Positions 1 to 64,000 of a stretch of DNA of 64,000 nucleotides are shown here, piece after piece. The stretch is from Caldithrix sp. (GTDB lineage Bacteria; Zhuqueibacterota; Zhuqueibacteria; Thermofontimicrobiales; Sulfurfontimicrobiaceae). The stretch covers positions 102,490 to 166,489 of the forward strand of contig DYKB01000005.1 in assembly GCA_020722815.1 (NCBI GenBank), read 5' to 3'. Positions within the stretch are counted from its first letter, which is position 1; every line of letters starts with the position of its first letter. The notes beneath the pieces were generated by a model. That model was not told the DNA's origin. It saw nothing but the letters and a program-made list of their open reading frames with translations, and ran no database searches. A program made the translations under genes and the position numbers.

Positions 1-864
1 ACCGTTACCAACAATCACGAATGGTGTCATACTGCTTTTTTCGGCGTAAGGCGGATGCGTTCCCTGATCCCACTGACCATGATCGCCCATTACAATCAGG
101 ACACTTTCCTCCCAGCGACCGGTTGTCTTTAGCCAATCAATAAAATCGCCCAGCAGCGAATCGGCATACAATGCCTGCTGAATATACGGTGATTCCGGAT
201 ACCAGATATTTTTATACCAGGGCAAACTCCCGTCCTCTGCGGCATATTTCAAATGCGCCTGGTTATATGATTCAGGCCCCTGAAAAACAATGTGTCCGGC
301 AGATCCGGGTCCTTGTAAATGAATTCGGATAAAGGTTGGATCATCATTTTCAATTATTTTTTTTGCATCCTCTACAGGCATTTCATCTTTAAATAAGTCC
401 GGAAAACCATTTTCTGCCAGTTGATGATAAATCATGTAGCCAGGGCTGATCTCTTCATAAGAATCACAATTGACGGTAAAAGCGGTTTTTTGGTCACGAA
501 AACTATGTTGAATCAAATGCTGTTTAATTTCCGGTTGGCCAATAAAAACAGTACCAGTCATCGCGACCGGATTCGGCAATGAACAACCCCAGGGATAGTA
601 AGTGGCATCCTTTTCATTTTCATCGCGTTTCGGATGTGCGGCTAGGATGACATGCATGGCTTTATAATAACACCCCTCATTTTTTAATTGCTGAAAAACT
701 GGTAGTGGAATTTTTTCCGGAGCACCGACGGGCATGGCATCACTGATAAATAAAATCACACGCTTGGGTGGATCAGATTTAAATTTAATCAACTTATTGG
801 TATCATTGCTGCATCCAGTCATAATGATTATTAAGTTTAGAAATAACAATAAAATAAACCTCAT
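1..864 (-). CDS. Alkaline-phosphatase-superfamily (phosphodiesterase/sulfatase-fold) lipoprotein, C-terminus runs off window
   Basis: Open frame from ATG at 864 to window edge; N-terminus MRFILLLFLNLIIIMTGCSND (lipobox LIIIMTGC); motifs VILFISDAMPVG, NPVAMTGT, VLIVMGDHGQWDQGTHPP; RBS ttaggaggtg upstream. Not in the ORF track because it is truncated. Confidence 0.75.
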   Translation of the reverse strand, partial: MRFILLLFLNLIIIMTGCSNDTNKLIKFKSDPPKRVILFISDAMPVGAPEKIPLPVFQQLKNEGCYYKAMHVILAAHPKRDENEKDATYYPWGCSLPNPVAMTGTVFIGQPEIKQHLIQHSFRDQKTAFTVNCDSYEEISPGYMIYHQLAENGFPDLFKDEMPVEDAKKIIENDDPTFIRIHLQGPGSAGHIVFQGPESYNQAHLKYAAEDGSLPWYKNIWYPESPYIQQALYADSLLGDFIDWLKTTGRWEESVLIVMGDHGQWDQGTHPPYAEKSSMTPFVIVGNG

Positions 865-1463
865 AAAAAACACCTCCTAAAAAAACTATCAGAATAATCC
901 ATTTTCTACCAACAATTTATCATTTTTTATCAGGATAAATTTCAATGGTCGTTTTTTCGATTCCCACATTGAAATTAAACTGAACTGCACCGGAAGTACT
1001 GGATTTTAAGAATGTGATTTTTCAGTTTAGCGCAATTTCACATTGTCGTAAAATATTTTTTATATCATTTAGTACCTACAAAAAATAGCCAGCATGTTCA
1101 TCCAAACTCCATTATTGGAGTGTCGAAACGATGTATTCGATATCATGACTCAATTCATGAATAGCGTAATCCAGGCCCAGCTCATACGCTGCCAACCGTT
1201 TCACAGAATTTAACCGGTCAAAATTTTTTGACGAAAGCAACATCGTGTATCCAACAACAAATTTATTATACCAACTCAAACTAACTGGCGGGCGGCATTC
1301 ATCCTAAAAGCCGGTTCCCGCCAATTAGTGGAAGAGTATGATAGAGGAATATGGGCGTATTTGAATAAAAGTATCATTTTCTTTACATCCTCCCTAATTT
1401 TTACAAGGAAGTGGATGCTGTCAACACCGCCCACGAATTCATTCTGACAGCGCCTGGATTATT

Positions 1464-2495
1464 TTATAATCCAAATCCAAATGAAAACAGGTGGGTCGCA
1501 TCAAGCCGACCATAATCCAGATAGGCATAATCGACATTGACATGATAGCCCGCCATGGCGATTTTCGCGCCACCGCCCAGGGTCATCCCGATTTCATCAT
1601 AATTAAACCGATAGCCGCCGCGGAGGAAAAACATATTATTAAAATTATATTCCATGGCAGCATGAATCCGTTCATCCGCATCATTGGGATGGGTGGCTTC
1701 AAGATAAGCACTCAAATTGTGCATATCTTCTTTGGTTCCACCGAGTAGATCATAACCCACGCCCATAAATAATTCCATGGGCATGCGCACCTGAATGGGT
1801 AGGCCGTACAGGGCATCAAATCCACCAAAACGTTGGTCTGCTCCCAGATTACGTCCAACAATGGCAAAACGCAAACTTTTCAGTCCGGTTTTAAAATATA
1901 ATCCAAAATCAAAACCAACATTGGATGCTTTCACATCATCAAGGGTTTCTTCGATATAATTAACAGATCCACCGATAGCGAAACGATCGGTAATGGTTCG
2001 GGCGTAAGTCAATCCGACTAACAGATCCCCCGCATCGAAAGTGCCCAGATTCGTGAAACGTTCATTTCCAAATGTACCCGGACGATTTTCAGTTCTGATC
2101 ATATCTCCACTGCTGAGACTGGCTAATTGAATTCCAAAAGTACCCCACTGGTTGAAATTCTTCGCTGCGGCGGCTGTCATATAAGATATATCAGCCAGGT
2201 AGTTAAATTTACTGAACCCAACATTGATATTACTGACATTGACCAGATCTGCCGGATTCGCAAAAACCGCCATCACATCATTATGGGTCAATCCGCATTT
2301 GATATTCGCCAGCGCCGCATTTCTGGCATTGGTTGGCAGGTGCAAAAATTGCCAGCCACTGCGCCCGACGCGTGAAAAATCAACGGCCGGGATTTCTGGA
2401 AAATCGATGGCATCTTGTGCGTAAGCAGGCAGCAAATTCAGACTCAGCACAAGCGCAACGATTGCCAGCATCGTTTGCATTTTATTTTTTATCAT
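1464..2495 (-). CDS. PorV/PorQ-family outer-membrane protein
   Basis: Start moved from ORF 2600 to ATG at 2495 preceded by RBS aggagg; signal peptide MLAIVALVLSLNLLPAYAQ; RSGWQFLHLPTNARNAALANI...FANPADL and beta-barrel repeats typical of PorV/PorQ-like proteins. Confidence 0.75.
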   Translation of the reverse strand: MIKNKMQTMLAIVALVLSLNLLPAYAQDAIDFPEIPAVDFSRVGRSGWQFLHLPTNARNAALANIKCGLTHNDVMAVFANPADLVNVSNINVGFSKFNYLADISYMTAAAAKNFNQWGTFGIQLASLSSGDMIRTENRPGTFGNERFTNLGTFDAGDLLVGLTYARTITDRFAIGGSVNYIEETLDDVKASNVGFDFGLYFKTGLKSLRFAIVGRNLGADQRFGGFDALYGLPIQVRMPMELFMGVGYDLLGGTKEDMHNLSAYLEATHPNDADERIHAAMEYNFNNMFFLRGGYRFNYDEIGMTLGGGAKIAMAGYHVNVDYAYLDYGRLDATHLFSFGFGL

Positions 2496-2532
2496 TGATA
2501 AGCCTCCTAAAAGTATGCATTCATTTTTTAAA

Positions 2533-4614
2533 TTAACGAATGACAACAAATTTACCAATATATGACTCGCCTTCATGGCCTTCAACCTGGGATTCCACAT
2601 GGAACAGGTAAAGACCCGGAACGATTCGCTGCATATTTTTATTGGTCATCTGGTAAGGTCTCACTTCAAGACCGTATCCTTCGTGATATGTAGTTACCCA
2701 ATCCTGATCGCCTGAACCATCCGTATGATCCAGATTCATCACCAGATCGCCATTTAGTGTGTAAATGCGAATTTTGCATTTTGCCGGAACCCCAACAAAA
2801 TCCAGTCGGAATTGATCATTCGCAATGCGACTGTGTAATTTAAATGGATTTGGGACCACAACAATTTTTTCCAATTCATTAGCAGGAGGATAATCTGGAT
2901 ATAATGGCCGAAGATTTGGATTAACTTTTCCGGATTCACGACCATCGGCATCGACGGTGGTGACACAATACCAGTTCGGCGAACCGAGTTGACGTTCATC
3001 ATAGTATGAAAGCATTCCGTCAGCACCAGGAGCGGTATTGGCAGCGATGGTCGTCACTTTTGTCCAGGGACCATGCGGACTATCAAAAGAATGATATAGA
3101 TTGTAGCCGGCAAAAGTACCAGATTCCTTGCCAGTGAGCGTCACGCGTGGCCATTTAATCATTATACCAGGTTTTGAACCAACAGGACCTCTGGTTTCAA
3201 TGGTTAATGAATTAAATCCGTCGGTCGGGGTCGGCGGAGGGACTTCATTGATCTGGTAACCATTATTAAATAATTCACGGGCAGCCTCCAGATGTGCCCA
3301 CATATTATCGCGACCTTCGATTAGATGCGCCTGATTTTCCAATCCGCCAGCTATGACACGACTCCAGTCCATGTGTCCACCAACAACCGCGTATGTCAAA
3401 GTAATCGTTTCACCGGAGGCAATATCCCATGGCCCCGAATTCAGTAACATATTAAAAAGCATATCTTCGCCTGTCCGATCAACCGTTTGTTGATTCGGAT
3501 ACCAGGCCGGCGGGGTAACAGGCGCTCCTGCAGTAAATTTACCGGATGCATCATATTGGCCTTCGGTGGTTTTTGGCAAAGGCTCAAAATATTTCATCGA
3601 ACTTTCAAAGTAGTCACGGCCATAATTTGTCAGCGAAATCGCGCGGTTATTGAGATCTATTTTCGGCGCTTCGGAACCATAGGGACCTGGAAAAACAAAG
3701 TTATAGTGGTCTCTTTCACCACCGTTAGCATCTTTGGTCTTATTTAATAACACACAAGTCATATATTGTGGTGCGCGGAAATCATGTTCCACTGATTTTT
3801 GATCATACAAATCACTGGGTTCACCGACATCACTTTTGGTCAAACCATAGTTCCAGACAAATGGATGATTAATATCCTGGTTCACCACCTGGCGACCATC
3901 ATGCCAGTAAAAAAGTTCACGTTCGGGATCCCATTCAAATATATCGTCATCAACCTGTCGCTGACGGGGTAAATGATATTGGAGTCCGGTCACAAAAGGA
4001 TTAAATAAAGCCCATTCAACCGTATAAGCCCAGCGCAAATCGGTTATCGTTTTTGTATTGTTCGCGGGATTGACAATTTTGAATTCAAGGATCACAAAAT
4101 CATCATATTTGGGTAAACTCCAGGCCATGGCTTTCCAATGAACTTCCAGGCCATAATCTACCAGACCTAATTTGGCACTAACAGTTTCCTCCGCTTCATT
4201 GGTTGCATTGGCCAGATTATAATTGGTCGTTTTCGTCACAGGTTCAATGAGGGTCAATCCGGTCGCATCAAATGGCTGACCGGCGGATTTTACAGATTCA
4301 CACCGGTAGGCGGTTGGTACACCGTTCACACTCGCATGTACCATAAAACCCATAATAAAACGCCCGCTCTGATATTTTCGTTGATAATTTGCATCATAGA
4401 GAGTTCCCGGGTAATCAAAATAATTAAATCTATCACCAGCTAACGAATATTCCGGCCCCGGAAAAGAATGCAAATCAATCCACACCCGGCTTCGGGTCAG
4501 ACGTTTATAATCGGTCCACTGTCCATAGAGAACCGTCGTCATTAGCATGTAAATACAGACTAATAACAGACCAGCGCTCCATTTATTAATTTTATTTGTA
4601 CTTTTCATCGACAT
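2533..4614 (-). CDS. Secreted protein with C-terminal FlgD-Ig-like / sorting-type domain
   Basis: 693 aa, signal peptide; C-terminus KIVVVPNPFKLHSRIAN...CKIRIYTLNGDLVMNLDHTDGSGDQ...IVPGLYLFHVES...GKFVVIR resembles FCB-type C-terminal domains. Confidence 0.65.
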   Translation of the reverse strand: MSMKSTNKINKWSAGLLLVCIYMLMTTVLYGQWTDYKRLTRSRVWIDLHSFPGPEYSLAGDRFNYFDYPGTLYDANYQRKYQSGRFIMGFMVHASVNGVPTAYRCESVKSAGQPFDATGLTLIEPVTKTTNYNLANATNEAEETVSAKLGLVDYGLEVHWKAMAWSLPKYDDFVILEFKIVNPANNTKTITDLRWAYTVEWALFNPFVTGLQYHLPRQRQVDDDIFEWDPERELFYWHDGRQVVNQDINHPFVWNYGLTKSDVGEPSDLYDQKSVEHDFRAPQYMTCVLLNKTKDANGGERDHYNFVFPGPYGSEAPKIDLNNRAISLTNYGRDYFESSMKYFEPLPKTTEGQYDASGKFTAGAPVTPPAWYPNQQTVDRTGEDMLFNMLLNSGPWDIASGETITLTYAVVGGHMDWSRVIAGGLENQAHLIEGRDNMWAHLEAARELFNNGYQINEVPPPTPTDGFNSLTIETRGPVGSKPGIMIKWPRVTLTGKESGTFAGYNLYHSFDSPHGPWTKVTTIAANTAPGADGMLSYYDERQLGSPNWYCVTTVDADGRESGKVNPNLRPLYPDYPPANELEKIVVVPNPFKLHSRIANDQFRLDFVGVPAKCKIRIYTLNGDLVMNLDHTDGSGDQDWVTTYHEGYGLEVRPYQMTNKNMQRIVPGLYLFHVESQVEGHEGESYIGKFVVIR

Positions 4615-4654
4615 ACTCCCATTTTTTCAATTTAATATTGTTAAATTTAACCAG

Positions 4655-7600
4655 CTAGAATTCTATACCTAATGTGAAGTATATCATACGTTTGGGATTG
4701 GCATAGGAATTATAAAAGCGCCAGATGTTCGCTTCCCCCTCTTTGGATTCAAGTGGGGGTTGGTCTTTCTGTTCCCAGGCATCCAACTCGAACCGCTGAG
4801 TAAAATACGGTCATAATTATTAAATAAATTATTCACCTGAATTCCCAGATATGGTTTTATTCCACCCAGAGTGATCACTTTTGTAATTTTCAAATCGGTC
4901 CGTTGATGCGGATACCAGGTTTTATTATCGGGTATGGCAAGTCCTGCATAACCTGATTCATAATAGGTATAGGTTGGTCCTTTAAAATATTCGTAATAAA
5001 GGGCGAATGTGATATCACCCAATACCGGGGACGCAAAGCCGGCAAAATCTTTCGGAGAAACCAGACTGGCGTTGGCCCGGATTCGTAAGTCAGACATCCA
5101 TTTCGCTTCGATATCATCACGCTGTGTCGGTGAGCCAACCGAATTTTTCGACTGACTGATGACTTTCTCTTCAACTGCCGTTAATCCATAATTAGCGGCA
5201 CTGGTCACGCCATAATCCATATTCACGGCAGCCGACCACAGGCCATCAAACAGCTTTTCGAGGCTCATTTCGATACCACGTGATTCCCGGAAGCCTTTAT
5301 TGGCCAGCACATTATTACTGGAATGGAACGACTTTCGGCCAATTTCATTCGGCGAAACATACATAGCTGCGCCGTTCAGTGAATTATCACCTACTGAAAT
5401 CCCACCTTCACCATATTCTGATTGAAAAGCGAGATTCGTTAACTTTTCATAGTCTTTATAGTATCCGGTCGCACTGACACGAAGCATATCGAAGAAACTT
5501 TGGTTATATCCCAATTCAAATTGAACCAAAGTTTGATAGGTCAAACCATCATGCCCCGTATATCCAAATTGACGATTGGGGCCAATGGTATTCAGTGGAT
5601 TTTGCCGCAGGAAGGAAATGGGACGGCCACAAATGGCATTATATGAAGGCCGCATATTGAATTGACCGTAGCTAAAAAAGATTTTGGAAGATTCACTCAC
5701 CGGGAATGAAATTCCTAATCGCGGTGATAGAGCGGCTTTCCAGGTGGACTTTACACTATTTTTCCCTTTGAGCGTATATTTTGCATCATCTGGCTTATTC
5801 GACAGGTCCATATAATTTTCATACGGACGCGGCCAATATGCCCAATCCGGTAGTTCCCGTTCCAGGAACCACATATAATCAGAATTCAGGACATTGGCTT
5901 CATAACCTTTGGTTGTTGGTTCCAACCAAATGGATCAAAGAGTGGATTTTCCGGATAGGTATAATTGGCATTATAGGCATCCAGTCGTAAGCCGATATTC
6001 AGGATAATTCCTTCATACTCCATTTTGTCCTGCAGGAAGAAACCCAACTCTGTGGGCTTTGCATCCCAAACATTGGCAAATACCTGCCCGGCATAGGGTT
6101 TATCCGGTGTTGTCTGCCGCCAATCATGCTGAATCGCAATATGATCGAGATCATGTAAAATAAGCTGTGCCCCGCCTTTAAGCTGGTGTCAATTCGTAAT
6201 CTGGCTGGTAATATCGCCCTTAAGATTGAGGGCATTGGTATGATAACCAAAGTTGGTCAACCAATTCATGTCCAGAACCCGCAGCTCGCCAGTTAACGAC
6301 ATCATTTTATCATATTTTTGACCGAAACCGACATAACCATCCCGTGGCCAGGGAGAATCGGCGGTATAGCCAAAATGTTGGTCAGCCCAGGCGTTTTGGG
6401 CTTCTGCTTTCGAATAATCCTGTGCGATGATGTTTTCCGATCGCGTATAGGTCAAATCGATATTATAGAACGTGGATGAATTAATAGTGTGCTGCCATTT
6501 TAACGCCATTTGATCCATATTCATCTCATCATTACCAAGGCGGTAAGCGCCACCCCAGTACCCATATTCACCTAACCGCATATCATTTGGGTCACGGGAT
6601 TCGCCGGGAATTAAGCCATGCACGCGATTATTTTCCAGTCCCATCACGCCGGATTGGTTATAAGCCGACATTTTATGATAGGCGCGCATGTAATTAGCGC
6701 TGAGCTTCATATTTTTATTCAGATAATAATTAAACTTGAAAATTCCATTGTAAGAATCCTGATAGGGTAATCGGGTGGGATAGATATGGACGCCACGCAA
6801 ATAATTGAATGAAGCCAGAAAATTGGAATTTTCTAAAAATGAGCCATAAATACTGCCTTCAATCTCTTTTTGTGACCGCTGGTTATAATCAGCAACTTCC
6901 TGGTTGCCCAATACCTGATCAATATGGGTATCATATAGTTGTTGCGCGGTGGGTACGGTTTGTCCATCCCATCCGTACCAATAGCGGTAGTACTCGGCAT
7001 ACTCTTTCTGTTTTGCGGCCGATTCCAGTTGTTTGGCCCAATAACTCACTGGAAAATCCGCAATCCGGTGCAAATTCTCATTAAATAAATAGGTGCCCCA
7101 ATGATATTGCCCGGCCGGTCGCAAGGTACCCTTAATATTACCATGAATATTTCTTTTCGTCATTGAAGCTTCTTTTGTTACCACATTGACGACACCGGAC
7201 ATGGCATTACCGTATTCCGCATTGTAGCCACCGGTTAGCAGCGTTACTTCCTGAATGGCCGTGGTGTTAATTTTCTTAAACTGATCCTGCAAAACGCCAT
7301 AATCAGTCGAACTTCCATCCACCATATAGCTGACTTCTTTTAATTCACCGCCCCGGAACGTGCTCACCATACCGGTGTTGATTATTCCATTTTGCTGGCT
7401 AACCAGGTCTTCGAGATCGGTTACGGGTGCCCGTGAAATCAGGGAAGAATTTATCACGGTTTGCGTACCCGTCACATCCAGTTCAACCAGTGGCCGTTCA
7501 GCGACAATACTGACTTCGGTTCCTTCAATAACGGTTGGTGATAGCATAAAATTTACCTGAGTCGTACGATTGGTTATCACCAGAACATTGGTTTTCGTGG

Positions 7601-7871
7601 TGACTTCATAACCCATCATCGTTGCTTTAACCGAATATGCACCAGCAGGAATGTTAATGATAAAATATTCACCCTTGGCGTCGGCTGCTGCTCCCAGAAA
7701 TGTTCCATCGATCATCACATTCGCGCCGGGAAGTGCACTACCGGATTCTTTTTCGATCACCCGGCCTGATATCTTTCCGGTTATCGCAGCCATTGCACTT
7801 CCCGCTGAAATCACGATTAAAAACATCAGCATAAATGCAAATATCTGCAAGTCAAGAGACTTTCTGGTCAT
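4655..7871 (-). pseudogene. TonB-dependent receptor with CarboxypepD_reg-like N-terminal domain, disrupted (one in-frame TGA, two frameshifts)
   Basis: ORF 6189..7871 (GKISGRVIEKESGSALPGANVMIDGTFLGAAADAKGEYFIINIPAGAYSVKATMMGYE; plug GGYNAEYGNAMSGVVNVVTKEA), continued in the same frame after TGA at 6189-6191, then ORF 4684..5925, then the terminal segment PPLESKEGEANIWRFYNSYANPKRMIYFTLGIEF* in another frame ending with TAG at 4655-4657. Confidence 0.85.
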
Positions 7872-8633
7872 CTTTAACCCTCCTTTAAATGTAAAATAGG
7901 TTCAATTATCAAGAGACAACGTCAGAAATAAATTTGTCATTTCCGGTGTAACGATAAATGCATCACCTCCTCGTTTAAATCGTATTTTCTGCTGTTCTCC
8001 TTTTGTTTTTAATTCACGACCGTACACTTTTTAGAAATCTTCTTTGAACAACACTTGTGACCCTCACCCCAATCCTCTCCCAAAGGGCTGATTTTGCCCC
8101 ACATCTCGTTACTGGAAACAGGGAGATGGCGAAAAATTATCAATTCCCCTTCCTTTTTTTTCGAGAAGGGGCCAGGGGATGGGTAAAAAAGAATGCTGAC
8201 AGAACAAAGAAATATTTTTTTTAATAAAGTTTCATAGTGACAAAAAGAAAAGTTTAATTTTGTTCTTATCAACACCATTTTCTAACCCATCCCCCGACCC
8301 CTTCCCTCAAATGAGGGAAGGGGAGTGGCCAATTCCCCGTGTCCAGTAGAAGATGTGGGACACGATCAGCCCAAAGGGAGAGGGCGAAGCTATTCCCTCT
8401 CCCTTTGAGGAGAGGGCTAGGGTGAAGGGTCAGATTTTGCCTAATCAAAAAGTGCCCGGTAGCAAAATTATTAATTATACAAATTCAAATCAAAAATTAT
8501 TTGTCAATATTGGGCGATAAAATTTATGACAACCGATTTGAACAGCAAACTTTGGTGGAATTATTGGCGTACCTGACAATTAATCCAGGCGCCAGTTTCC
8601 ACCGAAGCCGAAAGCGCCACTTCAAATTGAGAC

Positions 8634-9605
8634 TCATCTTCTGAGCTTCTCATAATTATAAACAAATTTCGGCGTTCGCCCCTCGAATACATCGATGACT
8701 GCTATTGCCGCTGATTTTGCAATCCGGACATTGGATTCCCAAGTTGAACCCGCGACATGTGGCGTTAAAATTACATTTTTCATCAAATTAAACGGACTAT
8801 CCGCCGGTAATGGCTCTTTTTGAAAAACATCCAGTGCGGCACCCGCTATTTTCTCACTTTGCAGCATGTCAATAAGTGCCTGCTCATCGACCAGCTCGCC
8901 CCGGGAAGTATTCACCAGATATGCCGACTCTTTCATCAACGCTAATAATTTTCGCGAAACCAGACCATGGGTTTCAGGCACATTGGGAGCATGGATTGAA
9001 ATAAAATCAGATTCAATAAATAATTTTTCCAGCTTGTCGGTAAAAGTAATAAAATCATCTTTTATTTCACCATGAAAATAAGGATCATACACCAGTATTT
9101 TCATTCCCAGACCCCAACCACATTTCCGGGCGACCAACATCCCAATTGCTCCGAATCCAATTAGTCCCAAAGTTCGGCCGGCGACTTCAATTTGTTTTTC
9201 GGAAAATCTTTCCTGCCATTGCCGGGTTCGAACCGCCTGATCCATGTGAAATAATTGCTTGGCTAATCCCAGAATGAGGGCCACCGTATGTTCGGCGACG
9301 GTACAATCGTTCATACCCGGCGTATTGCAGACATAAATGCCACGCTCACTGGCGGCCTCAATATCGATATTATCGACGCCGACCCCGGTTCTGGCTATCA
9401 CCTTCAGGTTATGCGCCTGTTGAATTACGTTTCGATTCACTTTTGATGTGGCCCGCAGGATGATTCCGAACACATCGGGCACTAATCGCAGCAGCGTTGC
9501 TTCGGAAGTATCCGGGGCAATGATAAGCTCGAATTTATCGGTCAGTAAACTTTTGCCCTGGGGATGAATATCTTCGGAGAGTAGTATTTTGGGTTTCATC
9601 ATCAT
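8634..9605 (-). CDS. D-isomer-specific 2-hydroxyacid dehydrogenase (phosphoglycerate/hydroxypyruvate dehydrogenase-like)
   Basis: 323 aa; LGLIGFGAIGMLVARKC, VNTSRGELVDEQALIDML, LTPHVAGSTWES motifs. Confidence 0.9.
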   Translation of the reverse strand: MMMKPKILLSEDIHPQGKSLLTDKFELIIAPDTSEATLLRLVPDVFGIILRATSKVNRNVIQQAHNLKVIARTGVGVDNIDIEAASERGIYVCNTPGMNDCTVAEHTVALILGLAKQLFHMDQAVRTRQWQERFSEKQIEVAGRTLGLIGFGAIGMLVARKCGWGLGMKILVYDPYFHGEIKDDFITFTDKLEKLFIESDFISIHAPNVPETHGLVSRKLLALMKESAYLVNTSRGELVDEQALIDMLQSEKIAGAALDVFQKEPLPADSPFNLMKNVILTPHVAGSTWESNVRIAKSAAIAVIDVFEGRTPKFVYNYEKLRR

Positions 9606-9744
9606 TTATGTCCCAAATTATCGGCTAGTATTTGGTTAATGGTTTAAAATCAAAAGTTAATAGTCAGCGGTTAACCAATTTTAAGTATAAAATATTTTTC
9701 TGAATGACCAGTAATGACCTTTGATGCTAAAAAATCAATAAATT

Positions 9745-10542
9745 TTAAGATACCAACTTTTTACGATTAAATTCTGAAATCCAGTTGATAACATCAAAAT
9801 TATCTTTGCCAGTTTCATAATCGGTTACCAGCGTCAGTATTCGATGCAGATGATTAAACATCGCTTGCGCAGCCTGTTCCGGATCGCGTGAACGAATACC
9901 TTTGACAATATCGGCATGCTCCTGCATCACCAGTTTCGAAAGTAAAACGTACCCTTCTTTATTTCGGACAATATTTTCTGAATGAGAGATAACATCCGGA
10001 GCAATTAATGAAATGATGGAGCGTAAAACCGGATTCTGACAAAATTCCGCGATTCTCAAATGAAACAGAAAATCGACTTCGATGCTTGGATTTCCATTAT
10101 TGGCGAGCTTACAATATTCCTGATGTGCCTGTTCAATTTTTTCGATTTCATCATCGGAAGCGCGTTGCGTGGTTAAACGGATGGCATTGGTTTCCAAAAT
10201 CTGTCTGGTTTCAATGAGGGATTTATAATCGTCTTTTTCCAATTCTAATATATTGGTGATTAATCCCTCAAGGGCCTTTACTCCCAAACTGGCGACAACT
10301 GTTCCACGATGTGGAATTGTTTTGAGGATGCCATAAAATTCCAGTTTTTTAATCGCTTCCCGTACATACCCCCGTCCCACCTGAAGCCGTTTGGCGATGG
10401 TTCGTTCAGGCGGTAACCGATCACCGGCTTTCAATTTGCCACCTGAAATTTGCTGTTTTATTTGTTGAATAATCAATTCCGTCGGTTTGACGATTTTGAT
10501 TTCCTGCAACGATTCAATAAATTCACTATTATCCTGTGACAT
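9745..10542 (-). CDS. FadR-family (GntR superfamily, FCD domain) transcriptional regulator
   Basis: wHTH GDRLPPERTIAKRLQVGRGYVREAIKKLEFYGILKTIPHRGTVV plus FCD domain; start moved from 10674 to ATG 10542 (MSQDNSEF...) with aggag RBS. Confidence 0.9.
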   Translation of the reverse strand: MSQDNSEFIESLQEIKIVKPTELIIQQIKQQISGGKLKAGDRLPPERTIAKRLQVGRGYVREAIKKLEFYGILKTIPHRGTVVASLGVKALEGLITNILELEKDDYKSLIETRQILETNAIRLTTQRASDDEIEKIEQAHQEYCKLANNGNPSIEVDFLFHLRIAEFCQNPVLRSIISLIAPDVISHSENIVRNKEGYVLLSKLVMQEHADIVKGIRSRDPEQAAQAMFNHLHRILTLVTDYETGKDNFDVINWISEFNRKKLVS

Positions 10543-10570
10543 CGGTTTCTCCTGGTATACGACCAGTGGT

Positions 10571-10626
10571 TTATGGTTTGTGGTTAACCATAATATAACA
10601 ATCTCTTTTTTAAAATGCAATAGAAA
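10571..10626 (-). promoter_or_regulatory. Putative sigma70-type promoter plus palindromic operator upstream of the FadR-like regulator
   Basis: Minus strand: TTTCTA-TTGCAT (10620-10615) / 17 nt / TATATT (10597-10592) followed 1 nt later by TGGTTAACCA palindrome (10590-10581). Confidence 0.5.
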
Positions 10627-10841
10627 TTTAACATTTTTGAAAAATTTTTGTAACGGCTCAGGTTCAGGGTTCAATTGTTCCCGGTTCAGAGTTTAGAAAT
10701 ATTAAAAAAGGTTCCGGTTTCATTGTTTCCGGGTTTTCTTCATCGATCATGTTTTCAGGTATCTGTTTCTAACAGTACTTAATTCAAATACAATCATCCC
10801 CCAAAAGTGGCATTTTAACGCTGAACTCTGAACTTTGCACC

Positions 10842-13283
10842 TTAAACCTGTGAACGCATACGAATTTTTTCCACCTTGCCAATTAAAAAAACATAACTCA
10901 ATATCCCCGATAACATAATCATTCCCGCCAGCAGAAATGCTGAATTAAAAGAACCACTTAAGCTAACCATAAAACCGGTGAGAAGTGGGGCTACCGCAGC
11001 ACCCACTGAGCCACCCAGATTTTGAACACCCGCCAGGGTACCGGTAGTATTTTCCGGTGCAATTGCTTGCATAATGGCCCAGGTATTAGCGGTGGCCATG
11101 CCCATACTGACGATGGCGACGAGTAAAACTGTAACGGCATAATCCTGATTCTGGATGAATGGAACCGGAATGATCAACGAACCCATCAGAAATCCAATGA
11201 TGACAAATGCTTTGCGCACTTTGGTGTTATCATATCCCAGTCGGATCAAAAAATCCGCCGCCGCACCAGCTAACGGAACCATAATGGCAACTCCGCCAAA
11301 AGCAATGCTGGAAAAAGCCCCCATTTTAGCCAGTGTGAAATGCATTTGGTCCTGAAAATAAGTCGGTAGCCAGCTTAAATAAAGCACCAAAACATAAGAA
11401 TAGGCCGCGCTTCCCCAAAAAATACCCCATGTTTTTTTATATTTAAAGAGTTCTTTTAATGGAAATAACTGAGGTTTTTTTGATGATTTGTCAGCTAAAC
11501 TAGCCGGCTCTAATGCGTTAGGAAGTGCTCGCAAGCGACTTTCGAGTTTACGATAGAAGTATTCCCACGGTGCCAACCAGATAAGCGGAACCAAACCACA
11601 TAAAATAAATAACATACGCCAGCCATAAGAATCTATCAGCCAGGCAGCCAGAATTCCGCCAATGGATGGTCCGAACTTGGTGCCTGAGAGATAAAGCCCG
11701 GAGGCCAATCCACGCTCTTTTTCATTAAAATACGTACCGATAAAGGCCATGCTGGCTGGCGCAGATACCGATTCGAGAATGCCCAATAACGCCCGTAAAA
11801 GAATGAACATCCAGATACTCGTGGCCAAACCAAAGGCAGTGGCCACAAATCCCCAGATTAGATAGCTCAAAGTATAGAGTTTTCGGATGCCATATTTATC
11901 CACCAAACGGCCGGCGGGCACCTGTAAGAGGCCATACATCCAGAAAAACATGGCCAGAATTAATCCCATTTGGGCCGGATCCACCGGAATATGCTTATAA
12001 ATATAAGCACTCAGGGTGTCATTCAATGCGGTTCGTTTTTTAATGGCCCCGACAATGGCAAATTTATCGTCACTGAGTGCCACCGCGCTTCCAAAATTGA
12101 AAATCGTTGAATCCGAAGAGACGAGTCGGCTTTGTTGAACCCAGCGTTGCCCTTCACGATGGTACATAAACACAATCCCGGAGGCGCCAGCTTTGGGTCC
12201 TGTCGCCGCACCAACCATCGCATAATTTCCAGCTAACGCGGCACTGATACCAAATTGATTGATGGCCGGACTATCGCCAGACTCAAGCTGAACCTGGAGT
12301 TTCAACCCGTCGGTATGGCGTTGAAAAATATACGCCGTACCGCTGGATGCATGACGTTCCGCATCCGGCGCCGTGACCAGCGCATAATTTCCATCCGCCG
12401 ACAATAATTGGCCAAAGTGATCATTGGCTTGCGCATCGGCCCGCATGAGTTTTTGAGTCTGAATCCAGTCATTTTCCTGATGCTGAAAAACATAAACCGC
12501 ACCTCTCCCCTGCTCTTCGGCGGAATTACCGACGAGCACCGCATCTTCAAGCATCGCTACGGATTGACCAAATGGTCCTGACGCGGCCGTATTTTCGACG
12601 GTCAGTTTTGCCTGCTGAACCCAGTGATCATCCTGTCGATGAAAAACATAAACCGCACCCGATATAGCGTAATCAATTTTTGCCGGCGCACCGACAAGGG
12701 CATAATCATTCCGAATCGCTACCGCTGCCCCAAAATTCAATCCAATGGGGGGTTCCGTCGGCAAAAGCTGCTGCTGAATACGCCATTGAATCTGATTTTT
12801 GTCAGTTCCTTCTTTTTTGCGGTGTCGGGCAATAAATACTAACCCTGAGCCTGAGCTATCACTTACAGAACTGATGATGGCATCATTCTCGTCCAATGCA
12901 ATGGCTTTTGTTTTCAACACGCCATCAAGCGCCGAATCGGGCTGCAGGGAGGCTGTTACAACCCAGCCGCTATCCTGATGCGTCAGTAAATAAGCCAGAC
13001 CGCCGCGTTGATTTAATCCATCGAACTCACCCGCCAGGATTGCGGCATCCTGGTCAATTGCAACTGACGAGCTGATTTCCGCCGCATCACTTCGCCAAAA
13101 TTGGAAAACCTGAACCCAATGCCCAAATTCGCGACTGATCGCCGAGGCCGCAAACGACATGTTCATCCGATCCAGGTAGCTGTTGATAATTCCCAGCGTC
13201 AGCAGCAACACAATGCCCCAGCGGAGATATTTTATTGGCTTCGGTTCTGCAGCCAGATTTTGAGTCGGCGTATTTGTTTTCAT
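10842..13283 (-). CDS. MFS (ACS-like anion:cation symporter) sugar-acid transporter with an FG-GAP-type seven-repeat propeller inserted between TM1 and TM2
   Basis: TM1 YLRWGIVLLLTLGIINSYLDRMNMSFAASAISREFG; insert aa 55-432; then PVDPAQMGLILAMFFWMYGLLQVPAGRLVDKYG and the remaining MFS helices. Uninterrupted 813-aa frame. Confidence 0.9.
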   Translation of the reverse strand: MKTNTPTQNLAAEPKPIKYLRWGIVLLLTLGIINSYLDRMNMSFAASAISREFGHWVQVFQFWRSDAAEISSSVAIDQDAAILAGEFDGLNQRGGLAYLLTHQDSGWVVTASLQPDSALDGVLKTKAIALDENDAIISSVSDSSGSGLVFIARHRKKEGTDKNQIQWRIQQQLLPTEPPIGLNFGAAVAIRNDYALVGAPAKIDYAISGAVYVFHRQDDHWVQQAKLTVENTAASGPFGQSVAMLEDAVLVGNSAEEQGRGAVYVFQHQENDWIQTQKLMRADAQANDHFGQLLSADGNYALVTAPDAERHASSGTAYIFQRHTDGLKLQVQLESGDSPAINQFGISAALAGNYAMVGAATGPKAGASGIVFMYHREGQRWVQQSRLVSSDSTIFNFGSAVALSDDKFAIVGAIKKRTALNDTLSAYIYKHIPVDPAQMGLILAMFFWMYGLLQVPAGRLVDKYGIRKLYTLSYLIWGFVATAFGLATSIWMFILLRALLGILESVSAPASMAFIGTYFNEKERGLASGLYLSGTKFGPSIGGILAAWLIDSYGWRMLFILCGLVPLIWLAPWEYFYRKLESRLRALPNALEPASLADKSSKKPQLFPLKELFKYKKTWGIFWGSAAYSYVLVLYLSWLPTYFQDQMHFTLAKMGAFSSIAFGGVAIMVPLAGAAADFLIRLGYDNTKVRKAFVIIGFLMGSLIIPVPFIQNQDYAVTVLLVAIVSMGMATANTWAIMQAIAPENTTGTLAGVQNLGGSVGAAVAPLLTGFMVSLSGSFNSAFLLAGMIMLSGILSYVFLIGKVEKIRMRSQV
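11988..13121 (-). other. In-frame FG-GAP_2-like beta-propeller domain inside the MFS gene (7 repeats)
   Basis: Repeats of the form FGxxVAxxxxYALVGAxx...GAVYVFxxxxxxWVQQxKLxxxD; seven W-strands, seven Y/F-strands and seven VA/VGA-strands counted by eye. Confidence 0.85.
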
Positions 13284-13322
13284 TAAAACGACCTTTCAAT
13301 CTTAACCTTTTTCTATAGATAC

Positions 13323-14204
13323 TCAATCCTTCAACCCCGCCAGAAGTTCTGCTAATAATGCCAACGCGGAATGATCCGCATCGCCATGTCCCAAGGCCAA
13401 CAGCGCATCCATCTGTTCCGTCACGATGGCGCTCGCTGGTAAAGGCACCGAAAGCTCCCGTCCGGTTTGCAGGGCAATATTCATATCTTTCCGATGCAAT
13501 TTCACCTTAAAACCAGGCTTGAAATTACGATCGAGAATGCGCTGGCCGTGCAAATCCAGAATCCGACTCTGGGCAAAGCCACCAAGCAACGCCTCCCGTA
13601 CTCGCGCAACATCAACTCCTGCCTTTTTGGCCAATGTGAGCGCCTCAGCGACGGCCTGAATTGTCAATGCCACAATAATTTGATTGCAGGCTTTCGTAAC
13701 CTGTCCGGCGCCAGTATCGCCAATATGCACGATATTTTTACCCAATTTTTCAAAAAACGGGACAGCACGCTGAAATCCTGCTTCGGGTCCCCCCACCATA
13801 ATCGACAGGGTACCGGCTTCTGCTCCCACCTGACCACCTGAAACTGGCGCGTCCAGGGCGATGACACCTTTTTCCTGTAATGCAGCAAATACTTTTTGTG
13901 ATGTAGCGGGCGCAATGGTAGACATATCGATAAATAGCATTCCCGGTCGCACACCGGCCAGCACGCCATTTTCCCCAAACACCACCTGTTCCAACTGCGG
14001 TGAATCGGGCAACATGGTGATAATAATCTCACTTCTTTCGGCAACGGCCTGACAGGTCGAAACTTCGCTGGCGCCGGCTTGAACTATTTCACGAACGGCC
14101 TCTGAATTAATATCAAAAACGGTTAAACCGTAACCCGCTTTTAATAAATTTTTTGACATGGGTTTCCCCATAATTCCCAGTCCGATGAATCCGATTTTTT
14201 CCAT
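13323..14204 (-). CDS. garR: 2-hydroxy-3-oxopropionate (tartronate semialdehyde) reductase-like / 3-hydroxyisobutyrate dehydrogenase family
   Basis: 293 aa; MEKIGFIGLGIMGKPMSKNLLKAGY, DAPVSGGQVGAEAGTLSIMVGG, GAGQVTKACNQIIVALTIQAVAEAL. Confidence 0.8.
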   Translation of the reverse strand: MEKIGFIGLGIMGKPMSKNLLKAGYGLTVFDINSEAVREIVQAGASEVSTCQAVAERSEIIITMLPDSPQLEQVVFGENGVLAGVRPGMLFIDMSTIAPATSQKVFAALQEKGVIALDAPVSGGQVGAEAGTLSIMVGGPEAGFQRAVPFFEKLGKNIVHIGDTGAGQVTKACNQIIVALTIQAVAEALTLAKKAGVDVARVREALLGGFAQSRILDLHGQRILDRNFKPGFKVKLHRKDMNIALQTGRELSVPLPASAIVTEQMDALLALGHGDADHSALALLAELLAGLKD

Positions 14205-14229
14205 AAACAGTTACTTCCTTTCCGTAATT

Positions 14230-15015
14230 TTAATTATTGGACTTTTCATAATTATTTTTCATGTCGGATAATTTTTTAACCATTGTCCTCGCCCCATTAT
14301 TTACAAAGGCCATGTCCGCACCACTGGCGATGAAGCGATAACCAGCTTCATAAAATTGATTGAAGTGATCCGGATTAAACAACAATACCCCGGCTGCTTT
14401 GCCATATTTTTTGGCGGCATTGCCTGTTTTTTTAACAGCATCCAGAAAAAGTGGATGATCAAATTGATTAAAAATGCCCAATGCCATCGAAAGGTCCGCC
14501 GGTCCAACAAAAAGGACATCCACGCCTTCAATTGCAGCAATCTCATCAACGACCTGAAGCGCTTCCACCGTCTCAATCTGAATGACACCAACCAGGCTGT
14601 CTTTGGTTTGGGCATAATATTCATCAAAATTAATCCCGAAATGAGTGGCGCGAATCATTTTGGCAACCCCGCGTAAACCCTCTGGAGAATATTTCAGGGC
14701 ATCCACGGCGAATCTGGCTTCCTGCGGCGTCCGAATACGCGGACACATAATGCCTTCCGCACCAAAATCCAGCACCCGATGAATCCGCTGACGCTCATAA
14801 CTCTCCACCCGAACGATGGGCGCCGCCGTACCCCGTTCCAATGCCTGGATTTGGTGATAGGCATCCGCTTCACCGCCGACACCATGCTCCAGATCGATGA
14901 GGACCCAATCAAAACCGGCCAGGCCAACGATTTCCGCACTGACAGAGGAACCGAGGTTCAGCCAGCAGCCGAGGACGGTTTCTCCATTTTTTAAACGCTT
15001 TTTTAGATTTTTCAT
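14230..15015 (-). CDS. garL: HpcH/HpaI-family class II aldolase (5-keto-4-deoxy-D-glucarate / 2-keto-3-deoxy acid aldolase-like)
   Basis: 261 aa; GCWLNLGSSVSAEIVGLAGFDWVLIDLEHG, IMCPRIRTPQEARFAVDALKYSPEGLRG, DVLFVGPADLSMALG. Confidence 0.8.
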   Translation of the reverse strand: MKNLKKRLKNGETVLGCWLNLGSSVSAEIVGLAGFDWVLIDLEHGVGGEADAYHQIQALERGTAAPIVRVESYERQRIHRVLDFGAEGIMCPRIRTPQEARFAVDALKYSPEGLRGVAKMIRATHFGINFDEYYAQTKDSLVGVIQIETVEALQVVDEIAAIEGVDVLFVGPADLSMALGIFNQFDHPLFLDAVKKTGNAAKKYGKAAGVLLFNPDHFNQFYEAGYRFIASGADMAFVNNGARTMVKKLSDMKNNYEKSNN

Positions 15016-15180
15016 GTTTCACGACCTCATTTTTTTTAGCAATAAAATCCACGATTTAATATAATGAACGATCTATTATTTTGATTCTTACCGCCAGAAA
15101 TTTCACACATTTCATTTATTCAAATATTGCAACCACTCAGTGCTACAATGATGTAACCTCTACGAGGTTAAGAGCTCCGG

Positions 15181-15229
15181 CCAATCGCCAGAAGCCAAAA
15201 GCCAGTAGCCAGCGGCCAACAGCCATCAT
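15181..15229. repeat. Degenerate heptanucleotide tandem array, seven units of CCANNNG type
   Basis: ccaatcg ccagaag ccaaaag ccagtag ccagcgg ccaacag ccatcat, read directly. Confidence 0.85.
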
Positions 15230-16452
15230 TCTTTTTTAGTCGAAAGCTGTAAATCTAAAATATTGATATTTAAAGGTAAATCAAGCGCAATTACTTCATT
15301 GGCAAAATTTTTAAACGTTTCCATATTCGTCACATAACCCGCGCGTTGCCAGGCACCAAAGGCGATAAATTCATATTCAATCGAATTGGCGGCTTGCACA
15401 GATTGATTCGATAAGTAAAAGTGGTTTTTATCATCCGCTGCCAGTTGAAAAGCGGCAGGATGAACAAGATAAATCCCCATTCCCATTTCATCAATATCGT
15501 ACATGGGCTGTGAATACCATAATAAAAACAAACCTTTGGCCGGGTCGGCCACATAATCCATATTTTCTTCCTTTTTAATACCAGTACCAAAAAATACTGC
15601 CGACCGAGATTTTAAATTTACGACCGTGATCACATCTTTAATTCTGCATTCAAAGTGATGGGCGTAAATCGTGGCCGTCCGGTGCAGATGAAAAGTACCG
15701 ATTTCGTTCTCCCAGCTATCTTTTTGCATGGTGACAATCGATCTCACCGGTCTGGAAGCGATGACTTTACAGGATAATGCACCAGCCGCAGGCAGGTAAA
15801 CCTGGTCATTGCCTTTCAAAGCAATGCCCCCCAGTCCAATCGTAGGCCCGACATGCAAAATATCCATCCCCAAAGGACTATCCACGTGATAATTATAAAT
15901 TTGTTTATTGGATTCGTTATAAAATGTTTTTAACACCAAACCCGGCTTTGATTTATATTTTGCGAACATATCCAGCACAAATGGACCATAAGACCGATAG
16001 CCAAACAATTCGGATTCCCAGCCGGGCATGTTCGTCGCGTCAGTATATCGGTCTTGCTGCGGCCAGGCTTTAAATTCTTTGAAAAATTGCAGGTGATAAA
16101 TTCGTTTTTCATCCGGTTTTAATGAGGTCAGGAAAACAATTTCATCCGCGCCGGTACCTTCACCGTCCAGATCATCGACCTGATAAAGTGGCATTTCGCC
16201 GGTTTGGACATCATAGACCCGAAAATGTCCCAATTCAAGAAATGGCATTGGGTCTAGTTTAAAGGCTGAAATTGGAATACTGACAGGAACATGCGCAAGC
16301 TGATGCTTATTTGGATTGACAACTTCGACCGTGAGCTGTTTTGTCCACTCCATCGATGGAATTCCGGGAAAAACAGCGGCTGGTTGTTGACGATTCGGCT
16401 GACAACTCATCAGAAGCAAGCGCATGCTCATGGCGATCATCATGGTTTTCAT
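15226..16452 (-). CDS. DUF4861-like lipoprotein
   Basis: 408 aa; N-terminal MRLLLMSCQPN lipobox; LTVEVVNPNKHQLAHVPVSIP...PLYQVDDLDGEGTGADEIVFLTSLKPDEKRIYHL...SPLGMDILHVGPTIGLGG, resembling DUF4861 family by recall. Confidence 0.6.
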   Translation of the reverse strand: MKTMMIAMSMRLLLMSCQPNRQQPAAVFPGIPSMEWTKQLTVEVVNPNKHQLAHVPVSIPISAFKLDPMPFLELGHFRVYDVQTGEMPLYQVDDLDGEGTGADEIVFLTSLKPDEKRIYHLQFFKEFKAWPQQDRYTDATNMPGWESELFGYRSYGPFVLDMFAKYKSKPGLVLKTFYNESNKQIYNYHVDSPLGMDILHVGPTIGLGGIALKGNDQVYLPAAGALSCKVIASRPVRSIVTMQKDSWENEIGTFHLHRTATIYAHHFECRIKDVITVVNLKSRSAVFFGTGIKKEENMDYVADPAKGLFLLWYSQPMYDIDEMGMGIYLVHPAAFQLAADDKNHFYLSNQSVQAANSIEYEFIAFGAWQRAGYVTNMETFKNFANEVIALDLPLNINILDLQLSTKKE

Positions 16453-16546
16453 AAATTATCCCTTTTTTAATGATGAAATCAACTATTTCTCTTAATAAAA
16501 ATTTTCTCTGAATTTACCTTTTTTTTGCTTTCTGTCAAATTAGAAG

Positions 16547-17665
16547 TTAAAAATAATCCAATGGTAATAAAAAAGCATCGGCTTCAGGAAACAGCACACG
16601 GAGCAAATCAAGTGTTTGCGGGTCTGCAACACGGGCATCAGTCTGTTCTAACAAATCCAATATCGACCAATAACCAACGATATTCCGAACAAAGTACCGA
16701 AAATCGGTTTTAAAATGAACTTTATCGGCTGAAACCTGTTGATATGATTTACATAATTCTAAAATTCCATTGTTGAATGATAATTCGACTGATTGTTGAG
16801 TTTGAATAACCAGTTTACCCGTAAATTGATAAAAACGGGAATTCGCCACGCGTTCTTCCAATATAGGCTTTAATTTATTCAATAACTGACATAAATCGAC
16901 AATTGCCAGCATTCCTTTGCCTTCCCCTTCACCAAAACAGCGACTTTTTAATTCGGTTCCCAGATAGCGAATGTGTTTAACAAAGGGCATTTGTGGCGAC
17001 ATTTTTATTTTTAACGTAGGCTCAGAAGCTGGTTTTCGGTTTAATATTTCCTGCAGTAAGACACCTGAAACCTCATAATTTTGGGTCACGGCCTCGATGA
17101 CGGTAAAGACGCCACTGATATGATCCCAGGTATGTGCATAGCCCATGAGCCGATTTCCGGCATCAGTGATGATCAGGAGATGTGCCGGATCGATGGCCTT
17201 ACTTTCCAGATAGGGTACGGTTCGGTCAATCACCAGATTGGCCGCTTTAATATTATCCTGATACAATTGCAGCATTTCAGGCAGGTCCTGCGGGGTAAAT
17301 TTTCGAATTTGATATTCAGGTGATTCCAGATTGAATTGGCTATTTAGAAATTCCAGTTGATAATTTTTCATCGCTTCAATATAACCGAACTTGTGGTAAT
17401 AATTCGGAATACCAAACAGCATGGTGAGATCAAATTTTTCTTTTCGCATGTAATCCAGTGCGGCTTGCATTAATAAGGTCGAATAGCCTTTGCCCCGATA
17501 TTCAGGAACCGTCATCACATCGCCAATGCCGCCCATTTTCAGGACAGCCGGCCCAAACCGCACCGGTCGTTCAAAAATAGTCACCTGACTGACGATGCGT
17601 CCCTCTTCCCGGATGATTAATGCGTGTTCAGGCCTGAACCAGGGATCTAAGGTCTGGAATCGCAT
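16547..17665 (-). CDS. GNAT acetyltransferase with Eis-like architecture (N-terminus possibly disrupted; in-frame coding appears to extend to ATG 17770)
   Basis: GGIGDVMTVPEYRGKGYSTLLMQAALDYMRKEKFDLTMLFGIPNYYHKFGY; C-terminal sterol-carrier-like region. Confidence 0.75.
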   Translation of the reverse strand: MRFQTLDPWFRPEHALIIREEGRIVSQVTIFERPVRFGPAVLKMGGIGDVMTVPEYRGKGYSTLLMQAALDYMRKEKFDLTMLFGIPNYYHKFGYIEAMKNYQLEFLNSQFNLESPEYQIRKFTPQDLPEMLQLYQDNIKAANLVIDRTVPYLESKAIDPAHLLIITDAGNRLMGYAHTWDHISGVFTVIEAVTQNYEVSGVLLQEILNRKPASEPTLKIKMSPQMPFVKHIRYLGTELKSRCFGEGEGKGMLAIVDLCQLLNKLKPILEERVANSRFYQFTGKLVIQTQQSVELSFNNGILELCKSYQQVSADKVHFKTDFRYFVRNIVGYWSILDLLEQTDARVADPQTLDLLRVLFPEADAFLLPLDYF

Positions 17666-17811
17666 TCGTTCTTCGAAAAATTCATAATAGGTGGCGCGTT
17701 TAAAAATTTTTCCTTTTAAATCGGCGATTTCAAGTAAATCGGACTTGTTTTACGCGTGGGTGATTTGCATAATATTTTCTCTTTATAAAAATAAGATTGA
17801 AATTATATTTC

Positions 17812-18591
17812 TTATTTGGTGCGACACAATCGAAAACCAAGATAGTTTGAACGGAAATCGGCTTCATCACGATTGCGAAAGCTGACCCGTAAATTTTCCG
17901 CGACACTAAACCAACTTCCCCCGCGAAACATTCGATGACTACCCTTGTCCGGACCCACCGGATTGGTTTCCGGTTCAACAGGATACTTGTGATACCGTGT
18001 CCAGGTCCACTCATAAACATTGCCACTCATATCATATAATCCTGATTCATTCGGATTCTTTTTACCAACGGGATGGGTGGTGTTTTTGGAATTTTGGGTA
18101 TACCAGGCCGTCTGCTCCGCATCATTCGAACCGCTGTAAATTGTTGATTTACCCTTATTGCCACCCCGTGCGGCAAATTCCCATTCGGCTTCTGTCGGCA
18201 GACGATAGCCATTGGCTGAAAAATTACAAATAACATCGGTGCCGTTGATCTGGTAACACGGCGTCAGTCCATCTTTTTGACTCTTTTTATTACAAAATTC
18301 AATAGCTTCATACCAACTCACATTTTCCACCGGCAAATTATCGCCTTTAAAATGGGCCGGATTATTTTCCATAACGTCCTGCCATTCTTTTTGTGTCACT
18401 TCAAAGGGACTTAAATAGAAATCAGAAAGCGTCACTTCATGGAACGGCATTTCATCCGCTTCAGCAGCATCGGACGTATCGCCCATCACGAATTTTCCGC
18501 TCTGAATCAAAACAAAATCAGCGGCCGACAGTGAAAGTGCCATGAAATAAATGATTAAGATTGTTATCGATATGATAAATCGTTGCATCAT
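17812..18591 (-). CDS. SUMF1/FGE-sulfatase-fold secreted protein
   Basis: FVLIQSGKFVMGDT...PFHEVTLSDFYLSPFEVTQKEWQDVM...YRLPTEAEWEFAARGG...YDMSGNVYEWTW...RGGSWF...GFRLCR. Confidence 0.85.
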   Translation of the reverse strand: MMQRFIISITILIIYFMALSLSAADFVLIQSGKFVMGDTSDAAEADEMPFHEVTLSDFYLSPFEVTQKEWQDVMENNPAHFKGDNLPVENVSWYEAIEFCNKKSQKDGLTPCYQINGTDVICNFSANGYRLPTEAEWEFAARGGNKGKSTIYSGSNDAEQTAWYTQNSKNTTHPVGKKNPNESGLYDMSGNVYEWTWTRYHKYPVEPETNPVGPDKGSHRMFRGGSWFSVAENLRVSFRNRDEADFRSNYLGFRLCRTK

Positions 18592-18706
18592 TTCACCTCA
18601 ATTTTAAATTTCTTTTATTTGTTCTTACAAAATATATTTGATCACGTCTGCGAACACAATATGGATGCGTACAAAATAAGCAAACTTTTTAAAGGCGATA
18701 AACCCA

Positions 18707-20000
18707 TCATCCGCCATTCATTTCAGTGATAGTAACCATTTTTTGCTGCAATAGTGCCTCGTCCGCCGCAAAAGCAATGAGATGGCTATTCACGGAATCG
18801 AAAATATCCGTAGTGGAAAGCGATGGTTTCTGTCCCAGCAGGACACTCACAAAGTCATTAACCAGGCGCAGATCGCCACCGCCATGCATATCACCTTTGA
18901 GATTGACATCGAATTTTTCATCCGTAAAACTACAGCAGTTCGTAAATTGAGGCGTTCGTACCACAAAAGTCCCCTCTTTCATGAATCCAAAAATTTCACC
19001 CGCGGTGCCGACGAGATGAATCCGCCGATCGCCTTTTGGGGTGGCGCATATCAGTTGATGATTGGCCAGCGAACCGTTTTCGAATTCAATCAGTACGGAC
19101 TGATGCTCCAGTACGTCGTTATCACAGCGCCAGACGCAGCGACCGAAAGGGTTATCGGTGCGCAAGGACTCGAGTTTGTCTTCGCGTGTTGGATTGGGAA
19201 TATGTTCAATGGAATCCCAGGCGTAAAAATCCCAAAAATTGTAATCGATATAATTTTTCCGGGCTGAATATGGACACGTCGCTTCAATCTGGCAATCCAC
19301 CAGACAACGTTCACCGGAACCTGGTGGCGCATTTTCCGGACGAAAGATAGATAGTCCCCCCAGACTGGAGACAAGTTTGGGGCGGAGGCCGGTATTGAAC
19401 CAACAAATCAGGTCCAAATCATGGCAGCATTTTGCCAGCATAATTGGATTGGTCTTGCGTTGTCGCCACTTTCCCCATACAAATGCGACGGCAACATGGT
19501 GATAACTCACTTCTTCAATCGTCCCAATATTGATCAAATCACCAATTTTTCCATCAGCAACGATTTCTTTGATTTTTTGGTAAAATGGCGCATAGCGGAG
19601 TACATGACAGATCATCACCCGACGCCCGGTCTCTTTAACCGTTTGAACCAGTAAAGCCAATTCAGCCCGCCGTCTGGCAAATCGGTTTTTCCAATAAAAG
19701 ATGGTACCCCTGCCGCAAGCGCGGGATCGAAGTTTCGATATGCTGGTGATCCATTGTCCCATTAATAACCGCATCGGCGAATTGTGGACGTTCTGCCAGT
19801 TCCGTGGCCGATTCAAAGCAATTTGCCTCGGGAAAACCGTATAATTGCCGGACCTGCTGGCGGCGAATTGGGTTGGGATCCGCGACCCCCACAATTTTCA
19901 GACGATCGGGATGTTCCAGAGCGTAGGAGGCATAGACTAATCCCCGATGTCCAGCCCCAACTACGATGGCCGTGACCGGTTTTGGCGATAGTTTTGACAT
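18707..20000 (-). pseudogene. Gfo/Idh/MocA-family oxidoreductase, single frameshift
   Basis: ORF 19662..20000 (AIVVGAGHRGLVYASYALEHPDRLKIVGVADPNPIRRQQ...GYHLLLEKPICQTA) continues in the frame of ORF 18707..19894 (AELALLVQTVKETGRRVMICHVLRYAPFYQKIKEIVADGKIG...). Removing one base of the CCC run at 19665-19667 restores one frame. Confidence 0.85.
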
Positions 20001-20035
20001 TTTTCTCCCGGATTATTTTTTCAGACCATTAAAAA

Positions 20036-22486
20036 TCACTTCACCACCTGTTTGGCTTTGGCAACTTCCTGCATGGCTGGATTATACCAGATATAATTTG
20101 GTTTGGGATTTGAAAGGGCATCATTGCGCCAGACATGCAGATACTGCCATTTATCCCAGGCAATGCTCACAATATCCAGATCGCCGTCACCATCAAGATC
20201 GACCACTTGCGCACCCAGATGGCTTTCCTTTCCGCGGTCTATTTCATGCGGCGTAAAAATACCCCGACCATCGTTTTCCCAAATTTGCAGTCGGTATAAT
20301 TTCTTATGTTCGCAGGTGATAATGTCCAGATCTCCGTCGCGATCCATATCTGCCACATCCAGATTGTTCATGGAGTACTGCGTAACTAATTGATGACGAA
20401 TCCACTTACCGTTACCATGATCGCGAGGTGCTTCAAACCAGAAGAGATTGGCATCGGGTTCTTTGCCGGGATGTCGTTCTTCGGTAATCACCACATCCGG
20501 ACGGCCATCACCATTCATATCCGCAATCCGGCAGCGGTCGGGATAGGTCTCAACTGCGCCGATAAGGTGCATTTTCCAATTCCCGCTACCATTTCCAGGG
20601 TTTTCATACCAGGCTACCTGTCGTTTACCATTTTCATCCTGCGTTTCGTTCGGCGTGGCGATATCCAAAAAGCCATCGCCATTGATATCGCCCACGCCAA
20701 TGCCTTCCTCAGAAGCCGTGGAATTGATTTGTATTTTAGGCCAATTTTCCTTTTCAGGATTAGCTGGAATTTCCAGATAAAAAGTGCCTTCACCCGTGGC
20801 GAACAGGAGTTCCGGTTTTCCTCCCGGTACGATTTGCGCGATCTCATACCCCTGACTATTCACATGCCCGGAGGGTGGTAATTCGGCAATTTTAAATTGA
20901 TTCCAATGACTGCCCGCACGCCAATCATCGGTTTCCAGCCAGTAAATATCTGGCAACCGGGTGGCAATTATATCGCACCACTTATCGCCATCCACATCAA
21001 CTGCGAGCATACCATCGATATTCAGGCCTAAATCCGACCGTTTCCAGGCGCTGGATATATCACCCGTTGGATTCAAATAAAAATAACGACCCGCGATAAT
21101 ATCTTTGTAACCATTGGCATCGACATCCGGAAAATCGAGACCGAAATAACGCAACCAGCTTGGTTCCTCCCAGTCACCCCATTTTTGTCTTGTGCTATCT
21201 ATCTGAAGATAGGTAAATTTATTGAGCGGTAATTTATGCTCGCTGGCTTTATTGATATACATATCAATGGGTCCGAAATTAAAATTCCGGGGACCAACAA
21301 TGTCCATATCGCCATCATTCTGCAAATCTCCGATTTTGAATCCATAAATTCCAAGTTCTGAAATCCGCTGTTCATGCCACACCAGGTGCCGATCCCATTT
21401 CGTGGCTTCGCCTTGATTTAAAAACGCCACCACTTTATGCGCCAAATACGGTGCCGGGTCATGGCCATGCGTTAATTCGCCAGCCAGTACATCCAGATCC
21501 CCATCATTGTCCAGATCAGTTATTCCAAGACTGTGGCACCAGTTTACCTGCCCAATTACCCCCTCGATCCAGGTATCCTGCGTCGGATCAACCGGTGCTT
21601 TGTACCAGGAGACTGGAAACGCGGGCATTTCGGCTTGCGAAATAACCACATCCAGACAGCCATCTTTATCGATATCAGCCAGCCGGACTTTACTGTTATT
21701 ATCGGCCCAACTGTCATTATTCTGATTGTACCATTTCTGGTCAATGTTGTGCAGCTTCCAGGCTTCTGTTAACGGATTGGCCGGTGATTCCAGCCAGTAG
21801 CCATTCAATACGGCATCATCGTCACCATCCCGGTCGATATCCCCACACGCTAAACCATCATAAGGTGGAATGGGGAATTCACATCCCTGCCAGCCATCGG
21901 GTGTCGTCTGAAGCCAGATATATAAAATCATATCAGCCCGGCCCGCCAGATCCAGCCGGCCGTCGTTGTTAAAATCTGCCACTTCAATCTCTTTTGAATA
22001 CGCCCCCTGTCCAATGCGATGCTGATTCCACGGACCTGCTTTGGGATTACCCCCGGGAAGCGGATTTTCAACCCAGACCGTCCAACCATTTTTATCTTCG
22101 GTTTCAGTGCCCATATCCCGGCCGATCACATCGATATCGCCATCGCTGTCGATATCCCCAATCGCCATCCCGCAGGATTCATAATTCAGTGTCAAGACGT
22201 CGTGTCGGGTCCAGGCCGGCGCTTCATACCAGGAAAGAACTTTGTTCTTTTTATTATCAAAACTGTTAGCGCCGCCATAGTTGGTGATAATGATAATATC
22301 GTTTTGGCCATCCAAATTCACATCGCAAATAAATGGATGCCGGGCGTCGATATTATCCAGCAGAGCCGGTTCAAAAGGGACACCTTTTTGAAAATCAGGG
22401 AGAGATTGCGTCTTTTTGGATTCCCTGGCACAGTCAATGAATAAAAATAGCACCAGCGTGAAAATGAACAATAATTTTACTTTCAT
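20036..22486 (-). CDS. VCBS/FG-GAP-repeat lipoprotein
   Basis: 816 aa; lipobox LFLFIDCARE; many DxDxDGxxD motifs (DIDSDGDIDVIGRD, DFNNDGRLDLAGRA, DLDNDGDLDVLAGE, DMNGDGRPDVVITE, DLDGDGDLDIVSIA). Confidence 0.9.
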   Translation of the reverse strand: MKVKLLFIFTLVLFLFIDCARESKKTQSLPDFQKGVPFEPALLDNIDARHPFICDVNLDGQNDIIIITNYGGANSFDNKKNKVLSWYEAPAWTRHDVLTLNYESCGMAIGDIDSDGDIDVIGRDMGTETEDKNGWTVWVENPLPGGNPKAGPWNQHRIGQGAYSKEIEVADFNNDGRLDLAGRADMILYIWLQTTPDGWQGCEFPIPPYDGLACGDIDRDGDDDAVLNGYWLESPANPLTEAWKLHNIDQKWYNQNNDSWADNNSKVRLADIDKDGCLDVVISQAEMPAFPVSWYKAPVDPTQDTWIEGVIGQVNWCHSLGITDLDNDGDLDVLAGELTHGHDPAPYLAHKVVAFLNQGEATKWDRHLVWHEQRISELGIYGFKIGDLQNDGDMDIVGPRNFNFGPIDMYINKASEHKLPLNKFTYLQIDSTRQKWGDWEEPSWLRYFGLDFPDVDANGYKDIIAGRYFYLNPTGDISSAWKRSDLGLNIDGMLAVDVDGDKWCDIIATRLPDIYWLETDDWRAGSHWNQFKIAELPPSGHVNSQGYEIAQIVPGGKPELLFATGEGTFYLEIPANPEKENWPKIQINSTASEEGIGVGDINGDGFLDIATPNETQDENGKRQVAWYENPGNGSGNWKMHLIGAVETYPDRCRIADMNGDGRPDVVITEERHPGKEPDANLFWFEAPRDHGNGKWIRHQLVTQYSMNNLDVADMDRDGDLDIITCEHKKLYRLQIWENDGRGIFTPHEIDRGKESHLGAQVVDLDGDGDLDIVSIAWDKWQYLHVWRNDALSNPKPNYIWYNPAMQEVAKAKQVVK

Positions 22487-22498
22487 TGGAATGCTCCT

Positions 22499-23755
22499 TT
22501 AATATTCGATAAGTAAAACTGGCCCCGGCCAATTAATTTCCAGTGCATGTCCCTCAAATTCAGAATAGATATAAATTTCATTCGATCCTGATTTTAACAA
22601 ATTTAATGGTATATTCAGCATTTTATAACTATACCCATGAAAAACACCGAAATTATCCGACAATTTAATTCCATTGAATCCAATTTCATGGCGTGCGCCA
22701 TCTTCCGTAGCACCAGACCAGGTAGAAAGGGCTAATCGGGCTGATTTGGCGTTACTCAATTCGTCCGGCAGATGAATGGTACACGATTTTCGTTGTCCAA
22801 TCCGGACGCCAAAATTCTCAGGGACGTCTTTTGAATGATACATTTTCACCGAACGATCTTTGCGCACCATGTTAATATTCTCAACAACTGGTGTCAGGTA
22901 TTTCATCCCGGTTTCATCGGTAATCAATGCCCGGATTTTCATCGGGGCTGTTTGATCGGGTACAAAGCGATTATTCCAGGTTGCTTGATAGGGGGGGCGA
23001 ATCACCCGCCCCAGATATTGCTTAATGGCACCGAGTTGATACTGAAAATGCCACTGCCGAAATTCGCCCGTTCCTTTCCAGTCGAAATCATCATAATAAC
23101 CCAGAAAAATAACTTCTGAAATTTTACCATTGGGACTGGCTGCTTTGGCGCTAAGTGTGGGCAATTCACCAATCACGTCGCCCGATTTGGGTGAAATCAG
23201 CTCACCTTCAGGATGTGGCTTGGAAGCATCGTAATAAACGCGCATGGTCACCGAATACAAAAAATACCAGGCCCAATTAAAACTATAGCAGGTTTGTGGG
23301 CCCAAACTGAATTGCATTAAATTTTCACCAGTTTTTAAATGTGCCAAAGGGACGGGCACACTCGCACCCAAAATATTTCGAAAATAACATTGCGGATTCG
23401 TCGGCGTATGCTGGATAGTTGGCAGCGGAATAAAATCATGGCCATTGAATTTGACTTTTTGATCACTGGTACCAATATGTCCCCCCCAATATTCGACAAT
23501 AAATTCAGCCGCAATTGCCTGTTCCAGATCATCAATCATCAGGTAAAAGGGGGTCATTTCCGGATAATTATTCGGCCGGAGCGTACCATCTTGATCGCGA
23601 TTCGTGCTGAGGGCACACCGAATGTTTTCTTGATTGTAGGTAAATTCTTTAAAGATTTGGCCCTGTGGCTCATTTTCAGCAGCCATTAAACTTAATGAAT
23701 GACGGCTGAGTGCCAGTAATGAAATCAACAAAATTATTGGAAAAATTTTTTTCAT
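22499..23755 (-). CDS. Secreted hypothetical protein with carbohydrate-binding/jelly-roll character
   Basis: 418 aa, signal peptide; beta-rich; adjacent to glycan-active genes. Family not recognised. Confidence 0.45.
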   Translation of the reverse strand: MKKIFPIILLISLLALSRHSLSLMAAENEPQGQIFKEFTYNQENIRCALSTNRDQDGTLRPNNYPEMTPFYLMIDDLEQAIAAEFIVEYWGGHIGTSDQKVKFNGHDFIPLPTIQHTPTNPQCYFRNILGASVPVPLAHLKTGENLMQFSLGPQTCYSFNWAWYFLYSVTMRVYYDASKPHPEGELISPKSGDVIGELPTLSAKAASPNGKISEVIFLGYYDDFDWKGTGEFRQWHFQYQLGAIKQYLGRVIRPPYQATWNNRFVPDQTAPMKIRALITDETGMKYLTPVVENINMVRKDRSVKMYHSKDVPENFGVRIGQRKSCTIHLPDELSNAKSARLALSTWSGATEDGARHEIGFNGIKLSDNFGVFHGYSYKMLNIPLNLLKSGSNEIYIYSEFEGHALEINWPGPVLLIEY

Positions 23756-23817
23756 GAGAATTTTCCTTCTAATCGGTTTAGTGTCATTTGGATTTAAAAT
23801 TATAAACCAGTACTTTT

Positions 23818-26362
23818 TTATTCAATCTCAATTTCAATCGAACAATCCGCTTTGTGTATATCAAAATGGAGTACGCGTTGATTAGCGGTATCCTCAATCG
23901 TGTAATTCAAATAGCGGCTCTCAAAATAGACTGTTGGTGTTTTTTTTAATTTTGGATAACAGAGTATAATTTTGCCCGGGGCCCCATTCTGTACCACCAA
24001 AGCTGTTTGGCTTTTAAAAAATAATTTTTTAATCCAACATGAAGCTGATTTAATCCAGATCCCGCTGGTATTATTGCTCAAAATAAAAGCACTCCGGACT
24101 GAATCCGGTTCAGTAAATTCAAAATTGAATTCCAGGCGATTATCTTCCAGTAATTGATAAGCATGGCCAATAATTCCCAGAAAATGGTCGCGATTTATGG
24201 GTGCGGTGTGATAGGTATGCCGCATGACAGCGCCTGAAAACGAGATGACCTGACCCTGCGCGTTATGGTCATCGATGAACTCCCAGATTTCCGGCGAACT
24301 ACCAATACTGCCAGTAAGCTTTGGTTTCGTAGCAACAACGCTGGCAGAAACCTGTTTGTAACGCAAAAGGATTTCATTAGCCAGCAAGCGTTCATCAAGC
24401 GACATTTTTTTCAGATTTCCCCAAAAACCAGAGCCGCCAACCAACGCTGAATAAATCTTATATTCCTGCGAACCGTAAGCTTTGCGATTTTTAGGCTGAA
24501 TTGTCAATAAATGGGGATATTGCGCGGATGTTTGTAAAATTGATGGAATGATAGAGTGGTACTGCTGATAAATGGTTCGCATCGACTTCGCCCGGTAATT
24601 GGAAAAATCGTGATAGCCGCTGGCGCCATTATTCATCCAGAAAAATCGCCCCTGGCTCAAAAAATCCAGGCCGACATTGCGCCCACTCTCGGTGACATCA
24701 TAAACAATCACCAGTTCGGGACAATAAGCAATTAATTGCTCTGCCATGGCACTGACCGTCCGCACAAATTCATAACCATAGCGGTGACCACGAGCTTCAG
24801 GGTCATGTTCGGAATTACCATGTTCATGTTGATCGGAATAACAGTACCAGCCATCTAGCGCATCCCACTTGAAATAGGTACAGCCCAAATCAATCAAGCG
24901 TTTGCATTTCGCAACAAACATTTCGGCATAATTTGGACTTACCAGACAGGCCATTTTTCTGCCAAACCGGGACGGCACCACTTCGCCCTGCTGATCACGG
25001 GCCAAATTTTCCGGATGCACTTTAAAAAAAGACGAATTCGGGTCGATACAGGTGGGCGCCAGCCAGAGTCCCAGCCGCATCCCATAATCCTGTAAACGTT
25101 TCACGATTAGCGCCAGGCCCGCCTCTCCCCCATTGGGGATTGATTTGCCAGTCACCCATCCAATCGTACCAGCCATCATCGATGACAAAAACATCCACGC
25201 CCAATTGATATGCCGCATCAATCTCCTGAAGTAACCGGGGTAAATCCAGCAAAACTTCATCCGGTGCGAAAAATTTACGGGAGCCACCATCGGCATCTTT
25301 ATCATAATAAGGAAGGGGATCATATACGGTCGCATCACAGTAAACCTTGTGGCCGGACCGGACGTCTTTTATATTGCTTAAATTAAGATAACTATTTTCT
25401 TCATCCCGTTGCCACCCCCAGGTATTGTAATAAATGAGGGGCTTGCGGCCGGAGCGCGTTTCACTTTGCCAATCATACAAATAATTTCGAAACGCCTTTC
25501 GTCCCTCATCCAGATCATCCGCATCAAAAGTACCAAAATTCATCCACGGTGTAATAAAAGGATTTGCGGCAGTAAATGTTTCGCCATCAAAAAAGGCGCC
25601 TTTTTCCAAAGAAATCCAGAGTTTTAATACATGATCCTCGTAACGGCTGCCAAGTTTAAGATAATCTTTGGCTGTATCATTGTCAGGCGAACCATGTTCA
25701 TACGCCAGGATCCAGTTATGGTGATGTTGATCCATTCCGAGCAAAATCGGACCTTTTCTCAGTTCAGATTCACCAGGGATAAATTTTGAAAATACAGGAT
25801 GATACATATCGCATTGTGATAAATTTAGCCCGCGTTTATCAGTCACGCCCCAATGACGATTTATTGGAAAAGCATGAATATTGGCATCGGGCATTTGTTC
25901 AGCGTTCCAGGTGGCCAGGCGAATTTCCTCCGCGCCTGGTGGCACAGGCGAAAGCAGCGAGTATTGCGGAAAAATGAAATGTGGTTTCCCATTCAAATGG
26001 TTCAGACAAAAAGAGTCCATGTTTGGAAATATCATCAATCTTTCGCGGGTGATGGGCGAATCCGGAAACATTTGAAGCTGATACTTGAAGATGACATCTT
26101 TTGCCTCAATACTAACAATGACCGCTAATCCACCATGCTTCATAGTACGGGAGTCATACGTGAGATATTCTCCCGATGTTAATCGTGTACCATTTATGAC
26201 ACATTCAAACCACGATTGTGATTTTACCAATAATTCACTTTTTTTAAATTTATTAAAAAATGAGATCGGTACAAAAGCATTACGGGTGCTAAATTGACGG
26301 CGAATGCTGCTATTTTCAACAGTCAGAATTCCATGCTGATGCTCAAGTTTCACCCCGCTCAT
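23818..26362 (-). pseudogene. GH36-like alpha-galactosidase (melibiase), single frameshift
   Basis: ORF 25022..26362 (LLQEIDAAYQLGVDVFVIDDGWYDWMGDWQINPQWG) continues in ORF 23818..25338 (EAGLALIVKRLQDYGMRLGLWLAPTCIDPNSSF...LGCTYFKWDALDGW). Removing one base of the C5 run 25127-25131 restores NPQWGEAGLALIVKRL. Confidence 0.85.
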
Positions 26363-26563
26363 TCGGAATTTCCTTATGATGTGATCAAATCAGTGCATGC
26401 TATTATTTCTGTTTATCAGTTATCGACTGAATTCAATTAAAAATTGCTTCATAAAAATTTTAACATTACTAAACCAACAAAACAACTCTAATTCGGCCAC
26501 TCTCACCCACCCGGATTTTAATCCTGATAAGGACCAATCCCAACATTTATGGTTTGCGGTTTG

Positions 26564-26609
26564 TGGTTAACCATAATTTAATCATAATGAATTTAAATTG
26601 CAATAGAAA
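26564..26609 (-). promoter_or_regulatory. Putative promoter/operator upstream of the melibiase gene, same architecture as 10571..10626
   Basis: Minus strand: TTTTCTA-TTGCAA (26603-26598) / 17 nt / TAAATT (26580-26575) followed 1 nt later by TGGTTAACCA (26573-26564). Confidence 0.5.
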
Positions 26610-26737
26610 AGTTTAAATTTTGTAAAAATTATGAAAAAATTTAACGATACCCCCGGTAAGGATTCCAGCAAATACATACGCAACTCAGGCAGTTGCGATT
26701 TTCATAGTTTCAATTAGGTTAGGGATTGGGAGGGAAT

Positions 26738-28030
26738 TTAATTTTTTACACGATTTGCATAAGCCATGGCATAAGCAATCCATTTGGAACGGATATTTTC
26801 TTTGAGCAGAAAGCTTCTCACTTTTTCACGTCTCAAAATCCAGCCCAGGACATAATTCAGGAAAGTAATGGGAATTGATTCCAGATCATCAAACAGCAGG
26901 TTTTGAAATTTATTGCGTTCGAGTGCCATTATAAATATTCGTTCCAGAGAATTTTCCGGGGTAAAAACACGCTGCGGTCGCGGGACTAATGAAATGACTT
27001 TGCGGGAACAAGCAGAGACACAAACACCACACCCAATGCACCGGGTTTCATCGATGACCGCCTGCTTTCGCTTTTGATGATCAGGGATATCTTTTAATTC
27101 AATACAGTCAATTGGACAGGCCTGAACGCACTTTCCACAGCCAGAACAACGTTCTGGGCTTATTATTGATATAAAATTGCTGGTATATGTTAATTTATCA
27201 CCCAGGCGAATTCGTTTAAAAGTTTCCAGAATCGAACAGGAACAACCACAGCAATTACAGATAAAGCCAACATTATTTTTAATATTATCAGCGATTTGAA
27301 CCATTCCCATCTCACGCGATTGGGAGATGATCTCCAGGGCTTCAATTTCATCAATCGGCTCTGCTAAATGATGCCGAATGAAATAATCAGTACCCGATCC
27401 CAGGGTCAAACAGGTACGTAAAGGATGCTCGCAGGCCTCACCCAGATGCTCTTTAACATGGCGGCAGTGACACAATCCGACTGCCCGCTGTTTTGCATTT
27501 TTAATTATCCAGGAGGCTTTTTCATAATCGAGAACTTCGGCGTAAATCTCCGGGGTAAATGCAGTTTCATTGGGCAAAGTTCGAACAAGTTGCGTTTCCT
27601 CCTGAAACGCCTGTCGAATAAAAGTATCGGCGGGATCATTCAACATGTATTCATGATAAAGCTGTGAAAGCGCCTTTTGATCATAATCCTGTCGCACCCG
27701 CATCATGCTGAATTCAAAAAAACCAATGACCGTGGGAAGCAAAACATAGTAAGTTTCACCATTTCCACGCTGGAGATCGATAACCAAACCCTTTTCAGCC
27801 ATGCCATCTAAAATTGGTTTTAAATATTTTCGATTTTTTCCGGTCCGGTGTTCAATCGTCTTCAGATTTGAAAAACGGATAGGCATTCGACTGGCAATGA
27901 GGGCTTCTTCCTCGGAAAACAAGAGTTTCAGGATTTCCAAAAATGCAGCATGATCAGGCCCGCCCACCCACATTAAATCCAGACGATTTTGTAATTTTTG
28001 ATAAACCGATTTCGCAGCAAGGTGTCCCAT
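26738..28030 (-). CDS. 4Fe-4S dicluster protein with N-terminal winged-helix-like region
   Basis: CSGCGKCVQACPIDCIEL and CIGCGVCVSACSRKVISL; upstream Cys cluster CNCCGCSCSILE; N-terminal helix-turn-helix-like segment. Confidence 0.75.
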   Translation of the reverse strand: MGHLAAKSVYQKLQNRLDLMWVGGPDHAAFLEILKLLFSEEEALIASRMPIRFSNLKTIEHRTGKNRKYLKPILDGMAEKGLVIDLQRGNGETYYVLLPTVIGFFEFSMMRVRQDYDQKALSQLYHEYMLNDPADTFIRQAFQEETQLVRTLPNETAFTPEIYAEVLDYEKASWIIKNAKQRAVGLCHCRHVKEHLGEACEHPLRTCLTLGSGTDYFIRHHLAEPIDEIEALEIISQSREMGMVQIADNIKNNVGFICNCCGCSCSILETFKRIRLGDKLTYTSNFISIISPERCSGCGKCVQACPIDCIELKDIPDHQKRKQAVIDETRCIGCGVCVSACSRKVISLVPRPQRVFTPENSLERIFIMALERNKFQNLLFDDLESIPITFLNYVLGWILRREKVRSFLLKENIRSKWIAYAMAYANRVKN

Positions 28031-28051
28031 AATTTTCCCTTCGAATCCCGA

Positions 28052-29050
28052 TTACATATTTAGAATTTTATTATGAACATTGAAAATTTTCGCCAGAATG
28101 GCCACGCGGGTCCACATTCCATTTCGTTCCTGGCGCCAGTACATCGCACGTGGATCTTTATCGACTTCGATATTAATTTCAAAGCGGCGCGGAAAGGGAT
28201 GCATGATAATGCTAGCGGGTTTCAAAAGCTTCAAATTATCGACCGTAATATGAAATTTTGAATAATCCAACGCTTTCGATTCACCATTCAGATCATATTC
28301 ATCCTGAATTCGAGTCATGTAGACAGCATCAGCTTCTGGTAATAATCCATTCATATCTTCACTTTCAATGAAGGGAATATTGACATCCTGACAAAAGGTT
28401 TTGATATCATCTCCCATTTGCAGATATTTTGGGGCAACAAAAATCAGTTTTACACCTTTGAAATGTTTCATTAAATAAGTGAGTGAACGCACCGTACGCC
28501 CGCGCTTCAGATCCCCCACCATCATGATGGTCTTATTTTCCAGTCCACCCAGGTCTTTAAACGACTGACGCAGGGTGTAAATATCCAGCAACGCCTGGGT
28601 TGGATGTTGATCCGGGCCAGAACCGCCGTTGATAAAAGGTACCGGGCGGGGCGTTTGATCCATCACCTGGGCAATTTCTTCGACAAAGCCAGCTTTGGGA
28701 TAGCGCATGATTACCACATCGACATAAGAGCAAAAGGTGCGAATTGTGTCATAAATCGATTCGCCTTTTACTTCCGAAGAGGTGTTGGTGTCGCGTATTT
28801 CACTGGTCTGAATGCCAAGAATCTGACAGGCATTCAAAAAGGAGAGAAAAGTGCGGGTTGATGGTTGCACAAAATAGAGCATCCCCCGTTTATCTGACAA
28901 AATGGTTCTTAAAAAATCCAATCCTTCCTTGGTCTTTGCCAGCCGCCGCACTTTATTCGTGATTTCATAAAGTTCGTCTAATAACGGACGGGTGAATTGT
29001 TGGGATTTTAAAACATGAAAGAGTGGCTGGATTGTTTGTTGATTCTCCAT
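28052..29050 (-). CDS. pyrB: Aspartate carbamoyltransferase catalytic subunit
   Basis: FVQPSTRTFLSFLNACQILG, NGGSGPDQHPTQALLDIYTL, VGDLKRGRTVRSLTYLM, MHPFPRRFEI motifs. Confidence 0.9.
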   Translation of the reverse strand: MENQQTIQPLFHVLKSQQFTRPLLDELYEITNKVRRLAKTKEGLDFLRTILSDKRGMLYFVQPSTRTFLSFLNACQILGIQTSEIRDTNTSSEVKGESIYDTIRTFCSYVDVVIMRYPKAGFVEEIAQVMDQTPRPVPFINGGSGPDQHPTQALLDIYTLRQSFKDLGGLENKTIMMVGDLKRGRTVRSLTYLMKHFKGVKLIFVAPKYLQMGDDIKTFCQDVNIPFIESEDMNGLLPEADAVYMTRIQDEYDLNGESKALDYSKFHITVDNLKLLKPASIIMHPFPRRFEINIEVDKDPRAMYWRQERNGMWTRVAILAKIFNVHNKILNM

Positions 29051-29199
29051 AAGAGGGTCCTTTATTTAATTTTAAGAGTGAAATAATTATTTAACACGTT
29101 GATTGAATTCGTTTTCCACAAATTTTCAGGACTTTTCAACCGTTGAAATATTATTGAATAAAAATTATATGCACCTAAAATCCTTCAGGCTGACACAAA

Positions 29200-29238
29200 A
29201 AAAAAGCCCAACATCAAAAAAATGATATTGGGCTTTTA
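29200..29238 (-). terminator. Rho-independent terminator downstream of ftsZ
   Basis: Minus strand AAAAGCCCAATATCA-TTTTTT-TGATGTTGGGCTTTTTTTTTG: stem-loop plus T-tract. Confidence 0.8.
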
Positions 29239-29396
29239 TCAAGCAATATATTAAAATTTTCCTTTTCAATGACTCGTTCTCAATATTGGTTATCAGCTTT
29301 GAGGATTTTTATAAAATATACACATTTTATCCGGCAAAGTCAAGGAAATTTTAATTATCTTTTAATGCCAGCGGCTTCCCGGCACATAAAAATTGT

Positions 29397-30614
29397 TTAT
29401 TCAATCCGGCGACGGATATAAGTTGGGGTCTCGATATCCTTCGAACTCAGCAATTCTTCTTCAACCAGTTGTTTATTCAATATCGGACGTTTGCCATTAG
29501 TTCCATTACCATTGTTATTGGGTTTGTAACGGAAACCATTTCCATTTTTATCTTCCAGTCGCTGGTAAGCCGGAATATCCAGATAATCGATAGCTGGATT
29601 CATGATATCGGCCGGTCGTCTTTTGATGTTGCTTAGCTCATGTTTTCCATTATTATTAAAACCGGTTGCAATCACCGTGACCCTGATTTCATCTTTTAAC
29701 GCGCTATCGATAACTGCACCAAAGATCATATTTGCGTTCGTCCCCACTGCTTCTGAAATTATCGACGCGGCTTCATTCACTTCGTATAAAGACAAATCAT
29801 CACCACCGGTAATATTAACTAGGACGCCTAATGCGCCTTCAATAGAAATCTCGTCTAACAAAGGGCTGTGGATAGCTTTTTGCGCCGCATCAACGGCTTT
29901 TTTATCGCCAGTTCCCATTGCTGACCCCATCAATGCATCGCCCATTTCCGACATAACTGTTCTGACATCTGCAAAGTCCAGATTAATCAAACCAGGTACA
30001 GAAATCAAGTCAGAAATACCCTTGGTGGCATGCAATAACACATCATCTGCCAGTTGGAACGCCTGTGTTAAGCGGGTATCGCGCGAGACAATCGATAATA
30101 ATCGCTGGTTCGGAATTATAATCAAGGTATCAACCCGATCTTTTAATTCCTGAATCCCCTCTTCAGCTTTTAACATGCGTTTTGGACCTTCAAACAAAAA
30201 TGGTTTGGTCACGATTCCAATTGTCAACGCTCCCTGATCTTTGGCAATCTCAGCTACAACAGGCGCCGCACCAGTACCTGTACCGCCCCCCATCCCACAG
30301 GTCACGAAAACCATATCGGCACCTTCAAGTGCACTATAGACCGTTTCTTTATCCTCTTCAATCGCCCGTCGTCCAATTTCTGGCTTGGCACCAGCGCCTA
30401 ACCCCTTCGTCAGGGATTTACCAATCTGAATTCGGGTGGCAGCTTTTGAATTATTCAATGCCTGTAAATCCGTATTAATTGTGACAAACTCCACGCCCTG
30501 TAGCCCCTGATTCAACATTCGATTGATGGCATTTCCACCAGCACCACCAACTCCTGCGACAATCATTCGGGCAGTTGGATTATTATTTTCATCGAAATTA
30601 AATCTTAAGCTCAT
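29397..30614 (-). CDS. ftsZ: Cell division protein FtsZ
   Basis: Tubulin signature [17 protein letters not shown]-terminal peptide PTYIRRRIE. Confidence 0.98.
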
Positions 30615-30785
30615 CGTGAACTCCTTATATAAAAAATTTTATGATCATCCCTTGGTTGCTATTTTATCTAGTGCGGCGTCTAAAATCCAGCTTGCCCTTG
30701 AAGCTACCTAGCGCAACCAGGCGTCAATTACTTATTTTATAAAATGATAGCTTTTCTAATTGAGACCTTTTATCATTTCTATTTC

Positions 30786-32018
30786 CTAACTCAATCCCAA
30801 CCAGGATTTCATGCGATCGATAATTCCAAAATCATCCTTTTTAATATCATCGAGCATGGAATATTCATCCTGTTTATTCAGGTAATATAAAATCAAACCA
30901 ATAGCTGTCGCATAAATCGGACTTTTTGCCAGATCAACCAGGCCAGAGAAACCAGTCGGAAAACCCAATTTGACCGGCATATCAAACACTTCCTCAGCCA
31001 ATTCATTCAGCCCCTTGAGTAAAGAACCCCCACCCGTTAAAACAACGCCGGCAGTCATTAAATTAGCAAATTCGGACTTTTTCATTTCATTGGCCGCAAG
31101 CGTAAATATTTCTTCCATCCGTGGCTGGATGATATCCACCAGCAATCCGCGCGATACTTTTCGCGCAGCGCGTCCTCCGACTCCGGGAATGTCAACCGTT
31201 TCGTTAGAATCGATTACGGAATGAAGTGCGGCACCTGAGCGAATTTTAACCAACTCCGCCTGATCTACGGGGGTTCGTAAACAGAGTGCCAGATCATTGG
31301 TTACCGCACCGCCACCAAGGGCCACAATTCCGGTGTGTCGAATACAGCCTTCAAAAAACATGGCGATATCGGTGGTACCACCACCTAAATCCAGTACCGC
31401 AACACCTAATTCTTTCTCATCATCACTCAAAACAGAATAACTGGAAGCCAGCGGCTGCAGAACCAGATCCAGCACATTCAGGCCGGCACGATTGACACAT
31501 CGATAAATATTCTGCGCCGAGGTAACAGCCCCTGTGACAATATGGACTTCGGCCTCTAATCGAACTCCCGACATGCCGAGGGGATCTGGAATGCCACGCT
31601 GTTCATCCACGATAAATTCCTGTGGCAAAATATGGATTATCTCACGGTCAATCGGTAAAACGACGGCTTTGGCAGCATCGATGACGCGCCGGATGTCATT
31701 TTCAGTAATTTCATTATCCGGTCCTGAAACGGCAACGACCCCCCGGCCATTGATACTTCGAATATGATCACCTGCAATTCCCACGACAACTGAATCTATC
31801 TCAACCCCAGCCATATTTTCGGCCTGTTCCACGGCTTCATTGATGGACTGCACTGTTTTTTCAATATTAACGACAACTCCTTTTTTGAGACCATGTGAAG
31901 GTGAGTTCCCAACTCCGATTATTTTGGGATTCGGATCATCTTCATAGACTTCAGCAATGATGACACCTATCTTGGTGGTCCCGATGTCCAGGGCGGCGAC
32001 TATTCCCGAACCTGCCAT
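30786..32018 (-). CDS. ftsA: Cell division protein FtsA
   Basis: VAALDIGTTKIGVIIAEV, VLDLGGGTTDIAMF, VVLTGGGSLLKGLNELAEEVF. Confidence 0.97.
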   Translation of the reverse strand: MAGSGIVAALDIGTTKIGVIIAEVYEDDPNPKIIGVGNSPSHGLKKGVVVNIEKTVQSINEAVEQAENMAGVEIDSVVVGIAGDHIRSINGRGVVAVSGPDNEITENDIRRVIDAAKAVVLPIDREIIHILPQEFIVDEQRGIPDPLGMSGVRLEAEVHIVTGAVTSAQNIYRCVNRAGLNVLDLVLQPLASSYSVLSDDEKELGVAVLDLGGGTTDIAMFFEGCIRHTGIVALGGGAVTNDLALCLRTPVDQAELVKIRSGAALHSVIDSNETVDIPGVGGRAARKVSRGLLVDIIQPRMEEIFTLAANEMKKSEFANLMTAGVVLTGGGSLLKGLNELAEEVFDMPVKLGFPTGFSGLVDLAKSPIYATAIGLILYYLNKQDEYSMLDDIKKDDFGIIDRMKSWLGLS

Positions 32019-32329
32019 ATCCTTATTCTCCTTATTAATTTGTATCTGATTTTTTGATGGAATAATCCATTTAACCAGACGTAAGTTATTTATAATCCAT
32101 TATAAATTATTTTCGTTTCTTTGAACCGGTTCCATATCCAACCCGCTGGATATATCCGATAACAGCTGTTTACGTATTCGCCAAAACTAATCAAAGCTGT
32201 CAGAATCTGATATTATTGAACCTGAACCGTGTTAAATTTTCTACCGCTTAAAATTTTATCTATCTCTGCCTTTAGTAGCAGCACCTCTCTTTCGAATTTA
32301 AGGAGTGGTGTATTTTTTAATTTAATCAA

Positions 32330-33082
32330 TTAACTTTGAAATTTCTTAATCACAACTTGTGTTGAATATCTTAAGTCGATAAATTGTGTCGAATTCAATT
32401 CGGCTACAAGCAGTGGATAAACTTTATTAAATTTGAAAAGCTTTTTTTCAATTTCATCTTTACCGGTAATAACGGGTGTTCCTGAATCGAGCAGGTAAAA
32501 AATTATCCCACTTTTTGGATGATAATTTATCTCTGAAATTTGATTCAAAATAAGTGGATTTATTTTCTTTTGTGTATTCAGGCATTTTAGAATATCTTCA
32601 AAACCTTCCGGTCGGACGATTTGATTTTCTGTTTTTTGTTTTAAAGATAAACCAGTAATCACCGGATAATCATACAGTTCAATCGATTTTAATCCAGCTA
32701 ATATATTCCCTTCTTCATCAATTCCATACCATGTGTTTTCAAATAAAATCTTGGCAATGGGATCCACTTCATCGACCTCAATGCGTATTGTTGTCGGAAG
32801 TTCGCGAACCACATGGACATTTTCAACTATTGGCTGGTCTTTTTTTATTTGTTTTTCAATTTCAGTCGGTTGCAATTCAAAAAGGTCTTTACTGGAATCG
32901 ATATTGGCTTTTTTTAATAAATTTTCATTGGAAATAAGTTGATTTCCTTCAACTTTGATACTGCGTAATGCAAAAGCATTTTTACCGCGCATCCAGTCAG
33001 CGGTACCAAGCGTTACGACCATAAGCGTGGTAATTACAAAAAATAATTTGCCGATTCGTTCAACGACAATCATGGATACCAC
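32330..33082 (-). CDS. ftsQ: Cell division protein FtsQ (POTRA)
   Basis: Single N-terminal TM, FALRSIKVEGNQLISNENLLKKANI POTRA; position between murG and ftsA. Confidence 0.85.
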   Translation of the reverse strand: MVSMIVVERIGKLFFVITTLMVVTLGTADWMRGKNAFALRSIKVEGNQLISNENLLKKANIDSSKDLFELQPTEIEKQIKKDQPIVENVHVVRELPTTIRIEVDEVDPIAKILFENTWYGIDEEGNILAGLKSIELYDYPVITGLSLKQKTENQIVRPEGFEDILKCLNTQKKINPLILNQISEINYHPKSGIIFYLLDSGTPVITGKDEIEKKLFKFNKVYPLLVAELNSTQFIDLRYSTQVVIKKFQS

Positions 33083-33084
33083 CT

Positions 33085-34200
33085 CTACTTTATCTTCGCA
33101 ATTTCTAATAATGAATTCACCACTTCCTGGGCAGCGTGTGGATTTGCCCAGGTGAGTATATTTTTTTTCATATTTTGCAATGGTTCCGGATTATTTAATA
33201 AATAAAAAATATCGGCAAATAGCTTTTCAGGTGTTAAATTTTTCTCTTCAATTACCAGAGCCGCCCCCTGCTCTTCAAGCACCTGCGCATTATTCAGTTG
33301 ATGTTGCCCGGCTGCATAAGGATATGGAATTAAAATAGCGGGAATTCCAGCAATCGATAATTCAGTCAATGTCAAGGCACCGGCACGGGAAACAGCGAGA
33401 TCGCTGATACTATATGCCATGGACATATCATCAATAAATGGTTGCTTCCAGATACGTTGACCATAAATATCACAAATTTTTGCTACTTCTTCATAATCTT
33501 TTTTACCTGTGCTCCAGATTACCTGATACTGTGGATGTTCCATCAGCCATGGTATCAATTCCAAAATAACTGAATTGATTCGATGAGCACCCTGGCTACC
33601 ACCGATTATTAAAATTGTTTGTTTTTTCGGATCGAGTCCAAATTTATGATAATCACTTTCCAGGCGTTCATTATTAATTTTGCGGGAAATCGGATTTCCG
33701 CTTAAAAAAAGATTATCCTGCTTTTTAAAATATTTCCGCGAAATATCAAATGTAATATGAACTCGATCCACGCGAGAGGCCAATAACCGTGTCGTAACAC
33801 CGGGAAAGCTATTTTGCTCCTGGATTAATGTCGGGAGCCCCCGCCTGGTAGCAACATAAAGAACAGGGCCACTCACATATCCGCCGGTCCCCAGGACAAC
33901 ACTCGGCTTGAATTCGCGGATAATCCGATTTGCCTGTACCAGACTCGCGACTAATTTAAAGGGAAATAAAAAATTCTGCACCGTAAAATCACGTCGGAAA
34001 CCACTAATCCAGATGAATTTAATCGGATAGCCCTTTTCCGGTACCTTTTTAGCCTCAATACCATAAGGGGTTCCAACAAACAAGACTTCTTCAAGCAGGT
34101 CCCGGGCCGCGACTTCCTCTACAATAGCAAATGCGGGGTACAAATGTCCGCCGGTACCACCGCCTGCAACCAATAAACGTATTTTTTTATTTTCGTTCAT
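33085..34200 (-). CDS. murG: UDP-GlcNAc:undecaprenyl-PP-MurNAc-pentapeptide GlcNAc transferase
   Basis: LLVAGGGTGGHLYPAFAIVEE, VLGTGGYVSGPVLYVA, IIGGSQGAHRINSV, DLAVSRAGALTLTELSIAGIPAILIPYPYAAGQHQ. Confidence 0.97.
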   Translation of the reverse strand: MNENKKIRLLVAGGGTGGHLYPAFAIVEEVAARDLLEEVLFVGTPYGIEAKKVPEKGYPIKFIWISGFRRDFTVQNFLFPFKLVASLVQANRIIREFKPSVVLGTGGYVSGPVLYVATRRGLPTLIQEQNSFPGVTTRLLASRVDRVHITFDISRKYFKKQDNLFLSGNPISRKINNERLESDYHKFGLDPKKQTILIIGGSQGAHRINSVILELIPWLMEHPQYQVIWSTGKKDYEEVAKICDIYGQRIWKQPFIDDMSMAYSISDLAVSRAGALTLTELSIAGIPAILIPYPYAAGQHQLNNAQVLEEQGAALVIEEKNLTPEKLFADIFYLLNNPEPLQNMKKNILTWANPHAAQEVVNSLLEIAKIK

Positions 34201-35345
34201 ACGATTACCCGCCTTTTTCGTTGCCTGGTCTCTATTACATTGACATGCTGTTTCGATTGAGTTGAAATATTCAGTAAAATCCCAACAGCAACCAGATTCA
34301 TCACAAATGCACTGCCACCATAACTGATAAAGGGCATTGGAATTCCTGATATCGGTAATAAATTCGCCGCGACGCCAGCGTTGAATAAGAAATAGTAAAA
34401 AATCGTAATCCCGATACCAAACGCTAAAAACATCCCGGCGCGATCAGGAGCATTTTTCGCAATTCGAATTGCTCGCCAAAAGAATAGTAAAAATAAAAAC
34501 GCTACCAGAAAAGCACCAATAAAGCCTAATTCTTCTCCCAAAATCGAATAGATGAAATCCGTAAAAGGCTGTGGAAGAAAATGAAGCTTTTGTTTACTGT
34601 TTCCTAAACCAGTTCCGAATAAACCACCATTTCCCAGACTGATGAGCGACTGTTTGACCTGCCAAACGGGCTTTTCAAGTCCCCGTAAAGTGCTAATGAA
34701 CATTACGAGTCGTTTCTTTTGATAGGTAATATTGCGCACAAATAGTGTAATCATCCCCAGTGTCGAAATCGCTATAATCGCCAAGTGCTGTTTACGCGCC
34801 CCGGCAACGATTAGTAAGGAAATCGAGATCAGCACCAATAATGAAGCCGTTCCCAAATTTGGTTCAATCAGCACGGGTACGACAATGAGTCCGATGAGCA
34901 AAAGCGCCGGCAAAAGGCCATCGACAAAGTTATCCAGCACCTGTTCTTTTCGGGAAAGAAATACCGACAAAAAAATAATCAATGCATATTTACTAAATTC
35001 AGATGGTTGAAACATGACCCCAAAAAGTTCAGTCCACCGCCGGGTTCCTTTTAGAAGCGAATCAGTCGGATTAATAAGCACGTAAATTAAAAAAATAAAA
35101 GCGACCAGATAGATTATCGGCGCAAATTTTTGAATGATATGATAATCAATCAGCATTGCCAAAAACATCAATGCCAATCCCAAAACCAGCCGAACCAGAT
35201 GTCTTTTTAAGAAAAAGTGACTATCATCGTACGTCGATTGGGCTTTGAATGAACTGGCGCTATAGATCATTATCAATCCAATTACCACCAAAACGAGGAC
35301 GATAATCAACATTGGAAAATCTAATCGTGAAAAATGTTCGAACAT
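34197..35345 (-). CDS. ftsW: Peptidoglycan glycosyltransferase FtsW/RodA family
   Basis: LIMIYSASS, FQPSEFSKYALIIFLS, SILGEELGFIGAFLVAFLFLL, GIPMPFISYGGSAFVMNLVAVGILLN. Confidence 0.95.
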   Translation of the reverse strand: MFEHFSRLDFPMLIIVLVLVVIGLIMIYSASSFKAQSTYDDSHFFLKRHLVRLVLGLALMFLAMLIDYHIIQKFAPIIYLVAFIFLIYVLINPTDSLLKGTRRWTELFGVMFQPSEFSKYALIIFLSVFLSRKEQVLDNFVDGLLPALLLIGLIVVPVLIEPNLGTASLLVLISISLLIVAGARKQHLAIIAISTLGMITLFVRNITYQKKRLVMFISTLRGLEKPVWQVKQSLISLGNGGLFGTGLGNSKQKLHFLPQPFTDFIYSILGEELGFIGAFLVAFLFLLFFWRAIRIAKNAPDRAGMFLAFGIGITIFYYFLFNAGVAANLLPISGIPMPFISYGGSAFVMNLVAVGILLNISTQSKQHVNVIETRQRKRRVIV

Positions 35346-35405
35346 ATTCTTTAATTCGGGTTAATTTAAATTATCACCAAATTTTGAATCAAAATTAATT
35401 CAAGT

Positions 35406-36794
35406 TCAACTTTTTAAATGCGCGACGATGGCCTCAGTTACTTCTTCCATTGCCATCCCGCGCGACCCTTTTATCAGCAATACATCATCGGGTTGAATCA
35501 GTTCTTTTAATCGTTGAATTAAATCACTTTTTCCCTCAAAGTGCATCGCCGAATCACCCATCTTTTTCCTGGCCTCCGCAATCCCAAGTTTAGTCAACGG
35601 GCCAAATCCTAAAAAATAATCAATTTTTAATTGCGCGACTTTTGCGCCAATTCGAAGATGTTCGTCATTTCCCTGTTCTCCCAGTTCTAACATGTCGGCC
35701 AAAACAGCAATCCTGCGCCCAGTTCCCTGCAAACCGTTTAAAACTTCCAGCGCTGCTTCTGTTGAATCTGGATTTGCATTGTAACAATCATTCAGAATAA
35801 TATTTTTATGAAGTTGCAGCGTCTCCATTCTTTTTGCATGTGATTTAAATGCTTCCAGCGCATCCTTAATTTCTGTGAGTGGTAATCCAAACTCAAGTCC
35901 AACCGCCACGGCCGCCAGGGCGTTATAAATATTATGAATGCCTGGAACCTGTAATGCAATCTCCTGATTTTCCACCATAAAAGTAACATTCCCTCGTTCA
36001 TTCATCCTTAAAAATTCACCCTTTATCCGGGCGCGATTTTTGAATCCATAATCCACATAATTTTTTAATTCTCTGGTCATTGGTGCCAAAAACGGATCAT
36101 CGATGTTAATAATTGCTCTGCCTCCTGATTTCAATCCTCTGAAAAGGTCGGTTTTCTCTCTGGCAACGCCTTCAATCGTGACAAAAAACGCCAGATGTCC
36201 GCGCCCGACATTTGTAATCAAGCCCAAATCGGGATTCGTCATCGCCGTCAGGGTTTTTATTTCCCCGAAATGATTTGTCCCAATTTCAATAATCGCAACC
36301 TCATGTTTTTTATTGAGTTGAAATAACGTCAATGGTACGCCAATATGGTTATTCAGATTTCCACTGGTTTTTAGAATATTAAATCGTCGACTCAGAACAG
36401 CGCCAATCATCTCTTTCGTCGTCGTTTTTCCGGAAGTTCCGGTTAGCGCCAGAACGGGTAACGAAAATTTTTGCCGATAATCATGTGCAATTTTCTGAAG
36501 CGCCAGGATTGTATCTGAAACGATGAAATAATTTCCCTCAGGAGCGCTGGCCGGGATTTGTTTAAAACCAGCTTCATCACCGATAATAGCCGCTGCACCC
36601 CTCATAAAGGCTTCAGATATAAACAGATGCCCGTCCAGACGCTCTCCCCGAATCGCCACATAAATCGATCCGGGACTTACTTTACGGGAATCGATTAAAA
36701 TATCTGGCACCGGGCCGGATAAAATATTGCGATCACCCCGAAATTCAATCGGAAAATTCTTGATTTTCAATAATTCAGAAAATAAAAGGTCCAT
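35406..36794 (-). CDS. murF: UDP-MurNAc-tripeptide:D-Ala-D-Ala ligase
   Basis: VLALTGTSGKTTTKEMIGAVL, NLNNHIGVPLTLFQL, LNDCYNANPDSTEAALEVL. Confidence 0.95.
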   Translation of the reverse strand: MDLLFSELLKIKNFPIEFRGDRNILSGPVPDILIDSRKVSPGSIYVAIRGERLDGHLFISEAFMRGAAAIIGDEAGFKQIPASAPEGNYFIVSDTILALQKIAHDYRQKFSLPVLALTGTSGKTTTKEMIGAVLSRRFNILKTSGNLNNHIGVPLTLFQLNKKHEVAIIEIGTNHFGEIKTLTAMTNPDLGLITNVGRGHLAFFVTIEGVAREKTDLFRGLKSGGRAIINIDDPFLAPMTRELKNYVDYGFKNRARIKGEFLRMNERGNVTFMVENQEIALQVPGIHNIYNALAAVAVGLEFGLPLTEIKDALEAFKSHAKRMETLQLHKNIILNDCYNANPDSTEAALEVLNGLQGTGRRIAVLADMLELGEQGNDEHLRIGAKVAQLKIDYFLGFGPLTKLGIAEARKKMGDSAMHFEGKSDLIQRLKELIQPDDVLLIKGSRGMAMEEVTEAIVAHLKS

Positions 36795-36800
36795 TTTACC

Positions 36801-38945
36801 TCACCATGAAGGAAACATTTCCGGTTGAATAGTGGCCCGACAATCAAGCTGACAAAAGGCACCGGCTTTGACTTTTACGCCGGGACCAGGTTCCTGTCGC
36901 ACCACCTTGCCACTTCCCTGAATTTTAGCCTGAATATTGGCAAGCGTTAAGCGATTCAGGGCTTCCCTGACACTTAAACCAACAACTTTTGGCGTCACAC
37001 AATCCGCGCTATCTTCTTTAAATTGAAAAAGTGTAAATTTCACTTCGGTATCGCCGGTGATTTTCGCTCCGGACGGCGGTTCCTGGCCAATAATTATCTG
37101 ACCTTCATTTAGCGACCGGGTTTCAATGCCAAAGTGTTTCAGAAATTCCTGACTATTTTTCCAGTTTCGATTCGTAAAATCTGGTAACTCAGCTAACCGG
37201 GCCTGGTCATTCTTTTTTTGACCTTGTGAGGCCAACATCATCTTTTGGGTTGGCATCCAGAAACGATTATCCACATTCAGCAAGCGTTGAACAATTCTTT
37301 TAAATGTCGGGGCAGCGACTTCTGCGCCCCAGTAAGTCGTTCGTGGATTATCAATCATCACACAGAGTAAAATTTCAGGCTTGTCCGCCGGAAAAAACCC
37401 AACAAACGAAGCTAAAAACTCATTTGGTGAATATCCTTTGGAATCAGTTGCATATTTATGCGCGGTGCCGGTTTTCCCACAAATTCGGAGACCTTCAACT
37501 TCAGCTTTTTTTCCCGTACCGCGGCTCACAACCTGCTCAAGCAAATCGCGTAAGGTTTTCGATGTCGCCGCCGTTAAAACCTGCCGGATGACGCGTGGTT
37601 TGACTTCGCCAGGATTCTTCACCTTCTCACCGATCTGCCGGATAATTTGAGGTGCCAGGAGTTTACCCCCGTTCGCGATTGTTGCATACGCCAATGCCAG
37701 TTGGAGCGGGGTGACGGCCACTTCATAGCCCATTGACATGGCTATTGGCGTTGTTTCTGACCAGTGCACTGGATGTTTCAATTCGCCCGGAATTTCTCCG
37801 CCCAACGCAATGTTCGTTAAATTACCAAAACCGAAATCACGGGCGTATTGATAAAAAATAGAAGATTTAACCTGCCGCGATAATTTAGCCATCCCGATGT
37901 TACTTGAATGAACCAAAATATCAGGAATATTTAAGTTGCCATAAGGTTTATGATCGCGATAAACCTGATCGTAAACCTTATACTGTCCATTTTCACAGAA
38001 AACGATATCATCAAGATTTTTTAGTTTTTCCTGAATAATTGCAGCTAATAAAATTGGCTTAAAGGTCGATCCAGGTTCAAAAACGTCGGTTATTGCCCGA
38101 TTTCGCCACAAATCGGGTGCACTGCTCCGGGCTTGATTACAATCAAATGAAGGTTCACACGCCAGCGAAAGGATTTCGCCCGTCTGGGGATTTAACATCA
38201 CCACAATCCCGCCATCGGCACCAAAAGCCTGAACACTGTGTCGTAACTCCTCTTCGACAATACTTTGATAGAGATAATCGATGGTTAAAACAACATCTTT
38301 CCCAGCCGTTGGTTTTTCAACGCTATAACTGATACCAGGCATTTTCTCCCCTAAGGCATCCTGTTGAACAACGGCTTTGCCGGCTTTACCCTGTAATTCA
38401 TTATTAAAAGCATATTCAATTCCACTTAGACCCGATTCATCCACATTCGTAAAGCCAATCAATTGGGAAGCAACATTTTTATAAGGATATAATCTCCTGG
38501 ATTCTTTTAAAATATGAATACCCTGAATTTTTTCATTTTTAATTTTTTCAACTAATCCTTCATCAACTTCGCGCGCCAGCCAAATAAAATTTCGATTCGA
38601 TTTAAAATCCCTCAAAATGGCTTTTTCGTTTCTTTTCAAATGTCGGGATAAAACACGGGCAACCTGTCCCGCGTCTAAAAGTTTCGTGACATCCACACCA
38701 ATCGAGTAAACTGATTGATTGACAGCCAAACAATTCAAATGCCGATCATAAATAATTCCACGGGCTGATTCAAGCTCATGCGTCTGCGTATATTGACTCA
38801 CACCCATATCCACAAATTTCCTTTTATTAATAATTTGGATATGCACCAATCGAAAAATTAAAATCGTCCAAAAAATCAGAACGCCAATAACAAACAAATT
38901 CATCCGTCTTTGATCTTGAAAACGATTATGTTTCTTTTGTATCAT
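36801..38945 (-). CDS. ftsI: Penicillin-binding protein 2/3 (FtsI-type transpeptidase) with C-terminal PASTA domain(s)
   Basis: GSTFKPILLAAI (SxxK), VHSSNIGMAK (SxN), GKTGTAHKY (KTG); C-terminal TPKVVGLSVREALNRLTLANIQAKIQGSGKVVRQEPGPG PASTA. Confidence 0.95.
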   Translation of the reverse strand: MIQKKHNRFQDQRRMNLFVIGVLIFWTILIFRLVHIQIINKRKFVDMGVSQYTQTHELESARGIIYDRHLNCLAVNQSVYSIGVDVTKLLDAGQVARVLSRHLKRNEKAILRDFKSNRNFIWLAREVDEGLVEKIKNEKIQGIHILKESRRLYPYKNVASQLIGFTNVDESGLSGIEYAFNNELQGKAGKAVVQQDALGEKMPGISYSVEKPTAGKDVVLTIDYLYQSIVEEELRHSVQAFGADGGIVVMLNPQTGEILSLACEPSFDCNQARSSAPDLWRNRAITDVFEPGSTFKPILLAAIIQEKLKNLDDIVFCENGQYKVYDQVYRDHKPYGNLNIPDILVHSSNIGMAKLSRQVKSSIFYQYARDFGFGNLTNIALGGEIPGELKHPVHWSETTPIAMSMGYEVAVTPLQLALAYATIANGGKLLAPQIIRQIGEKVKNPGEVKPRVIRQVLTAATSKTLRDLLEQVVSRGTGKKAEVEGLRICGKTGTAHKYATDSKGYSPNEFLASFVGFFPADKPEILLCVMIDNPRTTYWGAEVAAPTFKRIVQRLLNVDNRFWMPTQKMMLASQGQKKNDQARLAELPDFTNRNWKNSQEFLKHFGIETRSLNEGQIIIGQEPPSGAKITGDTEVKFTLFQFKEDSADCVTPKVVGLSVREALNRLTLANIQAKIQGSGKVVRQEPGPGVKVKAGAFCQLDCRATIQPEMFPSW

Positions 38946-38986
38946 CTTCTATCAATAGTCACTTTAGGTTAAAATGAATATTTCCA

Positions 38987-39334
38987 TTACCGTTGATGAA
39001 TCATATTGGGCACATTCTCAACTGAAAGCACATCATCAACAAAATCCTGCTGAATAAAAACCATTCCTAAATCTTCCTGAGCAATTCGTGTAATACGCTC
39101 ATAACTCGATAAATTCATTACCCGGGCTCGCAATTGGTAATTTTGCTGGGTTAATAAAATTTGCTCCTGATGCAGATTGTCAATTTCCGTTGCCAGTAAA
39201 TTGACCCGAACCTTTAATCCAATATAGAGCAAGGCAATCAACGTAATCGCAATCAAGCCAAGTATCGATAATATATGTTGCCGTTTCGGAATATATCTTT
39301 CCCTTCGGCGATTTCTGGGTAGCATTTTTTGCAT
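38987..39334 (-). CDS. ftsL: FtsL-like septum protein
   Basis: 115 aa; one N-terminal TM, coiled coil, ...RITRIAQEDLGMVF; located between rsmH and ftsI. Confidence 0.75.
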   Translation of the reverse strand: MQKMLPRNRRRERYIPKRQHILSILGLIAITLIALLYIGLKVRVNLLATEIDNLHQEQILLTQQNYQLRARVMNLSSYERITRIAQEDLGMVFIQQDFVDDVLSVENVPNMIHQR

Positions 39335-39453
39335 AATTAAAGCGATAATTTTTTTAGAGTTTTATTATTTCAGGAAACTAAAATCAGTACTTGTAAAAGA
39401 ACAAATTTCAGTAAACAGCATGAGGTTATCAGTGGTTTGTAAATTCGATTTAA

Positions 39454-40392
39454 CTATATTCGCTGAGCCACTCGCAATTTGCCACTCCTGGCTCTGGAAT
39501 TTTTTTCTATTTCAGCCAATCCTGGCAAAATTGGTTTTCGGGTAACGATTTCCAGCATCCCTTCTCCCCCACAAACACAGATAGGGAAACCTGGCGGACA
39601 ATGACATTTCTTTTCATTATCTTTAAAAAATTGTTTCACCATCCGATCTTCCAGTGAATGATATGAGATTATCACCAGGCGACCACCTGGCTTCAAATAC
39701 GGTAATACATCATTTAAGCATTGGATTAAATTATCCAATTCCTGATTTACCGCGATTCGAAGTGCCTGAAAAACGCGCGAAAGGCTCTTAATCTGAAATT
39801 GAAAAGGAACAATTGAACTGACAATCGAGCGTAATTTTTCTGAACTATCAACTGGATGCAACTGGCGCTCCTGAACGATTTTTTCAGCAATCCTGCGCGC
39901 AAATCGTTCTTCGCCATATTCATACATTATCCTTGCCAATTCCTGCTCACTGGATTGATTTAAAATATCAACTGCCCGGATTTTTTGATCTTGCGATAGC
40001 CGCATATCCAACTGGGTGGGAACCTGATAACTGAAACCTCGATTTACGTCATCTATCTGATGCGATGAAACACCTAAATCTAGTAAAAGTCCGTCTATCG
40101 ATTTAAGTCGCAAATTCGTCAGCAGCGATTTAATGTCACGAAAATTTAATTGTATCGCCTGAAATCGCTCCCCATAATTTGACAATCGCGCCGTTGCTTG
40201 TGCGATGGCATCACGATCCAAATCAATTCCGATAACCCTCCCTGAGGCTGCTAACTGTTCCAAGATTGCCTGGGAATGTCCTCCCCCACCCAGCGTTCCA
40301 TCAACATAAACTCCATTTTTATCCGTAATTAAATACTGACAGACTTCAGCTTGTAAAACAGGTAGATGAAAATTATCCAGTGCTTTTAACAT
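39454..40392 (-). CDS. rsmH: 16S rRNA (cytosine1402-N4)-methyltransferase
   Basis: YVDGTLGGGGHSQAILEQL, DLGVSSHQIDDVNRGFSYQ, IISYHSLEDRMVKQFFK. Confidence 0.97.
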   Translation of the reverse strand: MLKALDNFHLPVLQAEVCQYLITDKNGVYVDGTLGGGGHSQAILEQLAASGRVIGIDLDRDAIAQATARLSNYGERFQAIQLNFRDIKSLLTNLRLKSIDGLLLDLGVSSHQIDDVNRGFSYQVPTQLDMRLSQDQKIRAVDILNQSSEQELARIMYEYGEERFARRIAEKIVQERQLHPVDSSEKLRSIVSSIVPFQFQIKSLSRVFQALRIAVNQELDNLIQCLNDVLPYLKPGGRLVIISYHSLEDRMVKQFFKDNEKKCHCPPGFPICVCGGEGMLEIVTRKPILPGLAEIEKNSRARSGKLRVAQRI

Positions 40393-40405
40393 TGAAATTT
40401 ATCAT

Positions 40406-40849
40406 TTATGGTAATAAATTTTTGTCAATCCCATCTAGTGCTAAACTATTATCTTGTAAATATTTTTGGCGTATTTCAGGATTCCACAACTCAATTCGAT
40501 TAAATGCACCAACAATTACCACTTTATTCGTTAGTTCAGCATAATTTAACAGCTTTTGCGGAATCATGATTCGACCTTGCTTGTCAAAAACAGAATCTAC
40601 TGAGTTCGCCCCAATCAACGATGTCAATCGGCGTTGATTTTTATCCATCTCACTGAAATCACTTAACTTGCTGACAATTCGATCCTGCCAGATATCCAGG
40701 GGATAAACATCGAGACATTTTTCCTGACTCACCGTAATAATAACAGTATCATTGGCATTCGGCGAAATCGCTTTGCGAAACTTCGCCGGAATATTGAGGC
40801 GCCCTTTATTATCCAGCGCGTAATCATATTCACCAATGAAAAATTCCAT
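40406..40849 (-). CDS. mraZ: Transcriptional regulator MraZ
   Basis: MEFFIGEYDYALDNKGRLNIPAKFRKAI and KQGRIMIPQKLLNYAEL (two SpoVT-AbrB-like repeats). Confidence 0.97.
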   Translation of the reverse strand: MEFFIGEYDYALDNKGRLNIPAKFRKAISPNANDTVIITVSQEKCLDVYPLDIWQDRIVSKLSDFSEMDKNQRRLTSLIGANSVDSVFDKQGRIMIPQKLLNYAELTNKVVIVGAFNRIELWNPEIRQKYLQDNSLALDGIDKNLLP

Positions 40850-40889
40850 CTTTTTCCTGTTATCAGTTATCTATTTTTTAGTCCTGTAT

Positions 40890-40924
40890 TCCCAATATTT
40901 GGGAGTATTTCCCACTTTTACCCG
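40890..40924 (-). promoter_or_regulatory. Putative MraZ operator upstream of mraZ
   Basis: Minus strand CGGGTAAAAG TGGGAAATAC TCCCAAATAT TGGGA: (T/C)GGG boxes at 10-nt spacing with one inverted. Confidence 0.6.
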
Positions 40925-41931
40925 CTATCTACCACAAGATACACTTTTTATTTCAAAAAGTCAAGGGAAAATTTATAAGTTTAGCATTTTTTAACAATTT
41001 CTTTTAACCTGTATTTTTTAGATTTAAATCTTTAATTTACAATTAATTATACTAATTTTTATTGCCTGAATTATTGAAAAAAAAATGAAAAAAATTGTTA
41101 CTTTTGGTTAATATTTCATGTCCTGCATGAAAAAAGCCAGATAAATTTGGTAATTGCGACGTAGTAATTTTACCCACAATTCCCCACGACTGGTACTTTT
41201 TACCAAAACGATGATGAACTCTTTTGTCGAAAAATATCGGAGTGGCGAAATCCATTACAGTCAGATTAAGGCGATAACAATTTTAATTTCAACAGCTTAG
41301 TATTGAATTGCCACGAGCTTCAGTTCGTGGATTACCTTCCCTCCAAAATTCTTTAAGTGGGTTTTAACCCCCAGATAGGTTAAACTCGGGCTTAAAAGCC
41401 TGTTAATCAAGAGTGTATTCATGGAACCACGCGTTAAGCGCGTAACTATTCATTTGTTTTTTAATGAATTAGAATCTTAACCAGACGGTTATGGGGCGAT
41501 GTCCAACAGTCATCTTTTGAAGCGATATCATCGTTTATTGATAGCCGCAATGTACGACACTCCCCATATTTGATTTTAGCAAATTTATTAATACCACTAG
41601 AGCCATAACGCTTACTATTTTAAAAATTTATGCATATTTCGATTGAAACTTTTTAAGTAACTTTACGTTTTTATGAACATCGAAAATGTTTAAGTTTTAA
41701 AAAACTGTAAAAATAAAACGACCGAATCAGGATTTTCTAAAATTTACATTTCATGTCGAGCGCAGCGAGAAATCCGGGGATTCAAAAAATTTAGCTATCA
41801 TTTCCAGATTCCTCACTCCACTGCGTTATTTTTAAAATTCAATCTGTCTTTTTTGAAATCAATTCTTTTCTCCACTGTTTGAGGAGGGTCTGAATGTTTT
41901 GACAGGTAAAAAAATAAAAGGGAGTAATTAT

Positions 41932-43365
41932 ATGAAATACTTGAATTTATTAATGATACTGATATTTTGTATCACGTTTTCAGGTTTGGCACAAGTGCAA
42001 AAGAATTTAACATTAAAGGACTGTATTCAAATTGCTATTAATAATAATTCGCAGCTAAAAAATGCCGAACGCAACGTTTCCATTGCCAATTCGGGGGTAA
42101 CATCCGCTTATTCATACATTTTACCCCAGGTCAACATCAGTGCCAGCTTATCCCAGACCCATCAGGGGGAAGTTGTTTATCTGGGCGATGTGCCGGTTGA
42201 GTATGACATCCGCACACGTTGGTCACCAGTTTTTTTGCAACCCGATGAAACCAGCAATATTATTGGATATTCACCGGAGGTACAGGTCGGTCGTCCCATT
42301 CGTTATGAACAACATACAGTGACGCAACCAACCTATGATCGTCGTTTTAATCGGTTTGGGGTTGAAGTACAGCAAACAATTTTTGATGGTGGAAATTGGT
42401 GGAATCAAATCCGCAAAGCAAAAGCCGATAAACGTTCCTCCGAACATCAAGAAGAGGCCAAACGGCAGGATGTCATCCTGAATGTCAAAATTTACTATTA
42501 TAACCTCTTAAAACAGATTGCATTACTGAAGGTTCAGGAAAAATCCTATAATTCAGCCGAAGAACAATATAAACGCACCCAGAGTATGTATGAAATTGGT
42601 TCTGTGGCACAAGCTGATGTTTATAAAGCGAAAGTTACGCTGGGAGAGGTACAGAGTGCTTTAATCGCCCAACAAAATACCGTTGCTATCGCCAGATACA
42701 ATCTGAATTATGTAATGGGTCAGGACCCAAAGACAGCGATCGAGATTGCGGAAGAAGAAGGCGAAGTCAGTCCCCAATCTTATGAAAATATTACAGTTGA
42801 TCAGGCATATCAAACGAACCCCGGCTTACTCGCGCACGATGAAACCGTGACGAGTGCGGAATATAATCACAAAATCAGTAAATCAAATTTTTGGCCTCAA
42901 ATTGGCGTATGGGCGCAATATTCGCGATTTAGTGACGAACTCAAACGTGTCTATTCGGAATATGATAAAAATTATAGCTGGAGTGCTGGTATTGGTTTGA
43001 ATTATAATATTTTCAATGGTTTTGGTGATAAAGCCCGTAAAGATATTCAGAAGCTAAATTATTTAAACCAGCAAGAAAATTATCTCGAACAGAAGCGCAT
43101 TTTAAAAGCCCAGATTGAAGAAAATCGATTGAAATTAAAAGCCAATCAGGAATTAATCCAGATTAATCAGGAAAACCTCATCTCAGCCGAAGAAGACTTA
43201 AGACTGGCTCAGGAACGATATCGTGTGGGTTCAGGAACCTTACTCGAAGTTATTGAGGCGCAGGTTTCGGTCACGCAGGCACAAACCAAGGTGGTTTCTG
43301 CAAAGTATAACACGCTAATTTCACAAGCTGAATTAGAAGCTGCATTGGGAATTTTAAAAGATTAA
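41932..43365 (+). CDS. TolC-like outer-membrane efflux protein
   Basis: Start moved to ATG 41932 (RBS gggag); LTLKDCIQIAINNNSQLKNAERNVSIANSGV...AQADVYKAKVTLGEVQSALIAQQNTVAIARYNLNYVMG...YRVGSGTLLEVIEAQVSVTQAQ. Confidence 0.9.
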   Translation: MKYLNLLMILIFCITFSGLAQVQKNLTLKDCIQIAINNNSQLKNAERNVSIANSGVTSAYSYILPQVNISASLSQTHQGEVVYLGDVPVEYDIRTRWSPVFLQPDETSNIIGYSPEVQVGRPIRYEQHTVTQPTYDRRFNRFGVEVQQTIFDGGNWWNQIRKAKADKRSSEHQEEAKRQDVILNVKIYYYNLLKQIALLKVQEKSYNSAEEQYKRTQSMYEIGSVAQADVYKAKVTLGEVQSALIAQQNTVAIARYNLNYVMGQDPKTAIEIAEEEGEVSPQSYENITVDQAYQTNPGLLAHDETVTSAEYNHKISKSNFWPQIGVWAQYSRFSDELKRVYSEYDKNYSWSAGIGLNYNIFNGFGDKARKDIQKLNYLNQQENYLEQKRILKAQIEENRLKLKANQELIQINQENLISAEEDLRLAQERYRVGSGTLLEVIEAQVSVTQAQTKVVSAKYNTLISQAELEAALGILKD

Positions 43366-43459
43366 GTAATCACTCAGCGGGAAGGTTTCAAACGATTAAT
43401 TTGTGTGGTAAATTATAAAATAGCACTGGAACGACTTAGTCAGTTACATGAATAAATAA

Positions 43460-43500
43460 AAAATCAGGTAGTGAAACAATTACTACCTGATTTTTTTTTA
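43460..43500 (+). terminator. Rho-independent terminator
   Basis: aaatcaggtagt-gaaacaatt-actacctgattttttttt. Confidence 0.85.
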
Positions 43501-43591
43501 CCGGTATCGCTGTAAAAAAAATTTCTAAACCTGAAAAGTATTTTTTTTAAAAGCCTTCTATAAAATAAAGCGACAGAATAATTTTAGTGGC

Positions 43592-43960
43592 TTAATCTTC
43601 TTCCATTTCTTTGCGTTTTAAATAGGCTTTTCGCATTTGAGCAGATTTGCCACCAAATTTTTCAATTTCAGGCGAATCATCTCCAAATGTCGCTTTTGCA
43701 GCATTTCGAACCCGTTTCGTTAAATCCCAGACTTTCTCAATTGAAGTATTTCGACTCTCAATTGCCTTTCCCCGTTGGCGCCGCTTTTCCTCGGCTTCTT
43801 CTATCTTTTTTTGAGTTTCCTTAATCTTTTTCTCGAAATCACTCAGCGACATATTCGGAACCTGCAATTTGTCCTTTAACTCCTCCCAACCCTTCATAAC
43901 ACCCAATGCCTGTTCTAAGGCATTACGCGGGAAATTTCCTACTCCACCTGTGTTCATCAT
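43592..43960 (-). CDS. Small coiled-coil hypothetical protein
   Basis: 122 aa, highly charged heptad-like EKKIKETQKKIEEAEEKRRQRGKAIE; start codon region upstream acceptable. Confidence 0.55.
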   Translation of the reverse strand: MMNTGGVGNFPRNALEQALGVMKGWEELKDKLQVPNMSLSDFEKKIKETQKKIEEAEEKRRQRGKAIESRNTSIEKVWDLTKRVRNAAKATFGDDSPEIEKFGGKSAQMRKAYLKRKEMEED

Positions 43961-44520
43961 AACGGTTAACCCTTTAAGTTAATTTAAGTAGTTTATAAAA
44001 ATTGTTTTTTATAAAAAAGATCTCCTCGATGATTCATATTCGCTTTCCCTCTCCAAAAATTAACAGTTGTTAAAAAATTTAATAAATGAATTAAAAGTTC
44101 TAACGCATTGATTCCATGCGCTCATTACTCAAATGTGATTAATTAATTCATCCTGATAAAATTAGTCACCAATAGATAATCTATAAATCATTTTTTTAAA
44201 AAGCAAGTAAAAAATGGATAAAAAAGTTAATCACTGAAAAAAAATTGCATATCTTACAGCAATCTTTGAACGAAGTTTTAATTTTATCTATCTTTTTAAT
44301 CTCTCTTTTTTATTTCAATACCAGCCGGAGGGCAATCAATCATATTTTTTTATGTGAATCGGCCCAATATAATATTACATTTTTTTTATAATTAATATGA
44401 CATAGCATTTTAATTCCATCGTACGTCTTAATTGATTGATAGTATTTAAATTTAAAAAGGCAGATACCATTTTTTAAATTGAGTTAGGTTAAAATGTATT
44501 CGTCCCATCATACGACTTAG

Positions 44521-44669
44521 TGTCTGTCCGAAGATACCAAAACATGTCATTGCGAGGCGTTTTTTGCCAAAGCCTGTTTTTTAGGCTCGCAATCGCCGCA
44601 TAAAACGGCTGAGATTGCTTCGTCGCCAAAAACGCTCCTCGCAGTTCCGGATTCATTTTCGGAAAGACA
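44521..44669. mobile_element. MITE-like element (copy 1), TIR TGTCTGTCCGAA / TTCGGAAAGACA, 8-bp flanking direct repeat CGACTTAG
   Basis: Direct repeats at 44513-44520 and 44670-44677; internal sequence shared with copies at ~51956-52091 and ~58452-58603. Confidence 0.7.
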
Positions 44670-44688
44670 CGACTTAGTCCCATGCTGC

Positions 44689-44786
44689 TGTCATTCTGAG
44701 TTCTGTACTTTTTGCAGAACAAAAAATCGCTTGCGAAGGCTAAAAAGATTCTTCGTTCAGCAAAAAACGCTGAACTCAGAATGACA
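44689..44786. repeat. Inverted-repeat element TGTCATTCTGAGTTC ... GAACTCAGAATGACA
   Basis: 15-bp inverted arms at 44689-44703 and 44772-44786. Confidence 0.75.
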
Positions 44787-45062
44787 AAATCACCCGACAT
44801 GATTGAGAGGATAAAATTTTTCATTACGGTTTTAATGCGATAACAAATTAAAAATTATAGCATTAAATATCGTATTAAAAATCTACTATTTTCCTTCGTG
44901 CCTTTGTCTCTTCGTGGCGATCTGTTTTTCAGATGGTGGTGGTCTGAAAATAATTTTAAAATTCCACTTGAATATTCAGTTTCAATTGTGTAATATTGTC
45001 AGGTTGTTTTGCGCTCTTAAAATATTTCGGTATACAATAATCAATTCATAAATGAGGTGACT

Positions 45063-46202
45063 ATGTCCGAGCAATCTATTATTCGTCCATCATCGAATCG
45101 TTTACTCTCGCTCGATATGTTTCGCGGCATGACCATCATGGCCATGATTCTGGTCAATAATCCTGGAAGTTGGGAACATGTTTATCCACCATTACGTCAT
45201 GCAGACTGGCATGGCTGTACCATGACCGATTTGATTTTTCCATTTTTTCTGTTCATCGTTGGCGTGGCAATGTCTTTTTCCTTCTCAAAAAGAAAAGCCA
45301 GTACCGATGCTTTACGCCCCCTGGCGCTACAGATTATTAAAAGAACCTTAATTCTCTTTGGACTCGGGCTCTTTTTAAGCTGGTTTCCCTATTTTGAAAT
45401 TTCCGAAGGACGGATTCCTGGCGTTTTACAAAGAATTGCTCTTTGCTATTTCTTCGCCAGTTGGATTGTTCTTTTTTTTAAACCCAAAATGCAGTGGTTG
45501 GTAGCCTTCCTGTTACTGGCGATCTATTGGATTGGGATGAAATTTATCTCGGTGCCGGGTTACGGTGCCGGAATTCTGGAGCCGGTCGGCAATCTATGCT
45601 GGTATATCGACAATCAGTTATTGGCCGGACATACCTGGAAATATGCCCCTGCCAGCGGTTTCGATCCGGAGGGTGTTTTCAGTACTTTGACCGCGATTGT
45701 CACCACCTTATTCGGCGTTTTTACCGGCGATTGGCTGCGAACGAAGCGAGAGCATGATTCAAAGTTAGTGGGCATATTTGTGAGTGGGAATTTTGCCCTC
45801 CTGGCAGGCTATATCCTCACCATCTGGATGCCCTGGAATAAAAATTTATGGACGGCCAGCTATTTTAGCTATACCGCCGGCCTGGCGCTCCTCTTTTTAG
45901 GAATGTGCTACTGGCTGGTGGATGTCAAAGGTTATCAAAAAATCGCCAAACCGTTTGTTATTTTTGGATCGAATGCTATTTTTGTCTACTTTTGTTCCAG
46001 TGCTGTGGCAAAATTATTATACATTTTTAAGGTGTCAAATGAGTCTGGCGAAATGACGGTTTCATCCTGGCTCTATCAGAACCTGTTTCAATCCTGGGCG
46101 GGCGATATCAACGGCTCACTTTTTTATGCCATCACGTATGTGCTTATCTGGCTGGGGGCGAGCTATTTATTGTATCGAAAACGGATATTTATTAAAGTAT
46201 AA
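45063..46202 (+). CDS. HGSNAT/DUF5009-type membrane acyltransferase
   Basis: RLLSLDMFRGMTIMAMILVNNPGSWEHVYPPLRHADWHGCTMTDLIFPFFLFIVGVAMSFSF; multiple TMs; RBS gaggtg. Confidence 0.85.
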   Translation: MSEQSIIRPSSNRLLSLDMFRGMTIMAMILVNNPGSWEHVYPPLRHADWHGCTMTDLIFPFFLFIVGVAMSFSFSKRKASTDALRPLALQIIKRTLILFGLGLFLSWFPYFEISEGRIPGVLQRIALCYFFASWIVLFFKPKMQWLVAFLLLAIYWIGMKFISVPGYGAGILEPVGNLCWYIDNQLLAGHTWKYAPASGFDPEGVFSTLTAIVTTLFGVFTGDWLRTKREHDSKLVGIFVSGNFALLAGYILTIWMPWNKNLWTASYFSYTAGLALLFLGMCYWLVDVKGYQKIAKPFVIFGSNAIFVYFCSSAVAKLLYIFKVSNESGEMTVSSWLYQNLFQSWAGDINGSLFYAITYVLIWLGASYLLYRKRIFIKV

Positions 46203-46274
46203 CTGATGAATTTTAAAATTGCTATGAAAAACATGAATCGCGATTATAATACGTTAATTTAAGAAGGGAAAATT

Positions 46275-47714
46275 GTGATTAAATTACGCAGAATGCCCTG
46301 TCAGGCAAGAAAAATGATAATATTGCTCATTTCGGCTTTTATTATCTTGCTCATTCCTGGTTTAATGAAATCTTCATCTCAAAATGAAGGTTGGGATCAA
46401 TTACCTGTCATCTTGCGTCGAATTGTCCCACCGACATTCCCGGCAAATGATTTTTTGATTACCGAGTTTGGCGCCATAAATGATGGCAAAACCGACTGTT
46501 CAGCCGCGTTTGTTAAGGCGATTCACGCCTGCCATAAAGCCGGCGGTGGTCGGGTTGTTGTACCGGCTGGCCGATACTTAACTGGTCCGATTCATCTAAA
46601 AAGCAATGTAAATTTACATATTCAGAAAAACGCTACCATTTTATTTAGTCGGGATTATAAAAAATATTTGCCGACAGTTTTAACCCGATTTGAAGGCATG
46701 GAATGTATGAACTATTCACCGCTTATCTATGCCTGTGATCAGGAAAACATTGCAATCACCGGTGAAGGCACCCTTGATGGTCAGGCAGATAATATAACCT
46801 GGTGGCCATGGAAAGGTATTCCTGGCTATGGTTGGAAAACCAAAGCGCCGAATCAGCAACCAGATCGTGAAAAGCTATTTCAGATGGCGGAAAAAGGAGT
46901 TCCTGTGGCAGAACGCGTGTTTGGAGATGGGCATTATCTCCGGGTCAGTTTTATTCAACCCTACCGCTGTAAAAATGTACTCATCGACCAGGTAACGATA
47001 ATGCATTCGCCCATGTGGGAAATCCATCCGGTGCTTTGTGCAAATGTAACCGTTCAGAATGTAACCATCATCAGTCATGGCCCGAATAATGACGGGTGTA
47101 ATCCGGAGTCATCCCGGGATGTGCTGATCGAAAATTGTTTTTTTGATACCGGGGATGATTGTATTGCCATCAAATCGGGGCGGAATGCTGATGGCCGACG
47201 GGTGAACGTGGCCAGCGAAAACATCATCATCCGGGGGTGCACAATGAAAGATGGACATGGCGGCGTGGTTATCGGTAGCGAAATTTCCGGTAATTGTCGG
47301 AATGTTTTTGTTGAAGATTGCATCATGGACAGTCCCAACCTTGAGCGAGCATTACGAATCAAGACCAATTCGATACGCGGCGGTGTCATTGAAAATATTT
47401 TTATGCGAAATATTAAAGTCGGAGAAGTGAGTGATGCCGTGATTCGGATCTTTTTTCATTATGAAGAAGGCGATGCCGGTAATTTTACACCGGTGGTTCG
47501 AAATATTTTTATCAGCCACCTCACCAGCAAAAAAAGTAAGTATGCCTTACTTTTGGATGGCTATAAAAGATCCCCCATTTACGATATTCATCTGGAAAAT
47601 TGCATTTTCGATGGGGTAAAATCCGGAAATATTTTGCAAAATGTTTCCAATTTGAACTCCACTGATGTTTATATAAACGGCGAAAGGATCGATTTTTCTA
47701 AAATTTTAAAATAA
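46275..47714 (+). CDS. Glycoside hydrolase family 28 (polygalacturonase-like)
   Basis: ITEFGAINDGKTDCSAAFVKAI; NNDGCNPESSRDVLIENCFFDTGDDCIAIKSGRN; GHGGVVIGSE. Confidence 0.92.
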   Translation: MIKLRRMPCQARKMIILLISAFIILLIPGLMKSSSQNEGWDQLPVILRRIVPPTFPANDFLITEFGAINDGKTDCSAAFVKAIHACHKAGGGRVVVPAGRYLTGPIHLKSNVNLHIQKNATILFSRDYKKYLPTVLTRFEGMECMNYSPLIYACDQENIAITGEGTLDGQADNITWWPWKGIPGYGWKTKAPNQQPDREKLFQMAEKGVPVAERVFGDGHYLRVSFIQPYRCKNVLIDQVTIMHSPMWEIHPVLCANVTVQNVTIISHGPNNDGCNPESSRDVLIENCFFDTGDDCIAIKSGRNADGRRVNVASENIIIRGCTMKDGHGGVVIGSEISGNCRNVFVEDCIMDSPNLERALRIKTNSIRGGVIENIFMRNIKVGEVSDAVIRIFFHYEEGDAGNFTPVVRNIFISHLTSKKSKYALLLDGYKRSPIYDIHLENCIFDGVKSGNILQNVSNLNSTDVYINGERIDFSKILK

Positions 47715-47741
47715 TCTTTACAAAACAAGAATTTTTAGAAA

Positions 47742-49331
47742 ATGAATTATCTCTTTTTAATCATTATCATCCGATTCTTTCCACGGATGGCCAGTGCCAC
47801 GGGCACCTGGACGCCCGATCTCGATAACGGGACCTACAAAAATCCGATTATTTATGCGGACTATTCTGATCCGGATGTCGTGCGGGTTGGTAATGATTTT
47901 TATATGACCGCTTCCAGTTTTAACTGTTTCCCCGCCTTACCAATATTGCATTCAAAAGATCTGGTGAACTGGAAAATCATCAATCACGCCATTAAATCCT
48001 GGCCGGATGATTATTTCGACCTTCCCCAACATGGCAATGGTGTCTGGGCACCATCATTGCGATATCATGATGGATTATTCTGGATTTTTTATGGTGATCC
48101 GGACCTTAGAATTTTTATGGTAAAAACTCAGGATATCGACAATGACTGGGAACCGCCGGTGTTGGTCAAAAAGGCGAAGGGCTGGATTGATCCCTTTCCG
48201 CTATGGGATGACGATGGTCAGGCCTATCTGGTACATGCCTTTGCCAACAGTCGTGCCGGGGTAAAAAGTATTTTACACATCAATAAAATGAGTCCGGATG
48301 GGAAGCGTTTACTGGACGAGGGAACGCTGGTATTTGATGGTCATGCGCACCATCCAACGATAGAAGGACCAAAATTTTATAAAATGAACGGCTATTACTA
48401 TATTTTCGCGCCAGCAGGAGGTGTTCCCACAGGTTGGCAGACGGTTTTGCGCGCAAAAAATGTTCTTGGGCCATATCAGGATAAAATTGTCCTGGCCCAG
48501 GGGAATACACCCATTAACGGCCCGCATCAGGGGGGATATATCGAGTTGGAAAATGGCGATGGTTGGTTTGTCCATTTTCAGGATGTTGATCCCTATGGTC
48601 GAATCACCCATCTGCAGCCGGTGCGCTGGAAAGATAATTGGCCCATTATTGGCATCGATGAAGATGGTGATGGCGTGGGTGAACCTGTTTTACAATATCA
48701 AAAGCCATTTATTAAATCCAAAGTACCGGTTCAAATGCCACAATCGAGCGATAATTTTGAGAGCAATTTTCCGGGACTTCAATGGCAATGGCACGCCAAT
48801 CCCCAAAAAGAATGGTTTGAAATGGAAAAAAACGCTTTTCGTTTGAATTCTCAATTATTTCCAAAAGACGCTGCCAACTTTTGGCAGGTTGGCAATCTGT
48901 TTCTTCAAAAATTTCCAGCACCAGAATTTACGGTGACAACCAAAATGGATTTTTATCCCAAATCAGTCGGGGAAAAAGCCGGATTGATAGTTATGGGTCT
49001 GGATTATGCTTACATTGCACTCGAAAGGACATCTTCCGGCTATGAAATCGTGCACGTCACCTGCTTGAAAGCCACTGAAAGATCATCAGAAAAGATTATT
49101 CAAAAAATAAATTTATCTAAAAATGCTATCTACTTTCGGATTCAAGTAAAAGAAAAAGGGCTCTGCACGTTTTTATATAGCCAGAATGGAAAAGAATATC
49201 ATTCAATCGGTGAAATTTTTCCAGCACAACCGGGGAAATGGATTGGTGCGAAAGTTGGCCTGTTTGCAGTACGACCAACTTCTGCGAAAAATGGCGGGCA
49301 TGCAAATTTTGAATTTTTTCAGGTTGATTAG
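47742..49331 (+). CDS. Glycoside hydrolase family 43 (beta-xylosidase/arabinofuranosidase-like) with C-terminal beta-sandwich
   Basis: TYKNPIIYADYSDPDVVRVGNDFYMTASSFNCFPALPILHSKDLVNW; GVWAPSLRYHDGLFWIFYGDPD; IEGPKFYKMNGYYYIFAPAGG. Confidence 0.92.
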   Translation: MNYLFLIIIIRFFPRMASATGTWTPDLDNGTYKNPIIYADYSDPDVVRVGNDFYMTASSFNCFPALPILHSKDLVNWKIINHAIKSWPDDYFDLPQHGNGVWAPSLRYHDGLFWIFYGDPDLRIFMVKTQDIDNDWEPPVLVKKAKGWIDPFPLWDDDGQAYLVHAFANSRAGVKSILHINKMSPDGKRLLDEGTLVFDGHAHHPTIEGPKFYKMNGYYYIFAPAGGVPTGWQTVLRAKNVLGPYQDKIVLAQGNTPINGPHQGGYIELENGDGWFVHFQDVDPYGRITHLQPVRWKDNWPIIGIDEDGDGVGEPVLQYQKPFIKSKVPVQMPQSSDNFESNFPGLQWQWHANPQKEWFEMEKNAFRLNSQLFPKDAANFWQVGNLFLQKFPAPEFTVTTKMDFYPKSVGEKAGLIVMGLDYAYIALERTSSGYEIVHVTCLKATERSSEKIIQKINLSKNAIYFRIQVKEKGLCTFLYSQNGKEYHSIGEIFPAQPGKWIGAKVGLFAVRPTSAKNGGHANFEFFQVD

Positions 49332-49472
49332 AAGCTGACAACGCTAGCCGTAGAACTCAAAAAAGAAAACGACAGGATAACAGGATTTACGGGATTGTAC
49401 TTTCTAAGAGAACTATTCGCTTTCAAATCAGGCACCTCCTGCAAATCTGGTGTATCCTGTCAATTAAAGAAT

Positions 49473-50396
49473 TTATTTTTTAGCCTTCTTCAACGCTTCC
49501 AGCAATTCATTGATATTGGCGCTGGCGGCCCCAATGACCTTGTCGGCTCCTCCATAGAAGACAAGTAATTCGTCACCAAACACCACGGTTCCCTGTGGAA
49601 AGACCACATTTGGAACATCGCCCTGTAATTCATATTTTCTTTCTGGCTCCAGAATTGGTGTGGGTAACCGCGCAATAACGCGGGATGGATCATCTAAATC
49701 CAAAAGCGCGGCCCCAGCCCGATAAACCAGTTTTTTATCCACCCCGTGATAAATCATTAACCAGCCGTGATCGGTCTTAATCGGTGGAGCTCCCCCCCCA
49801 ATCTTGCTGATTTCCCATTCAAATTCCGGACGCATGACAGTATATTTCTCAATATTTTTCATATAATTTTGCCAATATTTACGATCGCCAGCCAACATCT
49901 CGTCCAGACTATTAAAATAAGCAAATTGAATATTCGGCTCCACCCGATGCATTAAAATGACCTTGCCTTTTACTGGTTCCGGAAAAATCATCGCATCTTT
50001 ATTTTGAATATCCGGAATCACCACACCATGTTTCTGATAAGTCTTGAAGTCAGTAGTAGACGCCACACTGACCCGTACCTGCTCACTATTATAAGCCGTA
50101 TAGAAAATATAATAATTTCCGTCTACAAATTTGACGATCCTGGCATCTTCACAGCCACGAGTTTCTGCTTTTTCGGTTCGTTTAATAACCGGTTCGGGTC
50201 TTCGCTCGATAACCTGACAATTTCGATCAAGTTTTGCATATCCCAGTGTGGAATAATTATCCCCTTCAACTGCACGATACAGCATGTGAATAGCATCACC
50301 TTCCCGGATTGTCCCTGGATTAAACACGGCACCCGATTCCCAGGCATGGTCGGGAATTGGCTCTAAAATTTGTTCTCGAATCCGTTTTAGTTTCAT
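49473..50396 (-). CDS. GH130 family beta-mannoside phosphorylase/hydrolase-like
   Basis: WESGAVFNPGTIREGDAIHMLYRAVEGD; RGCEDARIVKFVDGNYYIFYTAYN; GGGAPPIKTDHGWLMIYHGVDKKLVYRAGAALLDLDDPSRVIARLPTPILEPE. Confidence 0.92.
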   Translation of the reverse strand: MKLKRIREQILEPIPDHAWESGAVFNPGTIREGDAIHMLYRAVEGDNYSTLGYAKLDRNCQVIERRPEPVIKRTEKAETRGCEDARIVKFVDGNYYIFYTAYNSEQVRVSVASTTDFKTYQKHGVVIPDIQNKDAMIFPEPVKGKVILMHRVEPNIQFAYFNSLDEMLAGDRKYWQNYMKNIEKYTVMRPEFEWEISKIGGGAPPIKTDHGWLMIYHGVDKKLVYRAGAALLDLDDPSRVIARLPTPILEPERKYELQGDVPNVVFPQGTVVFGDELLVFYGGADKVIGAASANINELLEALKKAKK

Positions 50397-50484
50397 TGCA
50401 TGACTCCTGTTTACATCAGATGTTCATCATTAAAAATTTATATTAATTTGCTAAATAAATCATTTTTTTATAAAACTTAAATCA

Positions 50485-51912
50485 TTAAAAATTAAAAACT
50501 TCTGCCCCCTCCAGCAAATGAATCCCCGCCTGATTTTGCTTTTTTATCAAAACCGATTTTTCTCTTTTTGAATTTTGAAAAGTACGAAATTTGACTCTTT
50601 CATTATTTTTTGGATCGAATGAGTTCCCATTTTTTATTGTTTTAAATGTTAAAAATTTCTTCGCTAAAGGATGAGAAGCGATTTCAACTAAAGTATAAAG
50701 CGCCTCGATGGTCGATTCTGCACCGGCATTAAAATTTACAGTTGTTGAATCATTAATTCCATCAAAACAGCGGCCTGAAGTAGAATTGTACATGGTGATT
50801 TTGGCGACGTTATTCCCTAAAAGCCAGGAAGCTGCCAGTCCAGCCTGTTTTGCGTATTGCTCATCACCAGTGGCCTGATAAAGTTTCAAAATACCTAAGG
50901 ACATACATCGAATATCGTAAGCAATTTGAGGAAATTCTTTTTCGGCAAAAGTATCTGAAAGTGCCCATGAATTTTTAAATCCATCGATTAATAAAATGGG
51001 ATAATAGTTATCCGCCTCTTTTTGTGCGGCCTCAATATAGTCCTTCCGATCGAATATTATTCCAACTTCAGCCAGTGCCTGCGTTTGCGAATTTCCCCAA
51101 GCATGCCAGATATCCTCCCAGGAGAGAAAAGCACCGGTATAACGGCTTCCTAATGGCTGTTGCATGGATAAAATGCCTTCAACAAACTTCATGGCATCAG
51201 CTGATAGAACAGCAGAAGTATCAACTTTTAGATATTCAGCGACGCCTAACATGAATTCAGCCGTTGCGTCAGCACCGGTTTCATTGATTAGCCAACACGG
51301 GTAATTACGGCCATTTATGCGCTTGAATTTTTTATAGTTTTTGAGGCGTGATTCAACCGGGATTTGACATTTCAAAAAAGCAGTTTTAAGATCCAACGCA
51401 AATTCAGAATCGATTTTATGAAAAATCTTGTAGCCAGTACCCAGCGCCCAATAGCCTCTGGCCGCCCAAAAATTAAATGACTTTTGACTTGTTTGTCCGG
51501 TTTTATTAATTTTTAAATTGTTATCAATAAAGTTATAAAATTCACCATCTTCAGCCTGCATAAACAGAATAAAATTTAGCAAACGTTTGGCCGGTGCCAG
51601 CACTGTACTATCGCTGGATATTTCAAAATATCGTAAATAGACCACAGCCGCCCGAGCCACATCATCCACACAGGCGATTCCCTCTTCATTTGCATCCATA
51701 CGATGATAATCGGGATATTCTGAATAAATATGAACGATATCGCAGGTTTTACCATTTAAATGCACCGTTTCGGTCAAATGCTGCAAATGAGCAAAATTAA
51801 TGATTTTGCTATCATCCGGTTTCCGGATTACCTGCTGGCAATTGATAAAAGCGCAATAAATGAAAAACGATAATGATATGATTCGTTGAAAAAAGTTCAA
51901 TAGAATCCTCAC
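50485..51912 (-). CDS. Secreted (alpha/alpha)6-barrel glycan-active protein
   Basis: HLQHLTETVHLNGKTCDIVHIYSEYPDYHRMDANEEGIACVDDVARAAVVYLRYFE; helical-toroid pattern; CQ at mature N-terminus suggests lipoprotein. Confidence 0.55.
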   Translation of the reverse strand: MRILLNFFQRIISLSFFIYCAFINCQQVIRKPDDSKIINFAHLQHLTETVHLNGKTCDIVHIYSEYPDYHRMDANEEGIACVDDVARAAVVYLRYFEISSDSTVLAPAKRLLNFILFMQAEDGEFYNFIDNNLKINKTGQTSQKSFNFWAARGYWALGTGYKIFHKIDSEFALDLKTAFLKCQIPVESRLKNYKKFKRINGRNYPCWLINETGADATAEFMLGVAEYLKVDTSAVLSADAMKFVEGILSMQQPLGSRYTGAFLSWEDIWHAWGNSQTQALAEVGIIFDRKDYIEAAQKEADNYYPILLIDGFKNSWALSDTFAEKEFPQIAYDIRCMSLGILKLYQATGDEQYAKQAGLAASWLLGNNVAKITMYNSTSGRCFDGINDSTTVNFNAGAESTIEALYTLVEIASHPLAKKFLTFKTIKNGNSFDPKNNERVKFRTFQNSKREKSVLIKKQNQAGIHLLEGAEVFNF

Positions 51913-51955
51913 CTCAACTTATTGAGATTGTTATAAGTTAAATAGAGTCTGTCCG

Positions 51956-52091
51956 AAAATACCAAGACCTGTCATTGCGAGGCGTTTTTTGCCGAATCCT
52001 GTTTTTTAGGCTCGCAATCCCGTCGTTAAACAGCGGAGATTGCTTCGTCGCACAAAACGCTCCTCGCAATGACAGTTCCGGATGTGTTTTT
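51956..52091. mobile_element. MITE-like element (copy 2)
   Basis: GTCTGTCCGAAAATACCAAGACCTGTCATTGCGAGGCG...CTCCTCGCAATGACAGTTCCGGATGTGTTTTTGGACAGAC. Confidence 0.65.
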
Positions 52092-52110
52092 GGACAGACA
52101 CTAAATAATT

Positions 52111-52280
52111 TGTCTGGTAAAACCGTTCATAGGGGTGATAAAACAAAAGCTTCTGTCATGCCCGTCCGTTAGCTAACAGATTACCGGGCATCCATTTATC
52201 TGAAAAGGTGTGGATTCCCGCCCAAAACAGGCGGGAATGACAGATTCGATGCATACGGTGAACGGTTACTTTATCAGACA
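52111..52280. repeat. Second MITE-like family: ends TGTCTGGTAAAACCGTTCA / TGAACGGTTACTTTATCAGACA with internal GGATTCCCGCC...GGCGGGAATGACA palindrome
   Basis: Inverted ends at 52111-52129 and 52259-52280. Confidence 0.6.
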
Positions 52281-52447
52281 GGATTACAGGATTTAACAGG
52301 ATTGTTTCAAAAAAGCAACTCACAACCTTTTCCAAACTGTCAATTCTGCAAACTTTAACTTGAATCCAGTAAATCCTGGAGATCATGTTAATCCTGTCAA
52401 AAAAACTTCATCCGGAAGACAATCGAATTTGACCTGATGCATGATGT

Positions 52448-53257
52448 TTATCCCTTCAAACCCGTATTGGCCATACTTTCGATAAAATAGCGTTGGAAAA
52501 TAATATAAGAGACCACAATGGGTAGCGCCAGCAGTGTGGCTGCCGCCAATTGCGTCCCTAATTGCCCCTCCGCTTTGCCACCCGTCGCAAAAATGGCCAC
52601 CATTTGCGGCATGGTCATCAATTCCCATTTTCGAATGACAATCATTGGCCAAAGAACTTCGTTCCAGTTGGTCATGAATGTCACAATCCCGACCGTGATA
52701 ATCGCGGGAATTGACAACGGCCAGAAAATTCCAAATAAAATCCGAAATTCGGAGCAGCCATCAATCCGGGCGGCATCGATCAGATCGCCTGGCACACTTT
52801 TGAAATATTGTCGAAACAGAATGATAGCGAAAGAATTGATAAAATATGGCACAATCAGCGCCAGATACGAATCCGTCCACCCGAATTTGACCATGAGAAT
52901 ATAGGTCGGAATCAATGTAATTTGAAACGGCAGCACCATTGTGAAAAGCAAAATCATGAAAATCGTATCTCGCCCGCGAAATTGCAGCCTTGACAGGGCG
53001 AAACCAATCATCGAACAGAATACGAGCACGCCCGCGGTCACCGAACAGGAAACAATGAGGCTGTTTACCAATGCGCGCAAAATTGGAATTTTCTCAAAAA
53101 CATTGAAATAACTTTTGAGCGAAACAGTTGACGGAATTGGATTGAATTCACCAATTTCGGCTTCCGGGCGCAATGTCGCCGAGATCATCCAGATAAATGG
53201 ATAGATAAAAATGATAGTCCAAAAAATCAGCATCGCATATAAAATCAATTTTTTCAT
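52448..53257 (-). CDS. Carbohydrate ABC transporter permease (MalG-type)
   Basis: VSLKSYFNVFEKIPILRALVNSLIVS; EAA-loop-like DLIDAARIDGCSEFRILFGIFWPLSIPAIITVGI. Confidence 0.93.
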   Translation of the reverse strand: MKKLILYAMLIFWTIIFIYPFIWMISATLRPEAEIGEFNPIPSTVSLKSYFNVFEKIPILRALVNSLIVSCSVTAGVLVFCSMIGFALSRLQFRGRDTIFMILLFTMVLPFQITLIPTYILMVKFGWTDSYLALIVPYFINSFAIILFRQYFKSVPGDLIDAARIDGCSEFRILFGIFWPLSIPAIITVGIVTFMTNWNEVLWPMIVIRKWELMTMPQMVAIFATGGKAEGQLGTQLAAATLLALPIVVSYIIFQRYFIESMANTGLKG

Positions 53258-54111
53258 ACTTCTCTCTCGACAAATCGTCTTTGAATAAGCAAAACGAGCA
53301 GGACAATCGCTGCAAACACAAAACCGAGCGTTGCGGCATAGCCCATGTGATAAAAATAGAAGCCTTGCTGATAAATATACAGAATCGCCGACAGGGTACT
53401 ATCCAGCGGCCCGCCCCCGGTCATAATATATGGTTCAATAAATAATGAAAAGCCACCAATAGTCGACAGGATGACCACCATAAACATCGTGGGATTAATC
53501 ATCGGCAAGGTGATATGCCAGAAGCACTGCCAATGGGTAGCACCTTCCATTTCAGCAGCTTCATACAGATATTTCGGAACCGTCTGTAAGCCGACTAAAA
53601 ACAAGACAATATAAAGTCCCACATTTTTCCAGGTCGCCATAATCGCAATTGAAATCATTGCCATTTCCGGACGGGTGAGCCAGGGAACCCGCCCCACTCC
53701 AATCGAAGTCAGCAGCTTATTCAGGATACCGGTATCCTGAGCATAGAGACTATCCCAGAGCATGGTGATGACAACGCCTGAAACCACCACCGGGAGAAAA
53801 TAGGCAGCCCGAAAAAAAGAACGAAATTTGATTTTTTGATTCAGGAATTCAGCCAAAAACAGGGCAACCGTAATTTGCAGCGGAATATGAACCAATAAAA
53901 AAGTGATGGTATTAATCAGCGAATAAAAAAATAATTTATCCTGAAATATTTTTTCAAAATTGGTGAGTCCAATCCATTGCATCGGACTGATAATATTCCA
54001 CTTATGAAAGATTAAGACAAATGAAAAAGCTACCGGGAATAATATAAAAACCAATAGATGAATCAAATAAGGCAGTACAAAGAGATAGCCGATGTTATTT
54101 CTGTTCTTCAT
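53254..54111 (-). CDS. Carbohydrate ABC transporter permease (MalF-type)
   Basis: FVLPYLIHLLVFILFPVAFSFVLIFHKWN; YLYEAAEMEGATHWQCFWHITLPMINPTMFM. Confidence 0.93.
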   Translation of the reverse strand: MKNRNNIGYLFVLPYLIHLLVFILFPVAFSFVLIFHKWNIISPMQWIGLTNFEKIFQDKLFFYSLINTITFLLVHIPLQITVALFLAEFLNQKIKFRSFFRAAYFLPVVVSGVVITMLWDSLYAQDTGILNKLLTSIGVGRVPWLTRPEMAMISIAIMATWKNVGLYIVLFLVGLQTVPKYLYEAAEMEGATHWQCFWHITLPMINPTMFMVVILSTIGGFSLFIEPYIMTGGGPLDSTLSAILYIYQQGFYFYHMGYAATLGFVFAAIVLLVLLIQRRFVEREV

Positions 54112-54364
54112 AAGTAATTTAGAATTATGAATGATGAATTTTGAATTATAACCTAAAATTTTAAAATGGAAATTGAATCAATGAAGGCCCCCCTCCTGCC
54201 TCCCCCAAATTCCCAAAAACGGAATTTGGAGGAGAGGAATCCTGGTTCTCTCCCTCATTTTCGCTTTTTGAAAATGGGGAGGCAGGAGGGGGTCAATAGC
54301 TCACCGAAAACGACTGCATCAGAGAAAAAACGCTTCATTTTAGTATTTCAGTTATAAAAATTTC

Positions 54365-54455
54365 GTATCCCTTCAATAAAGGATGGTAAAATCTACTCTT
54401 TCAAAGGTTTAAAACCTTTGAAAGGGTATACGACCATGTTTTATTGAGTGGATAC
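54365..54455. repeat. Inverted-repeat element GTATCCCTTCAATAAA ... TTTTATTGAGTGGATAC with central perfect palindrome
   Basis: Ends at 54365-54380 and 54439-54455; core CTTTCAAAGGTTTAAAACCTTTGAAAG at 54398-54424. Confidence 0.75.
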
Positions 54456-54468
54456 AAAATTTCCGTTA

Positions 54469-55758
54469 CTATTTTAATATATGTCTGGCCCGTGCGGCTG
54501 CATCTTTCACCGCATCGCGCGGATTTTTGACACCATACACCACACACGCCTCATATTCGCGGGAAATGGCATCAAAAATTTCTTTCAACACGGGCGAACT
54601 GTCCGCTCCCCGGACATATTGCGCCTGTCTCGCAAAAATCTGCATTTTCGGATTTTGTTGAAAATAGTTATCATAAAGCGAATCCTGCAGAATATTTTTC
54701 CTTAACGGCAATTGACTTGAAATTTCCAGTAATCTTAAATCATTCCGGCGATTAATCATAAATTTGACAAATTTCCAGGCTGCACCAGGATGTTTGGAGG
54801 TACTGAAAATCACTATGTTTTTAAAATCACCATAGGTATATCGCGGCCCGTTGTAATCGTCCGGTACCGGTAAGGCGGCAAAATCATACTCGAATCCTGC
54901 CGGTTTATATTTTTCAGCATGGGTAATTTCCCAGGGGCCGGTAAACCGGGTCGCCACAAATCCACCCAGAAAGACGTCGGAACGGCCCGTTACTTTTTCT
55001 TTCGGAAAATAGCCTTGCTGAAAAATGGTTTGTAAAAATTGAAAAACCTGTTCCGCTGCCTGATTTTCAAAAATCACCTGATTGTTTTTCACCAACGTTT
55101 TTCCACTCGCAGCAGCAATATACAGACTGTAAAAATCAAAGAATCGCTGCCACCAAATCGTTCGGATATCCGCTAATCCCATCCAGTGATCAAAATAACC
55201 ATCGTTATTGGCATCCTGCGTAATTTTTTCCGCCGCCTGCAAATATTCTGAATACGTCAGCGGGAAATGAGCAAATCCGGCGGCAGCCAACATTTTCTTG
55301 TTATAAATAATCATAATCGGATTGGTTTTCCAGGGAATTTGGTAAATATGGCCATTGGGTGAACGGGCTTCTTCGAGAATATCCTCCTGAAAACGTGCCC
55401 GCGCCACTGAATCAAAATCAGCGAACGTGTCCAATGACACGAGTGCATCTGCTTCGACATACAGTTCCACGTCACCTGGCCATATATTTGAATATATGTC
55501 CGGCGTGGTTTTACTCACCACGGCTGATAAAATCACTTCCTCACTGGACTGGCTCTCGGGTATGGATTGATGGATTACCTGAATATCGGGATGCGCGGCA
55601 TTCCATTCGGCCACAACAATGCGCGCCAGATTAATTTCGTACTGATTATTGGCGGACCAGTACGTTAATTGTATCTTCTCATCTCCCCCATCGGATTTCT
55701 GGCAATGACAAAAAATGAACAGGAAACATAAAATTAATATTAGCCAGGCTTTCATCAT
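54469..55758 (-). CDS. ABC transporter sugar-binding lipoprotein (MalE-type)
   Basis: MMKAWLILILCFLFIFCHCQKSDGG; IQLTYWSANNQYEINLARIVVAEWNAAHPDIQV; YPEYLQAAEKITQDANNDG-like SBP features. Confidence 0.9.
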   Translation of the reverse strand: MMKAWLILILCFLFIFCHCQKSDGGDEKIQLTYWSANNQYEINLARIVVAEWNAAHPDIQVIHQSIPESQSSEEVILSAVVSKTTPDIYSNIWPGDVELYVEADALVSLDTFADFDSVARARFQEDILEEARSPNGHIYQIPWKTNPIMIIYNKKMLAAAGFAHFPLTYSEYLQAAEKITQDANNDGYFDHWMGLADIRTIWWQRFFDFYSLYIAAASGKTLVKNNQVIFENQAAEQVFQFLQTIFQQGYFPKEKVTGRSDVFLGGFVATRFTGPWEITHAEKYKPAGFEYDFAALPVPDDYNGPRYTYGDFKNIVIFSTSKHPGAAWKFVKFMINRRNDLRLLEISSQLPLRKNILQDSLYDNYFQQNPKMQIFARQAQYVRGADSSPVLKEIFDAISREYEACVVYGVKNPRDAVKDAAARARHILK

Positions 55759-55780
55759 ATTAAAATTGCGCTGTATTGGA

Positions 55781-58348
55781 CTAAAATTGTGCAATGAGTT
55801 CATCTTCCTTCATTTTATGTTGAAATTTAATCATTATTTGAAAAAGTTTTCCAACCTGCCGGATTTCGGGTCGTTCGTTTAATAATTGACCATTCAGCAA
55901 AATCGCTTTCATCGGATTTGGGCTAATAATTTTAATAAACGTTCCGTGTCCTTCAAACGCTTTTAAAATACAGGTCAAATTTTTTCCTTCTTTATTATAG
56001 CGGCATTTTTCAAGGATTGAATTGGCAGCCAGCAAATAAGGATATTCGGGATTACCCAGCTCAAATTGAATTTCTTTCCGTGGCATTTTTTCAAAAGGAA
56101 GAACTGCGGTAAAAACCTGTTTCCCGTCAAAGTTTATTCTTTTTAAAAAATTGCCTTCCCCATTTAATATGACACGAATCAGCTTGCCTTCAATCAAGAG
56201 GTCAAATTTCGCCGATTTCTGTTCCGGAAGGATAAATGGATCAAATGAAATATTCCATTCGTTTTCACGAACTCCCAGCAGTTGATACAGACAATACAGA
56301 TACCAGCCGCCAGCCCATAAAAACTGTGGTTTATCGACAGTTCCATAAATTTTACTATCTTCAGGATTTCCAATTCGACACTCGTACAGGGCTGGTTGGC
56401 CATTGGGACTATTCATAATCCCATCCACCGTCATTATTTTTTTAATAAAATGAAAAGCTGCCCGCTTCTTCCCTGCTGATAGCAAAGCTAACGCGTACCA
56501 GGCATTCCCATGCGGCCAGATACCACCGTTCATATAGTAATATTCTTCGCCGGCTTCATTGCCATTAAATTTATAAAAATCAATCAGTTGATGAAAATCC
56601 ATCGGAAAGGCATTATACATACCAATTTTTTCATCTAACAAAAATTTTTGTGCGGTTTGAAGTTGTGCGGCCTGACGGGCTTCATCGAGCAGATTAAAAT
56701 GATTGGCCAGCAGACTGCCGATATAAAAATGGGAATCTTTCGATCCATCGGCATTGAAATTGATCAGATATTTAAGCGAGTCATCCCACAAGCGCTGATT
56801 TAAATTGAACTGCAATTCATCGGCAAGCTGTTCGAAATTTATTAGTTGATCTGAATTTTCCTCAAGCCGGCATGAAAGGTAAATAAAATCACGCAAAGCA
56901 CGGATGGCCAATAGCGTCATATATGCCCGTGGACCGAAATTTTGCCCGATATCCCACCAGTCCGGTCGACTGGACCAGACGAGGCCGTCATCTTTTTTAT
57001 TTTTTAAAACTTCTGTTATGCTTTTGTTCAATAAAGGATAAAGCTCCTGAATCAGCGCAATATCAGCCGAATGACGCAGATATCGGGCAGAAAGAATCAC
57101 AAACCAGAGATGATTCCAGTTTTCTGGCCGAGGATATTCGGTTACGTACCGGTCATTTTTCCAATACCAGGCGTGAGGTATCAAATTTTCTTCATTTGCA
57201 TGCAGCTTCATAAAATTTAAATCCGCCTGCACCCGCTGAATATCGAAATTGACCGCAGCCAAATCGGTTAAAAGGACATCATGCGTAAAATAAAAATTAT
57301 ACTCGGCCGGACAGGGCATGGGAACGAATTGGCCATCCAGATAATGCTGATTGACTGCCAGAATGGTTTTCGACCAGGTGGTTGAATGATCGAGCCATCG
57401 ATCACCTGTATACAAACCTGTCTGACGCAGGCAATAATTCAGCACCTCCCGTTCGTACTGCTGAACCTCGTCCGGATAATTTGCTTTGAGTTCCTTTACT
57501 TTAATTTTTCCCTCTTCCTGTCGGCAGGCGCCAATAATCTGGACAATTTTCAGCATTTGAGCCGGTAAAAGCTGCTTTCGATAGACAAAACCCGCCACAG
57601 GATTGCCTGGAGCCTGTTGACTGAGTAATTCCGGTGTAAGTCTGCCTTTCATTCGGATCCGTTGATGTTCAAGACTACTGCCAAATTCGGATTTCGGAAT
57701 CGAAGTGGAAAAGTCAACCGGTTTTTCACCGGCATTTGCCACAAAAATCTGGACATTTTGCGTTTCTGGTTCGTCAAAATTAGCATAAATTGTCTGTGTT
57801 AATGAATCGAATTCAGTCCGGGCAAGATTCATCGGATGATAGGAATGGGAGGTTCGCAGCGATAAATCAAGCTGAGTACAAAATTCAAAAATTTGGGTGA
57901 AATCGCGCTGATTGGTCAATTCAAATTCGGCGACCATGGCCGGCTGATTTTTACAAAAATGATAACTGGCTGAAAATGATTTGATTGAATCAATTTGCGA
58001 AAATTTGACGGAAAATGGCGTCAATATAAAAGGCATGGGTTCAGGTTGCAGCCAGGTGCGGGGCTGATCACCTATTTTAAAGCCAATTGCCAGAATCCGA
58101 AATTGCGCCCGCTTCCAGTAATCCATGCTGACATCGATGCTATTCGCCACCGGGTAGAAAAAGCTGATGCGATTCAGCAGCGGCGAGCTGTGATGCATTT
58201 CGATTCCGACGTATGGTCCCCCAATCTCGATCTGGGCTGATCGACCCGAAAAATGAATAGCCAAATCTGGCTCTTCTTTTAAAGATCGGGATGTGCAAGA
58301 AACGATTAAAACAAAGATGAGCGATATATTTTGTATACGTCTAAACAT
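55781..58348 (-). CDS. Lipoprotein glycoside hydrolase/phosphorylase-like (alpha/alpha)6 protein (GH94/GH63-like fold)
   Basis: Lipobox IVSCTSR; helical-toroid region YYYMNGGIWPHGNAWYALALLSAGKKRAAFHFIKKIM; C-terminal GH94-like sandwich. Family call tentative. Confidence 0.55.
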   Translation of the reverse strand: MFRRIQNISLIFVLIVSCTSRSLKEEPDLAIHFSGRSAQIEIGGPYVGIEMHHSSPLLNRISFFYPVANSIDVSMDYWKRAQFRILAIGFKIGDQPRTWLQPEPMPFILTPFSVKFSQIDSIKSFSASYHFCKNQPAMVAEFELTNQRDFTQIFEFCTQLDLSLRTSHSYHPMNLARTEFDSLTQTIYANFDEPETQNVQIFVANAGEKPVDFSTSIPKSEFGSSLEHQRIRMKGRLTPELLSQQAPGNPVAGFVYRKQLLPAQMLKIVQIIGACRQEEGKIKVKELKANYPDEVQQYEREVLNYCLRQTGLYTGDRWLDHSTTWSKTILAVNQHYLDGQFVPMPCPAEYNFYFTHDVLLTDLAAVNFDIQRVQADLNFMKLHANEENLIPHAWYWKNDRYVTEYPRPENWNHLWFVILSARYLRHSADIALIQELYPLLNKSITEVLKNKKDDGLVWSSRPDWWDIGQNFGPRAYMTLLAIRALRDFIYLSCRLEENSDQLINFEQLADELQFNLNQRLWDDSLKYLINFNADGSKDSHFYIGSLLANHFNLLDEARQAAQLQTAQKFLLDEKIGMYNAFPMDFHQLIDFYKFNGNEAGEEYYYMNGGIWPHGNAWYALALLSAGKKRAAFHFIKKIMTVDGIMNSPNGQPALYECRIGNPEDSKIYGTVDKPQFLWAGGWYLYCLYQLLGVRENEWNISFDPFILPEQKSAKFDLLIEGKLIRVILNGEGNFLKRINFDGKQVFTAVLPFEKMPRKEIQFELGNPEYPYLLAANSILEKCRYNKEGKNLTCILKAFEGHGTFIKIISPNPMKAILLNGQLLNERPEIRQVGKLFQIMIKFQHKMKEDELIAQF

Positions 58349-58451
58349 TATAATCTATTTAGAAAGGGTGTAAAAAAAATATATGACAGGATGAACCGGA
58401 TTTACAGGATTTTGGTACGTATTCATCCAATATTTATTTAAAAAAAATCCT

Positions 58452-58603
58452 GTCATTTTGAGGAGCTTTTCCTTTAACAAAAGCTCAGGACAGATTTTGC
58501 GACGAAGCAATCTCGGTTGTTTAATTTGAGGTGATTGCGAGCCTAAAAAACAGGATTCCGCAAAAAGCGCCTCAAAATGACAAATTTCAGTATTTTCGGA
58601 CAT
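58452..58603. mobile_element. MITE-like element (copy 3, inverted, degenerate)
   Basis: Reverse complement TGTCCGAAAATACTGAAATTTGTCATTTTGAGGCGCTTTTTGCGGAATCCTGTTTTTTAGGCTCGCAATCACC...GAGATTGCTTCGTCGC matches copies 1 and 2. Confidence 0.6.
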
Positions 58604-58656
58604 AAACTATAACCTAATCCTGTAAATCCTGTCCAAAAACAACTCTATTAAAAAAA

Positions 58657-61600
58657 TCATTTCAAAAAAATCAGCTTCCGCTTCTGCTGAAAATTTTCCG
58701 CCTGCATTTCATAAATATAAATGCCACTGGCGACTGAAACACCTAGGTTATTTTCGGCATTCCAGTTTACCGTATGAAATCCCGCTGGCTGGTTTTGATT
58801 GAGCAATAAACGCACTTCCTGTCCCAGCAAGTCATAAATTTTGATTTTGACAGGTGAACTGTTCTTCAATTGGTATCGAATGGTCGTCTGGCTGTTAAAA
58901 GGATTCGGGAAATTTTGTAAGAGCGCAAAGTTTTCCGGCAGAAGATTTCCCGTTGTTTCAATTCCGGTCAGGGATTTATAAAGCGATCTAATTTCATCTG
59001 CTGGAAGCGCCTGATTATAAATTCGAATATCATCTAGCACACCTTTAAAATTATGGGCGTTGTTATTCGGCAGCACCTGACCAAGGGTTAAATCGATGGG
59101 AGTTTGTAATATTTGCCCGGAAAAGGTAGTCGAGGCATTTAATTCACCATTCAGGTAAATTTCAAATTTTTTGCCATCGTACACCGTAGTCACATAATAA
59201 AAAACATTTTTGAGTAAAGCGGCTTTGGTGTCCAGGTCTTTTACACCATCGGTGGATTTAACAGTCCAGCGGAGCATATTGGTACCAGGCGTAATGGATA
59301 TTTTCCAGCGATTTTCCCAATTGCCGTGAGAAATTGGATAAGCTTCCCTGTCGAAATATTCATCCAGACGCATCCAGAAGCTCACCGTAATGGCCTCCTG
59401 AAAATTAAGGCTGGGATGATCCAGCACCTTTATATAATCGTCCAGACCATCGAAATAGTACGCGCCATCCGGTTTTCCCAGAGGATCTGGAACCAGCACT
59501 GGCCCAAAAGGTGTGCCGTTATTCCCAAATCCACTTATATCAAACGAATTGCCATCACAAGGGAGATGCAGGACCAGTTTTCCCACCACGATTCCCACAC
59601 TGTCCACAGTGCTGGCACCCCGGCGGTCGACGACCTGACAGCTTACATAATAGACGCCATTTGCAGCAGGCGCGGTCCAGAAGGCCTGCGCTTTATTCGT
59701 TGTTAATTCACCATCTATAGCCTTCCACTTATATTTTAAGGTATCCAGATCCGGATCGCGTGCAAAACAGGTCAAAGTTACCATTTCGCCGAAATCCACC
59801 GGATTGGGAACGGCATTTATCTTTTCAATGACAGGGGATCGATTATCGATGACTTTCAGCACGACCTGCGCCGTATCGGAAGCGCCTGCGCCATCCCTGA
59901 CGATACATTGGATTGGATATATGCCGGCAATAGCAGGTGCTTTCCAGGAAACCTGTTTCCCGGTTCCGGTAATTGTCCCTTCCACAACCTTCCAGGTATA
60001 TTCCAGCGCGGGATTATCCCGATCTTCGGCTGCACAATAAAGCATAACCTGACTTTCAATCATGATTTCCAGCGGCGAAGCTGCCAGACTTTTAATTCGC
60101 GGCGGATAGTTTTCGGGAATATCGCCGGAATGATAGTCGGCGATAATCCCGTTCACCAGTATCCATTCGCCCTCGTAAGCAATCTGTCCCCCGGTCGGCA
60201 GCAAAACCAGCAAAACCGCTGAATTCGATGGAATCGAAAAAGTAGCAGTTCCATTGGCACCTTGCGCCAAAAACTGATTGGTGATAGCATCATATAAATC
60301 ACACGCCGCTCCCCCAACCTGAATTTCGACAAATTTTGCTTCATCATACGGATTAAAATAGAGGTAAGTCGGAAAAGCTTCATTTCCAAAATAGTCCGTT
60401 TTCAACACATCCAGTTGCAAAATTTCCGGAACATTGGTGGTGTCGATGATGCCGCCCAGAATACCCACATGAGAGGAACCATAGAGCGAAAGATTGGTCG
60501 GCCCCCAGTTGTTGCGCATGAAATCACCAGTCGCGTACGGACTAACGCCGGTGTGCAGCGCATATTGTCGGAGGGCTTCGTAGGCGATGTATGCGTGGGG
60601 ATCGTACTGTTTTGCCCAGTCTTCATTATCCTGTCGATCATCGGGCAGATATTTTGAATAAAAGAGCCGGGAGGCATTCGCCAGATTGAGCATCCATTTG
60701 CCAATCGCACGGGCAAAACGTTCATCATAGCGCACCATGGGCACCAGCGCACCGGCCTGCTCAAAGCCGTTCATGGCAAACGCATAGCCGGCAAATTTGG
60801 CTTCGCCTATCAGGCCGGCACAATCGTAATCACCCCATTTCCCGAGGGTGGCCCCCCAATTTCGCACATTTCCATCCGTGGTGAAACACCAGTCGAGCAT
60901 TTTTTGAATATTATAATTCGTACCCAGTTCGGCATTCATCCGGGCAGCAACATAGACGCCATAGGGCAATTGCAGTTCATAAAATGGATTGGAATCAAAA
61001 TTATTTAAAAACTCCAGACACCATTCTGCACCGATTCGATATTCAGGATTACCTGTTTTTAGATAAGCATTATAAAGCAGCCAGCCAATAGCCCCCGCTG
61101 CTTCCGGCTCTTTGACTCCCTCGCTTAGCGGCTTCATGGTGGAAAGGCTCCAGGCGCGATAGTTCATATTGGGCGCTTTCCAGGGAGTGGTACTCGCCCC
61201 CATGCGTTTGACAGCCTCCAGCCAGCGGTCGGCCACCATTTTAAATTGATATTCAAAATCGCCGGTATTGGGATAGAGGTCATATAATTGATAAAAAAAG
61301 ACATTCGGCATGGTGTCGTACCACCAGTCACTTCCGCTTCGGGCAGTGGGATTGTTTAAATATACATTTTCTTCCGGCCTTTTATTAAAAAATTCTTCAG
61401 ACATCAGCACCCAATTCTGACCATTCTGATTACGCTTATCAACGCCCGCCAGAGATGCGCTGATTACCGCCGGCAACACATTTATCCCCTCGGCTGACGA
61501 TGGATAAGGCGTACCCACAATTGTATGCAGCCCAAATCGGGGGTGATTTGGATAATTCAAGCCGTTATTATCAGTCCAGACGAGGGGAAGATACTGGCCC

Positions 61601-61791
61601 GTGCGATTTAGGTCAAATACCAGCGTGTCGTAACCCATTGCCACCTGTTTCCAGTTACGCATGAGATATGGTTTAGGGTGATTGGGCATGCGTTCGATAC
61701 GGGAAATGGGGATTTGTTGTGAGAAAAGGTCTAAATCTGATAACAAAATCAGGAAAGTGATGAGAAATATGCGATAGATTTTCTTTTGCAT
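58657..61791 (-). CDS. Large secreted protein: helical N-terminal domain, two Ig/PKD-like domains, LamG/concanavalin-like domain, type-A C-terminal sorting domain
   Basis: [25 protein letters not shown]...[20 protein letters not shown] (LamG-3); [25 protein letters not shown]...[24 protein letters not shown] sorting domain; start moved to ATG 61791. Confidence 0.8.
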   Translation of the reverse strand: [1044 protein letters not shown]

Positions 61792-61916
61792 TTTAAGTCC
61801 TCTGGTTTTAACATGACCGTCATCCTGGAGCATAACCGTCAGGCTAAGATATTAAATTATTAAAAAACAATAGGTTGGTTATACAATAAAATTTATGGAA
61901 TTCCAGGCATCTGACC

Positions 61917-61993
61917 CTCACCCCAACCCTCTCCCGGAGGGAGAGGGCGTAGCTTATCCCCTCTTCCGCCGGGAGAGGGTTAGGGTGAGGGTA
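61917..61993. repeat. Palindromic hairpin element ccctcaccccaaccctctcccggaggg ... gggagagggttagggtgaggg
   Basis: Long complementary arms read directly; related sequence at ~8055-8110 and ~8390-8430. Confidence 0.75.
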
Positions 61994-62079
61994 TTTTTTA
62001 GTATAACTTATTTCTTAATTTTCAGTTAGTTATCACCTTAACCTGACGGCTATGCACCCTGGAGGTGATGGTCACGTGC

Positions 62080-63546
62080 TCAAAACTCAAACCATCGATA
62101 AATCCCTTCCCCCTCATCTGCCTGCTTTTTATGCCGAAATTCATTGGTCGAAGCGGAGTAGGTATAATCTTTGATCCAGGTTTCTGCATTTTCAGCGATT
62201 TCCCGAATGGCTTCTATTATATAATGAAGCTCTGCGTCGGTCATGGTGGGATGCAGTGACAAACGCACCCAACCGGGCTTTTCGGATAAATTGCCATGAT
62301 CGATTTTTGACGTAAACCGTCGCGATAACTCCTGACTGATATGCAACAGATAATGACCATAAGTCCCGGCACAGGAACAACCGCCGCGAACCTGGATGCC
62401 ATAACGATCATTCAGGGATTTGACGATAAAATTATAGTGAATTTTATTGAAATAAAACGAAATTACACCTAACCGATGCTCGATATGGTCCGCCAGCAGA
62501 TGAATCCCCGGTATTTTTCGCAACTCAGGAAAAGCGATTTCCAGCAATTCCTCTTCACGGGCCAGCATTTTTTCAGTCGTCATCTGCTCTTTGAGTTTTA
62601 TGGCCAGCGCTGCCCGAATTGATTGCAAAAAACCGGGCGTGCCGCCATCTTCACGAATTTCAATATCCTGGAAGAAGCGGTGATGCCCCCACGGGTCTGT
62701 CCAGGCCACCGTTCCGCCACCGGGTTGATCCGGCACGCGATTCCGATAAAGTTGGGCATCGAAAATCAAAACACCGGAGGAGCCGGGTCCGCCCAGAAAC
62801 TTGTGCGGCGAAAAGAAAATGGCATCCAGCCGCTCGGCCGGATCGGCTGGGTGCATATCCATATTAACATACGGTGCAGAAGCCGCGAAATCCACAAAAC
62901 AGTAGCCGCCATAGGCATGCATCAATCTGGCCATCTGGTGATAGGGCGTTTGAATTCCGGTAACATTGGAACAGGCGGTAAAGGCGCCGATTTTAAAGGG
63001 TCGATCCGGATATTTCTTTAAACTTTGCTCCAAATTGTTTAAATCCACCAGCCCCTGACTATCCGGCTGGACAACCACCACATCGGAACTGGTTTCCAGC
63101 CACGAGGTCTGATTCGAGTGATGCTCCATATGGGTGATAAAAACCACCGGTTTCAGTTCTTTTGGAATACAGGTAAACCCGGCACAACGTTCCGGAATTT
63201 TTAAGCCCAATAACCGCTGGAGTTTCGTCACCGCCGCGGTCATTCCGAAGCCAGTATTGAGCAGGACATCATTTGGGCCGGCATTCACGTGTTTTTTAAT
63301 AATTTCATGCGCGTGATGATAAGCAATGGTCATCGAAGTGCCGGTAACACTGGTCACCGTATGGGTATTGCCCACGAATGGTCCAAAATTTCTGGTGATT
63401 TTATCTTCAATTGGTTGATAAAGCCGTCCGCTGGCTATCCAGTCGGCGTAAACAATCCGTTTTTTCCCAAATGGGGAATGGAATTCCTGGTTCTGTCCAA
63501 TTGTATTTTTTCGAAACTTATTAAAACAGGATTCTAACTGACTCAT
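62080..63546 (-). CDS. Class-V aminotransferase / cysteine desulfurase-like PLP enzyme
   Basis: GKKRIVYADWIASGRLYQPIEDKI; HMEHHSNQTSWLET; FVDFAASAPYVNMD; SPHKFLGGPGSSGVLIF (PLP Lys). Confidence 0.9.
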   Translation of the reverse strand: MSQLESCFNKFRKNTIGQNQEFHSPFGKKRIVYADWIASGRLYQPIEDKITRNFGPFVGNTHTVTSVTGTSMTIAYHHAHEIIKKHVNAGPNDVLLNTGFGMTAAVTKLQRLLGLKIPERCAGFTCIPKELKPVVFITHMEHHSNQTSWLETSSDVVVVQPDSQGLVDLNNLEQSLKKYPDRPFKIGAFTACSNVTGIQTPYHQMARLMHAYGGYCFVDFAASAPYVNMDMHPADPAERLDAIFFSPHKFLGGPGSSGVLIFDAQLYRNRVPDQPGGGTVAWTDPWGHHRFFQDIEIREDGGTPGFLQSIRAALAIKLKEQMTTEKMLAREEELLEIAFPELRKIPGIHLLADHIEHRLGVISFYFNKIHYNFIVKSLNDRYGIQVRGGCSCAGTYGHYLLHISQELSRRFTSKIDHGNLSEKPGWVRLSLHPTMTDAELHYIIEAIREIAENAETWIKDYTYSASTNEFRHKKQADEGEGIYRWFEF

Positions 63547-63746
63547 TGCGCTGCCTCCCGATTGATTATATGGTGAAATGAACTTTTCGTAATATAATCA
63601 TATCGGGACAAAAAGTAAAGAGGAGAATTGATCACAATATCAGTTAAAATCAAACCGCATCGAAATAATAAAATTATAAAAAAAGACCGCAGATTTCACC
63701 GTTTACACAGATTTTTTGGGGCCACAGAATAAAGAGGCCACAGAAT

Positions 63747-63871
63747 GTATCCCCTCAATAAAACAGGGGAAGACCTTCGCGGTTTTTCTCATAATAATCA
63801 TGATATTCAGTTTAATCCATGGATTTCAATAAGAAAACCTCGAAGGTCTGGATTTTACCCAACATTATTGA
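63747..63871. repeat. Inverted-repeat element starting GTATCCCCTCAATAAAA, related to 54365..54455
   Basis: gtatcccctcaataaaacagggg...agaccttcgcggtttttct...aagaaaacctcgaaggtct...acattattgag. Confidence 0.55.
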
Positions 63872-63931
63872 GCAATATGTTTATGATCGATTCAATAATT
63901 CATTTTAATTAGATCGATAAAAAAAGACCTG

Positions 63932-64000
63932 ACGCAAAGCGTCAAATCAGGCATTCCAACGCCGGAGCGTTGGAACGAGAGTAAAATCAGATCTGACGCA
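63932..64000. repeat. Small palindrome cluster: tgacgcaaagcgtca and ttccaacgccggagcgttggaa
   Basis: Read directly; the second TGACGCA at the window end suggests the unit continues outside. Confidence 0.55.

Follow-up and report, generated by a model that had tools for sequence, protein, structure and literature searches.

A predicted seven-bladed FG-GAP propeller inserted into the TM1-TM2 loop of a putative sugar-acid transporter in the KSB1 phylum

Does a single gene of Caldithrix sp. genuinely encode a major facilitator superfamily (MFS) transporter interrupted by a soluble beta-propeller, and what might such a domain do for the transporter? The gene lies in a window of 64,000 nucleotides, the whole stretch of DNA analysed here (contig DYKB01000005.1, positions 102,490 to 166,489). 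A preliminary description of this window had read the product as an ACS-type MFS protein split by a propeller in the loop between the first two transmembrane helices (TM1 and TM2). The minus-strand reading frame at 10842-13283 runs from ATG to stop over 813 aa with zero internal stops. Searches against Pfam-A bore out the proposed split, since both families matched within this one ORF above their curated cut-offs. MFS_1 (PF07690) was found in two stretches, the best covering residues 424-766 (E=8.8e-59, far over the cut-off), and FG-GAP_2 (PF14312) in five stretches (E=9.1e-43; 144.7 bits vs a cut-off of 23). For the insert, Pfam reported neither the NANM/NanM mutarotase nor the lactonase propeller family. 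Among solved structures, E. coli DgoT (6e9n; E=3.1e-43 over 424-807) was nearest to the transporter part. Judging from MFS topology, the loop that carries the propeller should lie on the periplasmic side. The gene and its parts are as follows:

10842..13283, minus strand: whole gene, MFS transporter with an inserted FG-GAP_2 propeller (single ORF; Pfam; orthologue 55% identical)
13122..13283, minus strand: aa 1-54, N-terminus and TM1 up to ...SAISREFG (alignment with DgoT and plain MFS homologues)
11985..13121, minus strand: aa 55-433, inserted beta-propeller of 379 aa, predicted to be seven-bladed (FG-GAP_2; AlphaFold2; Foldseek)
10842..11984, minus strand: aa 434-813 and stop, TM2-TM12 of the MFS fold (MFS_1; DgoT 6e9n; orthologue 80% identical)

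The insertion site was located with an alignment of 16 rows: the window protein, an orthologue from a second genome and 14 plain MFS relatives, whose sources were KSB1, other phyla and plasmids. The TM1 Asp-Arg pair and the conserved TM2 Gly are 39 residues apart in 13 of the 14 plain relatives and 40 in the remaining one, in agreement with the earlier statement that these segments are nearly contiguous in ordinary relatives, compared to 418 residues in the window protein and 411 in the orthologue. Within this segment, 15 residues precede the insert (MNMSFAASAISREFG) and 24 follow it (VDPAQMG...QVPA); together they make up 39, and therefore 379 residues were gained and zero loop residues were lost. 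The insert had initially been placed at aa 55-432; its start was correct, whereas its end fell one residue short, the exact insert being aa 55-433. The short TM1-TM2 periplasmic loop that is a common but non-defining trait of ACS/SLC17 members of the MFS is thereby absent from the window protein. The GC content of the insert (0.501) resembles that of its own gene (0.455-0.500 in the remaining parts) and of the neighbouring genes, and a recent foreign origin was rejected because the propeller is unremarkable in this respect.

A second KSB1 genome (G007, WJJN01000202.1), which belongs to the same order as the window genome and to a different family, encodes an orthologue of identical architecture and junctions in one ORF (55% identity overall), for which the domain search again returned MFS_1 and FG-GAP_2. 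Because this separately assembled orthologue has the same in-frame junctions, the fusion is confirmed as real, rather than a product of chance or misassembly. The suspicion that an assembly or frame artefact fused a propeller gene to a transporter gene draws on the apparently metagenomic assembly of both source genomes (the second is titled so) and on several other window genes that are split by frame changes. We rejected it through the orthologue and give it practically no weight, given the recurrence of the junctions in another family and an MFS loop that lacks no residue. The window's genome consists of 247 contigs with 5.5% contamination. Genes of the window that look frame-split encode a TonB-dependent receptor (4684-5925 and 6189-7871), a Gfo/Idh oxidoreductase (18707-19894 with an ORF at 19662-20000) and an alpha-galactosidase-like protein (23818-25338 and 25022-26362), reflecting either sequencing frameshifts or gene decay.

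The simplest reading of the two copies is one insertion in a common ancestor. When the two inserts were compared blade by blade, the in-register arrangement had a mean score of 68.0 vs 29.0-48.6 for the six other rotations. In a tree of ten propellers, the inserts formed a branch of their own (97/97), both members being long branches that drew a warning from the program. By plain identity or phmmer score, some free propellers were as close to each insert as the two inserts were to one another. The identical site, the in-register blades and, with the reservation of its long branches, the tree disfavour two independent insertions. The FG-GAP_2 family is present in 31 of the 82 genomes of the phylum, and the propeller donor was likely local. 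An ancestral MFS protein would have gained a complete seven-bladed propeller cleanly inside its TM1-TM2 periplasmic loop, the probable source being the free-standing FG-GAP_2 proteins that are common in the phylum. Besides the fusion gene, a single FG-GAP_2 locus is present in the window's genome. It encodes a separate protein on contig C237 (G000:C237:104801-105943, L036), and its frame, interrupted by one TAA within the last repeat, may be decayed or misread. The window itself also encodes a soluble protein with FG-GAP_3 repeats (20036-22486; 3.1e-46), a second propeller-type protein ~7 kb from the fusion gene.

The fusion was detected in two of the 82 genomes of the phylum, those of the window protein and its orthologue, and in no further genome among 388 sampled across the domain and 149 of another phylum. 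A pattern-based scan, limited in its reach to close relatives, covered 84,980 species genomes and returned the orthologue as its sole match, so the search for genomes with the order MFS_1, FG-GAP, MFS_1 yielded one further case. Among plasmid and phage records, none covers 80% of the query, the best rows being plain MFS halves, and no fusion was found in viral contigs. Several candidates were rejected on inspection. No propeller was found in the long-frame MFS matches G505 (732 aa), G511 (578 aa), L012 (581 aa) and G026 (831 aa, containing a stop), the open frame that precedes a plain MFS gene in L055 and L012 is unrelated, and the L057 piece begins inside the MFS at a contig end. We found no paper on an FG-GAP propeller inserted in an MFS protein, and neither the libraries nor the papers searched contained a propeller inside a bacterial MFS loop. 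Papers that mention MFS transporters together with FG-GAP repeats were on fungi and, judged by title and abstract, dealt with no fusion. The preliminary description, which pointed to no described bacterial MFS family of this kind, agrees with the absence of a named one from the libraries, genome samples and papers searched. We consider the architecture rare and apparently undescribed, with distant parallels elsewhere possible given the reach of the searches.

The structure of the insert was predicted with AlphaFold2. Modelled alone, it folded as a propeller, in keeping with the initial proposal, and had seven blades, with a mean pLDDT of 84, a pTM of 0.88 and 28 strands, arranged as one N-terminal strand, six blades of four and three C-terminal strands. 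DSSP assigned strands to model residues 2-10 at the N-terminus and 340-350, 354-364 and 367-377 at the C-terminus. In this model, the insert comprises seven closed blades, the N- and C-termini lying in one blade: blade 7 is built from strand d (aa 55-64) and strands a-c at aa 394-431, a 3+1 velcro closure at the insertion point. Since such closure puts both propeller ends in the same blade, the insertion can be tolerated. Foldseek searches of the PDB gave the integrin alpha4 headpiece as the best match (TM-score 0.66-0.69 on the query). The best PDB sequence match was integrin alpha-M (E=0.0041), and the insert did not qualify as an integrin alpha propeller by sequence; the likeness is in the fold. 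Two short elements of the propeller bear on its orientation and conservation:

13092..13121, minus strand: aa 55-64 HWVQVFQFWR, strand d of blade 7, velcro (DSSP of the model; orthologue RWVQIF)
12132..12161, minus strand: aa 375-384 HREGQRWVQQ, c-d hairpin of blade 6 and start of strand d (orthologue comparison; model)

The MFS takes the place of the blade-7 c-d hairpin, as seen when blade 6 (YHREGQRWVQQ) is compared with blade 7 (YKHIP/HWVQV). By the customary naming of propeller strands, c-d hairpins are on the face opposite the loops that most often bind ligands. Attachment at this hairpin implies that the hairpin face should look at the membrane; by propeller topology, the usual ligand face should then point away from the transporter mouth. 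In a full-length AlphaFold2 model, built from a two-sequence alignment, the MFS half had a pLDDT of about 35, and we thus deduce the orientation of propeller and transporter from topology. The propeller would stand on the periplasmic mouth in close connection with TM1 and TM2; its hairpin face would look at the transporter, and the face rich in loops would be exposed to the periplasm.

The transporter half retains the residues on which DgoT depends. D46, R47, R126 and E133 of DgoT have been shown to be needed, D46 being the proton site and R47 the substrate arginine (PMC11649914, PMC6532931). They correspond to D38, R39, R497 and E504 of the window protein, all kept in the orthologue:

13167..13172, minus strand: D38-R39 in TM1, equivalent to DgoT D46-R47 (6e9n alignment; 16/16 aligned rows)
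11772..11795, minus strand: R497...E504 in TM4, equivalent to DgoT R126 and E133 (6e9n and 6e9o alignments)

R497 occurs in all 16 aligned rows and E504 in 15 of them; 6e9o reads Q at position 133. The transporter scored 215.2 bits against the D-galactonate transporter subfamily TIGR00893, below its cut-off of 395. As judged from these sequence features, the window protein is probably a working proton-coupled symporter of the ACS/SLC17 type, with sugar acids as the presumed substrate class, and transport itself would proceed as in DgoT. In DgoT, TM1 is the gate helix and the TM1-TM2 helix pair moves during the transport cycle (PMC11649914), and a rigid domain at the end of TM1 could in principle influence gating. 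Such a mobile helix pair bearing a large exposed domain would also suit a receptor, in which the transporter body serves mainly as anchor or sensor for the propeller; since every coupling residue is retained, as is 80% of the MFS half, we find this role very hard to credit.

The genes around the fusion gene suit a sugar-acid substrate:

13323..14204, minus strand: GarR-type tartronate semialdehyde reductase (2-hydroxy-3-oxopropionate reductase), directly upstream of the transporter (TIGR01505)
14230..15015, minus strand: HpcH/HpaI aldolase, GarL-like (PF03328, 3.2e-39)
9745..10674, minus strand: GntR/FCD-type regulator, downstream (PF00392, PF07729)
8634..9605, minus strand: D-2-hydroxyacid dehydrogenase, downstream (PF02826, PF00389)

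The GarR-type reductase exceeded the cut-off of TIGR01505 (394.8 vs 340.75 bits), and the GarL-like aldolase had PRK10558 as its best NCBIfam match at 201 bits, below the cut-off of 393. The sugar-acid context proposed earlier is thus upheld, with one of these two enzymes over and the other under its NCBIfam cut-off. At the second locus, the orthologue is preceded by two tandem copies of tartronate semialdehyde reductase and by a sugar ABC transporter. A DUF2961 protein (L034:8006-9181, 1.7e-95) directly follows the orthologue in that genome and is absent directly beside the window copy.

Two insert-bearing sequences were available for comparison (n=2), and their halves differ in conservation. 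The orthologues are 84% identical over TM1 (aa 17-54) and 80% over the MFS part but 28% over the insert, where strands reach 35% and the remainder 18%. By element, the identity is 15% in b-c loops, 22% in d-a loops and 18% in c-d hairpins, and it is lowest in the loops of the propeller's probable outward face. The best-conserved ten residues of the insert are HREGxxWVQQ of blade 6 (aa 375-384; 8/10 identical), whose HREG hairpin is the single strongly conserved surface piece and in the model adjoins the attachment blade 7. From this sequence comparison, the transporter appears strongly constrained, while the propeller seems to retain its fold and junction, together with one hairpin on the membrane side, as its outer face drifts.

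If the propeller had a pocket for this one small substrate, conservation of the pocket would be expected; a lineage-specific partner, or the lack of a specific ligand, would impose none. We infer that a role in docking, recognition or shielding agrees better with the pattern than does the capture of what is transported. The preliminary description had suggested a built-in domain for substrate capture or partner binding, in concept a covalent binding protein on a secondary transporter. In the capture reading, the propeller would bind the sugar acid, or an oligosaccharide that is its precursor, and concentrate it at the outward-facing mouth. The placement of the propeller over the mouth, the sugar-acid gene neighbours and a propeller-symporter fusion in another KSB1 genome are consistent with this proposal, and several propellers bind sugars. 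We nevertheless regard it as unlikely and do not favour it, given the contrast between an insert at 28% and a transporter at 80% identity, the 15% and 22% in the loops of the ligand face, and a hairpin-face attachment that should turn this face away.

A fused periplasmic enzyme, mutarotase- or lactonase-like, that converts the substrate before uptake could be imagined from the same kind of fusion, whose NANM propeller family has known enzyme members, and from an Erwinia plasmid operon in which a plain homologue is accompanied by an aldolase and a separate beta-propeller lactonase. Serum paraoxonase, a lactonase, was also among the weaker fold matches of the insert. However, FG-GAP_2 differs from both the lactonase and the mutarotase families, and the loop face has no polar cluster conserved between the orthologues, which makes an enzyme improbable in our view.

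The whole is best, if tentatively, explained by a sugar-acid symporter whose propeller serves as a recognition or docking platform, an account to which we give a little less than an even chance. The propeller would most likely keep close to the transporter a partner from the periplasm or outer membrane that is specific to the lineage, or else a fragment of a polymer. Against such docking, fast divergence equally fits a loosely constrained passenger or cap. A propeller acquired by recombination and kept for folding, stability or shielding of the mouth, with neither specific ligand nor partner, would account for the low conservation beyond the blade skeleton and one hairpin, and velcro closure would render its insertion structurally harmless. 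It would account less well for seven blades intact and in register across two families despite such divergence, or for the cost of retaining a 379-residue exported domain, and we consider it somewhat unlikely.

Beyond a docking platform, the integrin-like propeller at the MFS gate helices may be an integral recognition domain in the periplasm, one that links uptake to the binding of a ligand or partner, for instance through gating of TM1; we regard this as conceivable though doubtful. MFS transporters usually function without soluble domains, and bacterial secondary transporters that use a recognition domain, such as TRAP systems, mostly keep it as a separate protein. If true, this would be the first described secondary transporter with such a built-in recognition propeller, and a propeller on the TM1-TM2 hinge would show that a recognition or gating domain can be gained in a single insertion. 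With the insertion site and tolerated termini known to the residue, the protein offers a template for engineering, and the orthologue pair, with its conserved body and divergent propeller, makes the question testable.

Each half of the protein has precedents, and none was found for this combination in the material searched. ACS transporters (TC 2.A.1.14; SLC17 type) such as DgoT align over the whole 12-helix body and are alike in coupling residues and sugar-acid neighbours; DgoT and the 14 plain homologues differ from the window protein in that their TM1-TM2 loop is free of any such domain. The free-standing FG-GAP_2 propellers of KSB1 share the repeat and the phylum with the insert, which instead sits inside a membrane protein and is poorer in Asp (5.6-7.1% in the inserts vs 8.7-12.2% in free propellers). 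The integrin alpha headpiece, the nearest solved fold, likewise has FG-GAP-type repeats, but it belongs to an animal cell-adhesion receptor and is 13-14% identical to the insert over full-length matches. A small loop domain occurs in SLC22, an animal family in which it is glycosylated and, in contrast to the window protein, contains no propeller. These eukaryotic MFS transporters (OAT1, OCT1) carry the domain in the same TM1-TM2 loop (PMC10643130). The synaptic vesicle MFS proteins SV2A/B/C have a repeat beta-domain, LD4, in a luminal loop (PMC11026379); LD4 is a eukaryotic beta-helix between TM7 and TM8, whereas the window protein has a propeller between TM1 and TM2. On a plasmid of Erwinia sp. 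E602 (L039, 2953-6096), the gene for a plain ACS-type MFS protein precedes those for an aldolase and the separate beta-propeller lactonase, a set reminiscent of a split version of the fusion, although the propeller family differs. A further case is a 909-aa ORF from a genome of the same class (L061:71-2800, G059), in which an N-terminal NANM (N-acetylneuraminate epimerase) propeller (PF24996, 1.9e-46) is joined to a sodium:solute symporter (SSF; PF00474, 1.2e-48). This KSB1 protein likewise combines a propeller and a secondary transporter in one chain, but its propeller is Kelch-type and N-terminal rather than loop-inserted, and its transporter is of the SSF rather than the MFS type.
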